Source: Sinorhizobium americanum (GTDB lineage: Bacteria; Pseudomonadota; Alphaproteobacteria; Rhizobiales; Rhizobiaceae). Taken from it: a stretch of 64,000 bases of DNA. The stretch covers positions 1-64,000 of the forward strand of contig NZ_LNQC01000056.1 in assembly GCF_001651855.1 (NCBI RefSeq). Direction: 5' to 3'. Of the stretch, positions 1 to 64,000 are shown in pieces (the stretch's first letter is position 1; each line of letters begins with the position of its first letter). A program made the position numbers and the translations under genes. The notes under the pieces were generated by a model. The model was not told the DNA's origin. It ran no database searches and saw only the letters and a program-made list of their open reading frames with translations.

Positions 1-72
1 GACAACGACCGACGCCGCGCCTTGTAGGCGCGGCGAGGATATCCTTTGCTTGACAGACCCAGCCCAAAAAGA

Positions 73-103
73 GAAGCCCGGCCATTCTTGACCGGGCTTT
101 TTT
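73..103. terminator. Bidirectional intrinsic terminator downstream of gltA
   Basis: An AAGCCCGG stem pairs with CCGGGCTT around a ten-base loop. A T run follows on the plus strand, and A-rich sequence on the other side gives a T run on the minus strand. It lies just past the gltA stop, so it most likely ends gltA transcription. Confidence 0.75.
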
Positions 104-118
104 CGACGGGCGCTGCGA

Positions 119-1408
<1,290 letters not shown>

Positions 1409-1752
1409 GGGACCCTCCGTCTTTTGGCGCTGTGGCACGTCGTCCTATGCCACCAAATTAAGCGTTGCGAATTTGCTATATGATTTACTTTCGACTGCCA
1501 AGCTGTACGAAAGGCAAATTGTGCGATGCGAAAATGTGCATATGGCGGCGCAACAATCGCATGGTATGGCAATATATCCGCAAAGATCAATGATCGCTAA
1601 TCTCACGGCTTAGGCTGGTCAGTTCAGCTCTGCCTATTTTTTTGGCAGGTAGTCTTACGATTGCAATAAGGTTCCTTTGGTTGCAGGATCGGTGCGGGCG
1701 GCCAGAGGGGGCAGAGCAGAGCGAAATGCGGGAGGGGCAGGGACCGGCAGTA
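1409..1752. other. Divergent intergenic region gltA/comEC
   Basis: About 340 bases, AT-richer than the flanking genes, holding the gltA promoter candidate. Near 1629-1647 a short CTGCC...GGCAG inverted repeat encloses a T run. No convincing gene is seen. Confidence 0.6.
1475..1502 (-). promoter_or_regulatory. Candidate sigma-70 promoter of gltA
   Basis: On the minus strand CTTGGC and TATAGC are separated by 16 bases. This is close to the rhizobial housekeeping pattern CTTGAC-N17-CTATAT. It would give a leader of roughly 60 bases before the gltA ATG. Motif reading only. Confidence 0.45.
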
Positions 1753-4173
1753 ATGCGCGACGCGGAGCGCGGCGCATGGAGCCTGTCAGCCGCCGACTTT
1801 GTCGTCGATACGCGCGAAAACCCGCAGATCAAGGCGCACAGCGGTTCCGTCGTAAAGGCCGATCGCCGCTCTTACGCCGGCCGGCTTCGATCTCGGACCG
1901 CCGCCGTTGCCGGTTCTCTGCGCGCGATGCTGCGCGAGGAAGACGATTTCGGCCATGGCTTCGTGTTGGTTCCGGTGCTTCTGGCGCTCGGGGCGCTTAT
2001 CTGGTTTTCGCTGCCGGAGAACGTCGGACTTGCCAAACTCGCACCGCCGCTTTGCGTTTTCGGCATATCTGCATTGCTGTGCCGGGGGAAACTGCGTGCG
2101 TGGCGGCCGCTCTTGCTCGCGCCAGCAATCGTGGTCGCTGGTATGCTGCTTGCGGTGATCGAAACGCGCCGTGTCGATACGGTCATCCTTGATGGCCCGG
2201 TGACGACGAACCTGCGCGGCACCGTGCTCTCGCGCGAGCCGGACGACAAGGGGCGGTGGCGCTATCTGGTCGAGATCGTCGGCACCTCGGAGCCGACGCT
2301 GCGCAGGCCGCCCGGGCAGGCGACGCTGGTGGCCCGCAGTCGCCACGAGCCCTTCGCCATCGGCTCGGCCATCGAAGGCAAGGTTCGTCTCTCGCCGCCG
2401 TCCGGACCGGCGCTCCCGGGCCTCAACGATTTCGCCTTCGATGCCTATTTCAAGGGCGTGGGCGCCGTCGGCTTTTTCTACGGTGCGCCGCACAGGCCGT
2501 CGGACGCCAACGGCGATCTCTCCTTCTCGTTGCAGATGATCGCCCGCCTGTCGGCGTTGCGGGAAACGGTCGGCAATCGGATTCGGGCGGCAATCGGCGG
2601 CGACACCGGCGCCATCGCTGCAGCATTGGTAACCGGCGAGGAGCGCGCCATCAGCCGGGAGATCGTCGAGACGCTGCGGGCCGCCGGCCTTTCGCACGTC
2701 CTGGCGATTTCCGGGCTCAATATGGTGTTGGCAGCGGGCACCTTTCTCGTCGGTGCCCGAACCCTGCTGAGCCTGGTTCCCGGCCTTGCGGCGAAGCGCC
2801 CGATCAAGAAATACGCGGCCGCCGGCGCGCTCACCATGGTCTTCTTCTACATTCTGATTTCCGGCGGTGCGGTGTCGGCGCTCAGATCCTGGATCATGAT
2901 CTCGATCATGCTTGTCGCCGTCCTCTTCGACCGCGTCTCCATCAGCCTGCGCAATGTCGCGCTTGCCGCGCTGATCATCATTGTATGGTCGCCCTCGGCC
3001 GTGGCGGGTCCCGGCTTTCAGATGTCCTTTGCCGCGACACTGGCGCTTGTTGCCGGCTACGCTCGCTGGCGCGACCATCGGCTACGGAGTGCAGAGGAGA
3101 GGCGTTCTCGGCTGAACCTCGGCCAGGTCTCCGGTCCCGTCGTCGCTACCGTCGCGACGTCGCTCATTGGCGGACTGGCCACTGCCGTCTATGCGGCAGC
3201 GCATTTCCAGCGGCTGCCAGCCTACGGACTGCTCGCCAATGTCCTGACGACACCGCTGATCGGCATTCTCATCATGCCCTTTGGCCTCTTTGCCATGCTG
3301 CTCATGCCTTTCGGGCTGGAATATTACCCCTTGATGGTGATGGGGCAGGGGCTGGATTGGATGCTCACCGTCGCGCGCTACGTGGCGACGCTCGACGGTG
3401 AGTGGGTCACCGGACGTATTGGCGCGGCAGGTTTCTTCCTGCTCGCTTTCGGCGGCGTGTTGCTCTGCGTTCTCAGGACCCGGCTCGCCTTCGCCGGTGC
3501 GGCGTTGATCCTCGTGGGCGGGTTGTCCGTCGCGTTGGACCGCCAGGCGGAACGGCCCTCCATTACGATTTCCGAAGACGGACAACTGGTCGGCCTGATC
3601 GCCGAGGACGCGATTGCGACCAACAAGGCACGTCCGCCGGCGTTCATCTTCTCGCAATGGCAACGCGCGCTTGCCCTTGAGAGCCACCTTGCGCCTGTCG
3701 AAGCGTCCGCCGAAGGCCGCGTCCGGGAGGGTGTCGATCGCTCCGCGCGGAGTGCTCCAGGCGCTCAACCCGCCAACAGGATAGCGAGTGGGAACGCCAT
3801 GCCGTATCTGGCTGCGGCGAAGCCGGGCGCCTTTATTTGTCGCAAGGGCGAGTGGTGCGTCGGTCGCAGCCGGCAAGGTTGGGCGGTTGCGGTGATAGAA
3901 GCACCGGATGCCTTCGCGGAGCTGTGCGGCCGCGTCGACCTGATGGTTGCCGCGACAAGGCGGGCGTTGCCGGTCTGTTCGTCGGGCAAAACGCTGGTGT
4001 TTACCGGCAGGACGTTGCGGCAGACCGGCGCGATCGAGATTTATGCCGACGCGGCGCAGCCTGCTCGCATGCGCGTCATGACGTCTTTTCTATCGACGCA
4101 GAGGCCGTGGCAGCAGCACCGCCGCTATGATTGGCGCAGTGACAGTTTTTCCTCCGAACCGCCCGCGTTCTAA
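1753..4173 (+). CDS. ComEC/Rec2-family membrane protein lacking a recognisable metallo-beta-lactamase site
   Basis: ComEC proteins form the inner-membrane channel for single-stranded DNA during natural transformation. The product (806 aa from the ATG at 1753) has an N-terminal soluble/OB-like region, then the Competence domain with the conserved stretch around RAAGLSHVLAISGLNM and many hydrophobic helices to about residue 600. The C-terminal 200 residues should carry a metallo-beta-lactamase nuclease, but no HxHxDH motif is visible. The frame opens at a TTG at 1642, and an ATG at 1726 is also possible. I prefer 1753 because GGAGGGGCAGGG lies just upstream. Whether the cell is transformable is unknown. 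Confidence 0.85.
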   Translation: MRDAERGAWSLSAADFVVDTRENPQIKAHSGSVVKADRRSYAGRLRSRTAAVAGSLRAMLREEDDFGHGFVLVPVLLALGALIWFSLPENVGLAKLAPPLCVFGISALLCRGKLRAWRPLLLAPAIVVAGMLLAVIETRRVDTVILDGPVTTNLRGTVLSREPDDKGRWRYLVEIVGTSEPTLRRPPGQATLVARSRHEPFAIGSAIEGKVRLSPPSGPALPGLNDFAFDAYFKGVGAVGFFYGAPHRPSDANGDLSFSLQMIARLSALRETVGNRIRAAIGGDTGAIAAALVTGEERAISREIVETLRAAGLSHVLAISGLNMVLAAGTFLVGARTLLSLVPGLAAKRPIKKYAAAGALTMVFFYILISGGAVSALRSWIMISIMLVAVLFDRVSISLRNVALAALIIIVWSPSAVAGPGFQMSFAATLALVAGYARWRDHRLRSAEERRSRLNLGQVSGPVVATVATSLIGGLATAVYAAAHFQRLPAYGLLANVLTTPLIGILIMPFGLFAMLLMPFGLEYYPLMVMGQGLDWMLTVARYVATLDGEWVTGRIGAAGFFLLAFGGVLLCVLRTRLAFAGAALILVGGLSVALDRQAERPSITISEDGQLVGLIAEDAIATNKARPPAFIFSQWQRALALESHLAPVEASAEGRVREGVDRSARSAPGAQPANRIASGNAMPYLAAAKPGAFICRKGEWCVGRSRQGWAVAVIEAPDAFAELCGRVDLMVAATRRALPVCSSGKTLVFTGRTLRQTGAIEIYADAAQPARMRVMTSFLSTQRPWQQHRRYDWRSDSFSSEPPAF

Positions 4174-4365
4174 AGGGTCTGCAGCGCCGTTTCGGCGTTG
4201 CCTCGCCATTATTCCTGATTATTATACTCCAGATATCCTTGTCATCCGAGCCGGCTTTGCGTAAAGACCGTGCCGGCGAGGAAGTCTGGCCGCTTGCGAC
4301 CAGCGCCCTCGATTGCCCGAAGCGCCGACGTTGATCGGGAAGCGCGCGAAATAATGAGGAACGAG

Positions 4366-5328
4366 ATGTCGAATCGGAGCCGACCGACCCAGAACCTGTT
4401 GCTGGCGGCGACACTTGCCATTTTCCTTTCCGGCCCGGCCATGGTCGCAGCCCAGACGGAACCATCGGCGCCAGTCGGCGAGCAGACCGTTGCCCCGCTG
4501 CCGGCCGAGGGTGGAAGCAGCCCGGCGCCCGTAACGGCGCCGGCGCCGGCCGAAGGCGGCGCGATCGCCGCCGAAGGCGCGCCGAACCTTCCGCACGACC
4601 TGTCGCCGGTCGGCATGTTCCTCGCCGCTGACGTGGTCGTCAAAAGCGTGATGATCGCACTCGCCCTGGCCTCGGTGGCGACTTGGGCGATTTTCTTTGT
4701 GAAGACCCTGGAACTCGCCTTTGCGAAGGTGCGGATGAAGCGCGCGGTACGCGCGTTGACGGCGGCAAACGGTCTGGCAGCGCTGAAACTCGACCGCAAG
4801 GCAGGGGTTGCGGGCGAAATGATCGCCGCCGCCGTCGATGAGATGGCTCGTTCCGAGGCGGTCCTGGACCAAGCGCCGGCGACAGGCGTCAAGGAGCGCG
4901 CCGCCTCGCTGCTTTCCCGCATCGAGATCCGCGCCGGCAAGAGGATGAGCGCCGGCACCGGCGTTCTGGCTTCGATCGGCTCGGTCGGTCCCTTCGTCGG
5001 TCTGTTCGGCACCGTCTGGGGAATCATGAATTCCTTCATCGGCATCAGCAAGGCGCAGACGACCAATCTGGCGATCGTCGCGCCCGGCATCGCCGAAGCC
5101 CTGCTGGCGACCGCCATCGGGCTTGTCGCTGCCATTCCGGCAGTGGTGATCTACAACTACTTCGCCCGCTCGGTCGGCGGATACAAGCTCATCCTGGCGG
5201 ATGCCGCCGCCGCGGTTGAGCGGCTGGTAAGCCGCGATCTCGATCACCGCCAGATCCGCAAGCCTCAGCCGCGCCGGCAGGACGGTTACGGCCATGGTGC
5301 CGATGCGTCGATCGCCAGGATCGGGTGA
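4366..5328 (+). CDS. exbB: ExbB-type proton channel subunit (MotA/TolQ/ExbB family)
   Basis: Stator-type inner-membrane protein that uses the proton gradient to energise TonB-dependent outer-membrane uptake. A signal-like hydrophobic N-terminus ends near VAAQ, followed by a Pro/Ala/Gly-rich periplasmic stretch of about 50 residues. A first transmembrane helix lies near DVVVKSVMIALALASVATWA. The conserved MotA_ExbB core is at the C-terminal side, with GSVGPFVGLFGTVWGIMNSF and GIAEALLATAIGLVAAIPAV. Start 4366 is chosen for the GAGGA site just upstream; ATG 4354 would add four residues. exbD follows after six bases, so the two form an operon. No tonB is adjacent. Confidence 0.92.
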   Translation: MSNRSRPTQNLLLAATLAIFLSGPAMVAAQTEPSAPVGEQTVAPLPAEGGSSPAPVTAPAPAEGGAIAAEGAPNLPHDLSPVGMFLAADVVVKSVMIALALASVATWAIFFVKTLELAFAKVRMKRAVRALTAANGLAALKLDRKAGVAGEMIAAAVDEMARSEAVLDQAPATGVKERAASLLSRIEIRAGKRMSAGTGVLASIGSVGPFVGLFGTVWGIMNSFIGISKAQTTNLAIVAPGIAEALLATAIGLVAAIPAVVIYNYFARSVGGYKLILADAAAAVERLVSRDLDHRQIRKPQPRRQDGYGHGADASIARIG

Positions 5329-5334
5329 GCGGAT

Positions 5335-5760
5335 ATGGCGGGACGGATATCTGAAGGCAGCGGCGACCTCGACGAGAACAGCGAGATCAACGTCACGCCG
5401 TTCATCGATGTGATGCTGGTGCTCCTGATCATCTTCATGGTGGCTGCGCCGCTGGCGACGGTCGACATGAAGGTGGACTTGCCGCAATCCGTCGCCAGGC
5501 CGACGCCGCGTGACGACAAGCCGGTATTCGTGACCTTGAAGGCGGATCTGTCGCTGGCGATCGGCAATGAGGAGACGGGACGTGACGCCTTCGTCGCCGA
5601 ACTCGATCGAATCACCAACGGAAACAAGGAAACCCGCGTTCTGCTTCGCGCCGACCGGCTGGTCGACTACGGCGAGTTGATGACCGTCATGAATCTCATC
5701 CAGGGCGCGGGCTACGGCAAGATCGCCCTTGTCGGGCTCGAGGCCGCTCCCGGCCGCTGA
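5335..5760 (+). CDS. exbD: ExbD-type biopolymer transport protein
   Basis: Partner of ExbB in the TonB energising complex. The 141-residue product has the standard layout: a short cytoplasmic N-terminus, one transmembrane helix near residues 20-42 beginning NVTPFIDVMLVLLIIFM and carrying the essential membrane aspartate (FID), then a periplasmic domain. It starts six bases after exbB and is followed by a terminator-like hairpin, so the unit seems to contain only exbB and exbD. Confidence 0.95.
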   Translation: MAGRISEGSGDLDENSEINVTPFIDVMLVLLIIFMVAAPLATVDMKVDLPQSVARPTPRDDKPVFVTLKADLSLAIGNEETGRDAFVAELDRITNGNKETRVLLRADRLVDYGELMTVMNLIQGAGYGKIALVGLEAAPGR

Positions 5761-5799
5761 CGATCCCGTCGCACCAACGCCATCAAGCAACCGCATTCG

Positions 5800-5832
5800 A
5801 GCCGCCGGCCTTTCGCTGGCGGCTTCCTTTTT
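5800..5832 (+). terminator. Terminator after exbBD
   Basis: AGCCGCC pairs with GGCGGCT, followed by TCCTTTTT. It sits 40 bases beyond the exbD stop. Confidence 0.65.
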
Positions 5833-5973
5833 GCGGGCCGAATGCCGCGGTCGCTTGAAACCCGCGGTGCGGCGAATTATGAGCTTAGGCATGTGGCTCT
5901 CACGCAGCCAGGCTAGATCGCGCGGAATTCCCAAGATGGCGGCGCCGCGCCCATTCGCACACGAGGCAGCATC

Positions 5974-6633
5974 ATGAACTTCGAAGCAGCGCGCATTAAG
6001 ATGGTGGACAATCAGATCCGCACGACGGATGTGACCTCCCACTCGGTTCTGACTGCCTTTCTCTCCGTGCCACGCGAGGAATTCGTGCCGGCGAAGATGA
6101 AGGAACTGGCGTATATCGACACGGATATCGCGCTCGTCGGCGGCATCACCCCGCGCTACCTCATGGAGCCGTCTCCGCTGGCAAAGCTGCTGCAGCTCGC
6201 CCAGATCACCAAATCGGACAAGGTGCTCGAGATCGGCTCGGGGACGGGCTATGCTTCCGCCCTGCTGTCGCTCATCGCCGGCTCGGTCGTGGCGCTGGAG
6301 AGCGACGAGGCGCTGGCGGCTACGGCGACTGAGACGCTGGCGCGTCTTGGCTATGGCAGCGTCAGGATGGCAAGAGGCGATCTCACCAAGGGGTACGCCG
6401 CCGAAGCGCCCTATGACGTGATCTTCATCAACGGCGCGGTGGAGACGATTCCCGCTTCTCTTTTCGAGCAGCTTCGCGACGGCGGTCGCCTAGTCGCCGT
6501 GGAAGGGTTTGGTAACGCATCGCGTGCGAAACTCTACATGCGAGAATCGGGCAGGACTTCCGAGCGATCCGATTTCAATACGTCCGTGAAACCGCTGCCC
6601 GGGTTCAATCGCGAGCGGTCGTTTATTTTCTGA
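5974..6633 (+). CDS. PCMT-family (protein-L-isoaspartate O-methyltransferase-like) protein
   Basis: A 219-residue SAM-dependent methyltransferase fold. The SAM motif VLEIGSGTGYASALLS lies at about residues 80-95, with the acidic ribose-binding residue in VALESDE and motif II-like PYDVIFINGAVE. The N-terminus MVDNQIRTTDVT followed by FLSVPREEFVP is typical of the alphaproteobacterial paralogue encoded next to tolC. Canonical Pcm repairs isoaspartyl residues, but a second and more canonical pcm lies at 32488 in this window, so this copy may have another substrate. It starts at an ATG preceded by a weak ribosome site. Confidence 0.85.
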   Translation: MNFEAARIKMVDNQIRTTDVTSHSVLTAFLSVPREEFVPAKMKELAYIDTDIALVGGITPRYLMEPSPLAKLLQLAQITKSDKVLEIGSGTGYASALLSLIAGSVVALESDEALAATATETLARLGYGSVRMARGDLTKGYAAEAPYDVIFINGAVETIPASLFEQLRDGGRLVAVEGFGNASRAKLYMRESGRTSERSDFNTSVKPLPGFNRERSFIF

Positions 6634-6687
6634 GGTGCCACTTATTGAGGCATCTCAGCACACGCCTCTCTGGCTGAAATTTGCAAT

Positions 6688-6722
6688 GTTGCCAATCGGC
6701 AACGTGTCATGTGTTTCTTTTT
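6688..6722 (+). terminator. Possible terminator between the PCMT gene and tolC
   Basis: A perfect six-base-pair stem GTTGCC-AATC-GGCAAC is followed about ten bases later by a T-rich tract. The T run is set back, so termination is uncertain. Confidence 0.35.
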
Positions 6723-6914
6723 GAAATGCCCCCCTCGCATGCAGTGTACGGTTGTCGTAAGGTCGAATCCGGGGTTCAAAGTGGAACGACGAGGTGATTT
6801 GCCCGCCGAGGGGCGGCTGGGCGGATTGCCGCATGGGGATTGAACAGGCCGCCCACGGGGATTTGGTCTGCTGGAAATTGCCGGGTGCGTGACGCCCGGC
6901 TGAACGGAGGGAAG

Positions 6915-8282
6915 ATGGTGTCGATTGTCCGCAAAGCAGCCTTGTGGGCGGCTGTCTCGACCAGTGTATTGCTTGCGCCGCACGCCGTGCTCGCTGAGAC
7001 GATCTTCGGGGCAATGGCCAAGGCCTATGCGAACAATCCGGATCTCAATGCCGCGCGCGCCGGCCTCAGAGCTACCGATGAGGGCGTTCCGATCGCGAAG
7101 TCCGGTTACCGCCCCCAGGTTTCTGCCTCTGCAACCGGGACGCTGACGCGCATCGACGCCGAAACCGGTAGGCGGGATACGCATGATGGGCAGGTCGGCA
7201 TTTCGATCACCCAGACGATCTTCGACGGATTTCAGACCTTGAACAACGTCAGGGCGGCGCAGTCGGACGTCTTCTCCGGACGGGAGACACTGAAGGCTAA
7301 CGAGATCCAGATTCTTCTGTCGGCTGCCCAGTCCTATGCGAATATCGCTCGCGACCAGCAGATCGTCTCCATTCGCCGTCAGAACCTCGCCTTCCTCCGC
7401 GAACAGTTGAACGCCGCCCAGGCGCGTCTCGATGTGGGCGAAGGCACTCGGACCGACGTGAGCCAGGCGGAAGCCGAACTCGCCAACGCGCAGTCGCTGC
7501 TCGTCGCTGCGGTTGCCCAATTGAAGCAGAGCGAAGCGGTCTATGTTCAGATCGTCGGCGCCGCCCCGACGGGTATCCGTCAGCCCCGTCCGGCAACGAA
7601 GGGCATGCCGCGATCTCTCGATCAGGCAGTTGCCACCGGCCTGCGGGAGAACCCGCAGATCCTCGCAGCGCAGTACAATGTCGATTCGGCGGGCTTCCAG
7701 GTAAAATCGGCCGAGGGCACGATGCTGCCGGGCGTCGTCCTCCAGGGATCGGTTACACGCAATACCGGCAATTCCGGCACGGGCATTGATGACACCACTG
7801 CGAGCGTCACCGCCCGTCTTGAAGTGCCGATCTACCAGGGTGGCGCTGAATACGGCCAGATTCGCCAGGCGAAGGAAGTTCTCGGTCAGCAGCGCATCCT
7901 CGTCGACTCCGCGCGCGCCTCGGTGCAGCAGACGGTCGTTTCCGCCCATGCGCAGCTCGAATCCGCGCTTGCCCGGATCACCGCCAGCCGGTCGCAGATC
8001 TCGGCCGCGAATCTTGCTCTGGAAGGCGTCATCGAAGAACGCAAGGTCGGCCAGCGCACCACGCTTGATGTGCTCGATGCGCAGCAGGACGTTCTGGATG
8101 CGCAGGAATCACTTGCCGCCGCTCAGCGCGATGCCGTCGTGGCGAGCTACGCCCTGCTTGCGGCCATGGGCAAGCTGACCGTCGCGGTTCAAGGTCTGCA
8201 AGTGGCCGAGTATCGTCCGGAACAGCACTACGAAGCCGTCAAGGACAAGTGGTTCGGCCTGCGTACCGTAGACGGACGCTAA
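6915..8282 (+). CDS. tolC: TolC-family outer-membrane efflux/secretion channel
   Basis: Trimeric outer-membrane channel that pairs with RND, MFS and type I secretion systems. The 455-residue product has a signal peptide ending near PHAVLA, then two outer_membrane_efflux repeats: residues about 30-230 with ITQTIFDGFQ and TRTDVSQAEAELANAQ, and about 240-430 with VPIYQGG and GQRTTLDVLDAQQDVLDAQ. These are the hallmark turns of the two TolC halves. ATG 6915 follows a strong GGAGGGAAG; the open frame upstream to 6840 is not needed. In S. meliloti TolC is reported to affect exopolysaccharide output and antimicrobial resistance. Confidence 0.95.
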   Translation: MVSIVRKAALWAAVSTSVLLAPHAVLAETIFGAMAKAYANNPDLNAARAGLRATDEGVPIAKSGYRPQVSASATGTLTRIDAETGRRDTHDGQVGISITQTIFDGFQTLNNVRAAQSDVFSGRETLKANEIQILLSAAQSYANIARDQQIVSIRRQNLAFLREQLNAAQARLDVGEGTRTDVSQAEAELANAQSLLVAAVAQLKQSEAVYVQIVGAAPTGIRQPRPATKGMPRSLDQAVATGLRENPQILAAQYNVDSAGFQVKSAEGTMLPGVVLQGSVTRNTGNSGTGIDDTTASVTARLEVPIYQGGAEYGQIRQAKEVLGQQRILVDSARASVQQTVVSAHAQLESALARITASRSQISAANLALEGVIEERKVGQRTTLDVLDAQQDVLDAQESLAAAQRDAVVASYALLAAMGKLTVAVQGLQVAEYRPEQHYEAVKDKWFGLRTVDGR

Positions 8283-8299
8283 AGTTTCAGCCGCATCGT

Positions 8300-8383
8300 T
8301 CTCCTTGAGCCGCCTTCGGTTCAAGGAGAGGGATGATGTTGCCAAGTAGTATGGCGCGCCGTGGGCTACCACCGGTGCGCCAT
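8300..8383 (+). terminator. Two consecutive hairpins downstream of tolC
   Basis: TCTCCTTGA (8300-8308) pairs with TCAAGGAGA (8321-8329). ATGGCGC (8351-8357) pairs with GCGCCAT (8377-8383) and is followed by TTGCTTTC. Neither has a clean T run. They may end tolC transcription or protect the mRNA 3' end. Confidence 0.4.
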
Positions 8384-8548
8384 TTGCTTTCGTAGCCTTG
8401 GCACCTCCTTTAAAAAACAAATCTGTGCAAGAATTTCCTCAGCTGATTCGCGACATTTGTTTCGTTCGCGAACTCACATAAGGTTCGTTCGAAATCGGCA
8501 CGCGGACCGCTTCTGACATGCGATTGTCCGCAGCAAACGAGGATTGAA

Positions 8549-9373
8549 ATGGCACAGCTCAATGTCGCACGAGAACCTTCGATGGATGAGATTCTGGCAT
8601 CCATTCGCAAGATCATCGAGAACAACGAGCCTGGTCTGGCCGGCGCCTCTGCACCGCAAACATTCGAGGACGGCTCTGACGACGAAATCGAGTTGACGAT
8701 CGACTCCGAAATCGATGCTGAGGCACTCTCGTCCGAACACCGCGTTCCGTCCCGCATCTCCCTGACGGACGCCGAGCCGGCCAATAGCGGCGCGGGAGAG
8801 GCGACGGCATCCTCTTCGTCGCCGCTTTCCCTTGCGGACGTGGCGGCGCGCGTGCGGGCGGCCTCCGAGCGCCATGCATCGCATTACGCCGCTAAGGAGC
8901 CTTCAATGCTCGAGCGGGCCAGTTCCGTAGAGCAAAACCCGGTGGAGAAAAGTCCGGCAGCGGAGAGCCCGGTGATCACATCGCGGATGGCATCCGTTCC
9001 GTTTTCGAATGCGCCCTCGGCCGCGGCCGAGAAGCTGTCCGAAGGCGTGTCGCTGCGCAGCTTTGCCGAAGAGCCCGTGGCTATGGCGGCGGTTCCGTCA
9101 GCGCCGGGCTACCCGTTCGTTCCGGAAGCAGCCGGGAGAAGCGACGAGGTCGGCGGGGCGATCCTATCGCCCTCCGTCGGTCGGCAGGTGGCGCGTGCTT
9201 TTGACGATCTGGCCCATGCGGTGGATCAGGGGCCGCGGCGGTCTTTCGACGAGATCGCCGAGGCGATGCTTCGCCCGATGCTGCAGGAATGGCTCGACGA
9301 CAATCTGCCGACGCTGGTCGAGAAATTGGTGCGCGAGGAGATCGAACGGGTCGCGCGCGGTCCCCGGCGCTAA
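8549..9373 (+). CDS. popZ: PopZ-like polar organising protein (DUF2497)
   Basis: PopZ forms a polar matrix that anchors ParB-parS and recruits cell-cycle regulators in alphaproteobacteria. The 274-residue product has the two diagnostic ends. The N-terminal helix has EPSMDEILASIRKIIENN, and the C-terminal assembly region (about residues 230-274) has FDEIAEAMLRPMLQEWLDDN followed by LPTLVEKLVREEIERVARG. A disordered acidic Ser/Pro/Ala linker of roughly 190 residues joins them, longer than in Caulobacter PopZ. It starts at an ATG after GAGGATTGAA and precedes valS by about 200 bases. Confidence 0.9.
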   Translation: MAQLNVAREPSMDEILASIRKIIENNEPGLAGASAPQTFEDGSDDEIELTIDSEIDAEALSSEHRVPSRISLTDAEPANSGAGEATASSSSPLSLADVAARVRAASERHASHYAAKEPSMLERASSVEQNPVEKSPAAESPVITSRMASVPFSNAPSAAAEKLSEGVSLRSFAEEPVAMAAVPSAPGYPFVPEAAGRSDEVGGAILSPSVGRQVARAFDDLAHAVDQGPRRSFDEIAEAMLRPMLQEWLDDNLPTLVEKLVREEIERVARGPRR

Positions 9374-9578
9374 AGCCTTGCGGAACTCCTAAAGGGCGAC
9401 CGAGCGCTGCTTCTGAGCCTTCGGTGCATCGAGCCGTTCAGAAAAAGACGGCTGGCGGACATCCTTGAGTTGACAGGCCAAAGCCGTGATCGTCGCGGCT
9501 TTTTCCCCGTTTGTGTTGACTTGGACGGGCCGTTCCGGTTTACAAACCCTGACATCAATCTCGAAAATCGGTCAAAGA

Positions 9579-12422
9579 ATGCTCGACAAGACCTACGATT
9601 CCGCATCCGTCGACCCACGTATCGCCAAGAAGTGGGACGATGAAAACGCGTTTCGTGCCGGCGCCGGCGCAAAGCCGGACGCCGAAACCTTCTGCATCGT
9701 GATTCCGCCGCCGAACGTCACCGGCTCCCTGCACATGGGTCACGCTCTCAACAACACCCTGCAGGACGTCATGGTGCGCTTCGAGCGCATGCGCGGCAAG
9801 GATGTCCTTTGGCAGCCGGGCATGGACCATGCCGGCATCGCCACGCAGATGGTCGTCGAGCGGCAGCTCGCTGAGCGCCAGCTGCCGGGTCGTCGCGACA
9901 TGGGACGTGAGGCCTTTATCGACAAGGTCTGGGAATGGAAGGGCGAATCCGGCGGCCTGATCTTCAATCAGTTGAAACGGCTCGGTGCCTCCTGCGACTG
10001 GTCGCGTGAGCGCTTCACCATGGATGAGGGGCTGTCCGAAGCGGTCGTCGAGGTCTTCGTCAGCCTCTACAAGGAAGGCCTGATCTATCGCGACACGCGT
10101 CTCGTCAATTGGGATCCGAAGTTGCAGACGGCGATTTCGGACATCGAGGTCGAGCAGGTCGAGGTCAACGGCCACCTCTGGCATCTGCGCTATCCGCTCG
10201 AAGAGGGCGTCACCTATCAGCACCCGGTCGCCTTCGACAACGACGGCAAGGCCACCGAGTGGGAAACCCGCGACTATCTGGTCGTTGCCACCACCCGTCC
10301 GGAAACGATGCTCGGCGACACTGGCGTCGCGGTGCATCCCGATGACGCGCGCTACAAGGGGATTGTCGGCAAGCACGTCATCCTGCCGATCGTCGGACGG
10401 CGCATACCGATCGTCGCCGACGAATATCCGGACCCGACGACAGGCACCGGCGCTGTGAAGATGACGCCGGCCCACGACTTCAACGATTTCGAAGTCGGCA
10501 AACGCCGGGGGCTTCGCCAGGTCAACGTGCTGACCGCGGACGGCCGGGTCACGATCACCAGCAACGAGGACTTCCTCGAGGGTCTCGATCAGCCCGCAGC
10601 GCTCCACGGCGCCTGGGATGAGCTTGAGGGCAAGGACAGGTTCGAGGCGCGCAGGCTGATCGTCGAAACGCTCGAGGCCGCCGGTCTCGTTGACCATATC
10701 GAGCCGCACAGGCACGTCGTGCCGCATGGCGATCGCGGCGGTGTGCCAATCGAGCCGCGCCTGACCGAACAATGGTATGTCGACGCAAAGACGCTGGCCA
10801 AGCCGGCCATAGCTTCGGTCAGGGAAGGGCGCACGAGCTTCGTCCCGAAGAATTGGGAGAAGACCTATTTCGAGTGGATGGAGAACATCCAACCCTGGTG
10901 CATTTCGCGTCAGCTCTGGTGGGGCCACCAGATCCCGGCCTGGTATGGTCCGGATGGCCAGGTTTTCGTCGAGAAGACCGAGGAAGAGGCGCTGCACGCG
11001 GCAATTCAGCACTACATCGCGCATGAAGGACCGATGAAGGCCTATGTTGAGGACCTGCTCGAGAACTTCAAGCCGGGCGAAATCCTGACGCGTGACGAGG
11101 ATGTGCTCGACACCTGGTTCTCGTCCGCCCTCTGGCCCTTCTCGACGCTCGGCTGGCCGAGCGAGACGCCGGAACTCGAAAAATACTACCAGACCGACGT
11201 TCTGGTCACCGGCTTCGACATCATCTTCTTCTGGGTGGCGCGGATGATGATGATGGGCCTGCATCTCATGAAGGACGCCGACGGCACGCCGGTCGAGCCG
11301 TTCCACACCGTCTATGTCCATGCGCTCGTTCGCGACAAGAACGGGCAGAAGATGTCGAAGTCGAAGGGCAACGTCATCGACCCGCTCGAACTGATCGACG
11401 AATACGGCGCCGATGCGCTACGCTTCACGCTGGCGATCATGGCGGCCCAAGGACGGGACGTGAAGCTTGATCCGGCCCGCATCGCCGGCTACCGCAACTT
11501 CGGCACCAAGCTCTGGAACGCTACGCGTTTTGCCGAGATGAATGGCGCCACGAGCAGCGAGGGCTTCATCCCGGAAGCCGCCTCGCTGACGGTCAACCGT
11601 TGGATTCTGACCGAACTTTCGCGCACCATCCGCGATGTCACCGAGGCGATCGAGGGATATCGCTTCAATGACGCGGCGGGAAGTCTCTACCGCTTCATAT
11701 GGAACCAGTTCTGCGACTGGTATCTCGAACTGTTGAAGCCGGTCTTCGGCGGCGAGGACGAGACCGCCAAGCGCGAATCGCAGGCCTGCGTCGCTTACGT
11801 ACTGGACGAGACCTACAAGCTCTTGCATCCGTTCATGCCCTTCATGACGGAGGAGCTCTGGGAGAAGACCTCCGGCCCGGGCCGTGAGCGCGCGACGCTG
11901 CTCTGCCACGCCGAATGGCCGGCCGCCTTTTACGCGGACGATCTGGCCGCGGATGAAATCAATTGGCTGATCGATCTCGTCTCGGGGATCCGTTCGGTCC
12001 GGGCGGAAATGAACGTCCCGCCGGCGGCGATGGCGCCGCTGGTCATCGTTGGCGCCAAGGGCTTGACGAGCGAGCGGCTCGATCGGCATGGCCCGGCGAT
12101 CAAGCGGCTGGCGAGGGTGGAGAGCATCGAGTACGCGGCGGTGGCGCCGCGCGGCAGCGCCCAGATCGTCATCGGCGAAGCGACGGCCTGCCTTCCGCTC
12201 GGCAGTCTAGTCGATCTGGTGGCAGAAAAATTGCGCCTCGAGAAGTCTATTGCCAAGGTCGAGGCCGAGCGCGAGAGAATTCTCGGCAAGCTGGCCAACG
12301 AAAAGTTCGTCGCCAATGCGAAGCCGGAATTGGTCGAAGCGGAGCGGGAACGCTTGGCCGAACTCAACCTGCAGAAGGACTCGCTCGGCGTTGCACTAAG
12401 CCGCGTTTCGGAAGCGGGTTAG
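9579..12422 (+). CDS. valS: Valyl-tRNA synthetase
   Basis: Class Ia synthetase charging tRNA-Val. The 947-residue protein shows the HIGH-type signature PNVTGSLHMGHALN near residue 45, the CP1 editing insertion with TTRPETMLGDTGVAVHP, the KMSKS loop QKMSKSKGNVIDP, the anticodon-binding domain and a C-terminal coiled-coil tRNA arm rich in charged residues. The frame runs 31 codons further upstream, but MLDKTYDSAS is the expected beginning. It is followed by a clear terminator. Confidence 0.97.
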   Translation: MLDKTYDSASVDPRIAKKWDDENAFRAGAGAKPDAETFCIVIPPPNVTGSLHMGHALNNTLQDVMVRFERMRGKDVLWQPGMDHAGIATQMVVERQLAERQLPGRRDMGREAFIDKVWEWKGESGGLIFNQLKRLGASCDWSRERFTMDEGLSEAVVEVFVSLYKEGLIYRDTRLVNWDPKLQTAISDIEVEQVEVNGHLWHLRYPLEEGVTYQHPVAFDNDGKATEWETRDYLVVATTRPETMLGDTGVAVHPDDARYKGIVGKHVILPIVGRRIPIVADEYPDPTTGTGAVKMTPAHDFNDFEVGKRRGLRQVNVLTADGRVTITSNEDFLEGLDQPAALHGAWDELEGKDRFEARRLIVETLEAAGLVDHIEPHRHVVPHGDRGGVPIEPRLTEQWYVDAKTLAKPAIASVREGRTSFVPKNWEKTYFEWMENIQPWCISRQLWWGHQIPAWYGPDGQVFVEKTEEEALHAAIQHYIAHEGPMKAYVEDLLENFKPGEILTRDEDVLDTWFSSALWPFSTLGWPSETPELEKYYQTDVLVTGFDIIFFWVARMMMMGLHLMKDADGTPVEPFHTVYVHALVRDKNGQKMSKSKGNVIDPLELIDEYGADALRFTLAIMAAQGRDVKLDPARIAGYRNFGTKLWNATRFAEMNGATSSEGFIPEAASLTVNRWILTELSRTIRDVTEAIEGYRFNDAAGSLYRFIWNQFCDWYLELLKPVFGGEDETAKRESQACVAYVLDETYKLLHPFMPFMTEELWEKTSGPGRERATLLCHAEWPAAFYADDLAADEINWLIDLVSGIRSVRAEMNVPPAAMAPLVIVGAKGLTSERLDRHGPAIKRLARVESIEYAAVAPRGSAQIVIGEATACLPLGSLVDLVAEKLRLEKSIAKVEAERERILGKLANEKFVANAKPELVEAERERLAELNLQKDSLGVALSRVSEAG

Positions 12423-12445
12423 GCCAGTTCAAGCTTGGATATGAT

Positions 12446-12475
12446 AGTCCGCGGCAGAAATGCCCCGGACTTTTT
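12446..12475 (+). terminator. valS terminator
   Basis: AGTCCG (12446-12451) pairs with CGGACT (12466-12471), with additional GGCA/TGCC pairing inside, followed by TTTTT. Confidence 0.75.
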
Positions 12476-12860
12476 CGTATCGAAGGCAACTTCGAATCAG
12501 TTTCCCCATTGGTCGATCAAGCTGCGAATTACACGCGTGGGTTTTGTTGCGGCGTTTTCCCACGGACAGCGGCGGGTTGTTTTGCAAAAAGCAATATTGT
12601 TGTCGTGACGTCACACATTGCTGCATTGTTGGAAAACTCTTCTAATTTGGCGGAAATCATACTCCACATGAGAAAAATCATTCCTCATTATTTGGAATGA
12701 GGCCGAATCATGAAATTCTTACGTAAATTTTATGACTGAATTCGTCGCCTTTAGTCCTCCGACTACGAATTGCCAATCACGGCATCGTGACGAATAGTCA
12801 GCCCAATTGCGGTGGCGCGAGGTGAACGCCGCATTCATTGAAATGCAGGGGAGGAGCTGA
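12476..12860. other. Long AT-rich leader region before the fadL-like gene
   Basis: Nearly 400 non-coding bases, much richer in A and T than the surroundings from about 12590 to 12770. A CCTCATT/AATGAGG inverted repeat lies at 12683-12702. Several -10-like AT tracts are present, but no single promoter stands out. This suggests a regulated promoter region. Confidence 0.5.
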
Positions 12861-14063
12861 ATGGCTCGAAATGGACTGAAGAAGAGCATTCTCGCAGCGG
12901 TTGCCGGAGTGCTCGTCGCGTCGGCTGCGCAGGCTGGGGGGCTCGAGCGCAGCGGCTACAATATCGATCTCTTGTTCGATCCCTCAGATTATGCGGCGGA
13001 AGCGACGGCGACTTATGTCAACCCGCAACGCGAGCTGAAGGACGTGGAGGATATCAGGCCGGGCAATGGGGTCGGGTCAGACGGCATAGGCGGCGGCAGC
13101 ACCAGCGTTCAGGATACAGAGAGTTATTGGGCGCCCCGCGTGGGCGTAAAGGCTGGTTTGGGTGACAGCGTTGACTGTATGGCGGACTACTCCCAGCCTT
13201 GGGGCGCCCATACCAATCCTGGCAGGAACTGGATGGGCGCCAACGACAATATCGAGACCAAGGTCGAAAGCGATAACTACGCGGCCACCTGTTCTTACAA
13301 ATGGGATATGGGTCCGGGCTTTGTCCGTTTGATCGGCGGTGCGTTCTATCAGGAGGTTGGCGGCTTTAAAGAGCGGCTCGTCGCGCCTGGTGCCATCGGT
13401 CGGCTGGACTTGGAGGGTTCCGGATGGGGTTGGCGAACTGGTGTGGCGTATGAAATTCCTGAATACGCAATGCGCGCCAGCCTAGTCTACAACAGCGCAG
13501 TCGATCTGGATGACCTATCCGGTACAATCGATCTGCGTCAGTTTGCGCCGATCGGCGTCAAGTATGACGTTTCCGGTTCCGCCTCGATGCCGGATTCGTT
13601 GGAACTCAAGGTGCAGACTGGTATTGCTCCCGGATGGCTGGCGTTTGGCTCGGTCAAGTGGACCGACTGGAGTCAACTCCAGGTCCTCAACTTCTGCCCA
13701 GCAACGGGATCTCCGCTTCCGTGCACAAGCCTCGATCTGCTCTATCAGGACGGTTGGACGATCACCGGCGGCATCGGCCACAAGTTCAACGATCAATGGA
13801 GCGGCGCGGTCAGCGTGGCCTGGGACCGCGGCACGAGCACCGGGATTGGTACGCAGACGGACACTTGGACGCTCGGCACGGCTGTTACGTATTCCCCAAC
13901 GCAGAACGTCGAACTGCGGCTTGCCGGCATCGTCGGTATCCTGACCAGCGGGGAGTCAGGCCCTACGACCTATCAGGGAACGACCTACGGCAACGAAGCG
14001 AGATATTCATTCGACAACGACTTCGTCGGCGCGATCTCGACATCGCTAAAAGTCAGGTTCTGA
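12861..14063 (+). CDS. fadL: FadL/OmpP1-family outer-membrane long-chain fatty acid channel
   Basis: A 400-residue predicted beta-barrel with a signal peptide ending in SAAQA. Alternating hydrophobic strands and many aromatic/Gly residues run through the C-terminal two thirds. The final strand ends in Phe (STSLKVRF), as outer-membrane barrel proteins do. FadL proteins pass long-chain fatty acids; the S. meliloti FadL homologue is reported to increase perception of long-chain acyl-homoserine lactones. The ATG follows a strong GGGGAGGAG. Monocistronic: a long leader precedes it and a terminator follows it. Confidence 0.85.
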   Translation: MARNGLKKSILAAVAGVLVASAAQAGGLERSGYNIDLLFDPSDYAAEATATYVNPQRELKDVEDIRPGNGVGSDGIGGGSTSVQDTESYWAPRVGVKAGLGDSVDCMADYSQPWGAHTNPGRNWMGANDNIETKVESDNYAATCSYKWDMGPGFVRLIGGAFYQEVGGFKERLVAPGAIGRLDLEGSGWGWRTGVAYEIPEYAMRASLVYNSAVDLDDLSGTIDLRQFAPIGVKYDVSGSASMPDSLELKVQTGIAPGWLAFGSVKWTDWSQLQVLNFCPATGSPLPCTSLDLLYQDGWTITGGIGHKFNDQWSGAVSVAWDRGTSTGIGTQTDTWTLGTAVTYSPTQNVELRLAGIVGILTSGESGPTTYQGTTYGNEARYSFDNDFVGAISTSLKVRF

Positions 14064-14083
14064 TTTCCATCGATCATCATTTC

Positions 14084-14112
14084 AAGGCCCGGTTCTGCCG
14101 GGCCTTTCTTTT
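14084..14112 (+). terminator. fadL terminator
   Basis: Nine-base-pair stem AAGGCCCGG/CCGGGCCTT with a five-base loop, followed by TCTTTT. Confidence 0.85.
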
Positions 14113-14510
14113 GGCGGACGGGCGCATTTCGGCCGCCGCTTATAAGCAATCGCGAATGTGACGATTCAGCAACACATTTATTACTATGCTTTGCTAGTAT
14201 CCGCCCCGTGTCGAATATGTCCATTTCCCGCCACAAAATGGGAGCAGCGATAATAGCGACAAACGTGCGAGTGCCGTGTTTGCGTTTGAGGTGAACTGAG
14301 TTTGTGTGCCGCCATGACATCCCTTAGCAACTGGCGCTTGGCGCGTGGTCGGGCCGATATCGATCGCGACGGCGCTGGCGTGCGCGGCAACCGAACCAGC
14401 CGGCTGGCGTTGATACGCCAGGACGCTGAAGCGGCACGGGGCCGGGGACTGGTCGATGTGCATGGTGATTGGGTCGGCATAGCCGGTCGGGACGGAAGAA
14501 GCTGATTGTG
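14113..14510. other. exoR upstream region
   Basis: Close to 400 bases without a convincing gene. A short open frame at 14302-14505 lacks a ribosome site and family features. The AT-rich segment 14160-14220 is the likeliest promoter location for exoR. Confidence 0.5.
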
Positions 14511-15317
14511 ATGCGCGCGGGTGAATTAAAGTCGCTGAAAATGGCGGTGCTGGGCATGTCCCTGGCGGTTGGCGCCACCGCTGCAGGACCGGCGCGAGCC
14601 TTCGATCCATCCGCGGGCGTGACAAAGGAGTCGGGTCCGTTCGCGCTCTTCAAGTTCGGCTTCTCCGCCTATAAGAGCGGTCGCAAGGACGAGGCGGTCG
14701 AGGCCTACCGCTATGCCGCCGAGAAGGGCCATACGGGGTCGCGCTGGGCGCTTGCCAACATGTACGCCTATGGCGATGGCGTCGCGGAGAACGATCTCGA
14801 AGCATTCAAGATCTACAGCGAGATCGCCCAGCAGGGCGTCGAGCCCGGTTCCGAGGATACCGGCTATTTCGTCAACGCGCTGATCGCGCTTGCCGGCTAT
14901 TACCGACGCGGCATTCCGGACAGCCCGGTCGAGGCTGACCTGCCGCAGGCGCGGCAGCTCTATTTCCAGGCGGCATCGACCTTCGGCATCGCCGAAGCGC
15001 AGTTCCAGTTGGCGCGGATGCTGCTTTCGGGCGAGGGCGGCACCGTCAATGTTCAGCAGGCCAAGAAATGGCTGAACCGGGCGCGCAAGAACGGCCATGC
15101 CGGTGCCATGGGCGTCTTCGGAAACGTCATCTTCCAGGAAGGCCAGACGGTGCGCGGCCTCGCCTATATGACGGCGGCGCTCGACCAGTGTTCGCCGAAG
15201 GACAGGCCGTGGCTCCAGTCCATGCAGGAGCAGGCCTTCTCGCTTGCGACCGAGGACGACCGCCGCGTCGCGATCGCCATGGCCGAGAACATGCATCACC
15301 ACCAGGCCGACGAGTAA
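14511..15317 (+). CDS. exoR: ExoR, periplasmic Sel1-repeat regulator of exopolysaccharide synthesis
   Basis: ExoR binds and inhibits the ExoS-ChvI two-component system in the periplasm, holding down succinoglycan and favouring motility; proteolysis relieves the inhibition. From the ATG at 14511 the protein is 268 residues, with a signal peptide ending at PARA (residue 30). Sel1-like repeats follow, such as YAAEKGHTGSRWALANMYAY, the QARQLYFQAASTFGIAEAQF segment and the KKWLNRARKNGHAGAMGVFG segment. Residues 80-81 are Ala-Leu, matching the A80/L81 site reported to control ExoR proteolysis in S. meliloti. An in-frame start at 14469 would add 14 residues ahead of the signal and is less likely. 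Confidence 0.95.
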   Translation: MRAGELKSLKMAVLGMSLAVGATAAGPARAFDPSAGVTKESGPFALFKFGFSAYKSGRKDEAVEAYRYAAEKGHTGSRWALANMYAYGDGVAENDLEAFKIYSEIAQQGVEPGSEDTGYFVNALIALAGYYRRGIPDSPVEADLPQARQLYFQAASTFGIAEAQFQLARMLLSGEGGTVNVQQAKKWLNRARKNGHAGAMGVFGNVIFQEGQTVRGLAYMTAALDQCSPKDRPWLQSMQEQAFSLATEDDRRVAIAMAENMHHHQADE

Positions 15318-15322
15318 GCCCC

Positions 15323-16114
<792 letters not shown>

Positions 16115-16301
16115 CTGCCTTTCTTTTTATGGTCTCGCATTGGCGCCGAGTCGTTTTAGCGGCTGCGGTTTCTTTTGACAAATCTCCGCGGCAGGACGCA
16201 ATTGGCGCTCCAAAGGCCCGTTTCCTTGCGCCTTCGCTTGAGGAAATGCAGCCGTCGGTGGCGGAATTGATTCCTCATTCGGTCCGTCTATAGTCCCGCG
16301 C

Positions 16302-17765
16302 ATGATCGCGTTCATCGAGAATTACTGGCCGCATTTCCTGGCGCTCCTGTCCTTCGCGCTGGGGGTGCCGGCGATCATTCATGCGGCCATGACGAAGGAC
16401 GATGTCCGCGCCGCCGCCGGCTGGGTCGGCGTCGTTCTCCTCTCGCCAGTCATCGGCGCGGCGATCTATGCGGTCGCCGGCATCAACCGCATTCGCCGTT
16501 CCTCGATCGGTCTGCAGCGCTCGCTGCTGCGCGCGAGCGGCCCGGACCCGTTTCTCGGTTCCGACGTCACGGATGAAAACGTGGCAGTCCGATTCGGGCA
16601 GCGATTCGCGGCGATGAAGATCCTTGGGGACCGCGTATCGCGTTTTTCGATGTCGACCGGGAACCACATTACCACGCTGGAGGGCGGCGACGAGGTCTAT
16701 GGGGCGATGCTCGAGGCCATCGACGGCGCTCGCCGTAGCATCCTCTTCGAAAGCTATATCTTCGATCGCGACCCGATCGGGCTTCGCTTTGCCGATGCGC
16801 TGATCGCCGCGGTCAAGCGCGGCGTCAGCGTGCGGGTCCTGATCGACGCGGTCGGCGCTCGCTATTCGGTGCCGAGCATCGTCGGCTATCTCCAGGAAGG
16901 AGGCGTCACGACCGCGGTCTTCAACGGCAATATCATCATGGGCCTGCGGCTGCCCTATGCCAATCTCAGGACCCACCGGAAGATCGTCGTCGTCGACGGC
17001 GCTGTCGCCTTCACTGGCGGCATGAACATCCGCGCCGGCTTCACCACCGAGGTCGCCGGAATCGCCGCTTCGTTCGACACCCATTTCCTGGTTAGCGGGC
17101 CGATCGTCGCCGACATATTCCAGGTGGCGGCCGAAGACTGGCAGTTCTCGAGCGGAGAACTGCTCTCGGGAGAAGCCTGGCGGCTAGCGGACCTGGAGGA
17201 GCGGGGCGATGCGCCGTCGGTGCTGATGCGCGCCGTGCCCTCGGGACCCGACAGCACCAATGAAACCAACCACAAGATGCTGATGGGGGCCTTCTCGATC
17301 GCGCGTCGGCACATCCGGGTCATGTCGCCCTATTTCCTGCCGGACAGGGAACTCATCAGCGCGCTGGTGACGGCTGCGCGACGAGGCGTCGAAGTCGACA
17401 TCATCGTGCCTGCGGTCAACAACCTGACGCTGGTGGATCGCGCCATGACGGCGCAATTCGACCAGGTGCTCGAAGGCCATTGTCGCGTCTGGCGGGCGAA
17501 GGGAAGCTTCAACCATTCGAAATTGATCGTCGTCGACGGCCATTGGGCCTATGTCGGATCGAGCAATCTCGACCCGCGCTCGCTGCGGCTGAATTTCGAG
17601 TTCGACCTGGAGATCCTCGATGACGCCTTTGCGCAGGCGATCAGCGACAAGTTTTGCGCGGCGCGCGAGATGGCCGCCGAAGTAACGCTCGCGAGCCTTG
17701 AAGCGGAGCCAATGCTCAACCGGCTTGCGAACCGCCTGCTCTGGCTGGGTTCACCCTATCTCTAG
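16302..17765 (+). CDS. cls: Cardiolipin synthase (phospholipase D superfamily)
   Basis: Makes cardiolipin from phosphatidylglycerol at the inner membrane. The 487-residue protein begins with two transmembrane helices (about residues 7-30 and 40-62). It carries two HKD catalytic motifs: THRKIVVVDGAVAFTGG near residue 226 and NHSKLIVVDGHWAYVGSSN near residue 406. This is the standard bacterial Cls layout. It converges on erpA. Confidence 0.93.
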   Translation: MIAFIENYWPHFLALLSFALGVPAIIHAAMTKDDVRAAAGWVGVVLLSPVIGAAIYAVAGINRIRRSSIGLQRSLLRASGPDPFLGSDVTDENVAVRFGQRFAAMKILGDRVSRFSMSTGNHITTLEGGDEVYGAMLEAIDGARRSILFESYIFDRDPIGLRFADALIAAVKRGVSVRVLIDAVGARYSVPSIVGYLQEGGVTTAVFNGNIIMGLRLPYANLRTHRKIVVVDGAVAFTGGMNIRAGFTTEVAGIAASFDTHFLVSGPIVADIFQVAAEDWQFSSGELLSGEAWRLADLEERGDAPSVLMRAVPSGPDSTNETNHKMLMGAFSIARRHIRVMSPYFLPDRELISALVTAARRGVEVDIIVPAVNNLTLVDRAMTAQFDQVLEGHCRVWRAKGSFNHSKLIVVDGHWAYVGSSNLDPRSLRLNFEFDLEILDDAFAQAISDKFCAAREMAAEVTLASLEAEPMLNRLANRLLWLGSPYL

Positions 17766-17784
17766 AGGCAATCGGGGAAGGCGC

Positions 17785-18117
17785 TTAGACGGAGAAACTT
17801 GTTCCGCAGCCGCAACTTGCAACGGCATTCGGATTCTTGATCTGAAAGGACTGGCCGAGCAGGTTGTCGACGAAGTCGATTTCCGAACCACCCATATAGA
17901 CCAGCGAGAGGCTGTCGATCAGCACCTTGGCGTTGCCCTTCTCGAGAACGAGGTCGTCGTCGTTTTCCTTGTCCACCAGGTCGAACTTGTAGGAAAAGCC
18001 AGAACAGCCGCCGCCTTCGACGGAGACGCGCATCGCCGTCTTGTCGTGTTCGGTCTGGAGTATGGCGGCGATGCGCCGGGCGGCCGCATCCGAAAGCGTC
18101 ACTGTGTCCTGCATCAT
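17785..18117 (-). CDS. erpA: A-type iron-sulfur carrier ErpA/HesB
   Basis: Delivers Fe-S clusters to apoproteins. The 110-residue product has the three conserved cysteines of the family, in GGGCSGFSY and SCGCGTSF, and the middle segment IDFVDNLLGQSFQIKNPNA. A GGAGG site lies seven bases before the start. It is divergent from dgt. Confidence 0.94.
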   Translation of the reverse strand: MMQDTVTLSDAAARRIAAILQTEHDKTAMRVSVEGGGCSGFSYKFDLVDKENDDDLVLEKGNAKVLIDSLSLVYMGGSEIDFVDNLLGQSFQIKNPNAVASCGCGTSFSV

Positions 18118-18310
18118 GTCTGGCCTCCTGCCGGGGTCAAGAACCGGAGAGATTCGTTTGCAACCTGGCGCTACAATTGCTGGGCTCGAGAAGCGAGCCC
18201 CGGGAATTCGCGGTGATTAAGCAGCTATTCCCTCGTCGCTTTCCTGCAACGCATACTATAGGTATGAAGGCTTGAATGTCCCGTCAATGGGATGGCATCA
18301 CAGGTGTGAA

Positions 18311-19528
18311 ATGGCTTTCGACAGACAGGCCCTGGGTTTCGGTTATGGTGAGCACGCGACCTTTGCTTCCAATCCCTGGGCGTCACGCGGCCGGCTCTAT
18401 CCCGAAGCTTCCAGTCCGACCCGTTCCGACTTCCAACGCGACCGCGACCGCATCGTCCACACCACCGCGTTTCGTCGCCTGAAGCACAAGACCCAGGTGT
18501 TCATTGCCGCCGACGGCGATCACTACCGTACCCGGCTGACGCACACGATCGAAGTCGCGCAGATCGCGCGCGCCCTGGCACGGGCGCTGAAACTCGATGA
18601 GGATCTGGCCGAGGGGGTGGCGCTTGTCCACGACTTCGGCCATACGCCGTTCGGCCATACCGGCGAGGATGCGCTGCACGAGGTGCTGAAGCCCTATGGC
18701 GGCTTCGACCACAATGCGCAGTCGCTGCGGATCGTTACAAAGCTCGAGCGCCGCTATGCGGAATTCGACGGCCTGAACCTCACCTGGGAGAGCCTCGAAG
18801 GACTGGTCAAGCACAATGGGCCGCTGATGACGCCGGAAGGCGAGGGCATCCGCGGCCCGGTGCCGCAGCCGATCCTGGACTATTGCGCCCTCCATGATCT
18901 CGAACTGGCGAGTTTCGCAAGCCTCGAAGCCCAGGTCGCAGCGATCGCAGACGATATCGCCTATAATACCCATGATATCGACGACGGATTGCGGGCCGGC
19001 TATCTGACCTTCGACATGCTGGAGGACGTGCCGTTTCTCGGCCGCCTGATGTGCGAGGTCCATGACCGTTATTCGAGCCTCGAAAGCAGCCGTTTCACGC
19101 ACGAGATCATGCGCCGGCAGATCACCGCGATGGTCGAGGACGTCATCGGCGTCGCCCAGGCGAGACTGCGCGACATTCGACCGAAGAGCGCGAGCGACGT
19201 GCGCAGGGCCGGCAAGGTTATCGCCACGTTCTCCGAGGAGATGAGCGAGACCGACCGGCAGATCAAGAACCTGCTGATGACGCGCATCTATCGCCACCCG
19301 GAGGTGATGCGGGTGCGGCAGGCGGCGGCATCGATCGTCACCGATCTCTATCGGGCGTTCATGGCCGACCCGCTGTTGATGAAGGAACACTACTGGATCG
19401 ACCAGATCGCCGGAATGGCCGAGCCGGCCCGCGCGCGCCATGTGGGAGACTATCTCGCCGGCATGACCGATACCTTCGCGATCAGCGTGCACCGGCGCTT
19501 GTTTGACCACACGCCGGATTTGCGGTAG
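18311..19528 (+). CDS. dgt: Deoxyguanosinetriphosphate triphosphohydrolase-like protein
   Basis: HD-domain enzyme that hydrolyses dGTP or other dNTPs to the nucleoside plus triphosphate. The 405-residue protein shows [24 protein letters not shown] and [17 protein letters not shown] with the HD metal ligands, plus [18 protein letters not shown] start at 18272 is open but [11 protein letters not shown] is the usual beginning. argS follows after a terminator. Confidence 0.93.
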
Positions 19529-19541
19529 TGACGCGCCGCGC

Positions 19542-19580
19542 GGAGGCTGCAGGTTCCCTACGGACCCCGGCCTCCTTTTT
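19542..19580 (+). terminator. dgt terminator
   Basis: GGAGGC (19542-19547) pairs with GCCTCC (19570-19575), with inner GGT/ACC pairing, followed by TTTTT. Confidence 0.65.
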
Positions 19581-19620
19581 GAGTTTTGCGCCATTCTCCA
19601 GTTGAACTGGGAAAGAGCGG

Positions 19621-21390
19621 ATGGATCAGATGAACCTTTTCACAGACTTCGAATCAAGAGTTAAAAATATTCTGGAATCACTTGATATCGTTCGTGAAAA
19701 GCGATCGGAGATTGATTTCGGGCGGGTCAATATTGAGCCGCCGCGGGACCTCAGCCACGGTGACGTCGCGACGAACGCCGCAATGGTTCTTGCAAAGTCG
19801 CTGGGCACGAACCCGCGCGCCCTTGCCGATCTCATCGTCGACAAGTTGCGCCAGGATCCCGAGGTCGCCGAGGTCTCCGTTGCCGGGCCGGGGTTCATCA
19901 ATGTTCGGTTGTCGGTTTCCTATTGGCAGAAGCTTCTTTCGGCAATGGTGCGGGCGGGGACGGATTTCGGACGCAGCACCATCGGTGCCGGGCGGAAGGT
20001 GAACGTCGAATATGTTTCGGCGAATCCGACGGGGCCGATGCATGTCGGCCACTGCCGCGGCGCCGTCGTCGGCGACGCCCTGGCGAACCTTCTCGCCTTC
20101 GCCGGCTACGACGTCACCAAGGAATACTACATCAATGACGCCGGCTCGCAGATCGACGTGCTCGCCCGCTCGGCCTTCCTGCGCTACCGGCAGGCGCTCG
20201 GCGAAGAGATCGGCGAGATACCGGCGGGACTCTATCCCGGCGATTACCTCGTACCGGTTGGCGAGGCGCTTGCCGACGAATTCGGCACGAGCCTCAGGAT
20301 TATGCCGGAAGACAAGTGGATGCCGCTCGTCAAGGAGCGGGTCATCGACGCGATGATGGCGATGATCCGCGAAGACCTGGCGGCCCTCAACGTCAACCAT
20401 GACGTCTTCTTCGCCGAGCGAACGCTGCACGACAATGGCGCCGCCCGGATTCGCACGGCGATCAACGACCTGACTTTCAAGGGGCATGTCTACATCGGCA
20501 CGCTGCCGCCGCCGAAGGGCCAATTGCCCGAAGATTGGGAGGATCGCGAGCAGACGCTGTTCCGTTCGACCGAGGTGGGCGACGACATCGACAGGCCGCT
20601 GATCAAGTCGGACGGCAGCTATACCTACTTCGCCGCCGACGTTGCTTATTTCAAGGACAAGTTCGACCGTGGATTCCACGAGATGATCTACGTCCTCGGG
20701 GCCGACCACGGCGGCTATGTCAAGCGCCTGGAGGCGCTGGCGAGGGCAATATCCGAGGGCACGGCGAAGCTGACGGTGCTCTTGTGCCAGCTGGTCAAAC
20801 TCTACCGGAACGGCGAACCGGTGAAGATGTCGAAGCGCTCGGGCGACTTCGTGACGCTGCGCGACGTGGTCGATGAAGTCGGGCGCGATCCTGTCCGGTT
20901 CATGATGCTCTACCGGAAGAATTCGGAGCCGCTCGACTTCGATTTTGCCAAGGTGACGGAACAGTCGAAGGATAATCCGGTCTTCTACGTGCAGTATGCG
21001 CATGCACGCTGCTGCTCGGTGTTCCGCCAGGCGAAAGAAGCCTTCCCCGACCTCGATTTGTCTTCGATCGATCTTGCCGGTGCAGTGATCGGGGCGATCG
21101 TTGATCCTGCCGAATTGCAGCTCGTCGCCAAGCTCGCAGAGTATCCTCGCGTCGTTGAGGCTGCGGCACTCTCGCAGGAGCCTCATCGAATCGCTTTTTA
21201 CCTGTATGATCTTGCTGCAGCCTTCCACGCTTTCTGGAACAAAGGTAAAGAAAATCCGGAATTACGTTTTGTTAACGATAAGAACAGAGAATTAAGCATT
21301 GCCAGACTCGGGCTGGTGCATGCTGTCGCCTCGGTATTGAAGTCGGGTCTGTCCGTTACGGGCACCTCGGCGCCGGAAGAGATGCGGTAA
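19621..21390 (+). CDS. argS: Arginyl-tRNA synthetase
   Basis: Class Ia enzyme charging tRNA-Arg. The 589-residue protein has the N-terminal Add1 tRNA-binding domain, the HIGH-type motif [18 protein letters not shown], the KMSKS-type loop [12 protein letters not shown] and the C-terminal DALR anticodon domain with [14 protein letters not shown]. The start could also be the ATG three codons downstream (MNLFTDFE). It leads a run argS-SPOR-nagZ-scpA-scpB, an order often seen in alphaproteobacteria. Confidence 0.97.
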
Positions 21391-21453
21391 GTAGTGTCAC
21401 CATTTCCCCACAATGCGCTGGCAATTCAACGCAGGCAGTTGTGAGTGGAAACT

Positions 21454-24378
21454 ATGGCAGACAAACAATTCGCACGAAGCGGGCCGGCAGAATTCGATAA
21501 ATTGGCCGATGATGATCCGTTGAGCGAACTTGCCCGCATTGTCGGTTACGATGCTCGGCCAGCTGTTCAGCAACTGCAGGAGTTGCAGCGACATCAGGAG
21601 ACGATCCGGCGCGATCCGACCTTTGATCTTGAAGACGAGCTGCTGCGCGCATTCGACAGCTATGATGCCCCGCGCGCGGCACCGGTGCACCCCGATAGCG
21701 GGCTTGTCGAGCACCCAGGCGCCCATTCGGCGAGCTCGCCTGAGCCTGTGCTGGAAAGCCAAGAGCCGGAAAAGCAAGAGCTGCTCATGGAGCCTTCGGC
21801 GCCGGCCGTCGAGCTCGCCGAAGAAGTATCCGGAGAGCCGGTAGCGTTCTCTCCGGAAGATGATCAGGTGTCGAGCGATGGCGAGGCGGATGTCTTTGCA
21901 GCGCCGGATGTCGATTCCGCGGTCGATCTGGAGCGCGAACTCGAATTGTCGCTCGGCTATGAAGATCTGTCGGCCGAAGCCGCGCCAAGCGGCGAAGCCA
22001 TGCATGCGGGTCAGCAGGTCGAGGCGCCGGAGCTCCCAGTATTCGAAGACTGGCAGGAGCCGCTTGCCTCCAGGCTTGCTGCCGCCGGCAAGGCTGCCGA
22101 ACGTGCCAATATCGCGGAACCGGTTTACCTGGATATGGCGGAGCCCGAACTGCCCCAGGAGGCAGCGGTCACCGAGGCGGTTGCTGCGCATGTATCGCCG
22201 GCCCTGCCGCCCGAGCCGGCGGCTCCCGACCACGTGGATCGGCTGCTCGCTGACGTGGAGCGCTTTCCAATAATACCGGTCGTCCCGGCTACAGCCGTTG
22301 CGGCCGCATCGGTTGCCGCGCAGTCGGCGCCCGCTATTTCGGCTCCTGTTGCAAAGAAGAACACGTACCCATTTACGCCGACGTTCAGCCGCGCGACGCC
22401 GGTCGCGTCGGTGGCCGGTGCGTCTCAGCAGCGAGCCTACGCCACTCCGATCCCGGCGCCTGCCGCCTTGCAGGCGCCCGCTCCGGTCGTCGCACCCGAG
22501 GCGCCCGCCGAGCCGGAACCCGTGACCGCGCAGAGCAGCTCATCGCAGGCTGAATCCGAGCCGAGCTTCGATCTCGACGATTTCGAGCTGGAACTCGCCG
22601 ACATCGCCCTGGACATGGATCTGCCGAAAGACGATGCGCCGAAGGCAGCTGCGGAAGCGCCTCCGGTCGTAGGGCATCCTGCGCTGGTGGAGCCGGCGGC
22701 TCAGCCGTTCCTGCAGGCGCTCGCTCCGGCGAACGAGCCGGAGCTGCGTCGTGAACAGGCGCCGGCACGCACGGCCGTTCAAGCCCCTGTGGTTGCCGAG
22801 GCCGAAGAAACGTCATCGGAAAGTCCGCTGCCATTCGATCCCGCCATGATCGGCGAGATGGAAAGCGGCGTCGCGCCGATCGCCGATCTCGATGTCCCGC
22901 AGCTGCCGTCTCTGGAAGCCGAGGAGAAGCCGGTTTCCTATCCAGGCGATTTCGACCTCGATATCGACGCGGAAATGGCACAGCTCTTCAACACGCCGGC
23001 GCCGGCCGCAAAGAGCGGCGCACGTTCCAGCCAGGCCGACATCGCGCCCGCCATGCGCGCCGGATCAGCGGGCAATGGCAGCGCCCCTCTCGCCTCGCTC
23101 GACGATTTCGAGGAGTTCGAGAAGGCGATGGAAGAGGACTTCCAGCGTTCGATGTCGGAGCGCCGCAGCGCCGCGCAAGATGCCGAGCGGGTGGCGGCGG
23201 TCCCGGGCGCCGAGACCGACGATTTCGCCGAACAGGGCTATGGCCGCCGCTCGCAGCGCACGATGCTGCTGGCCGCGAGCGTTGCCGGTGTCATCATCCT
23301 CGGCGGCGCCGCCGTCTACGCCTGGATGGGCGGGAGCAGTGCGGTCTTGTCGGGGGACGGACCCAAGATCATTCTTGCCGACAAGGACCCGGTCAAGATC
23401 GTCCCGGAACAGAAGGGCGGCAAATTGGTGCCGAACCAGGACAAGGCGGTCTACGATCGGGTGGCGGGCGACCAGGGCAATGGACCGCGCCAGGAGGCCC
23501 TTGTCTCCTCGACGGAAGAGCCGATGGACGTCGTCCAGAGAACGCTGACGCCCGAATCCTTGCCGCTTGAAGGCAGTGAAAACGGGGATGCCCTGCCTGG
23601 AGTATCTCCTCCGGAAGAGGAAGAAGTCGCGCGCCTGACGCCGGATGCATCGGCGGAGAATGCCGCTGCCGATGAGGAAGCTGCCCCGGCGGTCGCGCCG
23701 CGCAAGGTCCGGACCATGATCGTCAAGCCGGACGGGACGCTCGTCCCCCGTGAGGAGCCGGCCGAAACAGCCAGCACGGCTACGGCTGCCTCTCAGCCCA
23801 TTCCCGCCAATGCTTCGGCGGAGGCGGGCACTTCCGGCTCCCAGGGCAAAGCAGCGGTCGCGGTTGCGGCAGCCGAGCTGCGCGCCGCCGAAGAACCCGC
23901 CGCGCCGGCCGGGAAGGTCGCGCTTGCGGCACCGAGCGAGCCGGCCGGGAACGAGGTTGCGCCTGTTCGCAGCGTCAAGACGACGGCGGTCGGCAGCGAA
24001 CCGGCACCATCGGCCAAGCCCGCCGCAGAAGCCCCTTCAGCCGCCACCCCGGCTGCAGCGCCGGAAGCTAAGCCGGCCACGCAAACGGCGGCTGCACAAG
24101 CCACCGCTCCGCTCGCTACCGCGTCCGTTCCGGCCGGCAGCTACGTCGTCCAGATTGCCTCGCTGCCTTCCGAGGCGGAGGCGCAGAAGAGCTACAACAA
24201 TCTCTCGGCCAAGTTCGCGAGCGTTATCGGCGGTCGCGGCGTGGATATCCGCAAGGCGGAGATTGCCGGCAAGGGTACCTACTACCGCGTCAGGATACCG
24301 GCCGGTTCGCGGGAAGAAGCGAATGCCCTTTGCTCGCGCTACAAGAGCGCCGGCGGAAGCTGCCTCGTGACGAAGTAA
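21454..24378 (+). CDS. Very large SPOR-domain membrane protein
   Basis: A 974-residue protein. Residues 1-600 are low-complexity, acidic and rich in Ala, Pro and Glu, with short conserved islands such as FDLDDFELELADIALDMDL and SLDDFEEFEKAMEEDFQ. One transmembrane helix lies at about 602-625 (MLLAASVAGVIILGGAAVY). A periplasmic Ala/Pro-rich linker follows, then a C-terminal SPOR domain at about 895-974, beginning SYVVQIASLPSEAEAQ. SPOR domains bind denuded septal peptidoglycan, so a role at the division site is inferred. Start 21454 rather than the upstream GTG at 21445. nagZ downstream fits a cell-wall theme. Confidence 0.88.
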   Translation: MADKQFARSGPAEFDKLADDDPLSELARIVGYDARPAVQQLQELQRHQETIRRDPTFDLEDELLRAFDSYDAPRAAPVHPDSGLVEHPGAHSASSPEPVLESQEPEKQELLMEPSAPAVELAEEVSGEPVAFSPEDDQVSSDGEADVFAAPDVDSAVDLERELELSLGYEDLSAEAAPSGEAMHAGQQVEAPELPVFEDWQEPLASRLAAAGKAAERANIAEPVYLDMAEPELPQEAAVTEAVAAHVSPALPPEPAAPDHVDRLLADVERFPIIPVVPATAVAAASVAAQSAPAISAPVAKKNTYPFTPTFSRATPVASVAGASQQRAYATPIPAPAALQAPAPVVAPEAPAEPEPVTAQSSSSQAESEPSFDLDDFELELADIALDMDLPKDDAPKAAAEAPPVVGHPALVEPAAQPFLQALAPANEPELRREQAPARTAVQAPVVAEAEETSSESPLPFDPAMIGEMESGVAPIADLDVPQLPSLEAEEKPVSYPGDFDLDIDAEMAQLFNTPAPAAKSGARSSQADIAPAMRAGSAGNGSAPLASLDDFEEFEKAMEEDFQRSMSERRSAAQDAERVAAVPGAETDDFAEQGYGRRSQRTMLLAASVAGVIILGGAAVYAWMGGSSAVLSGDGPKIILADKDPVKIVPEQKGGKLVPNQDKAVYDRVAGDQGNGPRQEALVSSTEEPMDVVQRTLTPESLPLEGSENGDALPGVSPPEEEEVARLTPDASAENAAADEEAAPAVAPRKVRTMIVKPDGTLVPREEPAETASTATAASQPIPANASAEAGTSGSQGKAAVAVAAAELRAAEEPAAPAGKVALAAPSEPAGNEVAPVRSVKTTAVGSEPAPSAKPAAEAPSAATPAAAPEAKPATQTAAAQATAPLATASVPAGSYVVQIASLPSEAEAQKSYNNLSAKFASVIGGRGVDIRKAEIAGKGTYYRVRIPAGSREEANALCSRYKSAGGSCLVTK

Positions 24379-24405
24379 CCGCTAAGGCTTAAAAGAAAAC
24401 TGGGC

Positions 24406-24437
24406 GGGCGCGGCAGAAATGCCGCGCCCGTTTCGTT
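24406..24437 (+). terminator. Terminator after the SPOR gene
   Basis: A nine-base-pair GGGCGCGGC/GCCGCGCCC stem with a six-base loop, followed by GTTTCGTT. The T run is interrupted, so it may be leaky and let transcription reach nagZ. Confidence 0.6.
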
Positions 24438-24521
24438 CCGCCATGCGCTTGCCTGTGCATGGACGCGCCGGCAAACGCTTTGCGGCTTCGCGGTTCGACC
24501 GCGGGACACTATGATCGACGC

Positions 24522-25538
24522 ATGAGCGAATCAAAGGCATTCATCTCGGGCTGCAAAGGCCTTTCCCTGACGGCGGAAGAGCGCAGCTTCTTCGCCGGCG
24601 AGCGTCCCTGGGGCTTCATTCTCTTCGGTCGCAACATCGGTGAGAAAGAGCAGATCTGCGATCTGGTCGCGGCCCTGCACGACAGCGTCGGCAATCCGAA
24701 AGCACCGGTTCTGATCGACCAGGAGGGCGGCCGCGTCCAGCGCATTCGCCCGCCGCTCGTACAGCAATATCCAAGTGGTGCAGCCATCGGCGAGATCTAC
24801 CGACGCGACGTCGAGATGGGGCTGCGTGCAGCATGGCTGCTCGGGCGCCTGCATGCTTTCGACCTCATGCGCTTCGGCATCACGGTCGACTGCCTGCCGG
24901 TTCTCGACGTGCCGGTGCCTGGTAGCCATGACGTCATCGGCAACCGGGCCTATGGCCACGATCCGGCGACCGTGACGGCGATCGGCCGTGCTGTCAGCGA
25001 GGGCCTGAAAGCGGGCGGCATGCTACCGGTGATGAAGCACATGCCCGGCCATGGCCGCACCTTCGTGGATTCGCATCACAACCTGCCGGTGGTCGACGCC
25101 TCGCTGGATGAATTGAAGCGCGTCGACTTCCAGCCTTTCGCCGCCATGAAGGACGAGGCGATGGCGATGTCGGCGCATATGGTCTTCACGGCGATCGACC
25201 CCGACAATCCGGCAACCACCTCTTCCAAGGTCGTGCGGGAGATCATCCGCGGTTATATCGGCTTCGACGGCCTGTTGATGTCCGACGACGTTTCCATGAA
25301 CGCCCTTGCTGGGGATATGACCACCCGCGCTCGAGGGATTGTCGACGCAGGCCTCGATCTCGTCTTGCATTGCCACGGCATTATGGAAGAAATGAAAGCC
25401 GTCGCCGATGTCGTGCCGGTTCTCTCGGGCGACCTGCTGCGCCGCGCGAAGGCGGCGGAGGCCGCCTTCCGGCAGCCTGACGGTTCGGACGAAGACATAT
25501 TGCGAGCGGAGTTCAATGCGATGTTCTCGCTCGCCTAG
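24522..25538 (+). CDS. nagZ: Beta-N-acetylhexosaminidase NagZ
   Basis: Glycoside hydrolase family 3 enzyme that removes N-acetylglucosamine from anhydro-muropeptides during cell-wall recycling in the cytoplasm. The 338-residue protein shows IDQEGGRVQRI, the KHMPGHGRTFVDSHH loop with the catalytic-site histidine, and DGLLMSDDVSMNAL with the nucleophile aspartate. No signal peptide. MSESKAFISG at 24522 is the expected start; the frame is open for 21 codons before it. Confidence 0.94.
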   Translation: MSESKAFISGCKGLSLTAEERSFFAGERPWGFILFGRNIGEKEQICDLVAALHDSVGNPKAPVLIDQEGGRVQRIRPPLVQQYPSGAAIGEIYRRDVEMGLRAAWLLGRLHAFDLMRFGITVDCLPVLDVPVPGSHDVIGNRAYGHDPATVTAIGRAVSEGLKAGGMLPVMKHMPGHGRTFVDSHHNLPVVDASLDELKRVDFQPFAAMKDEAMAMSAHMVFTAIDPDNPATTSSKVVREIIRGYIGFDGLLMSDDVSMNALAGDMTTRARGIVDAGLDLVLHCHGIMEEMKAVADVVPVLSGDLLRRAKAAEAAFRQPDGSDEDILRAEFNAMFSLA

Positions 25539-25581
25539 AGCATCCTGCTTCCGGGTGGACAGGCAGAAGGCAGAAAAGATA

Positions 25582-25610
25582 CTCTAGATTCAAAATTGTA
25601 GAGCGTTTTT
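25582..25610 (+). terminator. Possible terminator after nagZ
   Basis: A short CTCTA/TAGAG stem spans an A/T-rich loop and is followed by CG and seven T residues. Stem stability is low, so this is tentative. Confidence 0.35.
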
Positions 25611-25674
25611 TTGCGGCTTCGCATGAAGGTGGGCGATCTATTTGGGAAACGCGGCGCCGCCGCGTCGAAAGGGC

Positions 25675-26547
25675 ATGGGGTCGATGGGGTCTGACGAAAG
25701 GCAGGGACAACCTGTGGCAAAGGCGCCGATGGAGCCTTTGTGGCAGGACGAGTCTGCCGATCGCGGCTTGCACGAGGAAGAGCTCGTCGTCGACATTGGT
25801 GGCTTCGAGGGTCCGCTCGACCTGCTTCTCCATCTCGCCCGCAGCCAGCGCGTCGATCTTTCGCGAATCTCCGTTCTGGCGCTTGCCGAGCAGTATATCG
25901 CCTTCATCGAGCGGGCGCGCTCCATCCGCATCGAGCTTGCCGCCGATTATCTCGTCATGGCGGCATGGCTTGCCTATCTGAAGTCGCGCCTGCTGATCCC
26001 CCAGCAATCGAAGGACGAGGGCCCCTCGGGCGAGGAAATGGCGTCCGCCCTTGCTTTCCGCCTGAAGCGCCTCGAGGCGATGCGCGATGCCGCGACGCGG
26101 CTGGTCAACCGCAACAGGCTGGGCCGAGACGTTTTCGCACGCGGTGCGCCTGAGCACCTCGTACCGGAACGAAAGTCCGGCTACGACGCTTCGCTCTACG
26201 ACTTGCTGACGGCCTACGCTACGCTCCGGCAACGGCAGGCGATAACCCAGGTGACGATCGAAAAGCGCCATGTCTGGTCGCTTGCCGATGCGCGCCTCAT
26301 CCTCGCCAGGATGGTCGGCAGCCTCGAAGACTGGACCGCGCTCGACCATTTCCTCATCCGCTACATGACAGGCCCGAAGGAGCGCGCAACCGCAATCGCG
26401 AGTTCTTTTGCCGCGTCGCTCGAGCTAGTGCGGGAGGGACGGTTGGAAATCCGGCAGGAAGCCGCTTTCGCGCCGATCTATTTAAGGCGCGGGCCGAAGC
26501 CGATCGATGCCGCGACCCTGGCGGAAATGGAGGCAGCGCGTGGCTGA
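25675..26547 (+). CDS. scpA: Segregation and condensation protein A
   Basis: Kleisin subunit of the SMC-ScpAB condensin. The 290-residue product has the N-terminal SMC-neck segment FEGPLDLLLHLARSQRVDLS, the helical segment AADYLVMAAWLAYLKSRLLI and the C-terminal winged-helix part. Start is ambiguous: TTG 25642, ATG 25675 or 25684, ATG 25729. 25675 follows GAAAGGGC. The end overlaps scpB by eight bases. Confidence 0.93.
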   Translation: MGSMGSDERQGQPVAKAPMEPLWQDESADRGLHEEELVVDIGGFEGPLDLLLHLARSQRVDLSRISVLALAEQYIAFIERARSIRIELAADYLVMAAWLAYLKSRLLIPQQSKDEGPSGEEMASALAFRLKRLEAMRDAATRLVNRNRLGRDVFARGAPEHLVPERKSGYDASLYDLLTAYATLRQRQAITQVTIEKRHVWSLADARLILARMVGSLEDWTALDHFLIRYMTGPKERATAIASSFAASLELVREGRLEIRQEAAFAPIYLRRGPKPIDAATLAEMEAARG

Positions 26548-27265
26548 GGCGCAAAAATACCTGCCCGGACTACCCGATGACGAGGACGACCTCGAGGTGT
26601 TCATCGATCCAGGGCTAGCGGAGGAGGCGGAGCGGATCGCCGAAGCGCTCGTCTTCGCATCGGCGCAGCCAATCTCCGAGAGCTATATCGCCAGCCGGAT
26701 ACCCCGTGGCGTCGGTGTCGGCCGTGTCATGGCACGGCTGAAAGCGTCCTATGCGAGCCGCGGCGTCAATCTCGTTCAGGTCGCCGACCACTGGGCGTTC
26801 CGCACCGCGGCCGATCTCTCCTTCGTCGTGCAAACTGACGAGCAGGAGATCAAGAAGCTCTCGCGCGCCGCGCTCGAAGTCCTGGCCATCATCGCCTATC
26901 ACCAGCCGGTGACGCGTGCGGAGATCGAGGACATCCGCGGCGTTCAGACTTCCAAGGGCACGCTCGATGTGCTGATGGAGGCGGGCTGGGTGCGGTTTCG
27001 CGGCCGAAGACGCACGCCGGGGCGGCCGGTCACATTCGGAACGACGCGGGATTTCCTCGATCACTTCGGGCTGGAAGAAATCCGCGACCTCCCGGGCATC
27101 GAGGAATTGAAGGGCGCCGGTCTCCTGTCCGGTCGGGTTCCCTCCAACCTGCATATCCCGGTCCCTGCCGGTGAGGACGAACTTTCCGACAATGAGGATC
27201 CCATCACCCAGATGGACCTCGAGGAACTGGGCCTCTTGACTCCGAAGGCTGAAGGGGACGATTAG
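26540..27265 (+). CDS. scpB: Segregation and condensation protein B
   Basis: Winged-helix dimer that binds ScpA in the condensin complex. The 241-residue product has the two winged-helix domains, with IAEALVFASAQPIS and LEVLAIIAYHQPVTRAEIED plus VQTSKGTLDVLMEAGW. GTG 26540 is chosen because GGAGG sits six bases before it within the end of scpA; an ATG at 26507 would lie deeper inside scpA. Translational coupling with scpA is likely. Confidence 0.94.
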   Translation: MAEAQKYLPGLPDDEDDLEVFIDPGLAEEAERIAEALVFASAQPISESYIASRIPRGVGVGRVMARLKASYASRGVNLVQVADHWAFRTAADLSFVVQTDEQEIKKLSRAALEVLAIIAYHQPVTRAEIEDIRGVQTSKGTLDVLMEAGWVRFRGRRRTPGRPVTFGTTRDFLDHFGLEEIRDLPGIEELKGAGLLSGRVPSNLHIPVPAGEDELSDNEDPITQMDLEELGLLTPKAEGDD

Positions 27266-27336
27266 GAATCCTGAGTTGGGCTATCGGCTTTAAGGCCGCT
27301 ATCCCTCCGGAAGGCCTTCGGTCAAGGAATGCGGGT

Positions 27337-28446
27337 ATGGGTTCAGACACGCTCAACGGCGCCGTTGCGACGACGAGACGCCAGGGTGTGTCCTTTGCGG
27401 CGAGCCTCGCATTCGAAAACATCAGCCACCGCTATCATTCGAAGGACACGATCAAGAACGTCTCGCTGACTGCCGAGGCCGGCGAAGTGCTGTGCCTGCT
27501 CGGCCCCTCCGGGTCCGGCAAGACAACCTTGCTCCGGATCGCGGCCGGCATCGAGATGCAGACCGGCGGCCGACTTCTGCTGAACGGGCAGGAAATATCC
27601 GGTCCCTCCGTCTTCCTGCCGCCGGAAAGGCGTGGCGTCGGGCTGATGTTCCAGGATTTCGCGCTCTTCCCGCACATGACCATTCGCGACAATGTCTGCT
27701 TCGGCTTGAACGACCTGCCGAAGAAGGAGGCTTTGATGCAGGCCGATGCGGCGCTTGATCGCGTGGGGCTGTTTCATTACGCAGATCGTTACCCGCATGT
27801 GCTTTCAGGCGGCGAGCAGCAACGGGTGGCGCTCGCGCGAGCGCTCGCCCCGCGGCCGGCGGTGCTGTTGATGGACGAGCCTTTCTCGGGTCTCGATTCC
27901 CGCCTCAAGGACTCCATTCGTGCCGACACGCTGGCCATCCTGCGTGAAACGCGGGCGACGGCGATCGTCGTCACCCATGACGCGGAAGAGGCGATGCGCA
28001 TGGCCGACCGTATCGCGCTGCTGAAGGATGGCTGTCTCGTTCAGGTCGGCACCGCCGACGAGCTCTATCGCAAGCCTTGCAATCTCTTTGCCGCCGGGTT
28101 CTTTTCCGAGATCAACGTGTTCGATGCGCGCGTGCGCGGCGGCCGCGTCGAAACGCCGCTCGGTGGCGTGCCTGCCGGAGAATACAAGGAGGGGCAGCCC
28201 TTGAGCGTGGCGGTGCGACTCTCCGGTGTTCAGTTGGAGCCGGAGGGCGGCGACATCCCGGCGCGCATCCTCTCTCGCCGCTTCCTGGGCGTTGTCGAGC
28301 TGCTGGAACTCGCCGTGCCGCAGTCGGAGCGGACGGTACGGGCCCGCATCCGCGCCGATCTGTTGCCGCAAGGATTGCGTGACGTCACGCTTTCCGTTAA
28401 CGAGCGCGACATATTGGTGTTTGAAAAAGACGCCTCGACATCTTAG
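27337..28446 (+). CDS. ABC transporter ATP-binding protein (FbpC/PotA-like), without adjacent permease
   Basis: A 369-residue ATPase with Walker A GPSGSGKTT, Q-loop FQDFALFPHM, signature LSGGEQQRVALARAL, Walker B VLLMDEPFSGLD, switch histidine VVTHD, and a C-terminal TOBE-like domain from about residue 250. It resembles the ATPases of ferric iron or polyamine importers. No permease or binding-protein gene is present on either side: scpB precedes and tatA follows. The substrate cannot be inferred from context. Confidence 0.85.
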   Translation: MGSDTLNGAVATTRRQGVSFAASLAFENISHRYHSKDTIKNVSLTAEAGEVLCLLGPSGSGKTTLLRIAAGIEMQTGGRLLLNGQEISGPSVFLPPERRGVGLMFQDFALFPHMTIRDNVCFGLNDLPKKEALMQADAALDRVGLFHYADRYPHVLSGGEQQRVALARALAPRPAVLLMDEPFSGLDSRLKDSIRADTLAILRETRATAIVVTHDAEEAMRMADRIALLKDGCLVQVGTADELYRKPCNLFAAGFFSEINVFDARVRGGRVETPLGGVPAGEYKEGQPLSVAVRLSGVQLEPEGGDIPARILSRRFLGVVELLELAVPQSERTVRARIRADLLPQGLRDVTLSVNERDILVFEKDASTS

Positions 28447-28537
28447 GTTCGGTCAGAATGACGGCGCGCCTTCAAGCAGCGCCCGAAAAATGACAACGTG
28501 ATGGCTTTAAATCGATAAAGCCTGAGGGAGTAAGTGG

Positions 28538-28744
28538 ATGGGTTCGTTTAGCATCTGGCATTGGCTGATCGTTCTGGTAGTCGTGCTGCTGTTGTTTGGC
28601 CGTGGCAAGATCCCGGAATTGATGGGCGACGTTGCCAAGGGCATCAAGAACTTCAAGAAGGGCATGACCGACGAGGACGCCGCCTCGGCCGACAAGACGA
28701 TCGACGGCAAGACCGTCGAGCACAAGTCCGACGAAGTCCGCTGA
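28538..28744 (+). CDS. tatA: Sec-independent translocase subunit TatA
   Basis: A 68-residue protein: one N-terminal membrane helix ([15 protein letters not shown]), the hinge [19 protein letters not shown] forming the amphipathic helix, then a short charged tail. It oligomerises to form the pore for folded twin-arginine substrates. It starts after GAGGGAG and leads tatABC. Confidence 0.96.
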
Positions 28745-28814
28745 CGATCGGAAATGGTCAACCGGCGCGCCTGGCGCCCGGTGAGCCGCATTACGGGTTT
28801 GTAGGGCGCGTCGG

Positions 28815-29528
28815 ATGCTTGATATCGGCTGGACCGAGCTTGTTGTTATCGCAATCGTCTTGATCGTCGTCGTTGGACCGAAGGACCTGCCGCCCATGCT
28901 GCGGGCCTTCGGGCGGATGACGGCACGGATGCGGGGCATGGCCTCCGATTTCCGCCGCCAGTTCGATGAAGCGTTGCGCGAGGCCGATCTCGACGAGGTC
29001 CGCAAGACGATCAGTGATGCGCAAAGCCTCAATCCGACCACGGCGCTTCGCGATGCCATGAACCCGTTGCGCCAGCTCGGGAACGAGATCAAATCCGATT
29101 TGCAGCGGGCGACGACGCCCGACGCACCGGCCCAGGCCGTGGCGCCCGAGGCTCCCGTCACGCCTGAACCTCAAATCGAGCCGGCGCTCGCGCCCGCTGG
29201 ATCGCCGGCGAAGCCGGTCGAGACGGTGGCAGCCGCGGCGGTGGGGTCTGCCTCCCGGCAGATGGAACGCGCAGCGGCGGAGGAGGTAAAAGTTGCGGAG
29301 CCGAAGGCGGCCGAGGCGACGCCGAAGCGCGCGGCCAAGCCGAGAGCCGCTTCGCTGAAATCGTCGAGCGGCAAGGAACCGGCTACGAATGGAGCCGCCA
29401 AGAGGACCGCCTCCTCGGCCGCGCCGAAGAAGGCGGCCGTCAGGAAGACCACAACTGGCGCGGACGCGCCCGCTGTCAGCGCCGAGAAGACAAGCGCAGC
29501 TTCGCGCAAGAAAAAAGGTGACGCATGA
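28815..29528 (+). CDS. tatB: Sec-independent translocase subunit TatB
   Basis: Receptor subunit of the Tat translocon. The 237-residue product has a membrane helix at residues 5-21 (IGWTELVVIAIVLIVVV), the conserved GPKDLPPMLRAFGRM hinge and amphipathic helix, and a long Ala/Pro/Lys-rich cytoplasmic tail from about residue 100. The tail is low complexity and ends in basic residues. The stop overlaps the tatC start by four bases (ATGA). Confidence 0.95.
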   Translation: MLDIGWTELVVIAIVLIVVVGPKDLPPMLRAFGRMTARMRGMASDFRRQFDEALREADLDEVRKTISDAQSLNPTTALRDAMNPLRQLGNEIKSDLQRATTPDAPAQAVAPEAPVTPEPQIEPALAPAGSPAKPVETVAAAAVGSASRQMERAAAEEVKVAEPKAAEATPKRAAKPRAASLKSSSGKEPATNGAAKRTASSAAPKKAAVRKTTTGADAPAVSAEKTSAASRKKKGDA

Positions 29529-30367
29529 GCGGCGATATCGAGGACAAGCCGCAGCCGTTGATCGAGCACTTGATCGAGCTTCGCGCGCGGTTGATGTGGG
29601 CGGTCGGCGCCTTCTTCGTTGCCTTCCTTGTCTGCTTCTATTTCGCCAAGCAGCTGTTCAACCTTCTCGTGCTGCCGTTCAAGTGGGCGGTGAGCTGGGC
29701 CGGTCTCAGCCATCGCAACGTTGAACTCATCTACACCGCCCCACAGGAATTCTTCTTCACCCAGATCAAGGTGGCGATGTTCGGGGCGCTGGTGATTGCC
29801 TTTCCGGTGATCGCCTCGCAGGTCTACAAGTTCGTCGCGCCCGGGCTCTACAAGAACGAGCGGGCTGCCTTTCTGCCGTTCCTGATTGCCTCTCCGCTTC
29901 TTTTCCTGCTGGGTGGGGCGCTGGTCTATTTCTTCTTCACCCCGATGGTCATGTGGTTCTTCCTGGCCATGGAGCAGGGCGGCGGTGAGGGGCAGGTTGC
30001 GATCCAGCTGCTGCCGAAGGTCTCGGAATATCTGAGCCTGATCATGTCGCTGGTGTTCGCCTTCGGCCTGGTCTTCCAGTTGCCGGTCGTCACCACGCTC
30101 CTGGCGCGCGTCGGCTTCGTTACCTCGCAGGGGCTTGCCGAGAAGCGCAAATATGCCATCGTCATCGCTTTCATCGTCGCAGCCGTGCTGACGCCACCGG
30201 ATCCGGTTTCCCAGATCGGTCTTGCGCTGCCAGCCATCCTTCTCTACGAGATTTCAATCTATACGGCGCGACTCGTTGAAAGGCAGCGGGAAGCTGAAGC
30301 ACTTGCAGGCGAGTCTGCGTCTTCGCAGGAAGGTTCTTCGGGAACGGTCGGGCCCGCCCAGGGCTGA
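29525..30367 (+). CDS. tatC: Sec-independent translocase subunit TatC
   Basis: Multispanning core of the Tat complex that reads the twin-arginine signal. The 280-residue product shows LIEHLIELRARLMWAV at the N-terminus, the conserved APQEFFFTQIKVA and FVAPGLYKNER, and six hydrophobic helices. The C-terminal tail after the last helix is about 40 residues, Ser/Gly-rich. Coupled to tatB by overlap. Confidence 0.96.
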   Translation: MSGDIEDKPQPLIEHLIELRARLMWAVGAFFVAFLVCFYFAKQLFNLLVLPFKWAVSWAGLSHRNVELIYTAPQEFFFTQIKVAMFGALVIAFPVIASQVYKFVAPGLYKNERAAFLPFLIASPLLFLLGGALVYFFFTPMVMWFFLAMEQGGGEGQVAIQLLPKVSEYLSLIMSLVFAFGLVFQLPVVTTLLARVGFVTSQGLAEKRKYAIVIAFIVAAVLTPPDPVSQIGLALPAILLYEISIYTARLVERQREAEALAGESASSQEGSSGTVGPAQG

Positions 30368-30410
30368 CGTAATCGCGCCGTGACCTGACCGACCAACGCG
30401 TGGGACGACT

Positions 30411-31694
30411 ATGCTCGACATCAAATGGATTCGTGAGAATGCTGACCTGCTCGACAATGCGCTCGCGAAGCGGGGCGCGGAGCCGTTGTCGGCATCGCTG
30501 ATCGCGCTTGACGAGCGCCGTCGCACGGTCTTGCAATCGCTGCAGGAGATGCAGTCGCGCCGCAACGCCGCCTCGAAGGAGATCGGCGCCGCCATGGCGC
30601 AGAAGAACGGCGAGCTCGCCGAAAAGCTCAAGGCCGAGGTCGCCGAACTCAAGGACGCCCTGCCGGCTGCCGAAGAGGAAAGCCGCCGGATCGAAGCCGA
30701 GCTCAACGATACGCTGTCGCGCATTCCGAACGTTCCGCTCGACGATGTCCCGGTCGGCGCGGACGAGAGCGGCAATGTCGAGAGCCGGGCTGTCGGCGCC
30801 AAGCCCACGTGGAATCACAAGCCGCTCGAGCATTTCGAAATCGGCGAAGCCTTGGGGTTCATGGACTTCGAAGGGGCCGCACGCATTGCCGGCTCGCGCT
30901 TCACCATTTTGAAGGGTCAGCTTGCCCGGCTGGAGCGCGCCCTTGGCCAGTTCATGCTGGACCTGCATACGCAGGAGCACGGCTATATCGAGGTGCAGCC
31001 GCCGCTGCTCGTCCGCGACGATGCGATGTATGGGACCGGCCAGTTGCCGAAGTTCGCGGAAGATCTCTTCCGCACGACGGACGACCGCTGGCTGATTCCG
31101 ACGGCGGAGGTTCCGCTGACGAACATGGTGCGCGAGCAGATCCTAGAGGGCGAGAAGTTGCCGCTGCGCTTCACGGCCCTGACGCCATGCTTCCGCTCGG
31201 AGGCGGGGTCTGCCGGTCGCGACACACGCGGCATGCTGCGCCAGCATCAGTTCAACAAGGTCGAACTGGTATCGATCACCGACGCCGAGAGCTCGATCGA
31301 CGAGCATGAGCGGATGACGGCCTGCGCCGAGGAGGTGCTGAAGCGGCTCGGTCTGCATTACCGGGTCATGACGCTCTGCACCGGGGATATGGGCTTCGGC
31401 GCACGCAAGACATACGATCTGGAGGTCTGGCTGCCGGGGCAGCATACCTATCGCGAAATCTCGTCTTGCTCGGTCTGCGGCGACTTCCAGGCGCGGCGCA
31501 TGAATGCGCGCTACCGCACCAAGGAAGAAAAGGGCACGAAGTTCGTCCATACGCTGAACGGTTCCGGCGTCGCTGTCGGCCGTGCGCTGATCGCCGTCAT
31601 CGAGAACTATCTGAATGACGACGGCTCGGTCTCCGTGCCGGAGGTTCTCGTTCCCTACATGGGCGGACTCAGGCGGATCGAGAAGGCGGCCTGA
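30411..31694 (+). CDS. serS: Seryl-tRNA synthetase
   Basis: Class II synthetase for tRNA-Ser. The 427-residue protein has the N-terminal antiparallel coiled-coil arm (residues about 25-105), motif 2 around [20 protein letters not shown] and motif 3 [16 protein letters not shown]. The C-terminus is canonical. It follows tatC closely and precedes surE by 26 bases. Confidence 0.97.
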
Positions 31695-31720
31695 AGCACG
31701 GGCAAGCGAAAGAGACCGGA

Positions 31721-32491
31721 ATGCGCATCCTGCTGACCAATGACGATGGCATTCATGCCGAAGGGCTCTCTGTCCTCGAGCGGATCGCCCTGACGATCTC
31801 GGATGATGTCTGGGTCGTCGCTCCGGAAGTGGACCAGAGCGGTCTTGCCCATTCGCTGACGCTCTCCGAGCCGCTGCGGCTGCGGCAGGTCTCGGAGAAG
31901 CGCTTTGCGCTCCGGGGAACGCCGACCGACTGCGTCATCATGGCGGCGCGCAAGATCCTCGACCGCAAGCCGGATCTCGTCCTTTCGGGCGTCAACATCG
32001 GCGCCAACCTCGCCGACGACGTCACCTATTCCGGCACGGTCGCCGGCGCGATCGAAGGCACGCTGCAGGGAATCCGGTCGATCGCCGTCAGCCAGGCTTA
32101 CCGGCATGCCGTCGGCGGCGCCGTTTCGTGGGCTGTCGCCGAGACCCATGCGCCCGCCTTGATCCGCACCTTGATGAACGTCGAGCTTCCGGATGGCACG
32201 CTTCTCAATGTGAACTTCCCCGATTGCGCAGCTGATGCGGTGGGGGGCGTCGAAGTGACCTCACAAGGCAAGCTCGAATTCGGCCTCAGCATCGACGAAC
32301 GTATCGATGGTCGCGGATTTCCCTATTTCTGGCTCCGCTTCGGCGAGCGTTCCGGCGACTTTCGCTCCGGCACCGACATTCACGCTGTGCGCGATAACCG
32401 GATTTCGGTAACCCCGCTTAAACTGGATATGACTGACTATACTGTCCAGGAGCGCATTGCGCGCGCGCTGCGGGAAGGGACAGGGGCTTGA
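31721..32491 (+). CDS. surE: 5'-nucleotidase/3'-nucleotidase SurE
   Basis: Metal-dependent survival phosphatase acting on nucleoside monophosphates. The 256-residue protein has the signature ILLTNDDG (two metal-binding Asp), [13 protein letters not shown] with the metal-binding Ser, and [19 protein letters not shown] with the metal-binding Asn. The stop overlaps the next gene's TTG start (TTGA). Confidence 0.96.
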
Positions 32492-33141
32492 ACGAACGCG
32501 TTTCGCAGCAGGAAGGCTTTGCAGCGATGGCGCTGCGCCTTCGTTCCGCCGGCGTGGTCAATCACGATTTGCTCAAGGCCGTCGAGCAGACTCCGCGCCG
32601 CAATTTCTGTCCGCCGCAATACCAGGACGACGTCTATTCCAAACGCTTGATCCCGCTTGATTGTGGTTCGTTCATGGAAGGCTGCGACTTCGCCGTCCGC
32701 CTGCTGCATTGCCTGAACATCAAGCCGGGCCAGCGTATTCTCGAGGTCGGGACAGGCAGCGGCTTCACCGCCGCGGTGATGGGGCGTATCGCCGAACGCA
32801 TCCTGACCATCGACCGCTACCAGACATTGGTGGGTTCGGCGCAGAAGAACCTCGAAAAGGCCGGCATCCGCAATGTCGTGGTCAGGCATGCGGATGGCAG
32901 TTCCGGAGTGCCGGGCGAGGGGACCTTCGACCGAATTCTCATCACTGCCGCCTTCAGCAGCCTTCCCCGCATGTTTTCCGATCATCTCGTCTCCGGCGGT
33001 ACTCTGCTCGTCCCGATCATGATGAGCGAAACACAGTGCCGCATCGTCCGGGTCAGCCGGACGGGCAGCCGTTTCGATCGTGAAGACCTGTTCGATGCAC
33101 CCTATCTTCCGATCGTACCGCAGCTCGCTTCGTATCTTTGA
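32488..33141 (+). CDS. pcm: Protein-L-isoaspartate O-methyltransferase
   Basis: Repairs isoaspartyl residues in aged proteins. The 217-residue product contains the PCMT core with [17 protein letters not shown] (SAM site), [15 protein letters not shown], and [16 protein letters not shown] near the active site. The TTG start overlaps the surE stop, implying translational coupling; an internal ATG at 32527 is an alternative. The surE-pcm pairing is conserved widely in Proteobacteria. Confidence 0.93.
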
Positions 33142-33365
33142 AGGAAGGCTGATCTGATTCTCGGCTGCCGGGGCCGGCGCAGGCATCGTTACGACGTTGC
33201 GTCGATACAGCAAACGCCTTTCAGATCAGCCCGTTAACGCATTCTTAACCAAATCCAGCTTCGCGCAAGCTTCAGCCCTTAGCTCGGACGGGCACGATGG
33301 CTGAAGGCAGGTTTGCCTCGCGCCTGGCGTTGATCGCTTCATCGTGCCAGTGACGGAGACGGTGG

Positions 33366-34016
33366 ATGGAGATTGCGAACAGGCTGACTGCAGCGACAAC
33401 CGGCGACGGTTTGGGCAATCTCGCCGGCCGTCCCGCCGGGCAGGTCGTCTCCGGAAGCAAGGACGACGGCGGTGTCCAGGCACCGCCCGTAAGCTTCTTT
33501 GACCCGTCGCCGCGCATCTCGCTGTCGGTCGATGCTTTGCTCTATCTCAGCCGGACAAGAAAGACGCCGGAGAAATTGCCGCCCTTGACCCGGGACGAAT
33601 GGAATAACACGCTTTCCCCGCAGCTTGCCGCGCGCGAATATCAGGCCTTCGGAAAACATGCCGAAACCAGCGACTACAGGGCCTACTACAGTTCCTTCAT
33701 CGACTACTATGACAATCTCCGACCGGAGGACCAGAACAGCCTGCGTTATTTCGGCACGAGGGAGGCGGCCCTGGCCGGCTTGCGCTCGCTCGAATACGAT
33801 GCCGGAAGCGGATTGGACACGGGCGGAAATTTCGAAAGGCTCGTCAGCGTCTTCCTGGACGAGGACAAGACTGTCACATCAGTCGGGTCCACCGACCTTC
33901 CGGTCCGCGAAACTCCTTTCGTCGGCTGGGACGTCGGCAGCATCAGCTATGAGGAGCAGCCGCCTGAATCGCGATCGCTGTCGGAAATCGAGCGCCTCTA
34001 TTCCGAGCTCCTTTGA
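33366..34016 (+). CDS. Conserved-type hypothetical protein
   Basis: No family recognised. A 216-residue soluble protein without signal peptide or membrane helix. The middle is rich in aromatic and acidic residues (SDYRAYYSSFIDYYDNLRPE) and the tail is acidic. Coding looks real: the ATG follows GGAGACGGTGG and codon use matches the neighbours. It sits between pcm and the nlpD-like gene, separated from each by 160-220 bases, so it may have its own promoter. A cell-envelope link is only suggested by position. Confidence 0.7.
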   Translation: MEIANRLTAATTGDGLGNLAGRPAGQVVSGSKDDGGVQAPPVSFFDPSPRISLSVDALLYLSRTRKTPEKLPPLTRDEWNNTLSPQLAAREYQAFGKHAETSDYRAYYSSFIDYYDNLRPEDQNSLRYFGTREAALAGLRSLEYDAGSGLDTGGNFERLVSVFLDEDKTVTSVGSTDLPVRETPFVGWDVGSISYEEQPPESRSLSEIERLYSELL

Positions 34017-34179
34017 GCTTTGCCACTGCGGCGCTTTGAGCAGAACGGCGTCCGCCGTCCGGACGAGCGGACATCCTATGGTTAGCATTTCGTCAAATGA
34101 GTCCCGCCCTTAACCGGGCGGTAACTCTAATGCGCTTTAATCATTCCACAGCGAGTTGCGTTCGGAGTGGGTAAGCGTC

Positions 34180-35715
34180 ATGCGTCATTTTTCATCTCCC
34201 GGTGCAGGGAAGTCTTTGATCCGCCTGTGCGGGGCGGTTTTGCTGGCAAGCGTCGCGACCGGTTGCAGCTCCGACGTCAGCCGTTTTAACGGGCTCTTTT
34301 CGAGCTCGGATGACATTACGACCAGTTCCATCCCGGGCAATGTGCCGCGTGGCGATGTCTCTGGCGGCCAATTGGCCTCGTCCGCCGGTTCTGGCGGCGG
34401 CTCTTACGGTCAGGCTTTTCCAACCTCCGCGCAGACCGCCTCCTACGATCCGATGAGCACGGCGAGCACGCCGGTCTCCAGCGCTCGGGCCGCCTCGACG
34501 CCGGTCAGCGTTCAGCGCACCGCCTTGGCGGAGCCGGCGACGGCCGCATCGCGTCAGCCACAGGCGCTTCCCGCCGCCCGCCAGCCGCAGCCCATACTCG
34601 CCAAGGCTGAGCCGTTGCCGGCGGACATCAAGGCGACTCCGAGCAAGGGTGGCTGGACGACGGCGAACGCACCCACGATCATGGTGCGCCCGGGCGACAC
34701 CGTTGCCGTATTGGCCCGCCGCTTCGGAGTTCCGGAAAAGGAAATCCTCAAGGCAAACGGCTTGAAGTCCGCAAGCCAGGTGGAGCCGGGTCAACGCCTC
34801 GTCGTGCCGACCTTTGGCGGTGCGAGCAGTGCCGCAAAGGCCGCAGCCTCCGGTTCCATCGCCGACTTCGAAGGCGGCAAGAGACAGCCTTCGCCGCTGC
34901 CTGCCAGCCAGCGCGAGATGGCGATCCTCCCGGGCCAGTCCCAGTCCCGTGAAAAGAGTGAAGGCCGCAACGACGTGGCTGCGGGCAAGCTCAACAATGC
35001 CGGTGCGGGCGACGGCTCGGATGGCGGCTACACCGTCAAGCCGGGAGATTCGTTGAACAAAATCGCCAGGGCCAACGGCGTCTCGGTTGCAGCGCTGAAG
35101 CAGGCAAATGGCCTGACAGCGGAAGCTATTCGCGTCGGCCAGAAACTGAAGGTGCCTGCTGCTGGAGCAAAGGCGACCGATGCAGTCGTCACGGCTTCCG
35201 TGCCGGCCAAGGCGGAAACGAAAGTGGCGTCGCTCGACCAGGGCAAGCCGGCGGAATACAAGGCTCCGGTCGCCAAGGAAAGCGTTTCGGACGTCGCCAT
35301 CAAGAGTGATATCGATGAGGAGTCTCCGAAGTCGACCGGCATTAGCAAATATCGCTGGCCGGTGCGCGGCGCGGTCGTTGCCCCCTATGGCGCCAATGTC
35401 GACGGCAACCGCAATGACGGCATCAACATTTCGGTGCCTGAAGGCACGCCGATCAAGGCCGCCGAGAATGGTGTGGTCATCTATTCCGGCAGCAGCCTCA
35501 AGGAATTGGGTAATGCCGTCCTGGTCCGCCACGATGACGGCACCGTCACGGTATATGGCAACGCCTCGCAGCTCAAGGTTCAGCGTGGCGAGAAGGTACA
35601 GCGCGGCCAGACGCTTGCCGCTTCCGGCATGACGGGCAAGGCGAGCCAGCCGCAGGTGCACTTCGAGGTGCGGAAGAACGCGACCCCGGTGAACCCTTCG
35701 ACCTTCCTCGAATAG
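34180..35715 (+). CDS. nlpD: NlpD-like lipoprotein: two LysM repeats and a degenerate LytM (M23) domain
   Basis: A 511-residue predicted lipoprotein, with lipobox-type SVATGC near residue 30. A long Ser/Ala-rich linker is followed by LysM at about 166-212 (MVRPGDTVAVLARRFG) and 284-328 (TVKPGDSLNKIARANG), then an M23 fold at about 390-505. The catalytic positions look lost: the usual HxGxD reads NDGINI and YxHL reads YGNA, while HFEVR keeps its His. Degenerate LytM proteins (NlpD, EnvC, DipM) activate amidases at division rather than cut peptidoglycan. Start 34180 was chosen over the TTG at 34156. Confidence 0.87.
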   Translation: MRHFSSPGAGKSLIRLCGAVLLASVATGCSSDVSRFNGLFSSSDDITTSSIPGNVPRGDVSGGQLASSAGSGGGSYGQAFPTSAQTASYDPMSTASTPVSSARAASTPVSVQRTALAEPATAASRQPQALPAARQPQPILAKAEPLPADIKATPSKGGWTTANAPTIMVRPGDTVAVLARRFGVPEKEILKANGLKSASQVEPGQRLVVPTFGGASSAAKAAASGSIADFEGGKRQPSPLPASQREMAILPGQSQSREKSEGRNDVAAGKLNNAGAGDGSDGGYTVKPGDSLNKIARANGVSVAALKQANGLTAEAIRVGQKLKVPAAGAKATDAVVTASVPAKAETKVASLDQGKPAEYKAPVAKESVSDVAIKSDIDEESPKSTGISKYRWPVRGAVVAPYGANVDGNRNDGINISVPEGTPIKAAENGVVIYSGSSLKELGNAVLVRHDDGTVTVYGNASQLKVQRGEKVQRGQTLAASGMTGKASQPQVHFEVRKNATPVNPSTFLE

Positions 35716-35742
35716 TCTTCACCGGGCGCTCGGCGCGTCCGG

Positions 35743-36618
35743 TCAGGCCGTCGCGTCCAGTTGGCGGCGCAGACGGCCAGCCAAATCCTGAATGAATTGC
35801 CAGGCAACGCGGCCGGATCTCGATCCCCGCGTCGTCGCCCATTCGAGGGCCTCGGCGTGCAGCGACGCCGGTTCGACGGGCAGGCGGAAATAGCGGGCAT
35901 AGCCGTCGACCATGGCCAGATAGTCGTCCTGGCTGCATTTGTAAAAGCCGAGCCACAGCCCGAAGCGGTCCGAGAGCGAGACCTTTTCCTCGACGGCCTC
36001 CGAAGGATTGATGGCCGTCGACTGTTCGTTTTCCATCATGTCGCGCGGCAGAAGGTGCCTTCGGTTCGAGGTCGCATAGAGCACGACATTCTCCGGACGG
36101 CCCTCGACTCCGCCGTCAAGAACGGCCTTCAGCGATTTGTACGACGTATCGTCGTGATCGAAGGAAAGGTCATCGCAGAAGACGATCACCGGCATATCGG
36201 CTTGCCGCAGGATGTCCATCAGGGCGGGGAGGGAGGCGATGTCCTCGCGATGTACCTCGACGAGCTTCAGGCCGCTGCCGCCATCACGCGCCACCTTCGC
36301 ATGGACCGCCTTGACCAGCGAAGACTTGCCCATGCCGCGTGCGCCCCAGAGGAGCACGTTGTTCGCGGGAAAACCCTCGGCGAAGCGAAGTGTGTTGTCG
36401 AAGAGGATGTCGCGGACATGATCGACACCGGTGATCAACGAGAGATCGATGCGATTCGGTTTGGTTACCGGTTGCAAATGGCGGGTAACGGGTGCCCAGA
36501 CGAAGCACTCCGCCTTGTTCCAGTCGTTCTCCGCCGGCGCCGGTCCGGCGATCCGGTCGAGCGCTGCCGAAAGCTTCTGCATTTCGTTGATCAGAATCTC
36601 GAGCTTGCTTTCGCGCAT
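35743..36618 (-). CDS. DUF815-family AAA+ ATPase
   Basis: A 291-residue P-loop ATPase with Walker A WGARGMGKSSLVKA, Walker B MPVIVFCDDLSFD, a sensor-like YATSNRRHLLPRDM and an arginine-bearing SDRFGLWLGF. The DUF815 family is widespread but its function is unproven. It converges on the nlpD-like gene with 27 bases between stops. The start is preceded by GGAGATAGAGAG on the minus strand. Confidence 0.85.
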   Translation of the reverse strand: MRESKLEILINEMQKLSAALDRIAGPAPAENDWNKAECFVWAPVTRHLQPVTKPNRIDLSLITGVDHVRDILFDNTLRFAEGFPANNVLLWGARGMGKSSLVKAVHAKVARDGGSGLKLVEVHREDIASLPALMDILRQADMPVIVFCDDLSFDHDDTSYKSLKAVLDGGVEGRPENVVLYATSNRRHLLPRDMMENEQSTAINPSEAVEEKVSLSDRFGLWLGFYKCSQDDYLAMVDGYARYFRLPVEPASLHAEALEWATTRGSRSGRVAWQFIQDLAGRLRRQLDATA

Positions 36619-36932
36619 CTCTCTATCTCCAGGAATGTCGTGGTCTGCGGGCTTGGCTCTTGCTCTTGGCGAAGTATGCGGCGCCGGGCAATTGCTTGAT
36701 TGGTCGGGGCTGCATCTCCTCCGGACGTGGCGATTTTGTCGGTAGCACGGCGGTTTGCGCTGGAAAAGCCTGGCTGCGCGCCCTCAAGGGGTTCTCCTGT
36801 TGCGGAAATTGTGTCAGAGGCAGGAGCAACGGAGAAGGGGGCCGACATTTGTGTCGTGGGATTGCTTCCCTATATTCCCGACGGATTTCGCGCGGGCAGG
36901 TAACCGCGTGGGTTGAACTCAAGGAGTGATCG
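36619..36932. other. Divergent intergenic region before yajC
   Basis: About 310 bases between the DUF815 and yajC starts. A CTATAT -10-like hexamer near 36869-36874 on the plus strand could serve yajC, but its -35 is weak. An 89-codon frame here has no family features and is not called. Confidence 0.45.
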
Positions 36933-37265
36933 ATGTTCATTACCGAAGCTTTTGCGCAGACTGCCGCGCCCGCCGCCGGCGGGGCCGACATTTTGATGTC
37001 CATCCTGCCGTTCATCCTCATCTTCGTCGTCATGTACTTCCTGATCATTCGCCCGCAGCGTGCGCAGATGAAGCGTCGCGAAGAGCTGTTGAAGAACATC
37101 CGCCGCGGCGATCAAATCGTTACCGGCGGCGGTATCATCGGCAAGGTGACGAAGGTCGTCGACGATGCGGAACTCGAAGTCGAAATCGCCGAGGGAACCA
37201 AGGTCCGCGTGGCCCGCAGCGGCGTGTCCGAAGTTCGCGTGAAGGGTGAGCCTGTCAAGGAATAA
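36933..37265 (+). CDS. yajC: Preprotein translocase accessory subunit YajC
   Basis: A 110-residue single-span inner-membrane protein associated with SecDF-YidC. A hydrophobic helix at about 20-38 leads into the signature YFLIIRPQRAQMKRREE, then the RGDQIVTGGGIIGKV domain. It precedes secDF by 48 bases, the usual arrangement. Confidence 0.96.
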   Translation: MFITEAFAQTAAPAAGGADILMSILPFILIFVVMYFLIIRPQRAQMKRREELLKNIRRGDQIVTGGGIIGKVTKVVDDAELEVEIAEGTKVRVARSGVSEVRVKGEPVKE

Positions 37266-37313
37266 CCTCACCTGCCACGGCCGGCCGGGCCTGGCGATGG
37301 AGCATCTTAAGGC

Positions 37314-39872
37314 ATGCCCAAGTTCTCGCCGCTGAAGAACACCCTGATCTGGCTGGTCGTTCTGGCCGGTTTTGCCTTTGCTCTGCCGAACATCGTTCCG
37401 AGGGAGCAGCTTGCCGGATGGCCGACGTGGCTGCCGCATCGGCAGGTGCCGCTCGGCCTCGATCTCAAGGGCGGCTCCGACATCGTCCTGAAGGTCGATC
37501 GCGACAGCATCGTTGCAGATCGGCTGGAAACCACGATCGCAGCGATTGCGCAGGCGCTGAGGAATGCCGATATCGGCTATACGGGTCTTTCCGGCAGCGG
37601 GCAGGAAATACAGTTTCGCCTTCGCGATACGTCGAAATCCGCGGCGGCCCGCAAAGCCTTCAGCGCACTCACCACGCCGGTTGAGGCACCAGATCGGCCT
37701 GCGAACCCGATCCGGGAATTGGTCGCTGACGAGACCACGGCGCAGGAGCCGGTTCGGCTGCGCCTGACGAATGAGGGCATCGATTTCCGGCTGTCCGCAG
37801 CGCTCACCCAGTCAATCGAAGCGGTACGCCGCCGCGTCGGGGAGGTGGTGGCCTTGGAGTCGGTGATCCGGCGCCGCGGCAGCGACCGCTTGAGCGTCCA
37901 GATACCCGGCTTGGAGGACCCGCAACGGCTCAAGGACCTCCTGGGCCAACGAGGCAGCGTCGCTTTCCGGTGGCTCGACCCATCGATGCCGGCGCAGCAG
38001 GCCCTCGACACACGGCCGCCCGCCGCCTCAGAAGTTCTCTATTCGCTGGACGACCCGCCGGTTCCCTATCTGGTCGAAAGGCAGGCCTTCGCCTCCGCCC
38101 AGGACTTTTCCGATGCGCAGCCCGGCATTGATCCCAAGACCGGCGAGCCCGTGGTCGATATCAAGATGACGGCCGAAGCGTCCCCGCGGCTCGCAACGCT
38201 GTCGCAAGCTGCGTCGAACCGGCAATTCGCCTTCGTGCTCGACGGACAGGTGGTCTCGACACCGGCGCTTGGCGACGTCATCGAAGGCGATATGGTCCGG
38301 CTCTCCGGCGACTTGTCGGAGGAGGGCGCGGAGAATCTCGCCGCTCTGCTGCGAGCCGGGCCGCTTCCGACCTCACTGACGGTCATCGAAGAGCGCACCG
38401 TCGGTCCGGAAGTCGGCACGGACGCGATCGCCAACGGCTTAACGGCCGGGTTGGCCGCGGCAGCTGCGGTCGCCGCCTGCATGATCGGGTTCTACGGTTT
38501 CTTCGGCCTTGTCGCCGTGGTCGCGGTGATCGTCAATCTCGTGCTCATCATCGCGGTGCTCTCCCTTCTCGGAATTACGCTGACCCTGCCGGGGATCGCC
38601 GGGATCATTCTCACGATCGGGGTGGCGGTCGATTCGAATGTGCTCATCTACGAGCGGCTGCGAGAGGAGGTGCGCAGCAGCAGTGAGCCGCTGCGCAAGG
38701 CCCTCGACAACGGCTTTTCGCGCGTTTTGAGGAGCATAGTCGATGCGAACCTGACGATGCTGATTGCGGGCGTCATCCTTTTCCTGCTGGGGACAGGGGC
38801 GATCAGCGGGTTTGCGGCGACGCTCGCCATTGGCAGCCTCACGACAATCCTGACGGCGCACAGCCTGACCCGCCGGCTGATCCGCGGATGGTATCGCCGC
38901 CGCCGGCCGAAACATTTACCCCGGGGCATTCGCACAGGCTTCTTTGCCGAAGCGGACATCCGCTTCATGGCCCTCCGCAATCCGGTGTTCATCCTGATGG
39001 CGTCGCTCTCGGTTGCTTCGCTCGTCCTGCTGGTCAGCCTCGGGCTCAACATGGGTGCCGACTTCAAGGGTGGTTCGCTCCTGGAGCTCCGGTCGAAGCA
39101 AGGCGCTGCCGACGTCGCGGACGTCCGCGCCCGCCTCGACGAGCTGAACCTCGCCGAGGTTCAGATCCAGGAGCTTGCCTCGGCGCGGGATATCCTGCTG
39201 CGCATCCCTTCGCAGGAGGCCGGCGACAACGCCGATCAGACCGCAATGGGGTTGGTCCGCGCCGAACTCGAAGATGACTACACCTTCCGGCGTGTCGAGG
39301 TCGTCGGCCCGGCGGTGTCCGGAGAACTGACGCGCGCCGGTTCACTCGCCGTCGCGGCGGCGATACTGGCGATTATCTTCTATGTCTGGTTGCGTTTTGA
39401 TTGGAAGTTTGCTGCCGGTGCCGTCATCACCACGCTGCACGACGTGCTGTTGACCATGGGCTTCCTGGTGTTGACCGGCATCGAATTCAACCTCGCGAGC
39501 CTCGCCGCGCTTCTGACCATCGTCTGCTACTCGCTGAACGACACGATGGTGATCTACGACCGCGTCCGGGAGAACCTTGCACGCTATCGGCGAATGCCGC
39601 TTTCGGTCTTGATCGACGCATCGATCAACCAGACCCTGTCGCGTACGATCCTTACGGCGATGACGACGGCACTGGCCCTCGTTGCGCTTTACCTATTTGG
39701 CGGGAGCCGCCTCGTGCAGTCCTTCAGCGCAACGCTCCTCTTCGGCGTGGTTATCGGAACGATTTCGTCGATCTATATCGCCGGGCCGCTGCTCATCCTC
39801 TTCAACCGCCGAAACAATCGTCTCGGACACGGAACGACGCCGCAGGGTACGGCAACGGGGAGGGCGGCCTGA
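37314..39872 (+). CDS. secDF: Fused SecD-SecF protein translocase subunit
   Basis: Uses the proton gradient to help complete Sec-dependent export. The 852-residue protein joins SecD (about 1-535) and SecF (about 540-852). The SecD part has an N-terminal helix, PLGLDLKGGSDIVL, the P1 periplasmic domain and TM2-6 with GVAVDSNVLIYERLREE. The SecF part has GADFKGGSLLEL and SLNDTMVIYDRVRENL. Together about twelve transmembrane helices. Fusion is known in some bacteria including rhizobia. The stop overlaps the next start by one base. Confidence 0.96.
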   Translation: MPKFSPLKNTLIWLVVLAGFAFALPNIVPREQLAGWPTWLPHRQVPLGLDLKGGSDIVLKVDRDSIVADRLETTIAAIAQALRNADIGYTGLSGSGQEIQFRLRDTSKSAAARKAFSALTTPVEAPDRPANPIRELVADETTAQEPVRLRLTNEGIDFRLSAALTQSIEAVRRRVGEVVALESVIRRRGSDRLSVQIPGLEDPQRLKDLLGQRGSVAFRWLDPSMPAQQALDTRPPAASEVLYSLDDPPVPYLVERQAFASAQDFSDAQPGIDPKTGEPVVDIKMTAEASPRLATLSQAASNRQFAFVLDGQVVSTPALGDVIEGDMVRLSGDLSEEGAENLAALLRAGPLPTSLTVIEERTVGPEVGTDAIANGLTAGLAAAAAVAACMIGFYGFFGLVAVVAVIVNLVLIIAVLSLLGITLTLPGIAGIILTIGVAVDSNVLIYERLREEVRSSSEPLRKALDNGFSRVLRSIVDANLTMLIAGVILFLLGTGAISGFAATLAIGSLTTILTAHSLTRRLIRGWYRRRRPKHLPRGIRTGFFAEADIRFMALRNPVFILMASLSVASLVLLVSLGLNMGADFKGGSLLELRSKQGAADVADVRARLDELNLAEVQIQELASARDILLRIPSQEAGDNADQTAMGLVRAELEDDYTFRRVEVVGPAVSGELTRAGSLAVAAAILAIIFYVWLRFDWKFAAGAVITTLHDVLLTMGFLVLTGIEFNLASLAALLTIVCYSLNDTMVIYDRVRENLARYRRMPLSVLIDASINQTLSRTILTAMTTALALVALYLFGGSRLVQSFSATLLFGVVIGTISSIYIAGPLLILFNRRNNRLGHGTTPQGTATGRAA

Positions 39873-40258
39873 TGGCAAAAGGCATCGAAATGCGCGAAGC
39901 GCACTTCCCAGGACGCGCGCCGATCGACGCTTACGGCAATGGCGGCTTCCGCTTCGCCGACATGTCGCACCGCGGCTCGGTGCTGATGCTGCCCTCCGGC
40001 GTCTATGCCTGGGACGTCGACGAGGGCGATCCATTGGCGATCGACAAATTTCGGCGCGTTCTTGAGGAGGCTCAAGCAATCGAAGTCCTGCTCGTCGGGA
40101 CCGGCCGCGACATCAGACCCTTGCCGGCGGATCTGAAGGCGACATTGAAAGCGGCCAATATATCGTCCGATCCGATGAATACCGGCGCGGCGGTCCGCAC
40201 CTACAATGTCATGCTGGCCGAATCGCGCGCCGTGGCTGCAGCCCTGATTGCGGTGTGA
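39872..40258 (+). CDS. Mth938-like (DUF498) protein, bacterial counterpart of NDUFAF3
   Basis: A 128-residue soluble protein. IDAYGNGGFRFAD opens the domain, LPSGVYAWDV lies in the middle, the core is IEVLLVGTGRDIRPLP, and the end is MNTGAAVRTYNVMLAESRAVAAALI. The pattern VVGTG...T-N...N--L-E-R-VAAALI matches mitochondrial complex I assembly factor NDUFAF3. Its start overlaps the secDF stop (TGATG) and its stop overlaps the next start (GTGA), so translation is coupled across three genes. A complex I assembly role is inferred from family and neighbours. Confidence 0.85.
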   Translation: MAKGIEMREAHFPGRAPIDAYGNGGFRFADMSHRGSVLMLPSGVYAWDVDEGDPLAIDKFRRVLEEAQAIEVLLVGTGRDIRPLPADLKATLKAANISSDPMNTGAAVRTYNVMLAESRAVAAALIAV

Positions 40259-41121
40259 TCGAGCGCCGAAGGAATTCCAGCGTGCAAGTGCCAGATGCCC
40301 AGATACTCGCGACACTGCGGGACACCGATCGTGATCGCTATCTTGCATGCCTGCTCGCCCCGCCGGAAAAGCGGCACTCGCTTGCCTGCCTCTACGCCTT
40401 CCATGCCGAGATCGCCCGCATCCGCGACCTGGTGCACGAGCCGCTTCCCGGCGAAATTCGGCTGCAATGGTGGCGTGACCTGCTGGAGAACCGTTCGGGG
40501 GGCGAGGGCCACCCGCTGGCGGAGGCGCTGCTTGCCTGCATTTCCGAGCATCATCTGCCCGTTGCGGTTCTGCAGAACATGATCGACGCGCGCATTTTCG
40601 ACCTCTACGACGACCCGATGGAGGACACGACGGCGCTGGAAGGCTATGCGGGCGAAACGGCATCCGCACTCATTCAACTGGCTTCTCTCACTCTCGACCC
40701 GGCGAATGCCCGAATGTCCGCAGATGCTGCCGGTCATGCCGGCGTTGCGCAGACGGTCGCCGGCCTTTTGCTACTCCTGCCGGTCCATTCTCGGCGCGGC
40801 CAGGTCTATTTTCCCGCCGACCTCCTGCGGGCGACCGGGCTCGACCGGGAGACGCTGTTGGACGGGCGCGACGAGGTCGCGATTGGCAGGGCCGTTCGCG
40901 CATTCTGCGGGCTCGGCCGCGATCATCTCGCCAAAGCGCGCAGTAGTTTGGATTCGATCTCGCCGCAGAATTTCTCGGCCTTCATTTCCGTTGCTCTTGC
41001 CGAGCCGGTGTTTGAGCGCGCCGAGGCCGCCGGAGCGCGGATCCTGCGGCAATCGATCCAGCCGCCCCAGTGGCAACGGCAATGGCGGATGTGGCGCGCA
41101 AGCCGCCGCCGGCGTTTTTGA
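40255..41121 (+). CDS. Squalene/phytoene synthase-fold protein, NDUFAF6-like
   Basis: A 288-residue all-helical prenyl synthase fold. The two Asp-rich catalytic motifs of true synthases are not intact: the first reads RDLVHE, and the second site reads VAGLLLLLPVHSRRGQVYFP without the DxxxD. Sequence landmarks (IRLQWWRDLL, HSRRGQVYFPADLL, HLAKARSS) parallel mitochondrial NDUFAF6, a complex I assembly factor. Hence it is probably a non-catalytic assembly factor rather than a carotenoid enzyme. The GTG start overlaps the preceding stop. Confidence 0.8.
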   Translation: MIERRRNSSVQVPDAQILATLRDTDRDRYLACLLAPPEKRHSLACLYAFHAEIARIRDLVHEPLPGEIRLQWWRDLLENRSGGEGHPLAEALLACISEHHLPVAVLQNMIDARIFDLYDDPMEDTTALEGYAGETASALIQLASLTLDPANARMSADAAGHAGVAQTVAGLLLLLPVHSRRGQVYFPADLLRATGLDRETLLDGRDEVAIGRAVRAFCGLGRDHLAKARSSLDSISPQNFSAFISVALAEPVFERAEAAGARILRQSIQPPQWQRQWRMWRASRRRRF

Positions 41122-41201
41122 CGCATGCCGCTGTTCAAGCTGGCGCAAGCCTCGAGCGATAAGAATGGGCGTTACTTATTCCTGTCGTCCGAAGGGGACG
41201 G

Positions 41202-41669
41202 ATGATGCTTTGGTTCATACTCATCGCTCTGGTTGCGTTCGTCGCCGCGTTTTATGTCTGGATGAATGCACGCGCCGAGCGCGACTCCAGCAATCCCGAT
41301 ACCGGTTCTGCCATGGTCGAGTTCGGCCGAGCCTTTCCGGATGAGGCAATCCGGGCGCTGCATTCGACTATCGATGGCAAGGCCATCTTTCTCCGCCTAC
41401 ACGACGGCAAGGCCGGCTTCATCCGGTCTCACGGCACCCATTACGTATGCCATGTCATTCATCCCGATAAGCTGCGGGTGAACAGCTCCGAAAGCGGGCA
41501 GGGGCTCATCGTCCATTTCCCGGATTTCGCCTATCTGGACAACAGCTTCGAATTTCGGACGGCGGCCGAGGCGGCAGAGGTCTCGCTGTGGCTGCTCGGC
41601 AGCTTCAGCCCGAAATCCGAGCTCGATGCACCGGTCGAAGAGAGAGCGGCGACGCAGACCACCGACTGA
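41202..41669 (+). CDS. Hypothetical membrane-anchored protein
   Basis: A 155-residue protein with one N-terminal membrane helix (residues 2-21, MLWFILIALVAFVAAFYVWM) and a soluble domain containing GKAIFLRLHDGKAGFIRSHG and a C-terminal acidic tail. No known family recognised. The ATG follows AAGGGGACGG. It lies 80 bases after the NDUFAF6-like gene and converges on trmFO with five bases between stops, so it may close the yajC-secDF transcription unit. Confidence 0.75.
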   Translation: MMLWFILIALVAFVAAFYVWMNARAERDSSNPDTGSAMVEFGRAFPDEAIRALHSTIDGKAIFLRLHDGKAGFIRSHGTHYVCHVIHPDKLRVNSSESGQGLIVHFPDFAYLDNSFEFRTAAEAAEVSLWLLGSFSPKSELDAPVEERAATQTTD

Positions 41670-41674
41670 AGTTG

Positions 41675-43096
41675 TTAGAGCGCTTGGTTGCCCAGCCAGT
41701 CGCCGCAGTCCTTGAGTGCTCTGGCCGCAGTCGCCTGCTTCTTGGCCAGTGCCTTTTCCTTGCCGCGGAAGCGTTTGGCACCTTCGGGCCTCGTAAGCGC
41801 ACCCGACTCCAGCGGCGGAAACAGGCCGAAATTGATGTTCATCGGCTGGAACGACCGCTTGCCGGGCTCGTCTTCCGAAACGATGTGCCCGCCGGTGATG
41901 TGGTTGAGAAGCGCGCCGAAGGCCGTCGTGTCCGGCGGCAGCGACAGCACTTCGCCCTTGCGCTCGGCAGCGGCGAACCGTCCGGCGAGAAGCCCGATGC
42001 TGGCGCTTTCCACATAGCCCTCACAGCCGGTGATCTGGCCGGCAAAGCGCAGGCCGGGACGGGATTTCAGCGTCAGCGAGTGGTCGAGAAGGATCGGCGA
42101 GTTGATATAGGTGTTGCGGTGCAGGCCGCCGAGTCTTGCAAATTCGGCGTTCTCCAGGCCCGGAATCATCCGGAACACTTCCGTTTGGGCGCCGTATTTC
42201 AGTTTGGTCTGGAAGCCCACCATGTTGTAGAGCGTGCCCAATGCATTGTCCTGACGCAGCTGCACGACGGCGTAGGGCTTGACCGTTGGGTTGTGGGCAT
42301 TGGTGAGCCCCATCGGCTTCATCGGGCCGTGGCGCAGCGTCTCGCGGCCGCGTTCCGCCATCACCTCGATCGGCAGGCAGCCGTCGAAATAGGGCGTACC
42401 TTCCCATTCCTTGAAGCCGGACTTGTCGCTGGCGATCAGCGCATCGACGAAGGCGTTATATTGCTCCTCCGTCATCGGGCAGTTGATATAGTCCTTGCCG
42501 GTGCCGCCCGGACCGACCTTGTCGTAGCGCGACTGGTGCCAGCAAATATCCATGTCGATCGTCTCGGCGTAGACGATCGGCGCTATGGCGTCGAAGAAGG
42601 CGAGAGCATCGGCGCCGGTTTCGCGGCGGATCGCCTCGGCCAGGCCGGGAGCGGTGAGCGGACCGGTGGCGACGATCGCAAGATCCCATTCCCTGGGCGG
42701 CAGGTCGCTGATTTCCTCGCGAACCACCGAGATCAGCGGGTGGCTTTCGATCCGGGCGCCGACCGCCTGCGAGAAGCCATCCCGGTCGACAGCAAGGGCG
42801 CCGCCGGCGGGCACCTGGTTGCGATCGGCTGCCTGCATGATCAGCGAGCCGGCGAGGCGCATTTCCGCATGCAGTACGCCAACGGCGTTGCTCGTCGCGT
42901 CGTCGGAGCGGAAGGAGTTGGAGCAAACGAGTTCGGCGAGGCCATCGGTCTTGTGCGCGTCCGTGCCGCGCACGCCGCGCATTTCGTGCAGAATGACCGG
43001 CACGCCGGCTTCGGCGATCTGCCAGGCGGCTTCCGAGCCGGCCAGCCCGCCGCCGATGACATGAATGGGCGAGTAAGGAGAGGTGGTCCTGTTCAT
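41675..43096 (-). CDS. trmFO: Methylenetetrahydrofolate-tRNA-(uracil-5-)-methyltransferase TrmFO
   Basis: Flavoprotein that forms 5-methyluridine at position 54 of tRNA using methylene-THF. The 473-residue protein begins with a dinucleotide fold, [19 protein letters not shown], and has [22 protein letters not shown] and the C-terminal [20 protein letters not shown]. The frame extends 13 codons upstream, but [10 protein letters not shown] is the likely start. Confidence 0.95.
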
Positions 43097-43132
43097 GCGC
43101 GGCTTCCTAGCATAGCCATGCCGCGCTTCCAA

Positions 43133-43157
43133 CAAAAACGGCGCCCGTAGGCGCCGT
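43133..43157 (-). terminator. Terminator of the first DUF1127 gene
   Basis: Perfect eight-base-pair stem ACGGCGCC/GGCGCCGT with a four-base loop, followed on the minus strand by TTTTTG. It lies between the DUF1127 stop and the trmFO start, so it insulates trmFO. Confidence 0.85.
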
Positions 43158-43183
43158 CTTTGAAGTTCGAGGCTTCGTTCCGA

Positions 43184-43327
43184 TTATCGGAAGGAGCGGG
43201 CCGCAATGTTGCGGATATCGTAGCGGGTGATGCCGATATCGCTCAGGGCGTGGTTCGAAAGGCCGCCGAGTTCGGCGACAGTGCGGCGGTAGTTGATCCA
43301 GCTCTTTGCAAGGCGAATGGGGTTCAT
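43184..43327 (-). CDS. DUF1127 small protein (copy 1)
   Basis: A 47-residue Arg-rich protein: MNPIRLAKSWINYRRTVAEL followed by GGLSNHALSDIGITRYDIRN and a short tail. The layout xxxWxxYRxTxxELxxLSxxxLxDIGIxRxDI is the DUF1127 (YjiS-like) pattern. GAGGAAA lies eight bases before the ATG. In Agrobacterium and other alphaproteobacteria such mini-proteins have been linked to RNA turnover and to phosphate and carbon physiology. Own terminator; a paralogue lies 412 bases upstream. Confidence 0.85.
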   Translation of the reverse strand: MNPIRLAKSWINYRRTVAELGGLSNHALSDIGITRYDIRNIAARSFR

Positions 43328-43739
43328 GGTCGTTTTCCTCAGATCATTGGGCGCGACAGTGATTTGTCTGCGTCGTTGAGGTTCTTATACGCCTGTCTAA
43401 TTGGCAGGTGGAGTGCAAAGAAAATGCATCTGCTATGCATTTGTGCACTGCATCGATGTTTTGCTGTGCAGGGGCTCGGAGGAGCCCGAAAATGCATCGC
43501 ATCTTAGCGGCGGTTAATCTCCGTCCCGTCGCCGTAGCGCGTTGTTTCGCAGCGGTTTTCGCGGACGCTGCCATTGGACGCGAGCCGTTCCAACAAGGCT
43601 TTCAGGACCGCCATTATTGCAGTGCGAAATAGATGTGCCAAATGGACTAAACGCGTCCCGTCGCCGAGCGCCAAGCAGGCAATGAAAAACGCCCTCCGGC
43701 AGGGCCGGAGGGCGTTTGGAAACAGCAGCCGTCTGTCGC
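43328..43739. other. Intergenic region between the two DUF1127 genes
   Basis: About 410 bases with no convincing gene. It contains the terminator of copy 2 (43684-43717), a perfect GGGCTC-GGAG-GAGCCC hairpin at about 43475-43490, and a cluster of ATGCAT/TGCAT-type words around 43420-43500 that could be operator sites. The frame at 43408-43632 has no ribosome site or family features. Confidence 0.5.
43684..43717 (-). terminator. Terminator of the second DUF1127 gene
   Basis: Eleven-base-pair stem ACGCCCTCCGG/CCGGAGGGCGT with a short loop, followed on the minus strand by TTTTTCATT. Confidence 0.85.
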
Positions 43740-43883
43740 TTACTTGACAGCCTTGCGAGCAACGTAGGGAATGTCCGCGCGGCCGATGCCGAGGTCGTTC
43801 AGCTCACGGTCGCTCATGCGGCCGAGCTCGCTGCAGGTCTGACGATACTTGCGCCAATTGTTGAAAGAACGTGCGAGGTTCAT
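43740..43883 (-). CDS. DUF1127 small protein (copy 2)
   Basis: A 47-residue paralogue of copy 1: MNLARSFNNWRKYRQTCSEL followed by GRMSDRELNDLGIGRADIPY and ending VARKAVK. The frame remains open for 39 codons upstream, but the internal ATG at 43883 has GAAAGGAATAGGATC in front and gives the family's normal length. It has its own terminator, so the pair are separate transcription units. Confidence 0.87.
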   Translation of the reverse strand: MNLARSFNNWRKYRQTCSELGRMSDRELNDLGIGRADIPYVARKAVK

Positions 43884-44121
43884 GATCCTATTCCTTTCAG
43901 GGTCGTTCGCCAGCGCTCTATCTCTCTTGCTGGCCATCATCTTATGGACGGGAATATAATCGATTTGTCCTCGGAAAACAGAGACGATGCTGCATCGCAC
44001 CCATGCAGCTTTTGCAATCCTCTGTCGGCCGTTAATCCAGTGTTAATTTATGGTGATGACGGGTGTGCCTTGAATCGCCTCGGGTGAGGCGGCGAAGATC
44101 GAAATGTGGCTCGAACCGCAC

Positions 44122-44247
44122 AAAAAACAACGCCCGCTGGGGGAGGAGATCCAGCGGGCGTTGCTTGTTCTGATTGGCAACTGGGAGGAGGAGGTTGCCA
44201 ATCCGTATCGGGGGCGCTGGGAGGAGGAGTGCGCTGCCCGATCGATG
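44122..44247 (-). ncRNA. Small RNA copy 1, alpha-r14/NfeR1-like, three hairpins with CCTCCTCCC-type loops
   Basis: Read on the minus strand: hairpin at 44240-44209 with loop CTCCTCCTCCCA; hairpin at 44202-44173 (ATTGGCAAC/GTTGCCAAT) with the same loop motif; terminator hairpin at 44160-44131 (CGCCCGCTGG stem) with a CTCCTCCCC loop, then TTGTTTTTT. A CTATCT -10-like box at 44259-44254 places the 5' end near 44247, a transcript of about 125 nt. The loops are anti-Shine-Dalgarno sequences. Rhizobial alpha-r14 RNAs (NfeR1/Smr14C2) are described with three such motifs and a role in osmoadaptation and nodulation. Ends are inferred. Confidence 0.8.
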
Positions 44248-44253
44248 ATCTGA

Positions 44254-44259
44254 AGATAG
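44254..44259 (-). promoter_or_regulatory. Putative -10 box of small RNA copy 1
   Basis: CTATCT on the minus strand, close to the rhizobial CTATAT consensus and seven bases ahead of the inferred 5' end. A -35-like TATACA/CTATAC lies 16-17 bases upstream; the match is weak. Confidence 0.4.
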
Positions 44260-44411
44260 GCGTGCACCCCTAATTTGTATAGGGACACTGCGGAATGGCA
44301 CATATGCGCGTGATGCATGGCTGCGACGGTCGCCTGGCGGAAGTGCTTCAATACTGTGCAACCACGCTCAGCCTAACTCCACAAGCGTGAAGATCTTATC
44401 GCAGGTGCGAA

Positions 44412-44536
44412 GAACGAAAAACGCCCGCCGGGGGAGGAGATCCGGCGGGCGTCGTTAAGGTGATTGGCAACCGGGAGGAGGATTGTTGCCAATCCTATCG
44501 AAACAGCGTTGGGAGGAGGAATACGCTGCCTCGAAT
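44412..44536 (-). ncRNA. Small RNA copy 2, tandem paralogue of copy 1
   Basis: Same architecture: CAGCGT/ACGCTG hairpin (44528-44504) with loop TCCTCCTCCC; ATTGGCAAC/GTTGCCAAT hairpin (44493-44463), stem identical to copy 1, with loop TCCTCCTCCCG; terminator ACGCCCGCCGG/CCGGCGGGCGT (44452-44421) with a TCTCCTCCCC loop and TTTTCGTTCTT. The first hairpin and leader differ most from copy 1. No clear -10 box was found, so the 5' end is approximate. About 165 bases separate the two copies. Confidence 0.75.
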
Positions 44537-44749
44537 TCTGTCGAGCTTCGGCTCGGGGTATTTCCGGAAGTCCGGGAGGGAGACCAACCGCGGGCGGCTT
44601 TGTTTCTTCCACGCCGCTCTCAATGTCAGCAATATAAGTCGGCTGGGCGCATTTGTGCAGTGCGATATCGACATGGAAGATCTGCATCCTGCGCAAACCG
44701 TCTTTTGCAGCGATCGAATGGCTGCAGCGGCGCTGCGGTCGTGTCACGA

Positions 44750-44832
44750 TGGTGCCCGGTGAGGGACTCGAACCCCCATGCTCTCGCGCTTGGACCTAAA
44801 CCAAGTGTGTCTACCAATTCCACCAACCGGGC
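44750..44832 (-). tRNA. tRNA-Leu (anticodon TAG)
   Basis: On the minus strand the acceptor GCCCGGT pairs with ACCGGGC, discriminator A, and CCA is encoded (44752-44750). Anticodon stem CTTGG/CCAAG encloses loop TTTAGGT, giving anticodon TAG. A class II variable arm is present and the T arm reads GGGTTCGAGTCCC. Confidence 0.93.
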
Positions 44833-45345
44833 AACGGAGGTGCTTGCGAAGCCTGTAGAACAATGAAAGGCATTTTGGCAAGCCTTGCATAAGGGCGAGC
44901 AGGGCGCCGGTGCTGCCTTGGCGTCATCTCGCGCTGCCGGCGCGGCGCGCCGGAAATGCTTGCCATTCGGCTGCCATCGGGTGTATTTGGCGCCCGTGAC
45001 GAAACCGCGAAGCGTGCCATGACTTCGTGACGCCCTGTCGAGAGCGATAGGACGATTACGGCTAAGTGATTGGGTTCACTGGCGTCTGGTCAACGACATC
45101 TCCGTGGCGGTGATTTGAGCCTGCGCAGCAGAGAGATACTGGTTCCAGTCTTTCGAATTGCTCGGGGAGACAATATCTCGGCCACATAGGGGTATTCGAC
45201 GGTGAGGAGGGGCGGCAAAGTGCCATTTTGCTTGCAAAACGGTTGCGGAATTGCGTAAAGCCACTCCCGGCAAATGGATCGGCTCACGTGCTCGCCGGAA
45301 CTTATCTAGGCAACAGCACGGTCAACGTGAAGTGAAGGTTTGAAC
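44833..45345. other. Intergenic region between tRNA-Leu and tig
   Basis: Just over 500 bases. Several 60-70 codon frames exist on the minus strand, but they lack ribosome sites and family features. The promoters of tRNA-Leu and tig must lie here; no clear consensus match was identified for either. Confidence 0.5.
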
Positions 45346-46821
45346 ATGCAGGTTATCGAAACGCTCGCTCAAGGGCTGAAGCGCGAACTCAAGGTCGTTA
45401 TTCCGGCCGATGAAATGGAAACTCGGATGAACGAGCGTTTGGCCGAGGTGAAGGACCGCGTCCGCATCAACGGCTTCCGTCCCGGCAAGGTGCCGGTCTC
45501 GCATCTGAAGAAGGTCTACGGCAAGTCGATCATGGCCGAGCTCGTCAACGACATCGTTCGCGAAAAGCCGACCGAAATTCTGACGAGCCGCGGCGAAAAA
45601 TCGGCCACGCAGCCTGAAGTCGCCATGACCGAGGACGAGGCCGAAGCGGACAAGATCCTCAACGCCCAAGCCGATTTCGAGTTCACGCTCGCCTACGAGA
45701 TCATCCCGGCGATCGAGCTCAAGGATGCGACCGGCATCAAGGTGACCCGCGAAGTCGTCGAGATCGGCGACGACGAAGTCAACGAGCAGATCCTGCGCAT
45801 CGCCGAAAGCGCCCGCAGCTATGAATCGAAGAAGGGCAAGGCAGCCGACGGCGACCGCGTCACCATCGATTATCTCGGCAAGGTCGACGGCGTTGCTTTC
45901 GACGGCGGCAAGGACGAGGACGCCGAACTGGTTCTCGGCTCCAACCGCTTCATCCCCGGCTTCGAAGAACAGCTCATCGGCGTCAAGGCGGGCGACGAGA
46001 AGACGATCACCGTCACGTTCCCGGCCGACTACCCGGCTGCCAATCTCGCGGGCAAGGAAGCAACCTTCGACATCACCGTCAAGGATGTCGCCGGCGCTGC
46101 GCCGATAGAGATCAATGACGAACTGGCAACGAAGCTCGGCCTCGAATCGGTCGACAAGCTGAAGGAAATCGTCCGCGGCCAGATCGAAGGCCAGTACGGC
46201 TCGGTCACCCGCCAGAAGGTCAAGCGTCAGCTGCTCGACCAACTGGACGAGCTCTACCAGTTCGAAACGCCCGAGCGCCTCGTCAACGCCGAATTCGACA
46301 ACATCTGGCGCCAGATCAACACCGACCTCGAGCAGGCCGGTAAGACCTTCGCCGATGAAGAGACGACGGAAGAGGAAGCCCGCGTCGAATACCGCAAGCT
46401 CGCCGAGCGCCGCGTCCGTCTCGGCCTCGTCCTCTCCGAAATCGGCGAGAAGGCCGGCGTTCAGGTGAGCGATGACGAAATGCAGCGCTCGCTGTTCGAG
46501 CAGCTTCGTCAGTTCCCCGGCCAGGAGAAGCAGATCCTCGACTACTTCAAGAACACGCCCGGTGCAGCCGCTTCGCTGCGCGCGCCGCTCTTCGAAGAGA
46601 AGGTCGTCGATCACCTGCTTTCGGAAGTCTCCGTGACCGACAAGACGGTTTCCAAGGAAGCCCTGATGGCCGAGGACGAATCCGAAGACAAGCCGGCCAA
46701 GAAGGCGCCTGCCAAGAAGAAGGCGGCCGCCAAGGCCGAAGCTGCCGAAGGCGAAGAAGCCGCGGCTCCGAAGAAAAAGGTTCCGGCCAAGAAGAAGGCC
46801 GCCGACGAAAGCGCCGAGTAA
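45346..46821 (+). CDS. tig: Trigger factor
   Basis: Ribosome-associated chaperone and peptidyl-prolyl isomerase. The 491-residue protein has the ribosome-binding motif [17 protein letters not shown] near residue 45, the FKBP-type domain (about 165-250, [17 protein letters not shown]) and the C-terminal chaperone arms. A C-terminal extension of about 45 residues is Lys/Ala/Glu-rich ([14 protein letters not shown]). ATG 45346 follows GAAGG; the TTG at 45340 is less likely. Confidence 0.96.
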
Positions 46822-46841
46822 TCGGCCCGTACAGAATCGTT

Positions 46842-46867
46842 AAAGGCCGCCTTCGGGCGGCCTTTTT
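46842..46867. terminator. tig terminator
   Basis: AAGGCCGCC-TTCG-GGCGGCCTT followed by TTT on the plus strand. The tetraloop is the stable UUCG type. Confidence 0.9.
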
Positions 46868-46880
46868 CGTTTGCGCAGAG

Positions 46881-46902
46881 AAAAGCCGCCGAAACCGGCG
46901 GC
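46881..46902 (-). terminator. sthA terminator
   Basis: On the minus strand GCCGCC-GGTTTC-GGCGGC is followed by TTTTCTC. It lies 30 bases past the sthA stop. Confidence 0.65.
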
Positions 46903-46930
46903 ATGAATTGCAGGAGGCAGAGGCGGAAAC

Positions 46931-48334
46931 CTACACCGCCTTGATTTCGCCCATGCGGTTCCAGGCATCGAGCCCGGCAATCTTGTAGGCCTCGGCAAGC
47001 GTCGGGTAGTTGAAGGTGTTTTCGACGAAATATTCGACCGTGCCCTTCAGGTTCAGAACCGCCTGGCCGATATGCACGAGTTCGGTGGCACCTTCGCCGA
47101 TGATGTGCACGCCGAGCAGGCGCCGGGTCTTCAGCGAGAAGATCATTTTCAAGAGGCCCGCATCGAGTCCCATGATGTGGCCGCGCGACGTTTCCCGGAA
47201 CCGCGCGATTCCGCATTCGTAAGGGATACCGCGTTCCTTCACTTCCTCTTCGGAGAGCCCGCAAGTGGAGATTTCCGGCACCGCATAGATGCCGTAGGGG
47301 AAGTATTTCTGCGGCTCCTTGGCGATCGCGCCGACCGCGACACGCGCAGCGACGCGGCCCTGTTCCATCGAGGTCGATGCGAGGCTCGGGAAACCGACCA
47401 CGTCGCCTGCGGCATAGATGTTCGGAACCGCGGTCTGGAACGTTTCCGGGTTGACGCTGAGACGCCCGCGGCTGTCCGCTTCGAGGCCGGCAGCCGGAAG
47501 ATTGAGCGCATCGGTTGCTCCCATTCGGCCGGCGGCAAACAGCACCATTTCCGTGGTGATCTTGCGGCCATTGTCGAGCGTAAGCATGACCTTACCATCA
47601 TCGAGCCTCTCCACCTTCTCGGCTTTCTGGCCGAGATTGAGCTTCATGTTGCGGTCCCTGAGCTGATAGGTGAAATCCTCGACGATTTCCTTGTCGATGA
47701 AGTCGAGCATGGTGGCCTTGGGATCGATCACCGTCACCTGCGTGTCCAGCGCGCTGAAGATGGTAGCGTATTCGATGCCGACAACCCCGGCGCCGATCAC
47801 CACCAGCGAACGCGGCAGATCCTGAATCTCGAGGAGCTCGTCGCTGTCGAGAACGGTCTTCCCGTCGAAAGGTATATAATCCGGTCGGAAAGGTTTCGTG
47901 CCGACGGCAAGCAGGATGCTGGTGCCGGAAACCTGCATGCTCTCGCCGTCGTCCTTGACGATTTCGAGGGTCGTCGGATCGACGAAGCTCGCCTTGCCGC
48001 GGATGTGATGGACGCGGTTGCGTGCGAATTGATGCTCCAGCACCTCGACTTCGTGGTTGAGCGTGATGATGAGGCGCTGGCGCAGATCCTCGGCGCTGAT
48101 CTCCTGCTTCACGCGATAGGAGCGGCCGTAGAAGCCGCGCTCGCGCCAGCCGGAGAGATTGAGCGCCGTCTCGCGCAGCGTCTTGGACGGAATTGTTCCG
48201 GTGTGCACGGAGACGCCGCCGACCCGCTTGCCCTGCTCGATGACGAGCACTTTCCTGCCGAGCTTGGCCGCCTGGATTGCGCCTCTGCGTCCGGCCGGAC
48301 CGCTGCCGACGACGATAAGATCGAACTGGTTCAT
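46931..48334 (-). CDS. sthA: Soluble pyridine nucleotide transhydrogenase
   Basis: Flavoprotein that exchanges hydride between NADPH and NAD+. The 467-residue protein has the FAD motif DLIVVGSGPAGRRGAIQAAK and the NAD motif VVIGAGVVGIEYATIF. The disulfide region reads GGVSVHTGTIPSKTLR: the redox CxxxxC of lipoamide dehydrogenases is absent, which distinguishes SthA. C-terminal dimerisation domain has ENTFNYPTLAEAYKIA. Start 48334 follows AGGGGAAGC; the frame is open 13 codons further. Confidence 0.92.
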   Translation of the reverse strand: MNQFDLIVVGSGPAGRRGAIQAAKLGRKVLVIEQGKRVGGVSVHTGTIPSKTLRETALNLSGWRERGFYGRSYRVKQEISAEDLRQRLIITLNHEVEVLEHQFARNRVHHIRGKASFVDPTTLEIVKDDGESMQVSGTSILLAVGTKPFRPDYIPFDGKTVLDSDELLEIQDLPRSLVVIGAGVVGIEYATIFSALDTQVTVIDPKATMLDFIDKEIVEDFTYQLRDRNMKLNLGQKAEKVERLDDGKVMLTLDNGRKITTEMVLFAAGRMGATDALNLPAAGLEADSRGRLSVNPETFQTAVPNIYAAGDVVGFPSLASTSMEQGRVAARVAVGAIAKEPQKYFPYGIYAVPEISTCGLSEEEVKERGIPYECGIARFRETSRGHIMGLDAGLLKMIFSLKTRRLLGVHIIGEGATELVHIGQAVLNLKGTVEYFVENTFNYPTLAEAYKIAGLDAWNRMGEIKAV

Positions 48335-48517
48335 GAGCGCTTCCCCTGATCCAAGCGAGAATCGTTTTTGCAATGCGGCAAAATTCGCGCATGGACATCT
48401 ATATCGTCAATCGCGCGGCTTGATGAAGTGGCAATGCCGCACCGATCTGTCCTGGATGCGTCCGATCGCAAATATCGCTATGCTGCGCATTCGGCGGAGA
48501 AGGAGGAACGGACAGGC

Positions 48518-49576
48518 ATGGCGCTCGAGTGGATGAAGGATCCAGGTTCTCAGACAGCGCAAGGCAATGGCGATGCGCCAGCGCTCGACGGACCGCCGAG
48601 CAATCGGCCCGGCGTCGTGGCGGCCGCCGTCTATCAGAACGGCCGACGGGTTCGAGACATAGAGATCGAAGAGGCCGGAGAGTGGCGAAATCGCGAGAAT
48701 GTCGTCGTTTGGATCGGCCTGCACGAGCCAGACAAGCAATTGCTGCGGCAGGTGCAGAGGCAATTTGACCTGCACGATCTGGCGATCGAGGACGCCGGCA
48801 AGGCGCATCAGCGCCCGAAGCTGGAAATCTACGGCGATGCGATCTTCGTCGTGGCGCGCACGGCCCATATGGTCGAGGACGAGATTGCCTTCGGGGAGAC
48901 GCATCTGTTCGTCGGGCGCGGCTACGTCGTTTCCGTGCGTCACGGCGCCTCGACGTCCTATATGGCGGTGCGGCAGCGCTGCGAGTCTTCCCCGGCGGCG
49001 CTGGCCCATGGCGAGAACTACATTCTCTATTCGATCCTCGACTTCATCGTCGACAACTACATGCCGGTCGTGGAGACGATTCACGGCGAGGTCGAGGAAC
49101 TGGAGGACCGGCTGCTGCGCTCGCGGTTGGACAAGGCGCATATTGAACGGCTCTATCTTATGCGGCGCAATCTGCTGAAGTTGCGCAATGCCGTCGTTCC
49201 TCTCGTCGATGTCTGCCGACGGCACGAACATCTCGAACTGCCGGGTATGGACGCGGCCATGCAGCCGCTGTTCCGTGATGTCACCGATCACGTTCGCCGC
49301 GTTCAGGAGGACATAGACGCGCTTCGCGAAGTGCTGGCCTTCACCTTCGAGGCAAGCCTGATGATCGGCCAGTCCGAGCAGACGGAAATTTCCCGCAAAC
49401 TCGCCTCCTGGGCGGCGATCCTGGCGGTGCCGACGGCGATCGCCGGCATCTACGGCATGAACTTCGAAGATATGCCGGAGCTGCACTTCCGCTACGGGTA
49501 TTTCATCGTGCTGGCGGTGATTATCGGGCTCTGCGCGACGCTTTACCGGCTTTTCCGGCGCGCTCGCTGGCTTTGA
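48518..49576 (+). CDS. CorA-family divalent cation transporter
   Basis: A 352-residue protein with a large cytoplasmic N-terminal domain, a long helical segment (IHGEVEELEDRLLRSRLDK) and two C-terminal membrane helices. The first ends in the GMN signature (AIAGIYGMNFEDMPEL). CorA proteins carry Mg2+, Co2+ or related ions; ZntB-type exporters share the fold, so direction is not certain. The frame opens at 48368, but ATG 48518 has AAGGAGG eleven bases upstream. Confidence 0.88.
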   Translation: MALEWMKDPGSQTAQGNGDAPALDGPPSNRPGVVAAAVYQNGRRVRDIEIEEAGEWRNRENVVVWIGLHEPDKQLLRQVQRQFDLHDLAIEDAGKAHQRPKLEIYGDAIFVVARTAHMVEDEIAFGETHLFVGRGYVVSVRHGASTSYMAVRQRCESSPAALAHGENYILYSILDFIVDNYMPVVETIHGEVEELEDRLLRSRLDKAHIERLYLMRRNLLKLRNAVVPLVDVCRRHEHLELPGMDAAMQPLFRDVTDHVRRVQEDIDALREVLAFTFEASLMIGQSEQTEISRKLASWAAILAVPTAIAGIYGMNFEDMPELHFRYGYFIVLAVIIGLCATLYRLFRRARWL

Positions 49577-49597
49577 CCAGTCTCCGTGCGAAGAGGC

Positions 49598-50389
49598 CTA
49601 GAACAGCCGCAGCCCCTTCATGCTGACGTGCCCGTCCTTGCCGATGATCACGTGGTCGTGGACGGTGATGCCAAGTGGTTTGGCGGCTTCGGCGATCAGT
49701 TTCGTCATCTCGATATCGGCGCGCGACGGCGTCGGATCGCCTGACGGATGGTTGTGGACCAGGATCAAGGCGGTCGCCGAAAGCTCCAGCGCACGCTTGA
49801 CGACCTCGCGCGGATAGACGGGCGTATGGTCGATCGTCCCCTGCTGCTGTACCTCGTCGGCGATCAGCGTGTTGCGTTTGTCGAGAAACAGGATGCGGAA
49901 CTGTTCCTTCGTCTCGTGCGCCATCGCAGCATGACAATAGTCGATCACAGCGCTCCAGGAAGACAGGACCTGCTTGTTGCGCAGCTCACTCTTCAGGGTC
50001 CGTTGCGCAGCGGTGGCGATGAGTTTGAGGTCGAGCGCAACGGATTCGCCGACGCCCTTGACCTCCTGCAATAAGTGCTGCGGCGCGCCGAAGACGCCGG
50101 CGAGCGTGCCGAAGCGCGCGAGAAGCTCCTTGGCGATCGGTTTCGTGTCGCGGCGGGGAATGAGGCGGAACAGAATGAGTTCGAGAATCTCGTAGTCGGC
50201 GAGCGCCGCATCGCCCTGTTCGCGGTAGCGGGCTCTCAGACGATCGCGGTGGCCGTGATAGTGCGCCTCGGCAGTGCCGCCAAGCGTCGGCACCTTGTCG
50301 AGTTTCCGCGCCTTTTGTGGCGCGAAGAACTGCCGCTCGTCGGCGGCCTCTCCTTCGTCCGGTTCAGGTAAAAGCGGCGGCTTCGTCAC
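49598..50389 (-). CDS. radC: RadC-family JAB1/MPN domain protein
   Basis: A 263-residue protein: an N-terminal helix-hairpin-helix region (residues about 40-125, [13 protein letters not shown]) and a C-terminal JAMM metal-binding domain with [14 protein letters not shown]. The link of RadC to DNA repair is historical and weakly supported. Its start overlaps the map stop by four bases, the last gene in the phaC-sfsA-map-radC run. Confidence 0.92.
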
Positions 50390-51225
50390 GCCGTCCCCAA
50401 TGCGCGGACGCCAGGCATGAAAAGACCGGCCGGTGAAAGCGTGAAAACTTCGCAGCCATTTGCCGTAACGCCGACGGTGTGCTCATACTGCGCCGAAAGC
50501 GACCGGTCGCGCGTCACGGCCGTCCAGCCGTCCGAGAGCACCTTCACATGCGGCCGGCCGAGATTGATCATCGGCTCGATGGTGAAAATCATGCCTTCCT
50601 TGAGTTCAGGACCTTCGCTGGCATTGCCGTAATGAAGGATGTTTGGAGCATCATGGAACAGGCGGCCGACGCCGTGACCGCAAAAGTCCCTGACGACCGA
50701 GCAGCGCTCCGACTCCGCATAGGACTGGATGGCCTCGCCGATCGCTCCGGTGCGGGCGCCGGACCGGACCGCCGCTATGCCGCGCATCAGGCATTCGTGC
50801 GTGACTTCGAGCAGCCGTTCGGCGGCGCGCTTGATCTCGCCGACCGGGTACATCCGGCTGGAGTCGCCATGCCAGCCATCGACCACATAGGTGACGTCGA
50901 TGTTGACGATGTCGCCCTCGCGCAACGGCTTGTCATTCGGAATGCCATGACAGACGACGTGATTGATCGAGGTGCAGGACGACTTTGTATAGCCGCGATA
51001 GTTCAAGGTGGCGGGCAGGGCTCCGTGGTCCATGCCGAACTCATAGACGAAACGGTCGATCTCTTCCGTCGTTACGCCTGGCTGTACCCTTGATGCCAGT
51101 TCATCCAGGCAGCGTGCCGTCACCCGACAGGCCTTGCGCATGCCTTCGAATCCGTCCGGGCCGTAGAGACGAATGACGCCGGTGTTCTTGTAAGGGGCGG
51201 CGCCGGCCTCGATGTAAGTTACCAT
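50386..51225 (-). CDS. map: Type I methionine aminopeptidase
   Basis: Removes N-terminal methionine from nascent proteins. The 279-residue product has all five metal ligands: [17 protein letters not shown] with two Asp, [10 protein letters not shown] with His, MIFTIEPM with Glu and QYEHTVGV with Glu. It overlaps both sfsA (seven bases) and radC (four bases), indicating coupled translation. Confidence 0.96.
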
Positions 51226-51974
51226 TCCAAGACTTTCGATGTTTCAGGCGGTTTTCTTAAATCAGCATGGACCGGTTCGTCCACTATCATCGCTCCGGCC
51301 GGCACGATCTCCAGGGGCGATACGGAGCATCTGATCGCATAGGCTTCGACGCCGCGTTGAGCCGCCCGCTCGAACGCCCGAGCATAAACCGGATCGAGGT
51401 CGCGGCATATCCGCAAGACGCCGCAGTCGTTTCTTTGAACAAGATAAAGCATGATCGCCCGGTGTCCCGCTTCGACCATGTCGCCCAGCTCTTCGAGGTG
51501 CTTGGCGCCGCGCTCAGTCGGGCTGTCCGGAAACTCCGCCAGGGCCGCGGCGCGGCTGAAGTGGACATTCTTCACCTCGACATAGGCAAGACCTTTAGCC
51601 GGGTCGCTGAGCAGAAGGTCGATTCTTGAATTGCGCCCATATCTCTGCTCACGGCGGAGCGTTTCATAAGTGTGGAGGTCGCTGACCAATCCGGCGGCGA
51701 TCGCCTCCTCGGCGAGCCGGTTTGGCAGGCCGGTATTGATGCCGACCAGCGTGCCGTCCGCCTCCACGATCTCCAGCATGTGGCGATATTTGCGGGTCGG
51801 AGAGTCATGCTCCGACAGCCAGATTGCCGATCCCGGCGACGTCAGCCCGCGCATCGAACCGGTATTCGGGCAAGAGCCGGTGATGCGCGTGCCGTCGGCA
51901 AGATCTGCGTCGAAGAGAAAGCGCTTGTAGCGCTGCAAGAGCGTTGCCTGAACGAGCGGACGGGAAAAGTTCAC
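51219..51974 (-). CDS. sfsA: SfsA-family protein (sugar fermentation stimulation protein)
   Basis: A 251-residue protein with an N-terminal OB-like part ([12 protein letters not shown]) and a C-terminal PD-(D/E)xK nuclease-like domain with SRIDLLLSD and [11 protein letters not shown]. Described as a sugar fermentation regulator in E. coli; a DNA-binding/nuclease activity has been proposed. It lies 15 bases after phaC. Confidence 0.93.
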
Positions 51975-51989
51975 GGTGCTTTCCGCGTC

Positions 51990-53834
51990 TCAGGCACGTA
52001 CGCGCACGAAAGATCCCGGCGCTTCTTCGATGGAGTTGAGCGGCCCTCCGGCCTTGCGCGCCGGAACGCGCCGCTTGTCGAGCTTTTCGACCCAGTCCTG
52101 CCAGTGCGGCCACCAGGAGCCTGGCGTTTCCTTGGCCTTGTCCAGCCACTCTTCCAGATCGCCCTTCGGGGGGCCACCCGTCCAGAACTGGTATTTGCTC
52201 TTGTCCGGCGGGTTGACGACGCCGGCGATGTGGCCGGACCCCGATAGAACGAAAGTGACCTTGCCACCAAAGGAACCGCTCCCAAGAAAGACCGATTTCG
52301 CCGGCGCGATGTGATCCTCCTTGGTGGCCAGGTTGTAGATCGGGATCTTCACGTCGCCAAGCGAGACCTTGCGACCGGCAAGCTCCATCTCACCCTTGGC
52401 CAGCTTGTTCTCGAGGTAGCAATTGCGCAGATAGAAGGAGTGGTTGGCGGCCGGCATCCGCGTCGAATCGGAGTTCCAGTAGAGCAGGTCGAAGGGCAGG
52501 GGATCCTGGCCCTTGAGATAATTGTTCACGAAATAGGGCCAGATCAGCTCGGATGCGCGAAGCATGTTGAATGCCGTCGCCATTTTCGAGCCTTCCAGAT
52601 AACCGGTCTTGCTCATCTTGGCTTCGAGTTGCTCAATCTGGTCGTCGTCGACGAAGACCTTGAGGTCGCCCGCATAGGTGAAGTCCACCTGAGTGGTGAA
52701 CAGCGTCGCCGAGCGGATCCGGTCGTCGCCTTCGGCGGCATGGAGTGCCAGCGTGGCGGCGAGCAGCGTGCCGCCGACGCAATAGCCGATCGCATTCACT
52801 TCGCGCTCGCCGGTTGCCTGCTCGATCGTATCGAGCGCAAAACCGACGCCTTCGCGCGCATAGGCTCCCCAGTCCTTGCGGGCGTGGCGTTCATCCGGAT
52901 TGACCCAGGAGATGACGAAGACCGTATGACCCTGGTCCACCGCCCATTTGATGAAGGACTTCTGTGGGTTGAGATCCAGCACGTAATATTTGTTGATCCA
53001 CGGCGGGCAGATCAGCAGTGGCCGCTTCAGCACCGTTTCGGTGCTCGCTTCATATTGGATGACCTGGCAAATATCGGATTGCGCGATGACCTTGCCGGGG
53101 GTGATCGCGATATTCTCGCCGATGGCGAACTTGCTGGTATCCGTTTGCCTGAGCCGGAGGTCGCCGCGCCCGGCGGCGATGTCTTCGGCGAGCATCTGCA
53201 TGCCCTTGACGAGATTCGCCCCGCTGGATGCCACCGTTTCCCGGTACAGTTGCGGATTGGTGGTGATGAAATTGCTGGGAGAGAGCGCGCTGGAGATCTG
53301 GCGGACGTAGAAGGCCGCCTTGTGCCGGGTATGGTCGTCGAGTCCCTCGGCCTCGTTGACCATGTTCTCCGCCCAGTCGGATGTCACGAAATAGGCCTGG
53401 CGAATGAAATCGAAAAACGGGTTTTTCACCCAGTCCTCGTCCGCAAAACGCTTGTCGTTGCGTTGCAGGCTCTCCGATTCGGCGACATCGTCGCCGGCCA
53501 TCCGGTGCAATGTCCGCGACCAGATGTCGAAGAAGCTCCCCATCAGATGCGTCTGCGCTTCGAGCGTCCGTCGCGGGTCAGAGAGCCAGTATTCGGAGAC
53601 TTTGGAGAGCGTCTTGACCATGTCGGAGACAGGCTCGGCATAGGTGTCTTTCTTCTCGCCGGCCTCCCGCGGCGCCAGCCATGCGGACGCGGCTTTTCCC
53701 ATCTGTTCGACGGCGCGGGCCATGTTGATGGCCAGGTTCTGGGGGTCCTTGACGATATAGGGCTCGACCGATTTTGGATCGAAGCCCGAATAGCCGCCCT
53801 TGCCCGTGGTGTCCTCGGCCTTGTCTGATGTCAC
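51990..53834 (-). CDS. phaC: Class I polyhydroxyalkanoate synthase
   Basis: Polymerises 3-hydroxyacyl-CoA into carbon-storage granules. The 614-residue protein has the N-terminal PhaC domain, the lipase-like box GYCVGG with the catalytic Cys, the catalytic Asp in LATKEDHIAP and the catalytic His in SGSGHIAGVVNPP. GTG 53834 is preceded by GTGGAGGACG and gives the family length; the frame continues 28 codons upstream with Cys-rich, non-conserved sequence. Expressed from its own candidate promoter, divergent from a lipoprotein gene. Confidence 0.95.
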   Translation of the reverse strand: MTSDKAEDTTGKGGYSGFDPKSVEPYIVKDPQNLAINMARAVEQMGKAASAWLAPREAGEKKDTYAEPVSDMVKTLSKVSEYWLSDPRRTLEAQTHLMGSFFDIWSRTLHRMAGDDVAESESLQRNDKRFADEDWVKNPFFDFIRQAYFVTSDWAENMVNEAEGLDDHTRHKAAFYVRQISSALSPSNFITTNPQLYRETVASSGANLVKGMQMLAEDIAAGRGDLRLRQTDTSKFAIGENIAITPGKVIAQSDICQVIQYEASTETVLKRPLLICPPWINKYYVLDLNPQKSFIKWAVDQGHTVFVISWVNPDERHARKDWGAYAREGVGFALDTIEQATGEREVNAIGYCVGGTLLAATLALHAAEGDDRIRSATLFTTQVDFTYAGDLKVFVDDDQIEQLEAKMSKTGYLEGSKMATAFNMLRASELIWPYFVNNYLKGQDPLPFDLLYWNSDSTRMPAANHSFYLRNCYLENKLAKGEMELAGRKVSLGDVKIPIYNLATKEDHIAPAKSVFLGSGSFGGKVTFVLSGSGHIAGVVNPPDKSKYQFWTGGPPKGDLEEWLDKAKETPGSWWPHWQDWVEKLDKRRVPARKAGGPLNSIEEAPGSFVRVRA

Positions 53835-53870
53835 CCGGCGTCCTCCACAGCACGTTGTTTGTTTTGTATT

Positions 53871-53899
53871 TTTACATTCTGCCCGAAAATGATTACAAG
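53871..53899 (-). promoter_or_regulatory. Candidate phaC promoter
   Basis: On the minus strand CTTGTA and TGTAAA are spaced 17 bases apart, about 35 bases before the phaC GTG. The -35 fits the rhizobial CTTGAC well, the -10 poorly. Confidence 0.4.
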
Positions 53900-53942
53900 G
53901 GCTAGCGCATCGTCGCACCCTAAAACAGAGGTCATCGCCAGC

Positions 53943-54248
53943 ATGCTCGTCGTCGGAAACCAGCGTTCGCTTTCCCGGATTTCCGGGTTGATTCTTGCAG
54001 GCATGCTTGCCGGATGCAATTCGACGGCGGATCTCGCCACCTATCCTTCAGTCTATGGGCAGAAGCCTGCCGCCATGCAGCAGATGACCGACGAAGAGGC
54101 GGTGAACATGCAGGGCAGGCTGACGGCGCTTGCCGCCCAGCGCAGATCCGGCGCCATCTCCGAAGCGGAGTATCAGCGCCGTCTGAAGGAATTGCAGTTG
54201 CTGGCCGAACAGCATGGGCCCGAAGCGCTGAAACAGATCGAGAATTAG
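53943..54248 (+). CDS. Small predicted lipoprotein with SHOCT-like segment
   Basis: A 101-residue protein with a lipoprotein signal whose lipobox reads LAGC near residue 24. A C-terminal helical segment (LAAQRRSGAISEAEYQRRLK) resembles SHOCT oligomerisation motifs. No function known. The frame opens at 53859, with ATG 53889 also possible, but MLVVGNQRSLSRISG gives a proper signal peptide. Divergent from phaC and 122 bases ahead of the aminotransferase. Confidence 0.75.
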   Translation: MLVVGNQRSLSRISGLILAGMLAGCNSTADLATYPSVYGQKPAAMQQMTDEEAVNMQGRLTALAAQRRSGAISEAEYQRRLKELQLLAEQHGPEALKQIEN

Positions 54249-54370
54249 CACTTGCCTTTCTGGCGATTTGGCCGCAAAGCGTTGATTGGCCGTAATGACG
54301 GCCTTTCACCCCGCGCATGTTGAGCGATTGCCGATGAGGCCCAAAAACGCGCGCCAAATGAGGTCTGGAG

Positions 54371-55588
54371 ATGGAAGAGTTTCATAAAGTCCGGCGTTTG
54401 CCGCCCTATGTTTTCGAACAGGTCAACCGTTTGAAAGCAAGCGCGCGAGCCGCCGGTGCTGACATCATCGACCTCGGCATGGGCAATCCCGATCTTCCCA
54501 CCCCGCAGTCGATCGTCGACAAGCTCTGCGAGGTCGTGCAAGACCCGCGCACCCACCGCTATTCCTCGTCGAAGGGCATCCCGGGGCTGCGTCGCGCCCA
54601 GGCCGCCTATTACGCCCGCCGTTTCGGCGTCAAGCTCAATCCCGAGACCCAGGTCGTCGCGACGCTCGGCTCGAAGGAAGGCTTTGCCAACATGGCGCAG
54701 GCGATCACCGCGCCGGGCGACGTCGTCCTGTGTCCGAACCCCACCTATCCGATCCATGCTTTCGGCTTCCTGATGGCCGGCGGCGTCATTCGCTCGATCT
54801 CGGTCGAGCCGGACGAGAGCTTCTTCCCGCCGCTCGAGCGCGCCGTGAAGCACTCGATCCCGAAGCCTCTGGCGCTGATCCTCAATTATCCGTCCAACCC
54901 GACGGCCCAGGTCGCGACGCTCGATTTCTACAAGGATGTCATTGCGTTTGCGAAGAAGCACGACATCATCGTGCTGTCGGACCTCGCCTATTCGGAGATC
55001 TATTTCGACGACGTGCCGCCGCCCTCAGTTCTGGAAGTGCCGGGCGCGATCGACGTTACGGTCGAATTCACCTCGATGTCGAAGACCTTCTCGATGCCCG
55101 GCTGGCGCATGGGCTTCGCCGTCGGCAACGAACGGCTGATTGCGGCGCTGACGCGGGTGAAATCTTATCTCGATTACGGTGCCTTCACGCCGATCCAGGT
55201 GGCCGCGACGCAAGCGCTGAACGGCGATGGCAGCGACATCGCCGAGGTCCGCAACGTCTACAAGCGCCGCCGCGACGTGATGGTCGACAGCTTCGGCAAG
55301 GCCGGCTTCGAGGTGCCGCCGCCGCCGGCGACGATGTTCGCCTGGGCGAAGATCCCGGAGAAGTTTCGCCATCTCGGCTCGCTGGAATTTTCCAAGCTGC
55401 TCGTCGAGAAGGCGGATGTCGCGGTCGCTCCGGGCATCGGCTTCGGCGAGCAGGGTGACGACTATGTCCGCCTGGCGCTCGTCGAGAACGAGCACCGCAT
55501 CCGCCAGGCGGCGCGCAACATCAAGCGCTTCCTGTCGACGGCGGATGAGACGATGCACAATGTCGTCTCACTGAATGCACATCGGTAA
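54371..55588 (+). CDS. alaC: Class I/II aminotransferase, AlaC (YfdZ)/LL-DAP aminotransferase type
   Basis: PLP-dependent enzyme of 405 residues. DLGMGNPDLPTP, THRYSSSKGIPGLR, NYPSNPTAQVA and the Schiff-base lysine in SMSKTFSMPGWRMGF are visible. The sequence resembles E. coli AlaC (glutamate-pyruvate transaminase). Similar proteins are often annotated as LL-diaminopimelate aminotransferase. It lies directly upstream of hom, so aspartate-family metabolism is also plausible; substrate unproven. Confidence 0.88.
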   Translation: MEEFHKVRRLPPYVFEQVNRLKASARAAGADIIDLGMGNPDLPTPQSIVDKLCEVVQDPRTHRYSSSKGIPGLRRAQAAYYARRFGVKLNPETQVVATLGSKEGFANMAQAITAPGDVVLCPNPTYPIHAFGFLMAGGVIRSISVEPDESFFPPLERAVKHSIPKPLALILNYPSNPTAQVATLDFYKDVIAFAKKHDIIVLSDLAYSEIYFDDVPPPSVLEVPGAIDVTVEFTSMSKTFSMPGWRMGFAVGNERLIAALTRVKSYLDYGAFTPIQVAATQALNGDGSDIAEVRNVYKRRRDVMVDSFGKAGFEVPPPPATMFAWAKIPEKFRHLGSLEFSKLLVEKADVAVAPGIGFGEQGDDYVRLALVENEHRIRQAARNIKRFLSTADETMHNVVSLNAHR

Positions 55589-55615
55589 CGGAAAAGCCGG
55601 CTTTCGCGCAAAACA

Positions 55616-55637
55616 GCCCCGCCAGTCCGGCGGGGCG
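55616..55637 (+). terminator. Hairpin between alaC and hom
   Basis: CCCCGCC/GGCGGGG seven-base-pair stem in the 73-base gap, followed by CGCCTTCT without a T run. It could be a weak terminator or mRNA-stabilising stem that separates alaC from hom expression. Confidence 0.4.
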
Positions 55638-55661
55638 CCTTCTACATGTTAGGAACGTGCT

Positions 55662-56984
55662 ATGGCAGATGCCCTCAAAATCGGCGTTGCGGGCTTGGGG
55701 ACGGTTGGTGCCTCGCTCGTGCGGATTCTCCAGGAACGTCACGAGATGCTGGCAACAACGTGCGGAAGGCCGATCGAGCTAATCGCCGTGGCGGCAAGGG
55801 ATCGCACCAAGGACCGCGGCGTTGATCTTTCGAAGGCCGTCTGGTTCGAGGATGCGGTGGCGCTCGCTTCCGAGGCCGAGATCGACGTCTTCGTCGAGTT
55901 GATGGGCGGAGCAGGTGATCCTGCCTATTCCTCTGTCAAGGCGGCACTCGAGCGCGGTATCCATGTGGTTACCGCCAACAAGGCGCTACTTGCCAAGCAC
56001 GGCATCGAACTCGCCGGCATCGCCGAGGAACAGGGCGCGCTGCTCAACTACGAGGCGGCGGTCGCGGGCGGCATTCCGGTCATCAAGGCGCTTCGCGAAT
56101 CGCTGACGGGCAATACCGTCTCGCGCGTCTACGGGATCATGAACGGCACCTGCAACTACATCCTGACCAAGATGGAGAAGGAGGGGCTGACCTTCAAAGC
56201 CTGCTTGGAGGAAGCGCAGCGTCTTGGCTACGCCGAGGCGGACCCGACCTTCGATATTGAGGGCAACGACACCGCCCACAAGCTCTCGATCCTGACCAGC
56301 CTCGCTTTCGGCACGGCGATCGCCGCCGACGATATCTATCTGGAAGGCATCACCAATATCTCGATCGAGGACATCCAGGCCGCCGCCGATCTTGGCTACC
56401 GCATCAAGCTGCTCGGCGTCGCGCAGCGCACCGACAGCGGCATCGAGCAGCGCGTCCATCCGACCATGGTGCCCCATGATTCCGTGATCGCTCAGGTCGA
56501 CGGGGTGACGAATGCGGTCGCGGTCGAGTCCGACATTCTCGGCGAATTGCTGATGGTCGGCCCCGGCGCCGGCGGCAATGCGACGGCTTCGGCCGTGCTT
56601 GGCGATATCGCCGACATCGCCAAAAGCCGTCCGGGCGCCCAACATGTGCCGGCCTTTGGACGGCCCACCACGGCCCTCATGCCCTATAAGCGCGCCCGGA
56701 TGCAGAGCCACGAGGGCGGCTATTTCATCCGCCTGAAAGTGGTCGATCGCACCGGCGTCTTCGCCAACATTGCCGGCCATATGGCGGAGAACGACATCTC
56801 GCTCGAATCGATCATGCAGCATTCCAAGCATTATGCGGATCCTGCCGAACCGAAGACGATCATCCTGGTGACACATGCGACGCACGAAGCTTCGGTGCGC
56901 AAGGCGATCGTCTCGATCAAGAGCGAGGGCTATCTCGTCGGAGAGCCGCAGGTGATCCGCATCGAGCGGCCCAAGGACTGGTGA
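55662..56984 (+). CDS. hom: Homoserine dehydrogenase
   Basis: Reduces aspartate semialdehyde to homoserine on the way to Thr and Met. The 440-residue protein has the NAD(P) motif GVAGLGTVGASLVRIL, the catalytic core with IMNGTCNYILTKM and ADPTFDIEGNDTAHKL, and a C-terminal ACT domain (about 355-435, FIRLKVVDRTGVFANIAGHM) for threonine feedback. Monofunctional: no aspartokinase part. Confidence 0.96.
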   Translation: MADALKIGVAGLGTVGASLVRILQERHEMLATTCGRPIELIAVAARDRTKDRGVDLSKAVWFEDAVALASEAEIDVFVELMGGAGDPAYSSVKAALERGIHVVTANKALLAKHGIELAGIAEEQGALLNYEAAVAGGIPVIKALRESLTGNTVSRVYGIMNGTCNYILTKMEKEGLTFKACLEEAQRLGYAEADPTFDIEGNDTAHKLSILTSLAFGTAIAADDIYLEGITNISIEDIQAAADLGYRIKLLGVAQRTDSGIEQRVHPTMVPHDSVIAQVDGVTNAVAVESDILGELLMVGPGAGGNATASAVLGDIADIAKSRPGAQHVPAFGRPTTALMPYKRARMQSHEGGYFIRLKVVDRTGVFANIAGHMAENDISLESIMQHSKHYADPAEPKTIILVTHATHEASVRKAIVSIKSEGYLVGEPQVIRIERPKDW

Positions 56985-57091
56985 CCCCGCTCTTGCATTA
57001 AATCTGTTGAGAAACCGCTCCGGCATGCCTGTCGCAGGCCGGAGCGCCCGGCCTGCCGGTTTTTCCGCCCCAAAATATTCGTTAAGAACGG

Positions 57092-64000: not shown

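Follow-up and report, generated by a model that had tools for sequence, protein, structure and literature searches.

In the excerpted text of one article (PMC8007014), NDUFAF6 and fungal NDU1 are described as lacking the DxxxD motif, NDU1 as required for complex I assembly, and NDUFAF6 as acting in ND1 biogenesis. The same excerpt gives a tree, adapted from Lemire 2017, that groups prokaryotic orthologues with NDUFAF6/NDU1, and it calls the function of the NDUFAF6-like protein unknown even in mitochondria. In the available part of a review, NDUFAF3 binds the Q-module intermediate, and a table gives NDUFAF6 a squalene/phytoene synthase activity (PMC7827222). Both factors are listed for the protist Andalucia in the available part of a further paper (PMC7050145). 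Within an open-access collection, we found no paper that joins NDUFAF3 with SecF and one that joins NDUFAF6 with alphaproteobacteria. Homologues of NDUFAF3 near secD/secF in alphaproteobacteria were reportedly noted before.

The locus analyzed here was compared with these systems. Its last gene, AF6, shares with NDUFAF6 (C8orf38) and NDU1 the PF00494 fold and the loss of the DxxxD motifs, but it is bacterial and lies in a yajC-secDF-DUF498 run, and the likeness was examined here through bacterial sequences only. The gene before it shares with NDUFAF3 (C3orf60) and the Mth938/DUF498 proteins the PF04430 domain and the secD/secF neighbourhood. We take PF04430 (DUF498) to be the NDUFAF3 family, although it also covers AAMDC-type C11orf67 and members that we found in Thermus, Methanosarcina and other control genomes. 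With HpnD and HpnC, AF6 shares the fold and the Pfam family, and its clade falls on the HpnD side of a midpoint-rooted tree, away from HpnC; it differs from them in the missing catalytic Asp motifs and in scores far below the equivalog cut-offs. As for SecDF-YajC, yajC and secDF are full members and the first genes of the run, and nothing unusual was seen in them.

Gene arrangement in the window

The window is the stretch of 64,000 nucleotides at positions 1-64,000 of the forward strand of Sinorhizobium americanum contig NZ_LNQC01000056.1 (GCF_001651855.1). The locus yajC-secDF-DUF498-AF6 forms a head-to-tail run in it, as follows.

36933..37265, + strand: yajC, preprotein translocase subunit, first in the run (PF02699, 4.4e-28; TIGR00739, 86 bits, cut-off 44)
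37314..39872, + strand: secDF, a SecD/SecF fusion (NCBIfam NF011315, 1385 bits, cut-off 1249)
39872..40258, + strand: DUF498/Mth938-type gene (PF04430, 2.6e-29; nearest solved relatives 2fi9 and 2fvt)
40268..40284, + strand: translation start region of AF6, with the ribosome-binding site GAAGGA at 40268-40273 and the likely start codon GTG at 40282, from the sequence and a similar layout in L183-L187
40282..41121, + strand: AF6, NDUFAF6-like, squalene-synthase fold with the catalytic motifs gone (the mechanical reading frame opens at GTG 40255)

The TGA of secDF (39870-39872) shares one base with the ATG of DUF498 (39872), giving TGATG, and this overlap agrees with the original prediction. The prediction also placed the DUF498 stop over the AF6 start. 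That second overlap is probably a reading-frame artefact, because GTG 40255 comes out of the final Val codon and stop codon of DUF498 when these are read out of frame, and the conserved ribosome-binding site and GTG 40282 argue against it. In five Sinorhizobium/Ensifer relatives (L183-L187), a ribosome-binding site of the GAAGGA or GAGGGA type, followed by GTG, lies after the DUF498 stop. With GTG 40282 as the start, the gap between DUF498 and AF6 in the window is 23 nt. The promoter scan found 0 promoter-like sites against 0.7 expected; the terminator scan found 7 terminator-like sites against 4.5 expected. Neither result was given weight.

The AF6 and DUF498 proteins

PF00494 spanned the whole AF6 protein (residues 12-271, 7.9e-55; 8.8e-55 in a separate search) and was matched also in 49 of 49 aligned relatives. 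The five catalytic Asp positions read A, R, D, L and H in the AF6 of the window, as expected from the predicted squalene-synthase-fold protein with broken catalytic motifs. When 74 AF6 segments were compared, 60 kept none of the five catalytic Asp residues, and in 67 the second had been changed to Arg or Lys.

In a quick tree without bootstrap, 32 sampled members of the 62 full-length ones all fell into one alphaproteobacterial AF6 clade (SH-aLRT 100), set apart from HpnC, from HpnD and from one more group of synthases, where the HpnD and HpnC labels come from an NCBIfam check on a few members. Three AF6 rows of the tree tagged as carrying the active motif are regular-expression matches, and that of the window falls outside the motif site. 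Alignment with active synthases, with DxxxD intact, had been named as the result that would speak against the prediction; AF6 lies instead in a motif-less clade. The AF6 protein also reached no cut-off in the NCBIfam search. From these sequence comparisons, AF6 is distinct from HpnC and HpnD.

Among 18 genomes of non-alpha Pseudomonadota, mostly the top-scoring of the 69 that matched at E<=1e-28, no AF6 was found. The hits carried DDxxD in 16 cases, and the other two lacked it yet fell inside the HpnD clade; a second synthase ORF was present in 14 of the 18 loci. HpnD of non-alpha genomes scored up to 175 bits on the AF6 model, so the score alone is no proof of AF6.

The PF04430 match of the DUF498 protein covers the whole domain, which fits the predicted NDUFAF3-type gene after secDF. 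No NCBIfam family was matched in the NCBIfam search, and the match to the C11orf67 (AAMDC-type) structure 2ab1 was weak (4.8e-6).

Distribution of AF6 and DUF498 in relation to complex I

We examined 120 genomes of one family (f19), presumably the acetic acid bacteria and relatives, 110 of which have complex I. AF6 was scored as present in 92 of the 98 genomes with a complex I of unfused NuoC and NuoD; four of these (G203, G210, G254 and G301), with NuoD below the cut-off, were classed as unfused since NuoL was present and the fused model unmatched, and the count is 88 of 94 when they are excluded. The 98 include eight genomes that have the fused type as well, and AF6 was scored in all eight. 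It was scored in none of the 12 genomes whose only complex I is of the fused NuoCD type, and in none of the 10 without complex I. Thirty-two of the 92 positives were read (the 20 best and 12 weak or partial ones), and the other 60 were accepted by scores of at least 147 bits.

All 22 negatives matched the protein family at the paralogue level (E<=1e-20), which shows that the family was within reach of the search in these genomes; such matches stayed at or below 113 bits on the AF6 model. Six negatives were read and proved to be DDxxD enzymes (G197, G207, G209, G219, G227 and G252), six were judged by the match range (G187, G215, G245, G255, G266 and G308), and ten, with one match each at E<=1e-20, by score alone (G212, G225, G232, G238, G276, G278, G284, G287, G291 and G300). 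All first-look candidates were scored in all 22, and all matches down to 1e-8 were listed for six. Similar copies could hide in these 22 negatives, because a degenerate AF6 in G246, one of the six genomes with unfused complex I that were counted as AF6-negative, reaches just 76 bits. Two others of the six, G193 and G234, have N-terminal AF6 matches of 84 and 88 bits.

On an rpoB tree of 60 hand-chosen genomes of the 120, the pattern of AF6 and complex I in the family amounts to one event, and AF6 was scored as lost up to six further times with the unfused complex I kept. Such a distribution is compatible with a role of AF6 in a complex I whose NuoC and NuoD are unfused, on one independent event. 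In this family, DUF498 follows complex I poorly: it reached the cut-off in 2 of the 120 genomes and stayed below it in 96 of the 98 with unfused complex I, and no match at E<=0.001 was found in 117 of the 120.

Across the class, no AF6 and no DUF498 was found in any of the 16 NuoD-less genomes, and both were found in 86 of the 106 NuoD-bearing genomes of at least 2.55 Mb. However, 15 of the 16 NuoD-less genomes are smaller than 1.85 Mb, and at that size 27 of 35 NuoD-bearing genomes also have neither gene; the comparison of small genomes with and without NuoD gave p values of 0.16 and 0.54. AF6 was counted in 116 of 193 genomes at E<=1e-30, with at most 13 candidates scored per genome, a count that may include HpnD paralogues and may miss degenerate copies. 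In two genomes (G052 and G142), NuoD stays below its cut-off, NuoL has no match, and the AF6 model is matched with 119 and 115 bits; if these are AF6 and not an HpnD paralogue, they would represent AF6 without a normal complex I.

Gene order and alternative explanations

The secF stop lies less than 300 nt from the start of the DUF498 domain in 103 of 111 class-wide loci. In close relatives, AF6 directly follows DUF498 in 77 of 81 loci, with less than 250 nt from DUF498 to the AF6 domain. Both adjacencies exceed chance.

The near-universal neighbourhood of secF and DUF498 would suit two proteins that help membrane proteins in general or handle lipids in connection with export, and that have complex I as one client or not at all, and so would the small genomes, most of which have neither gene, with NuoD or without it. 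We consider this possible but unlikely, because no AF6 turned up in any of the 22 family genomes without unfused complex I, and because yajC-DUF498-AF6 is kept in ten loci with no secDF between yajC and DUF498. In two further class loci of one genus (L068 and L091), secDF is likewise absent from that position. The absence of secDF from the ten loci makes the coupling of both factors to the SecDF motor weak; this part of the original prediction is unsupported.

Historical accident would also leave such a neighbourhood; AF6 might then work for complex I and DUF498 in another process, and the two would form no common module. Across the class, AF6 directly adjoins DUF498 in just 13 of the 111 loci. 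Ten ORFs that intervene where the two stand apart, several of them on the opposite strand and some perhaps not genes, include one superoxide dismutase and four with a urate-oxidase-like domain. AF6 and DUF498 are both often lost while complex I stays, and separately so: among 177 NuoD-bearing genomes, 45 have neither gene, 21 AF6 only and 16 DUF498 only. Nevertheless, AF6 and DUF498 still form a pair at the loci that lack secDF, and the two genes co-occur above expectation in NuoD-bearing genomes of at least 2.55 Mb (Fisher p 0.026, uncorrected for relatedness). We regard accident as rather unlikely.

We rejected as very improbable indeed the reading that AF6 is a working synthase of hopanoids or carotenoids (HpnD, HpnC or CrtB), because AF6 scores 108 bits on the HpnD presqualene diphosphate synthase model TIGR03465 against a cut-off of 278.6, lacks the catalytic Asp, forms a separate clade, and stands beside HpnD- and HpnC-type paralogues with DDxxD in L034 and L057.

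Proposed role of AF6 and DUF498

DUF498 and AF6 are likely bacterial relatives of two human complex I assembly factors, and AF6 is the better supported. We give about an even chance to the reading that AF6 is a probably dead squalene/phytoene synthase relative, the counterpart of NDUFAF6, which helps to build the alphaproteobacterial complex I, whose NuoC and NuoD are not fused. The predicted fold, the lost catalytic residues, the separate clade, the gene order and the complex I-consistent distribution point to this, and from them we infer client, ligand and all function. AF6 would lie at the membrane on its cytoplasmic side, where its old prenyl pocket might hold a lipid, a quinone precursor or a hydrophobic helix, and would help NuoH (ND1) to mature or to join the Q module. 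As a partner of the NDUFAF3 type, the DUF498 protein may hold the Q module in some lineages, and other lineages could do without it. In close relatives, both genes share one run with yajC-secDF.

From the gene order, part of the set of assembly factors of mitochondrial complex I may have been inherited side by side. A bolder scenario, which we put forward only tentatively and think rather doubtful, is that NDUFAF3 and NDUFAF6 stood next to each other as early as the alphaproteobacterial ancestor. NDUFAF6 would then have come from a hopanoid-type synthase whose Mg-diphosphate Asp residues changed to Ala and Arg/Lys. The pocket, now free of metal, would bind a lipid or prenyl phosphate to assist the folding of NuoH in the complex I whose NuoC and NuoD are unfused, not in that with fused NuoCD.

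Since AF6 is found in genetically easy bacteria, the subunit that it serves and the ligand of its former active site are directly testable. A natural lineage that apparently lost AF6 together with the unfused complex I aids the same question, and the conserved change of Asp to Arg or Lys offers a concrete mutational target.

Organization of the locus

The original prediction placed overlapping genes for SecDF, an NDUFAF3-like protein and an NDUFAF6-like protein here. These identities and their order were confirmed, and the run and its surroundings are as follows.

Upstream, same strand: matches to ScpA, an ABC ATPase, two TatA/B-type proteins, TatC, seryl-tRNA synthetase, SurE, PCMT and M23/LysM peptidase
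Strand opposite to the run: DUF815 ATPase
36933-37265, +: yajC
37314-39872, +: secDF
39872-40258, +: DUF498 (PF04430), the NDUFAF3-type gene
40282-41121 (likely start), +: AF6, the NDUFAF6-like gene, for a protein with the squalene-synthase fold
41202-41669, +: 155-aa ORF directly 3' of AF6, without Pfam or NCBIfam match
Downstream, opposite strand: GIDA-family gene

A 220-aa frame at 33354-34013, between the pcm-like and M23/LysM peptidase genes, is a possible gene without a Pfam match.

The overlap of secDF with DUF498 is genuine (TGATG). That of DUF498 with AF6 is doubtful, because GAAGGA and a GTG at 40282 are present in the window, the GTG being separated from the DUF498 stop by 23 nt, and a similar site and GTG follow DUF498 in five Sinorhizobium/Ensifer relatives.

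The genome containing the window (6.65 Mb) is close to Sinorhizobium, and its AF6 is closest to that of S. glycinis (89% identical) among named relatives, judged on the 80 best of 574 confirmed. This genome has two NuoH matches, one DUF498 match and one AF6 match (E<=1e-30).

Gene order and distribution in Alphaproteobacteria

According to the original prediction, the neighbourhood of NDUFAF3 and secDF was already known. In our class-wide sample of 193 genomes, each at least 95% complete, DUF498 was present in 111, and one locus per genome was taken (111 including the window). In 103 loci, no more than 300 nt separated the end of secF from the start of the DUF498 domain. In 73 of the 111, AF6-type ORFs (74, of which 62 were full-length) followed downstream in the same orientation, and AF6 directly adjoined DUF498 in only 13. 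Ten intervening ORFs were scanned: one was a superoxide dismutase, four had a urate-oxidase-like domain, and five had no match.

The best 80 of the 574 relatives, obtained by a protein-pattern scan of named genomes, are close kin by design. In these loci plus the window, the gap from DUF498 to AF6 was below 250 nt in 77 of 81, and secDF was upstream of DUF498 in 70. One of the remaining 11 ends at a contig edge. The other ten (L199, L200, L201, L202, L206-L209, L227, L246) keep yajC-DUF498-AF6 without secDF within the approximately 12.8 kb examined, which indicates that the pairing of DUF498 with AF6 is independent of the link to secDF. Two loci of the class-wide set, both from one genus (L068, L091), likewise have yajC beside DUF498.

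At E<=0.001, 177 of the 193 genomes gave a NuoD match (166 over cut-off); among the 177, 95 had both genes, 16 DUF498 only, 21 AF6 only, and 45 neither. Neither gene was found in the 16 class-wide genomes without NuoD (0/16). Genome size is a confounder in this comparison, since 15 of the 16 fall below 1.85 Mb, and 27 of the 35 NuoD-bearing genomes below that size also lack both genes. Within this size class, Fisher p for association with NuoD was 0.16 (DUF498) and 0.54 (AF6). At 2.55 Mb or more, 86 of 106 NuoD-bearing genomes had both genes. Two genomes with NuoD under cut-off and no NuoL match (G052, G142) matched the AF6 model at 119 and 115 bits; these matches are probably HpnD.

Complex I types and AF6 in one family

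In one family (f19), 120 genomes were sampled. NuoD was over cut-off in 106, and fused NuoCD (NF008728) in 20 (e.g. G212, G276, G225, G284), 12 having the fused type only and eight both types. In the 14 with neither marker, NuoL showed complex I in four and had no match in ten. Of the 98 genomes having unfused complex I (four classed by NuoL alone), 92 were scored AF6-positive, including all eight with both types. AF6 was found in 0 of 12 with the fused type only and 0 of 10 with no complex I. Sequences were read for 32 of the 92 positives and for 6 of these 22 negatives, the rest being called by score or match range.

The rpoB tree, built with 60 of the 120 genomes, unites the 22 that lack unfused complex I in a single clade (support 99). 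Thus, the pattern of AF6 and complex I in this family amounts to one event. The AF6 state changes seven times on this tree, and at least one change is a degenerate copy scored absent (G246). That eight of the 20 genomes with fused NuoCD also have the unfused type looks like the gain of a second complex I, which would then have displaced the first in one clade.

Low-scoring AF6 copies, most with a shortened match, occur at L170, L172, L173, L175, L176, L179 and L376, as if constraint on AF6 were relaxing in these genomes. L170 and L179 are from genomes with both complex I types.

Synthase paralogues

The AF6 sequences read in family f19 lacked DDxxD and scored higher on the AF6 model, and the paralogues showed the reverse. 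DDxxD-bearing synthase genes lie near AF6 on the opposite strand at L034, L035, L050, L057, L101, L112, L115 and L116; those at L034 and L057 are HpnD and HpnC-type by NCBIfam, and L112, L115 and L116 have two DDxxD synthase domains in a single ORF. Outside Alphaproteobacteria, two HpnD-clade members, L360 (G502) and L370 (G485), lack DDxxD, L370 being over the HpnD cut-off nevertheless. Their loss of the motif is apparently independent of AF6.

Discussion

Earlier publications already cover NDUFAF6 orthologues in prokaryotes and the loss of DxxxD (PMC8007014, citing Lemire 2017). Nothing on the joint locus, the Asp-to-Arg/Lys change or the fused versus unfused complex I contrast was found in the open-access literature searched.

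Apart from gene order, which several genomes do not conserve, nothing supports the proposed physical or functional link to SecDF. DUF498 was over cut-off in only 2 of the 120 family genomes, so unfused complex I there manages without it, and the distribution gives no support for a strict requirement for DUF498 in complex I. By family, its product is a plausible partner.

We favour the view that AF6 would have a role in complex I, because it is a synthase without catalytic motifs, conserved in most alphaproteobacteria that combine a larger genome with complex I, and because no AF6 was found in the single clade that retains the fused type only or no complex I. Published studies of the corresponding fungal and human proteins (PMC8007014) likewise point to such a role.
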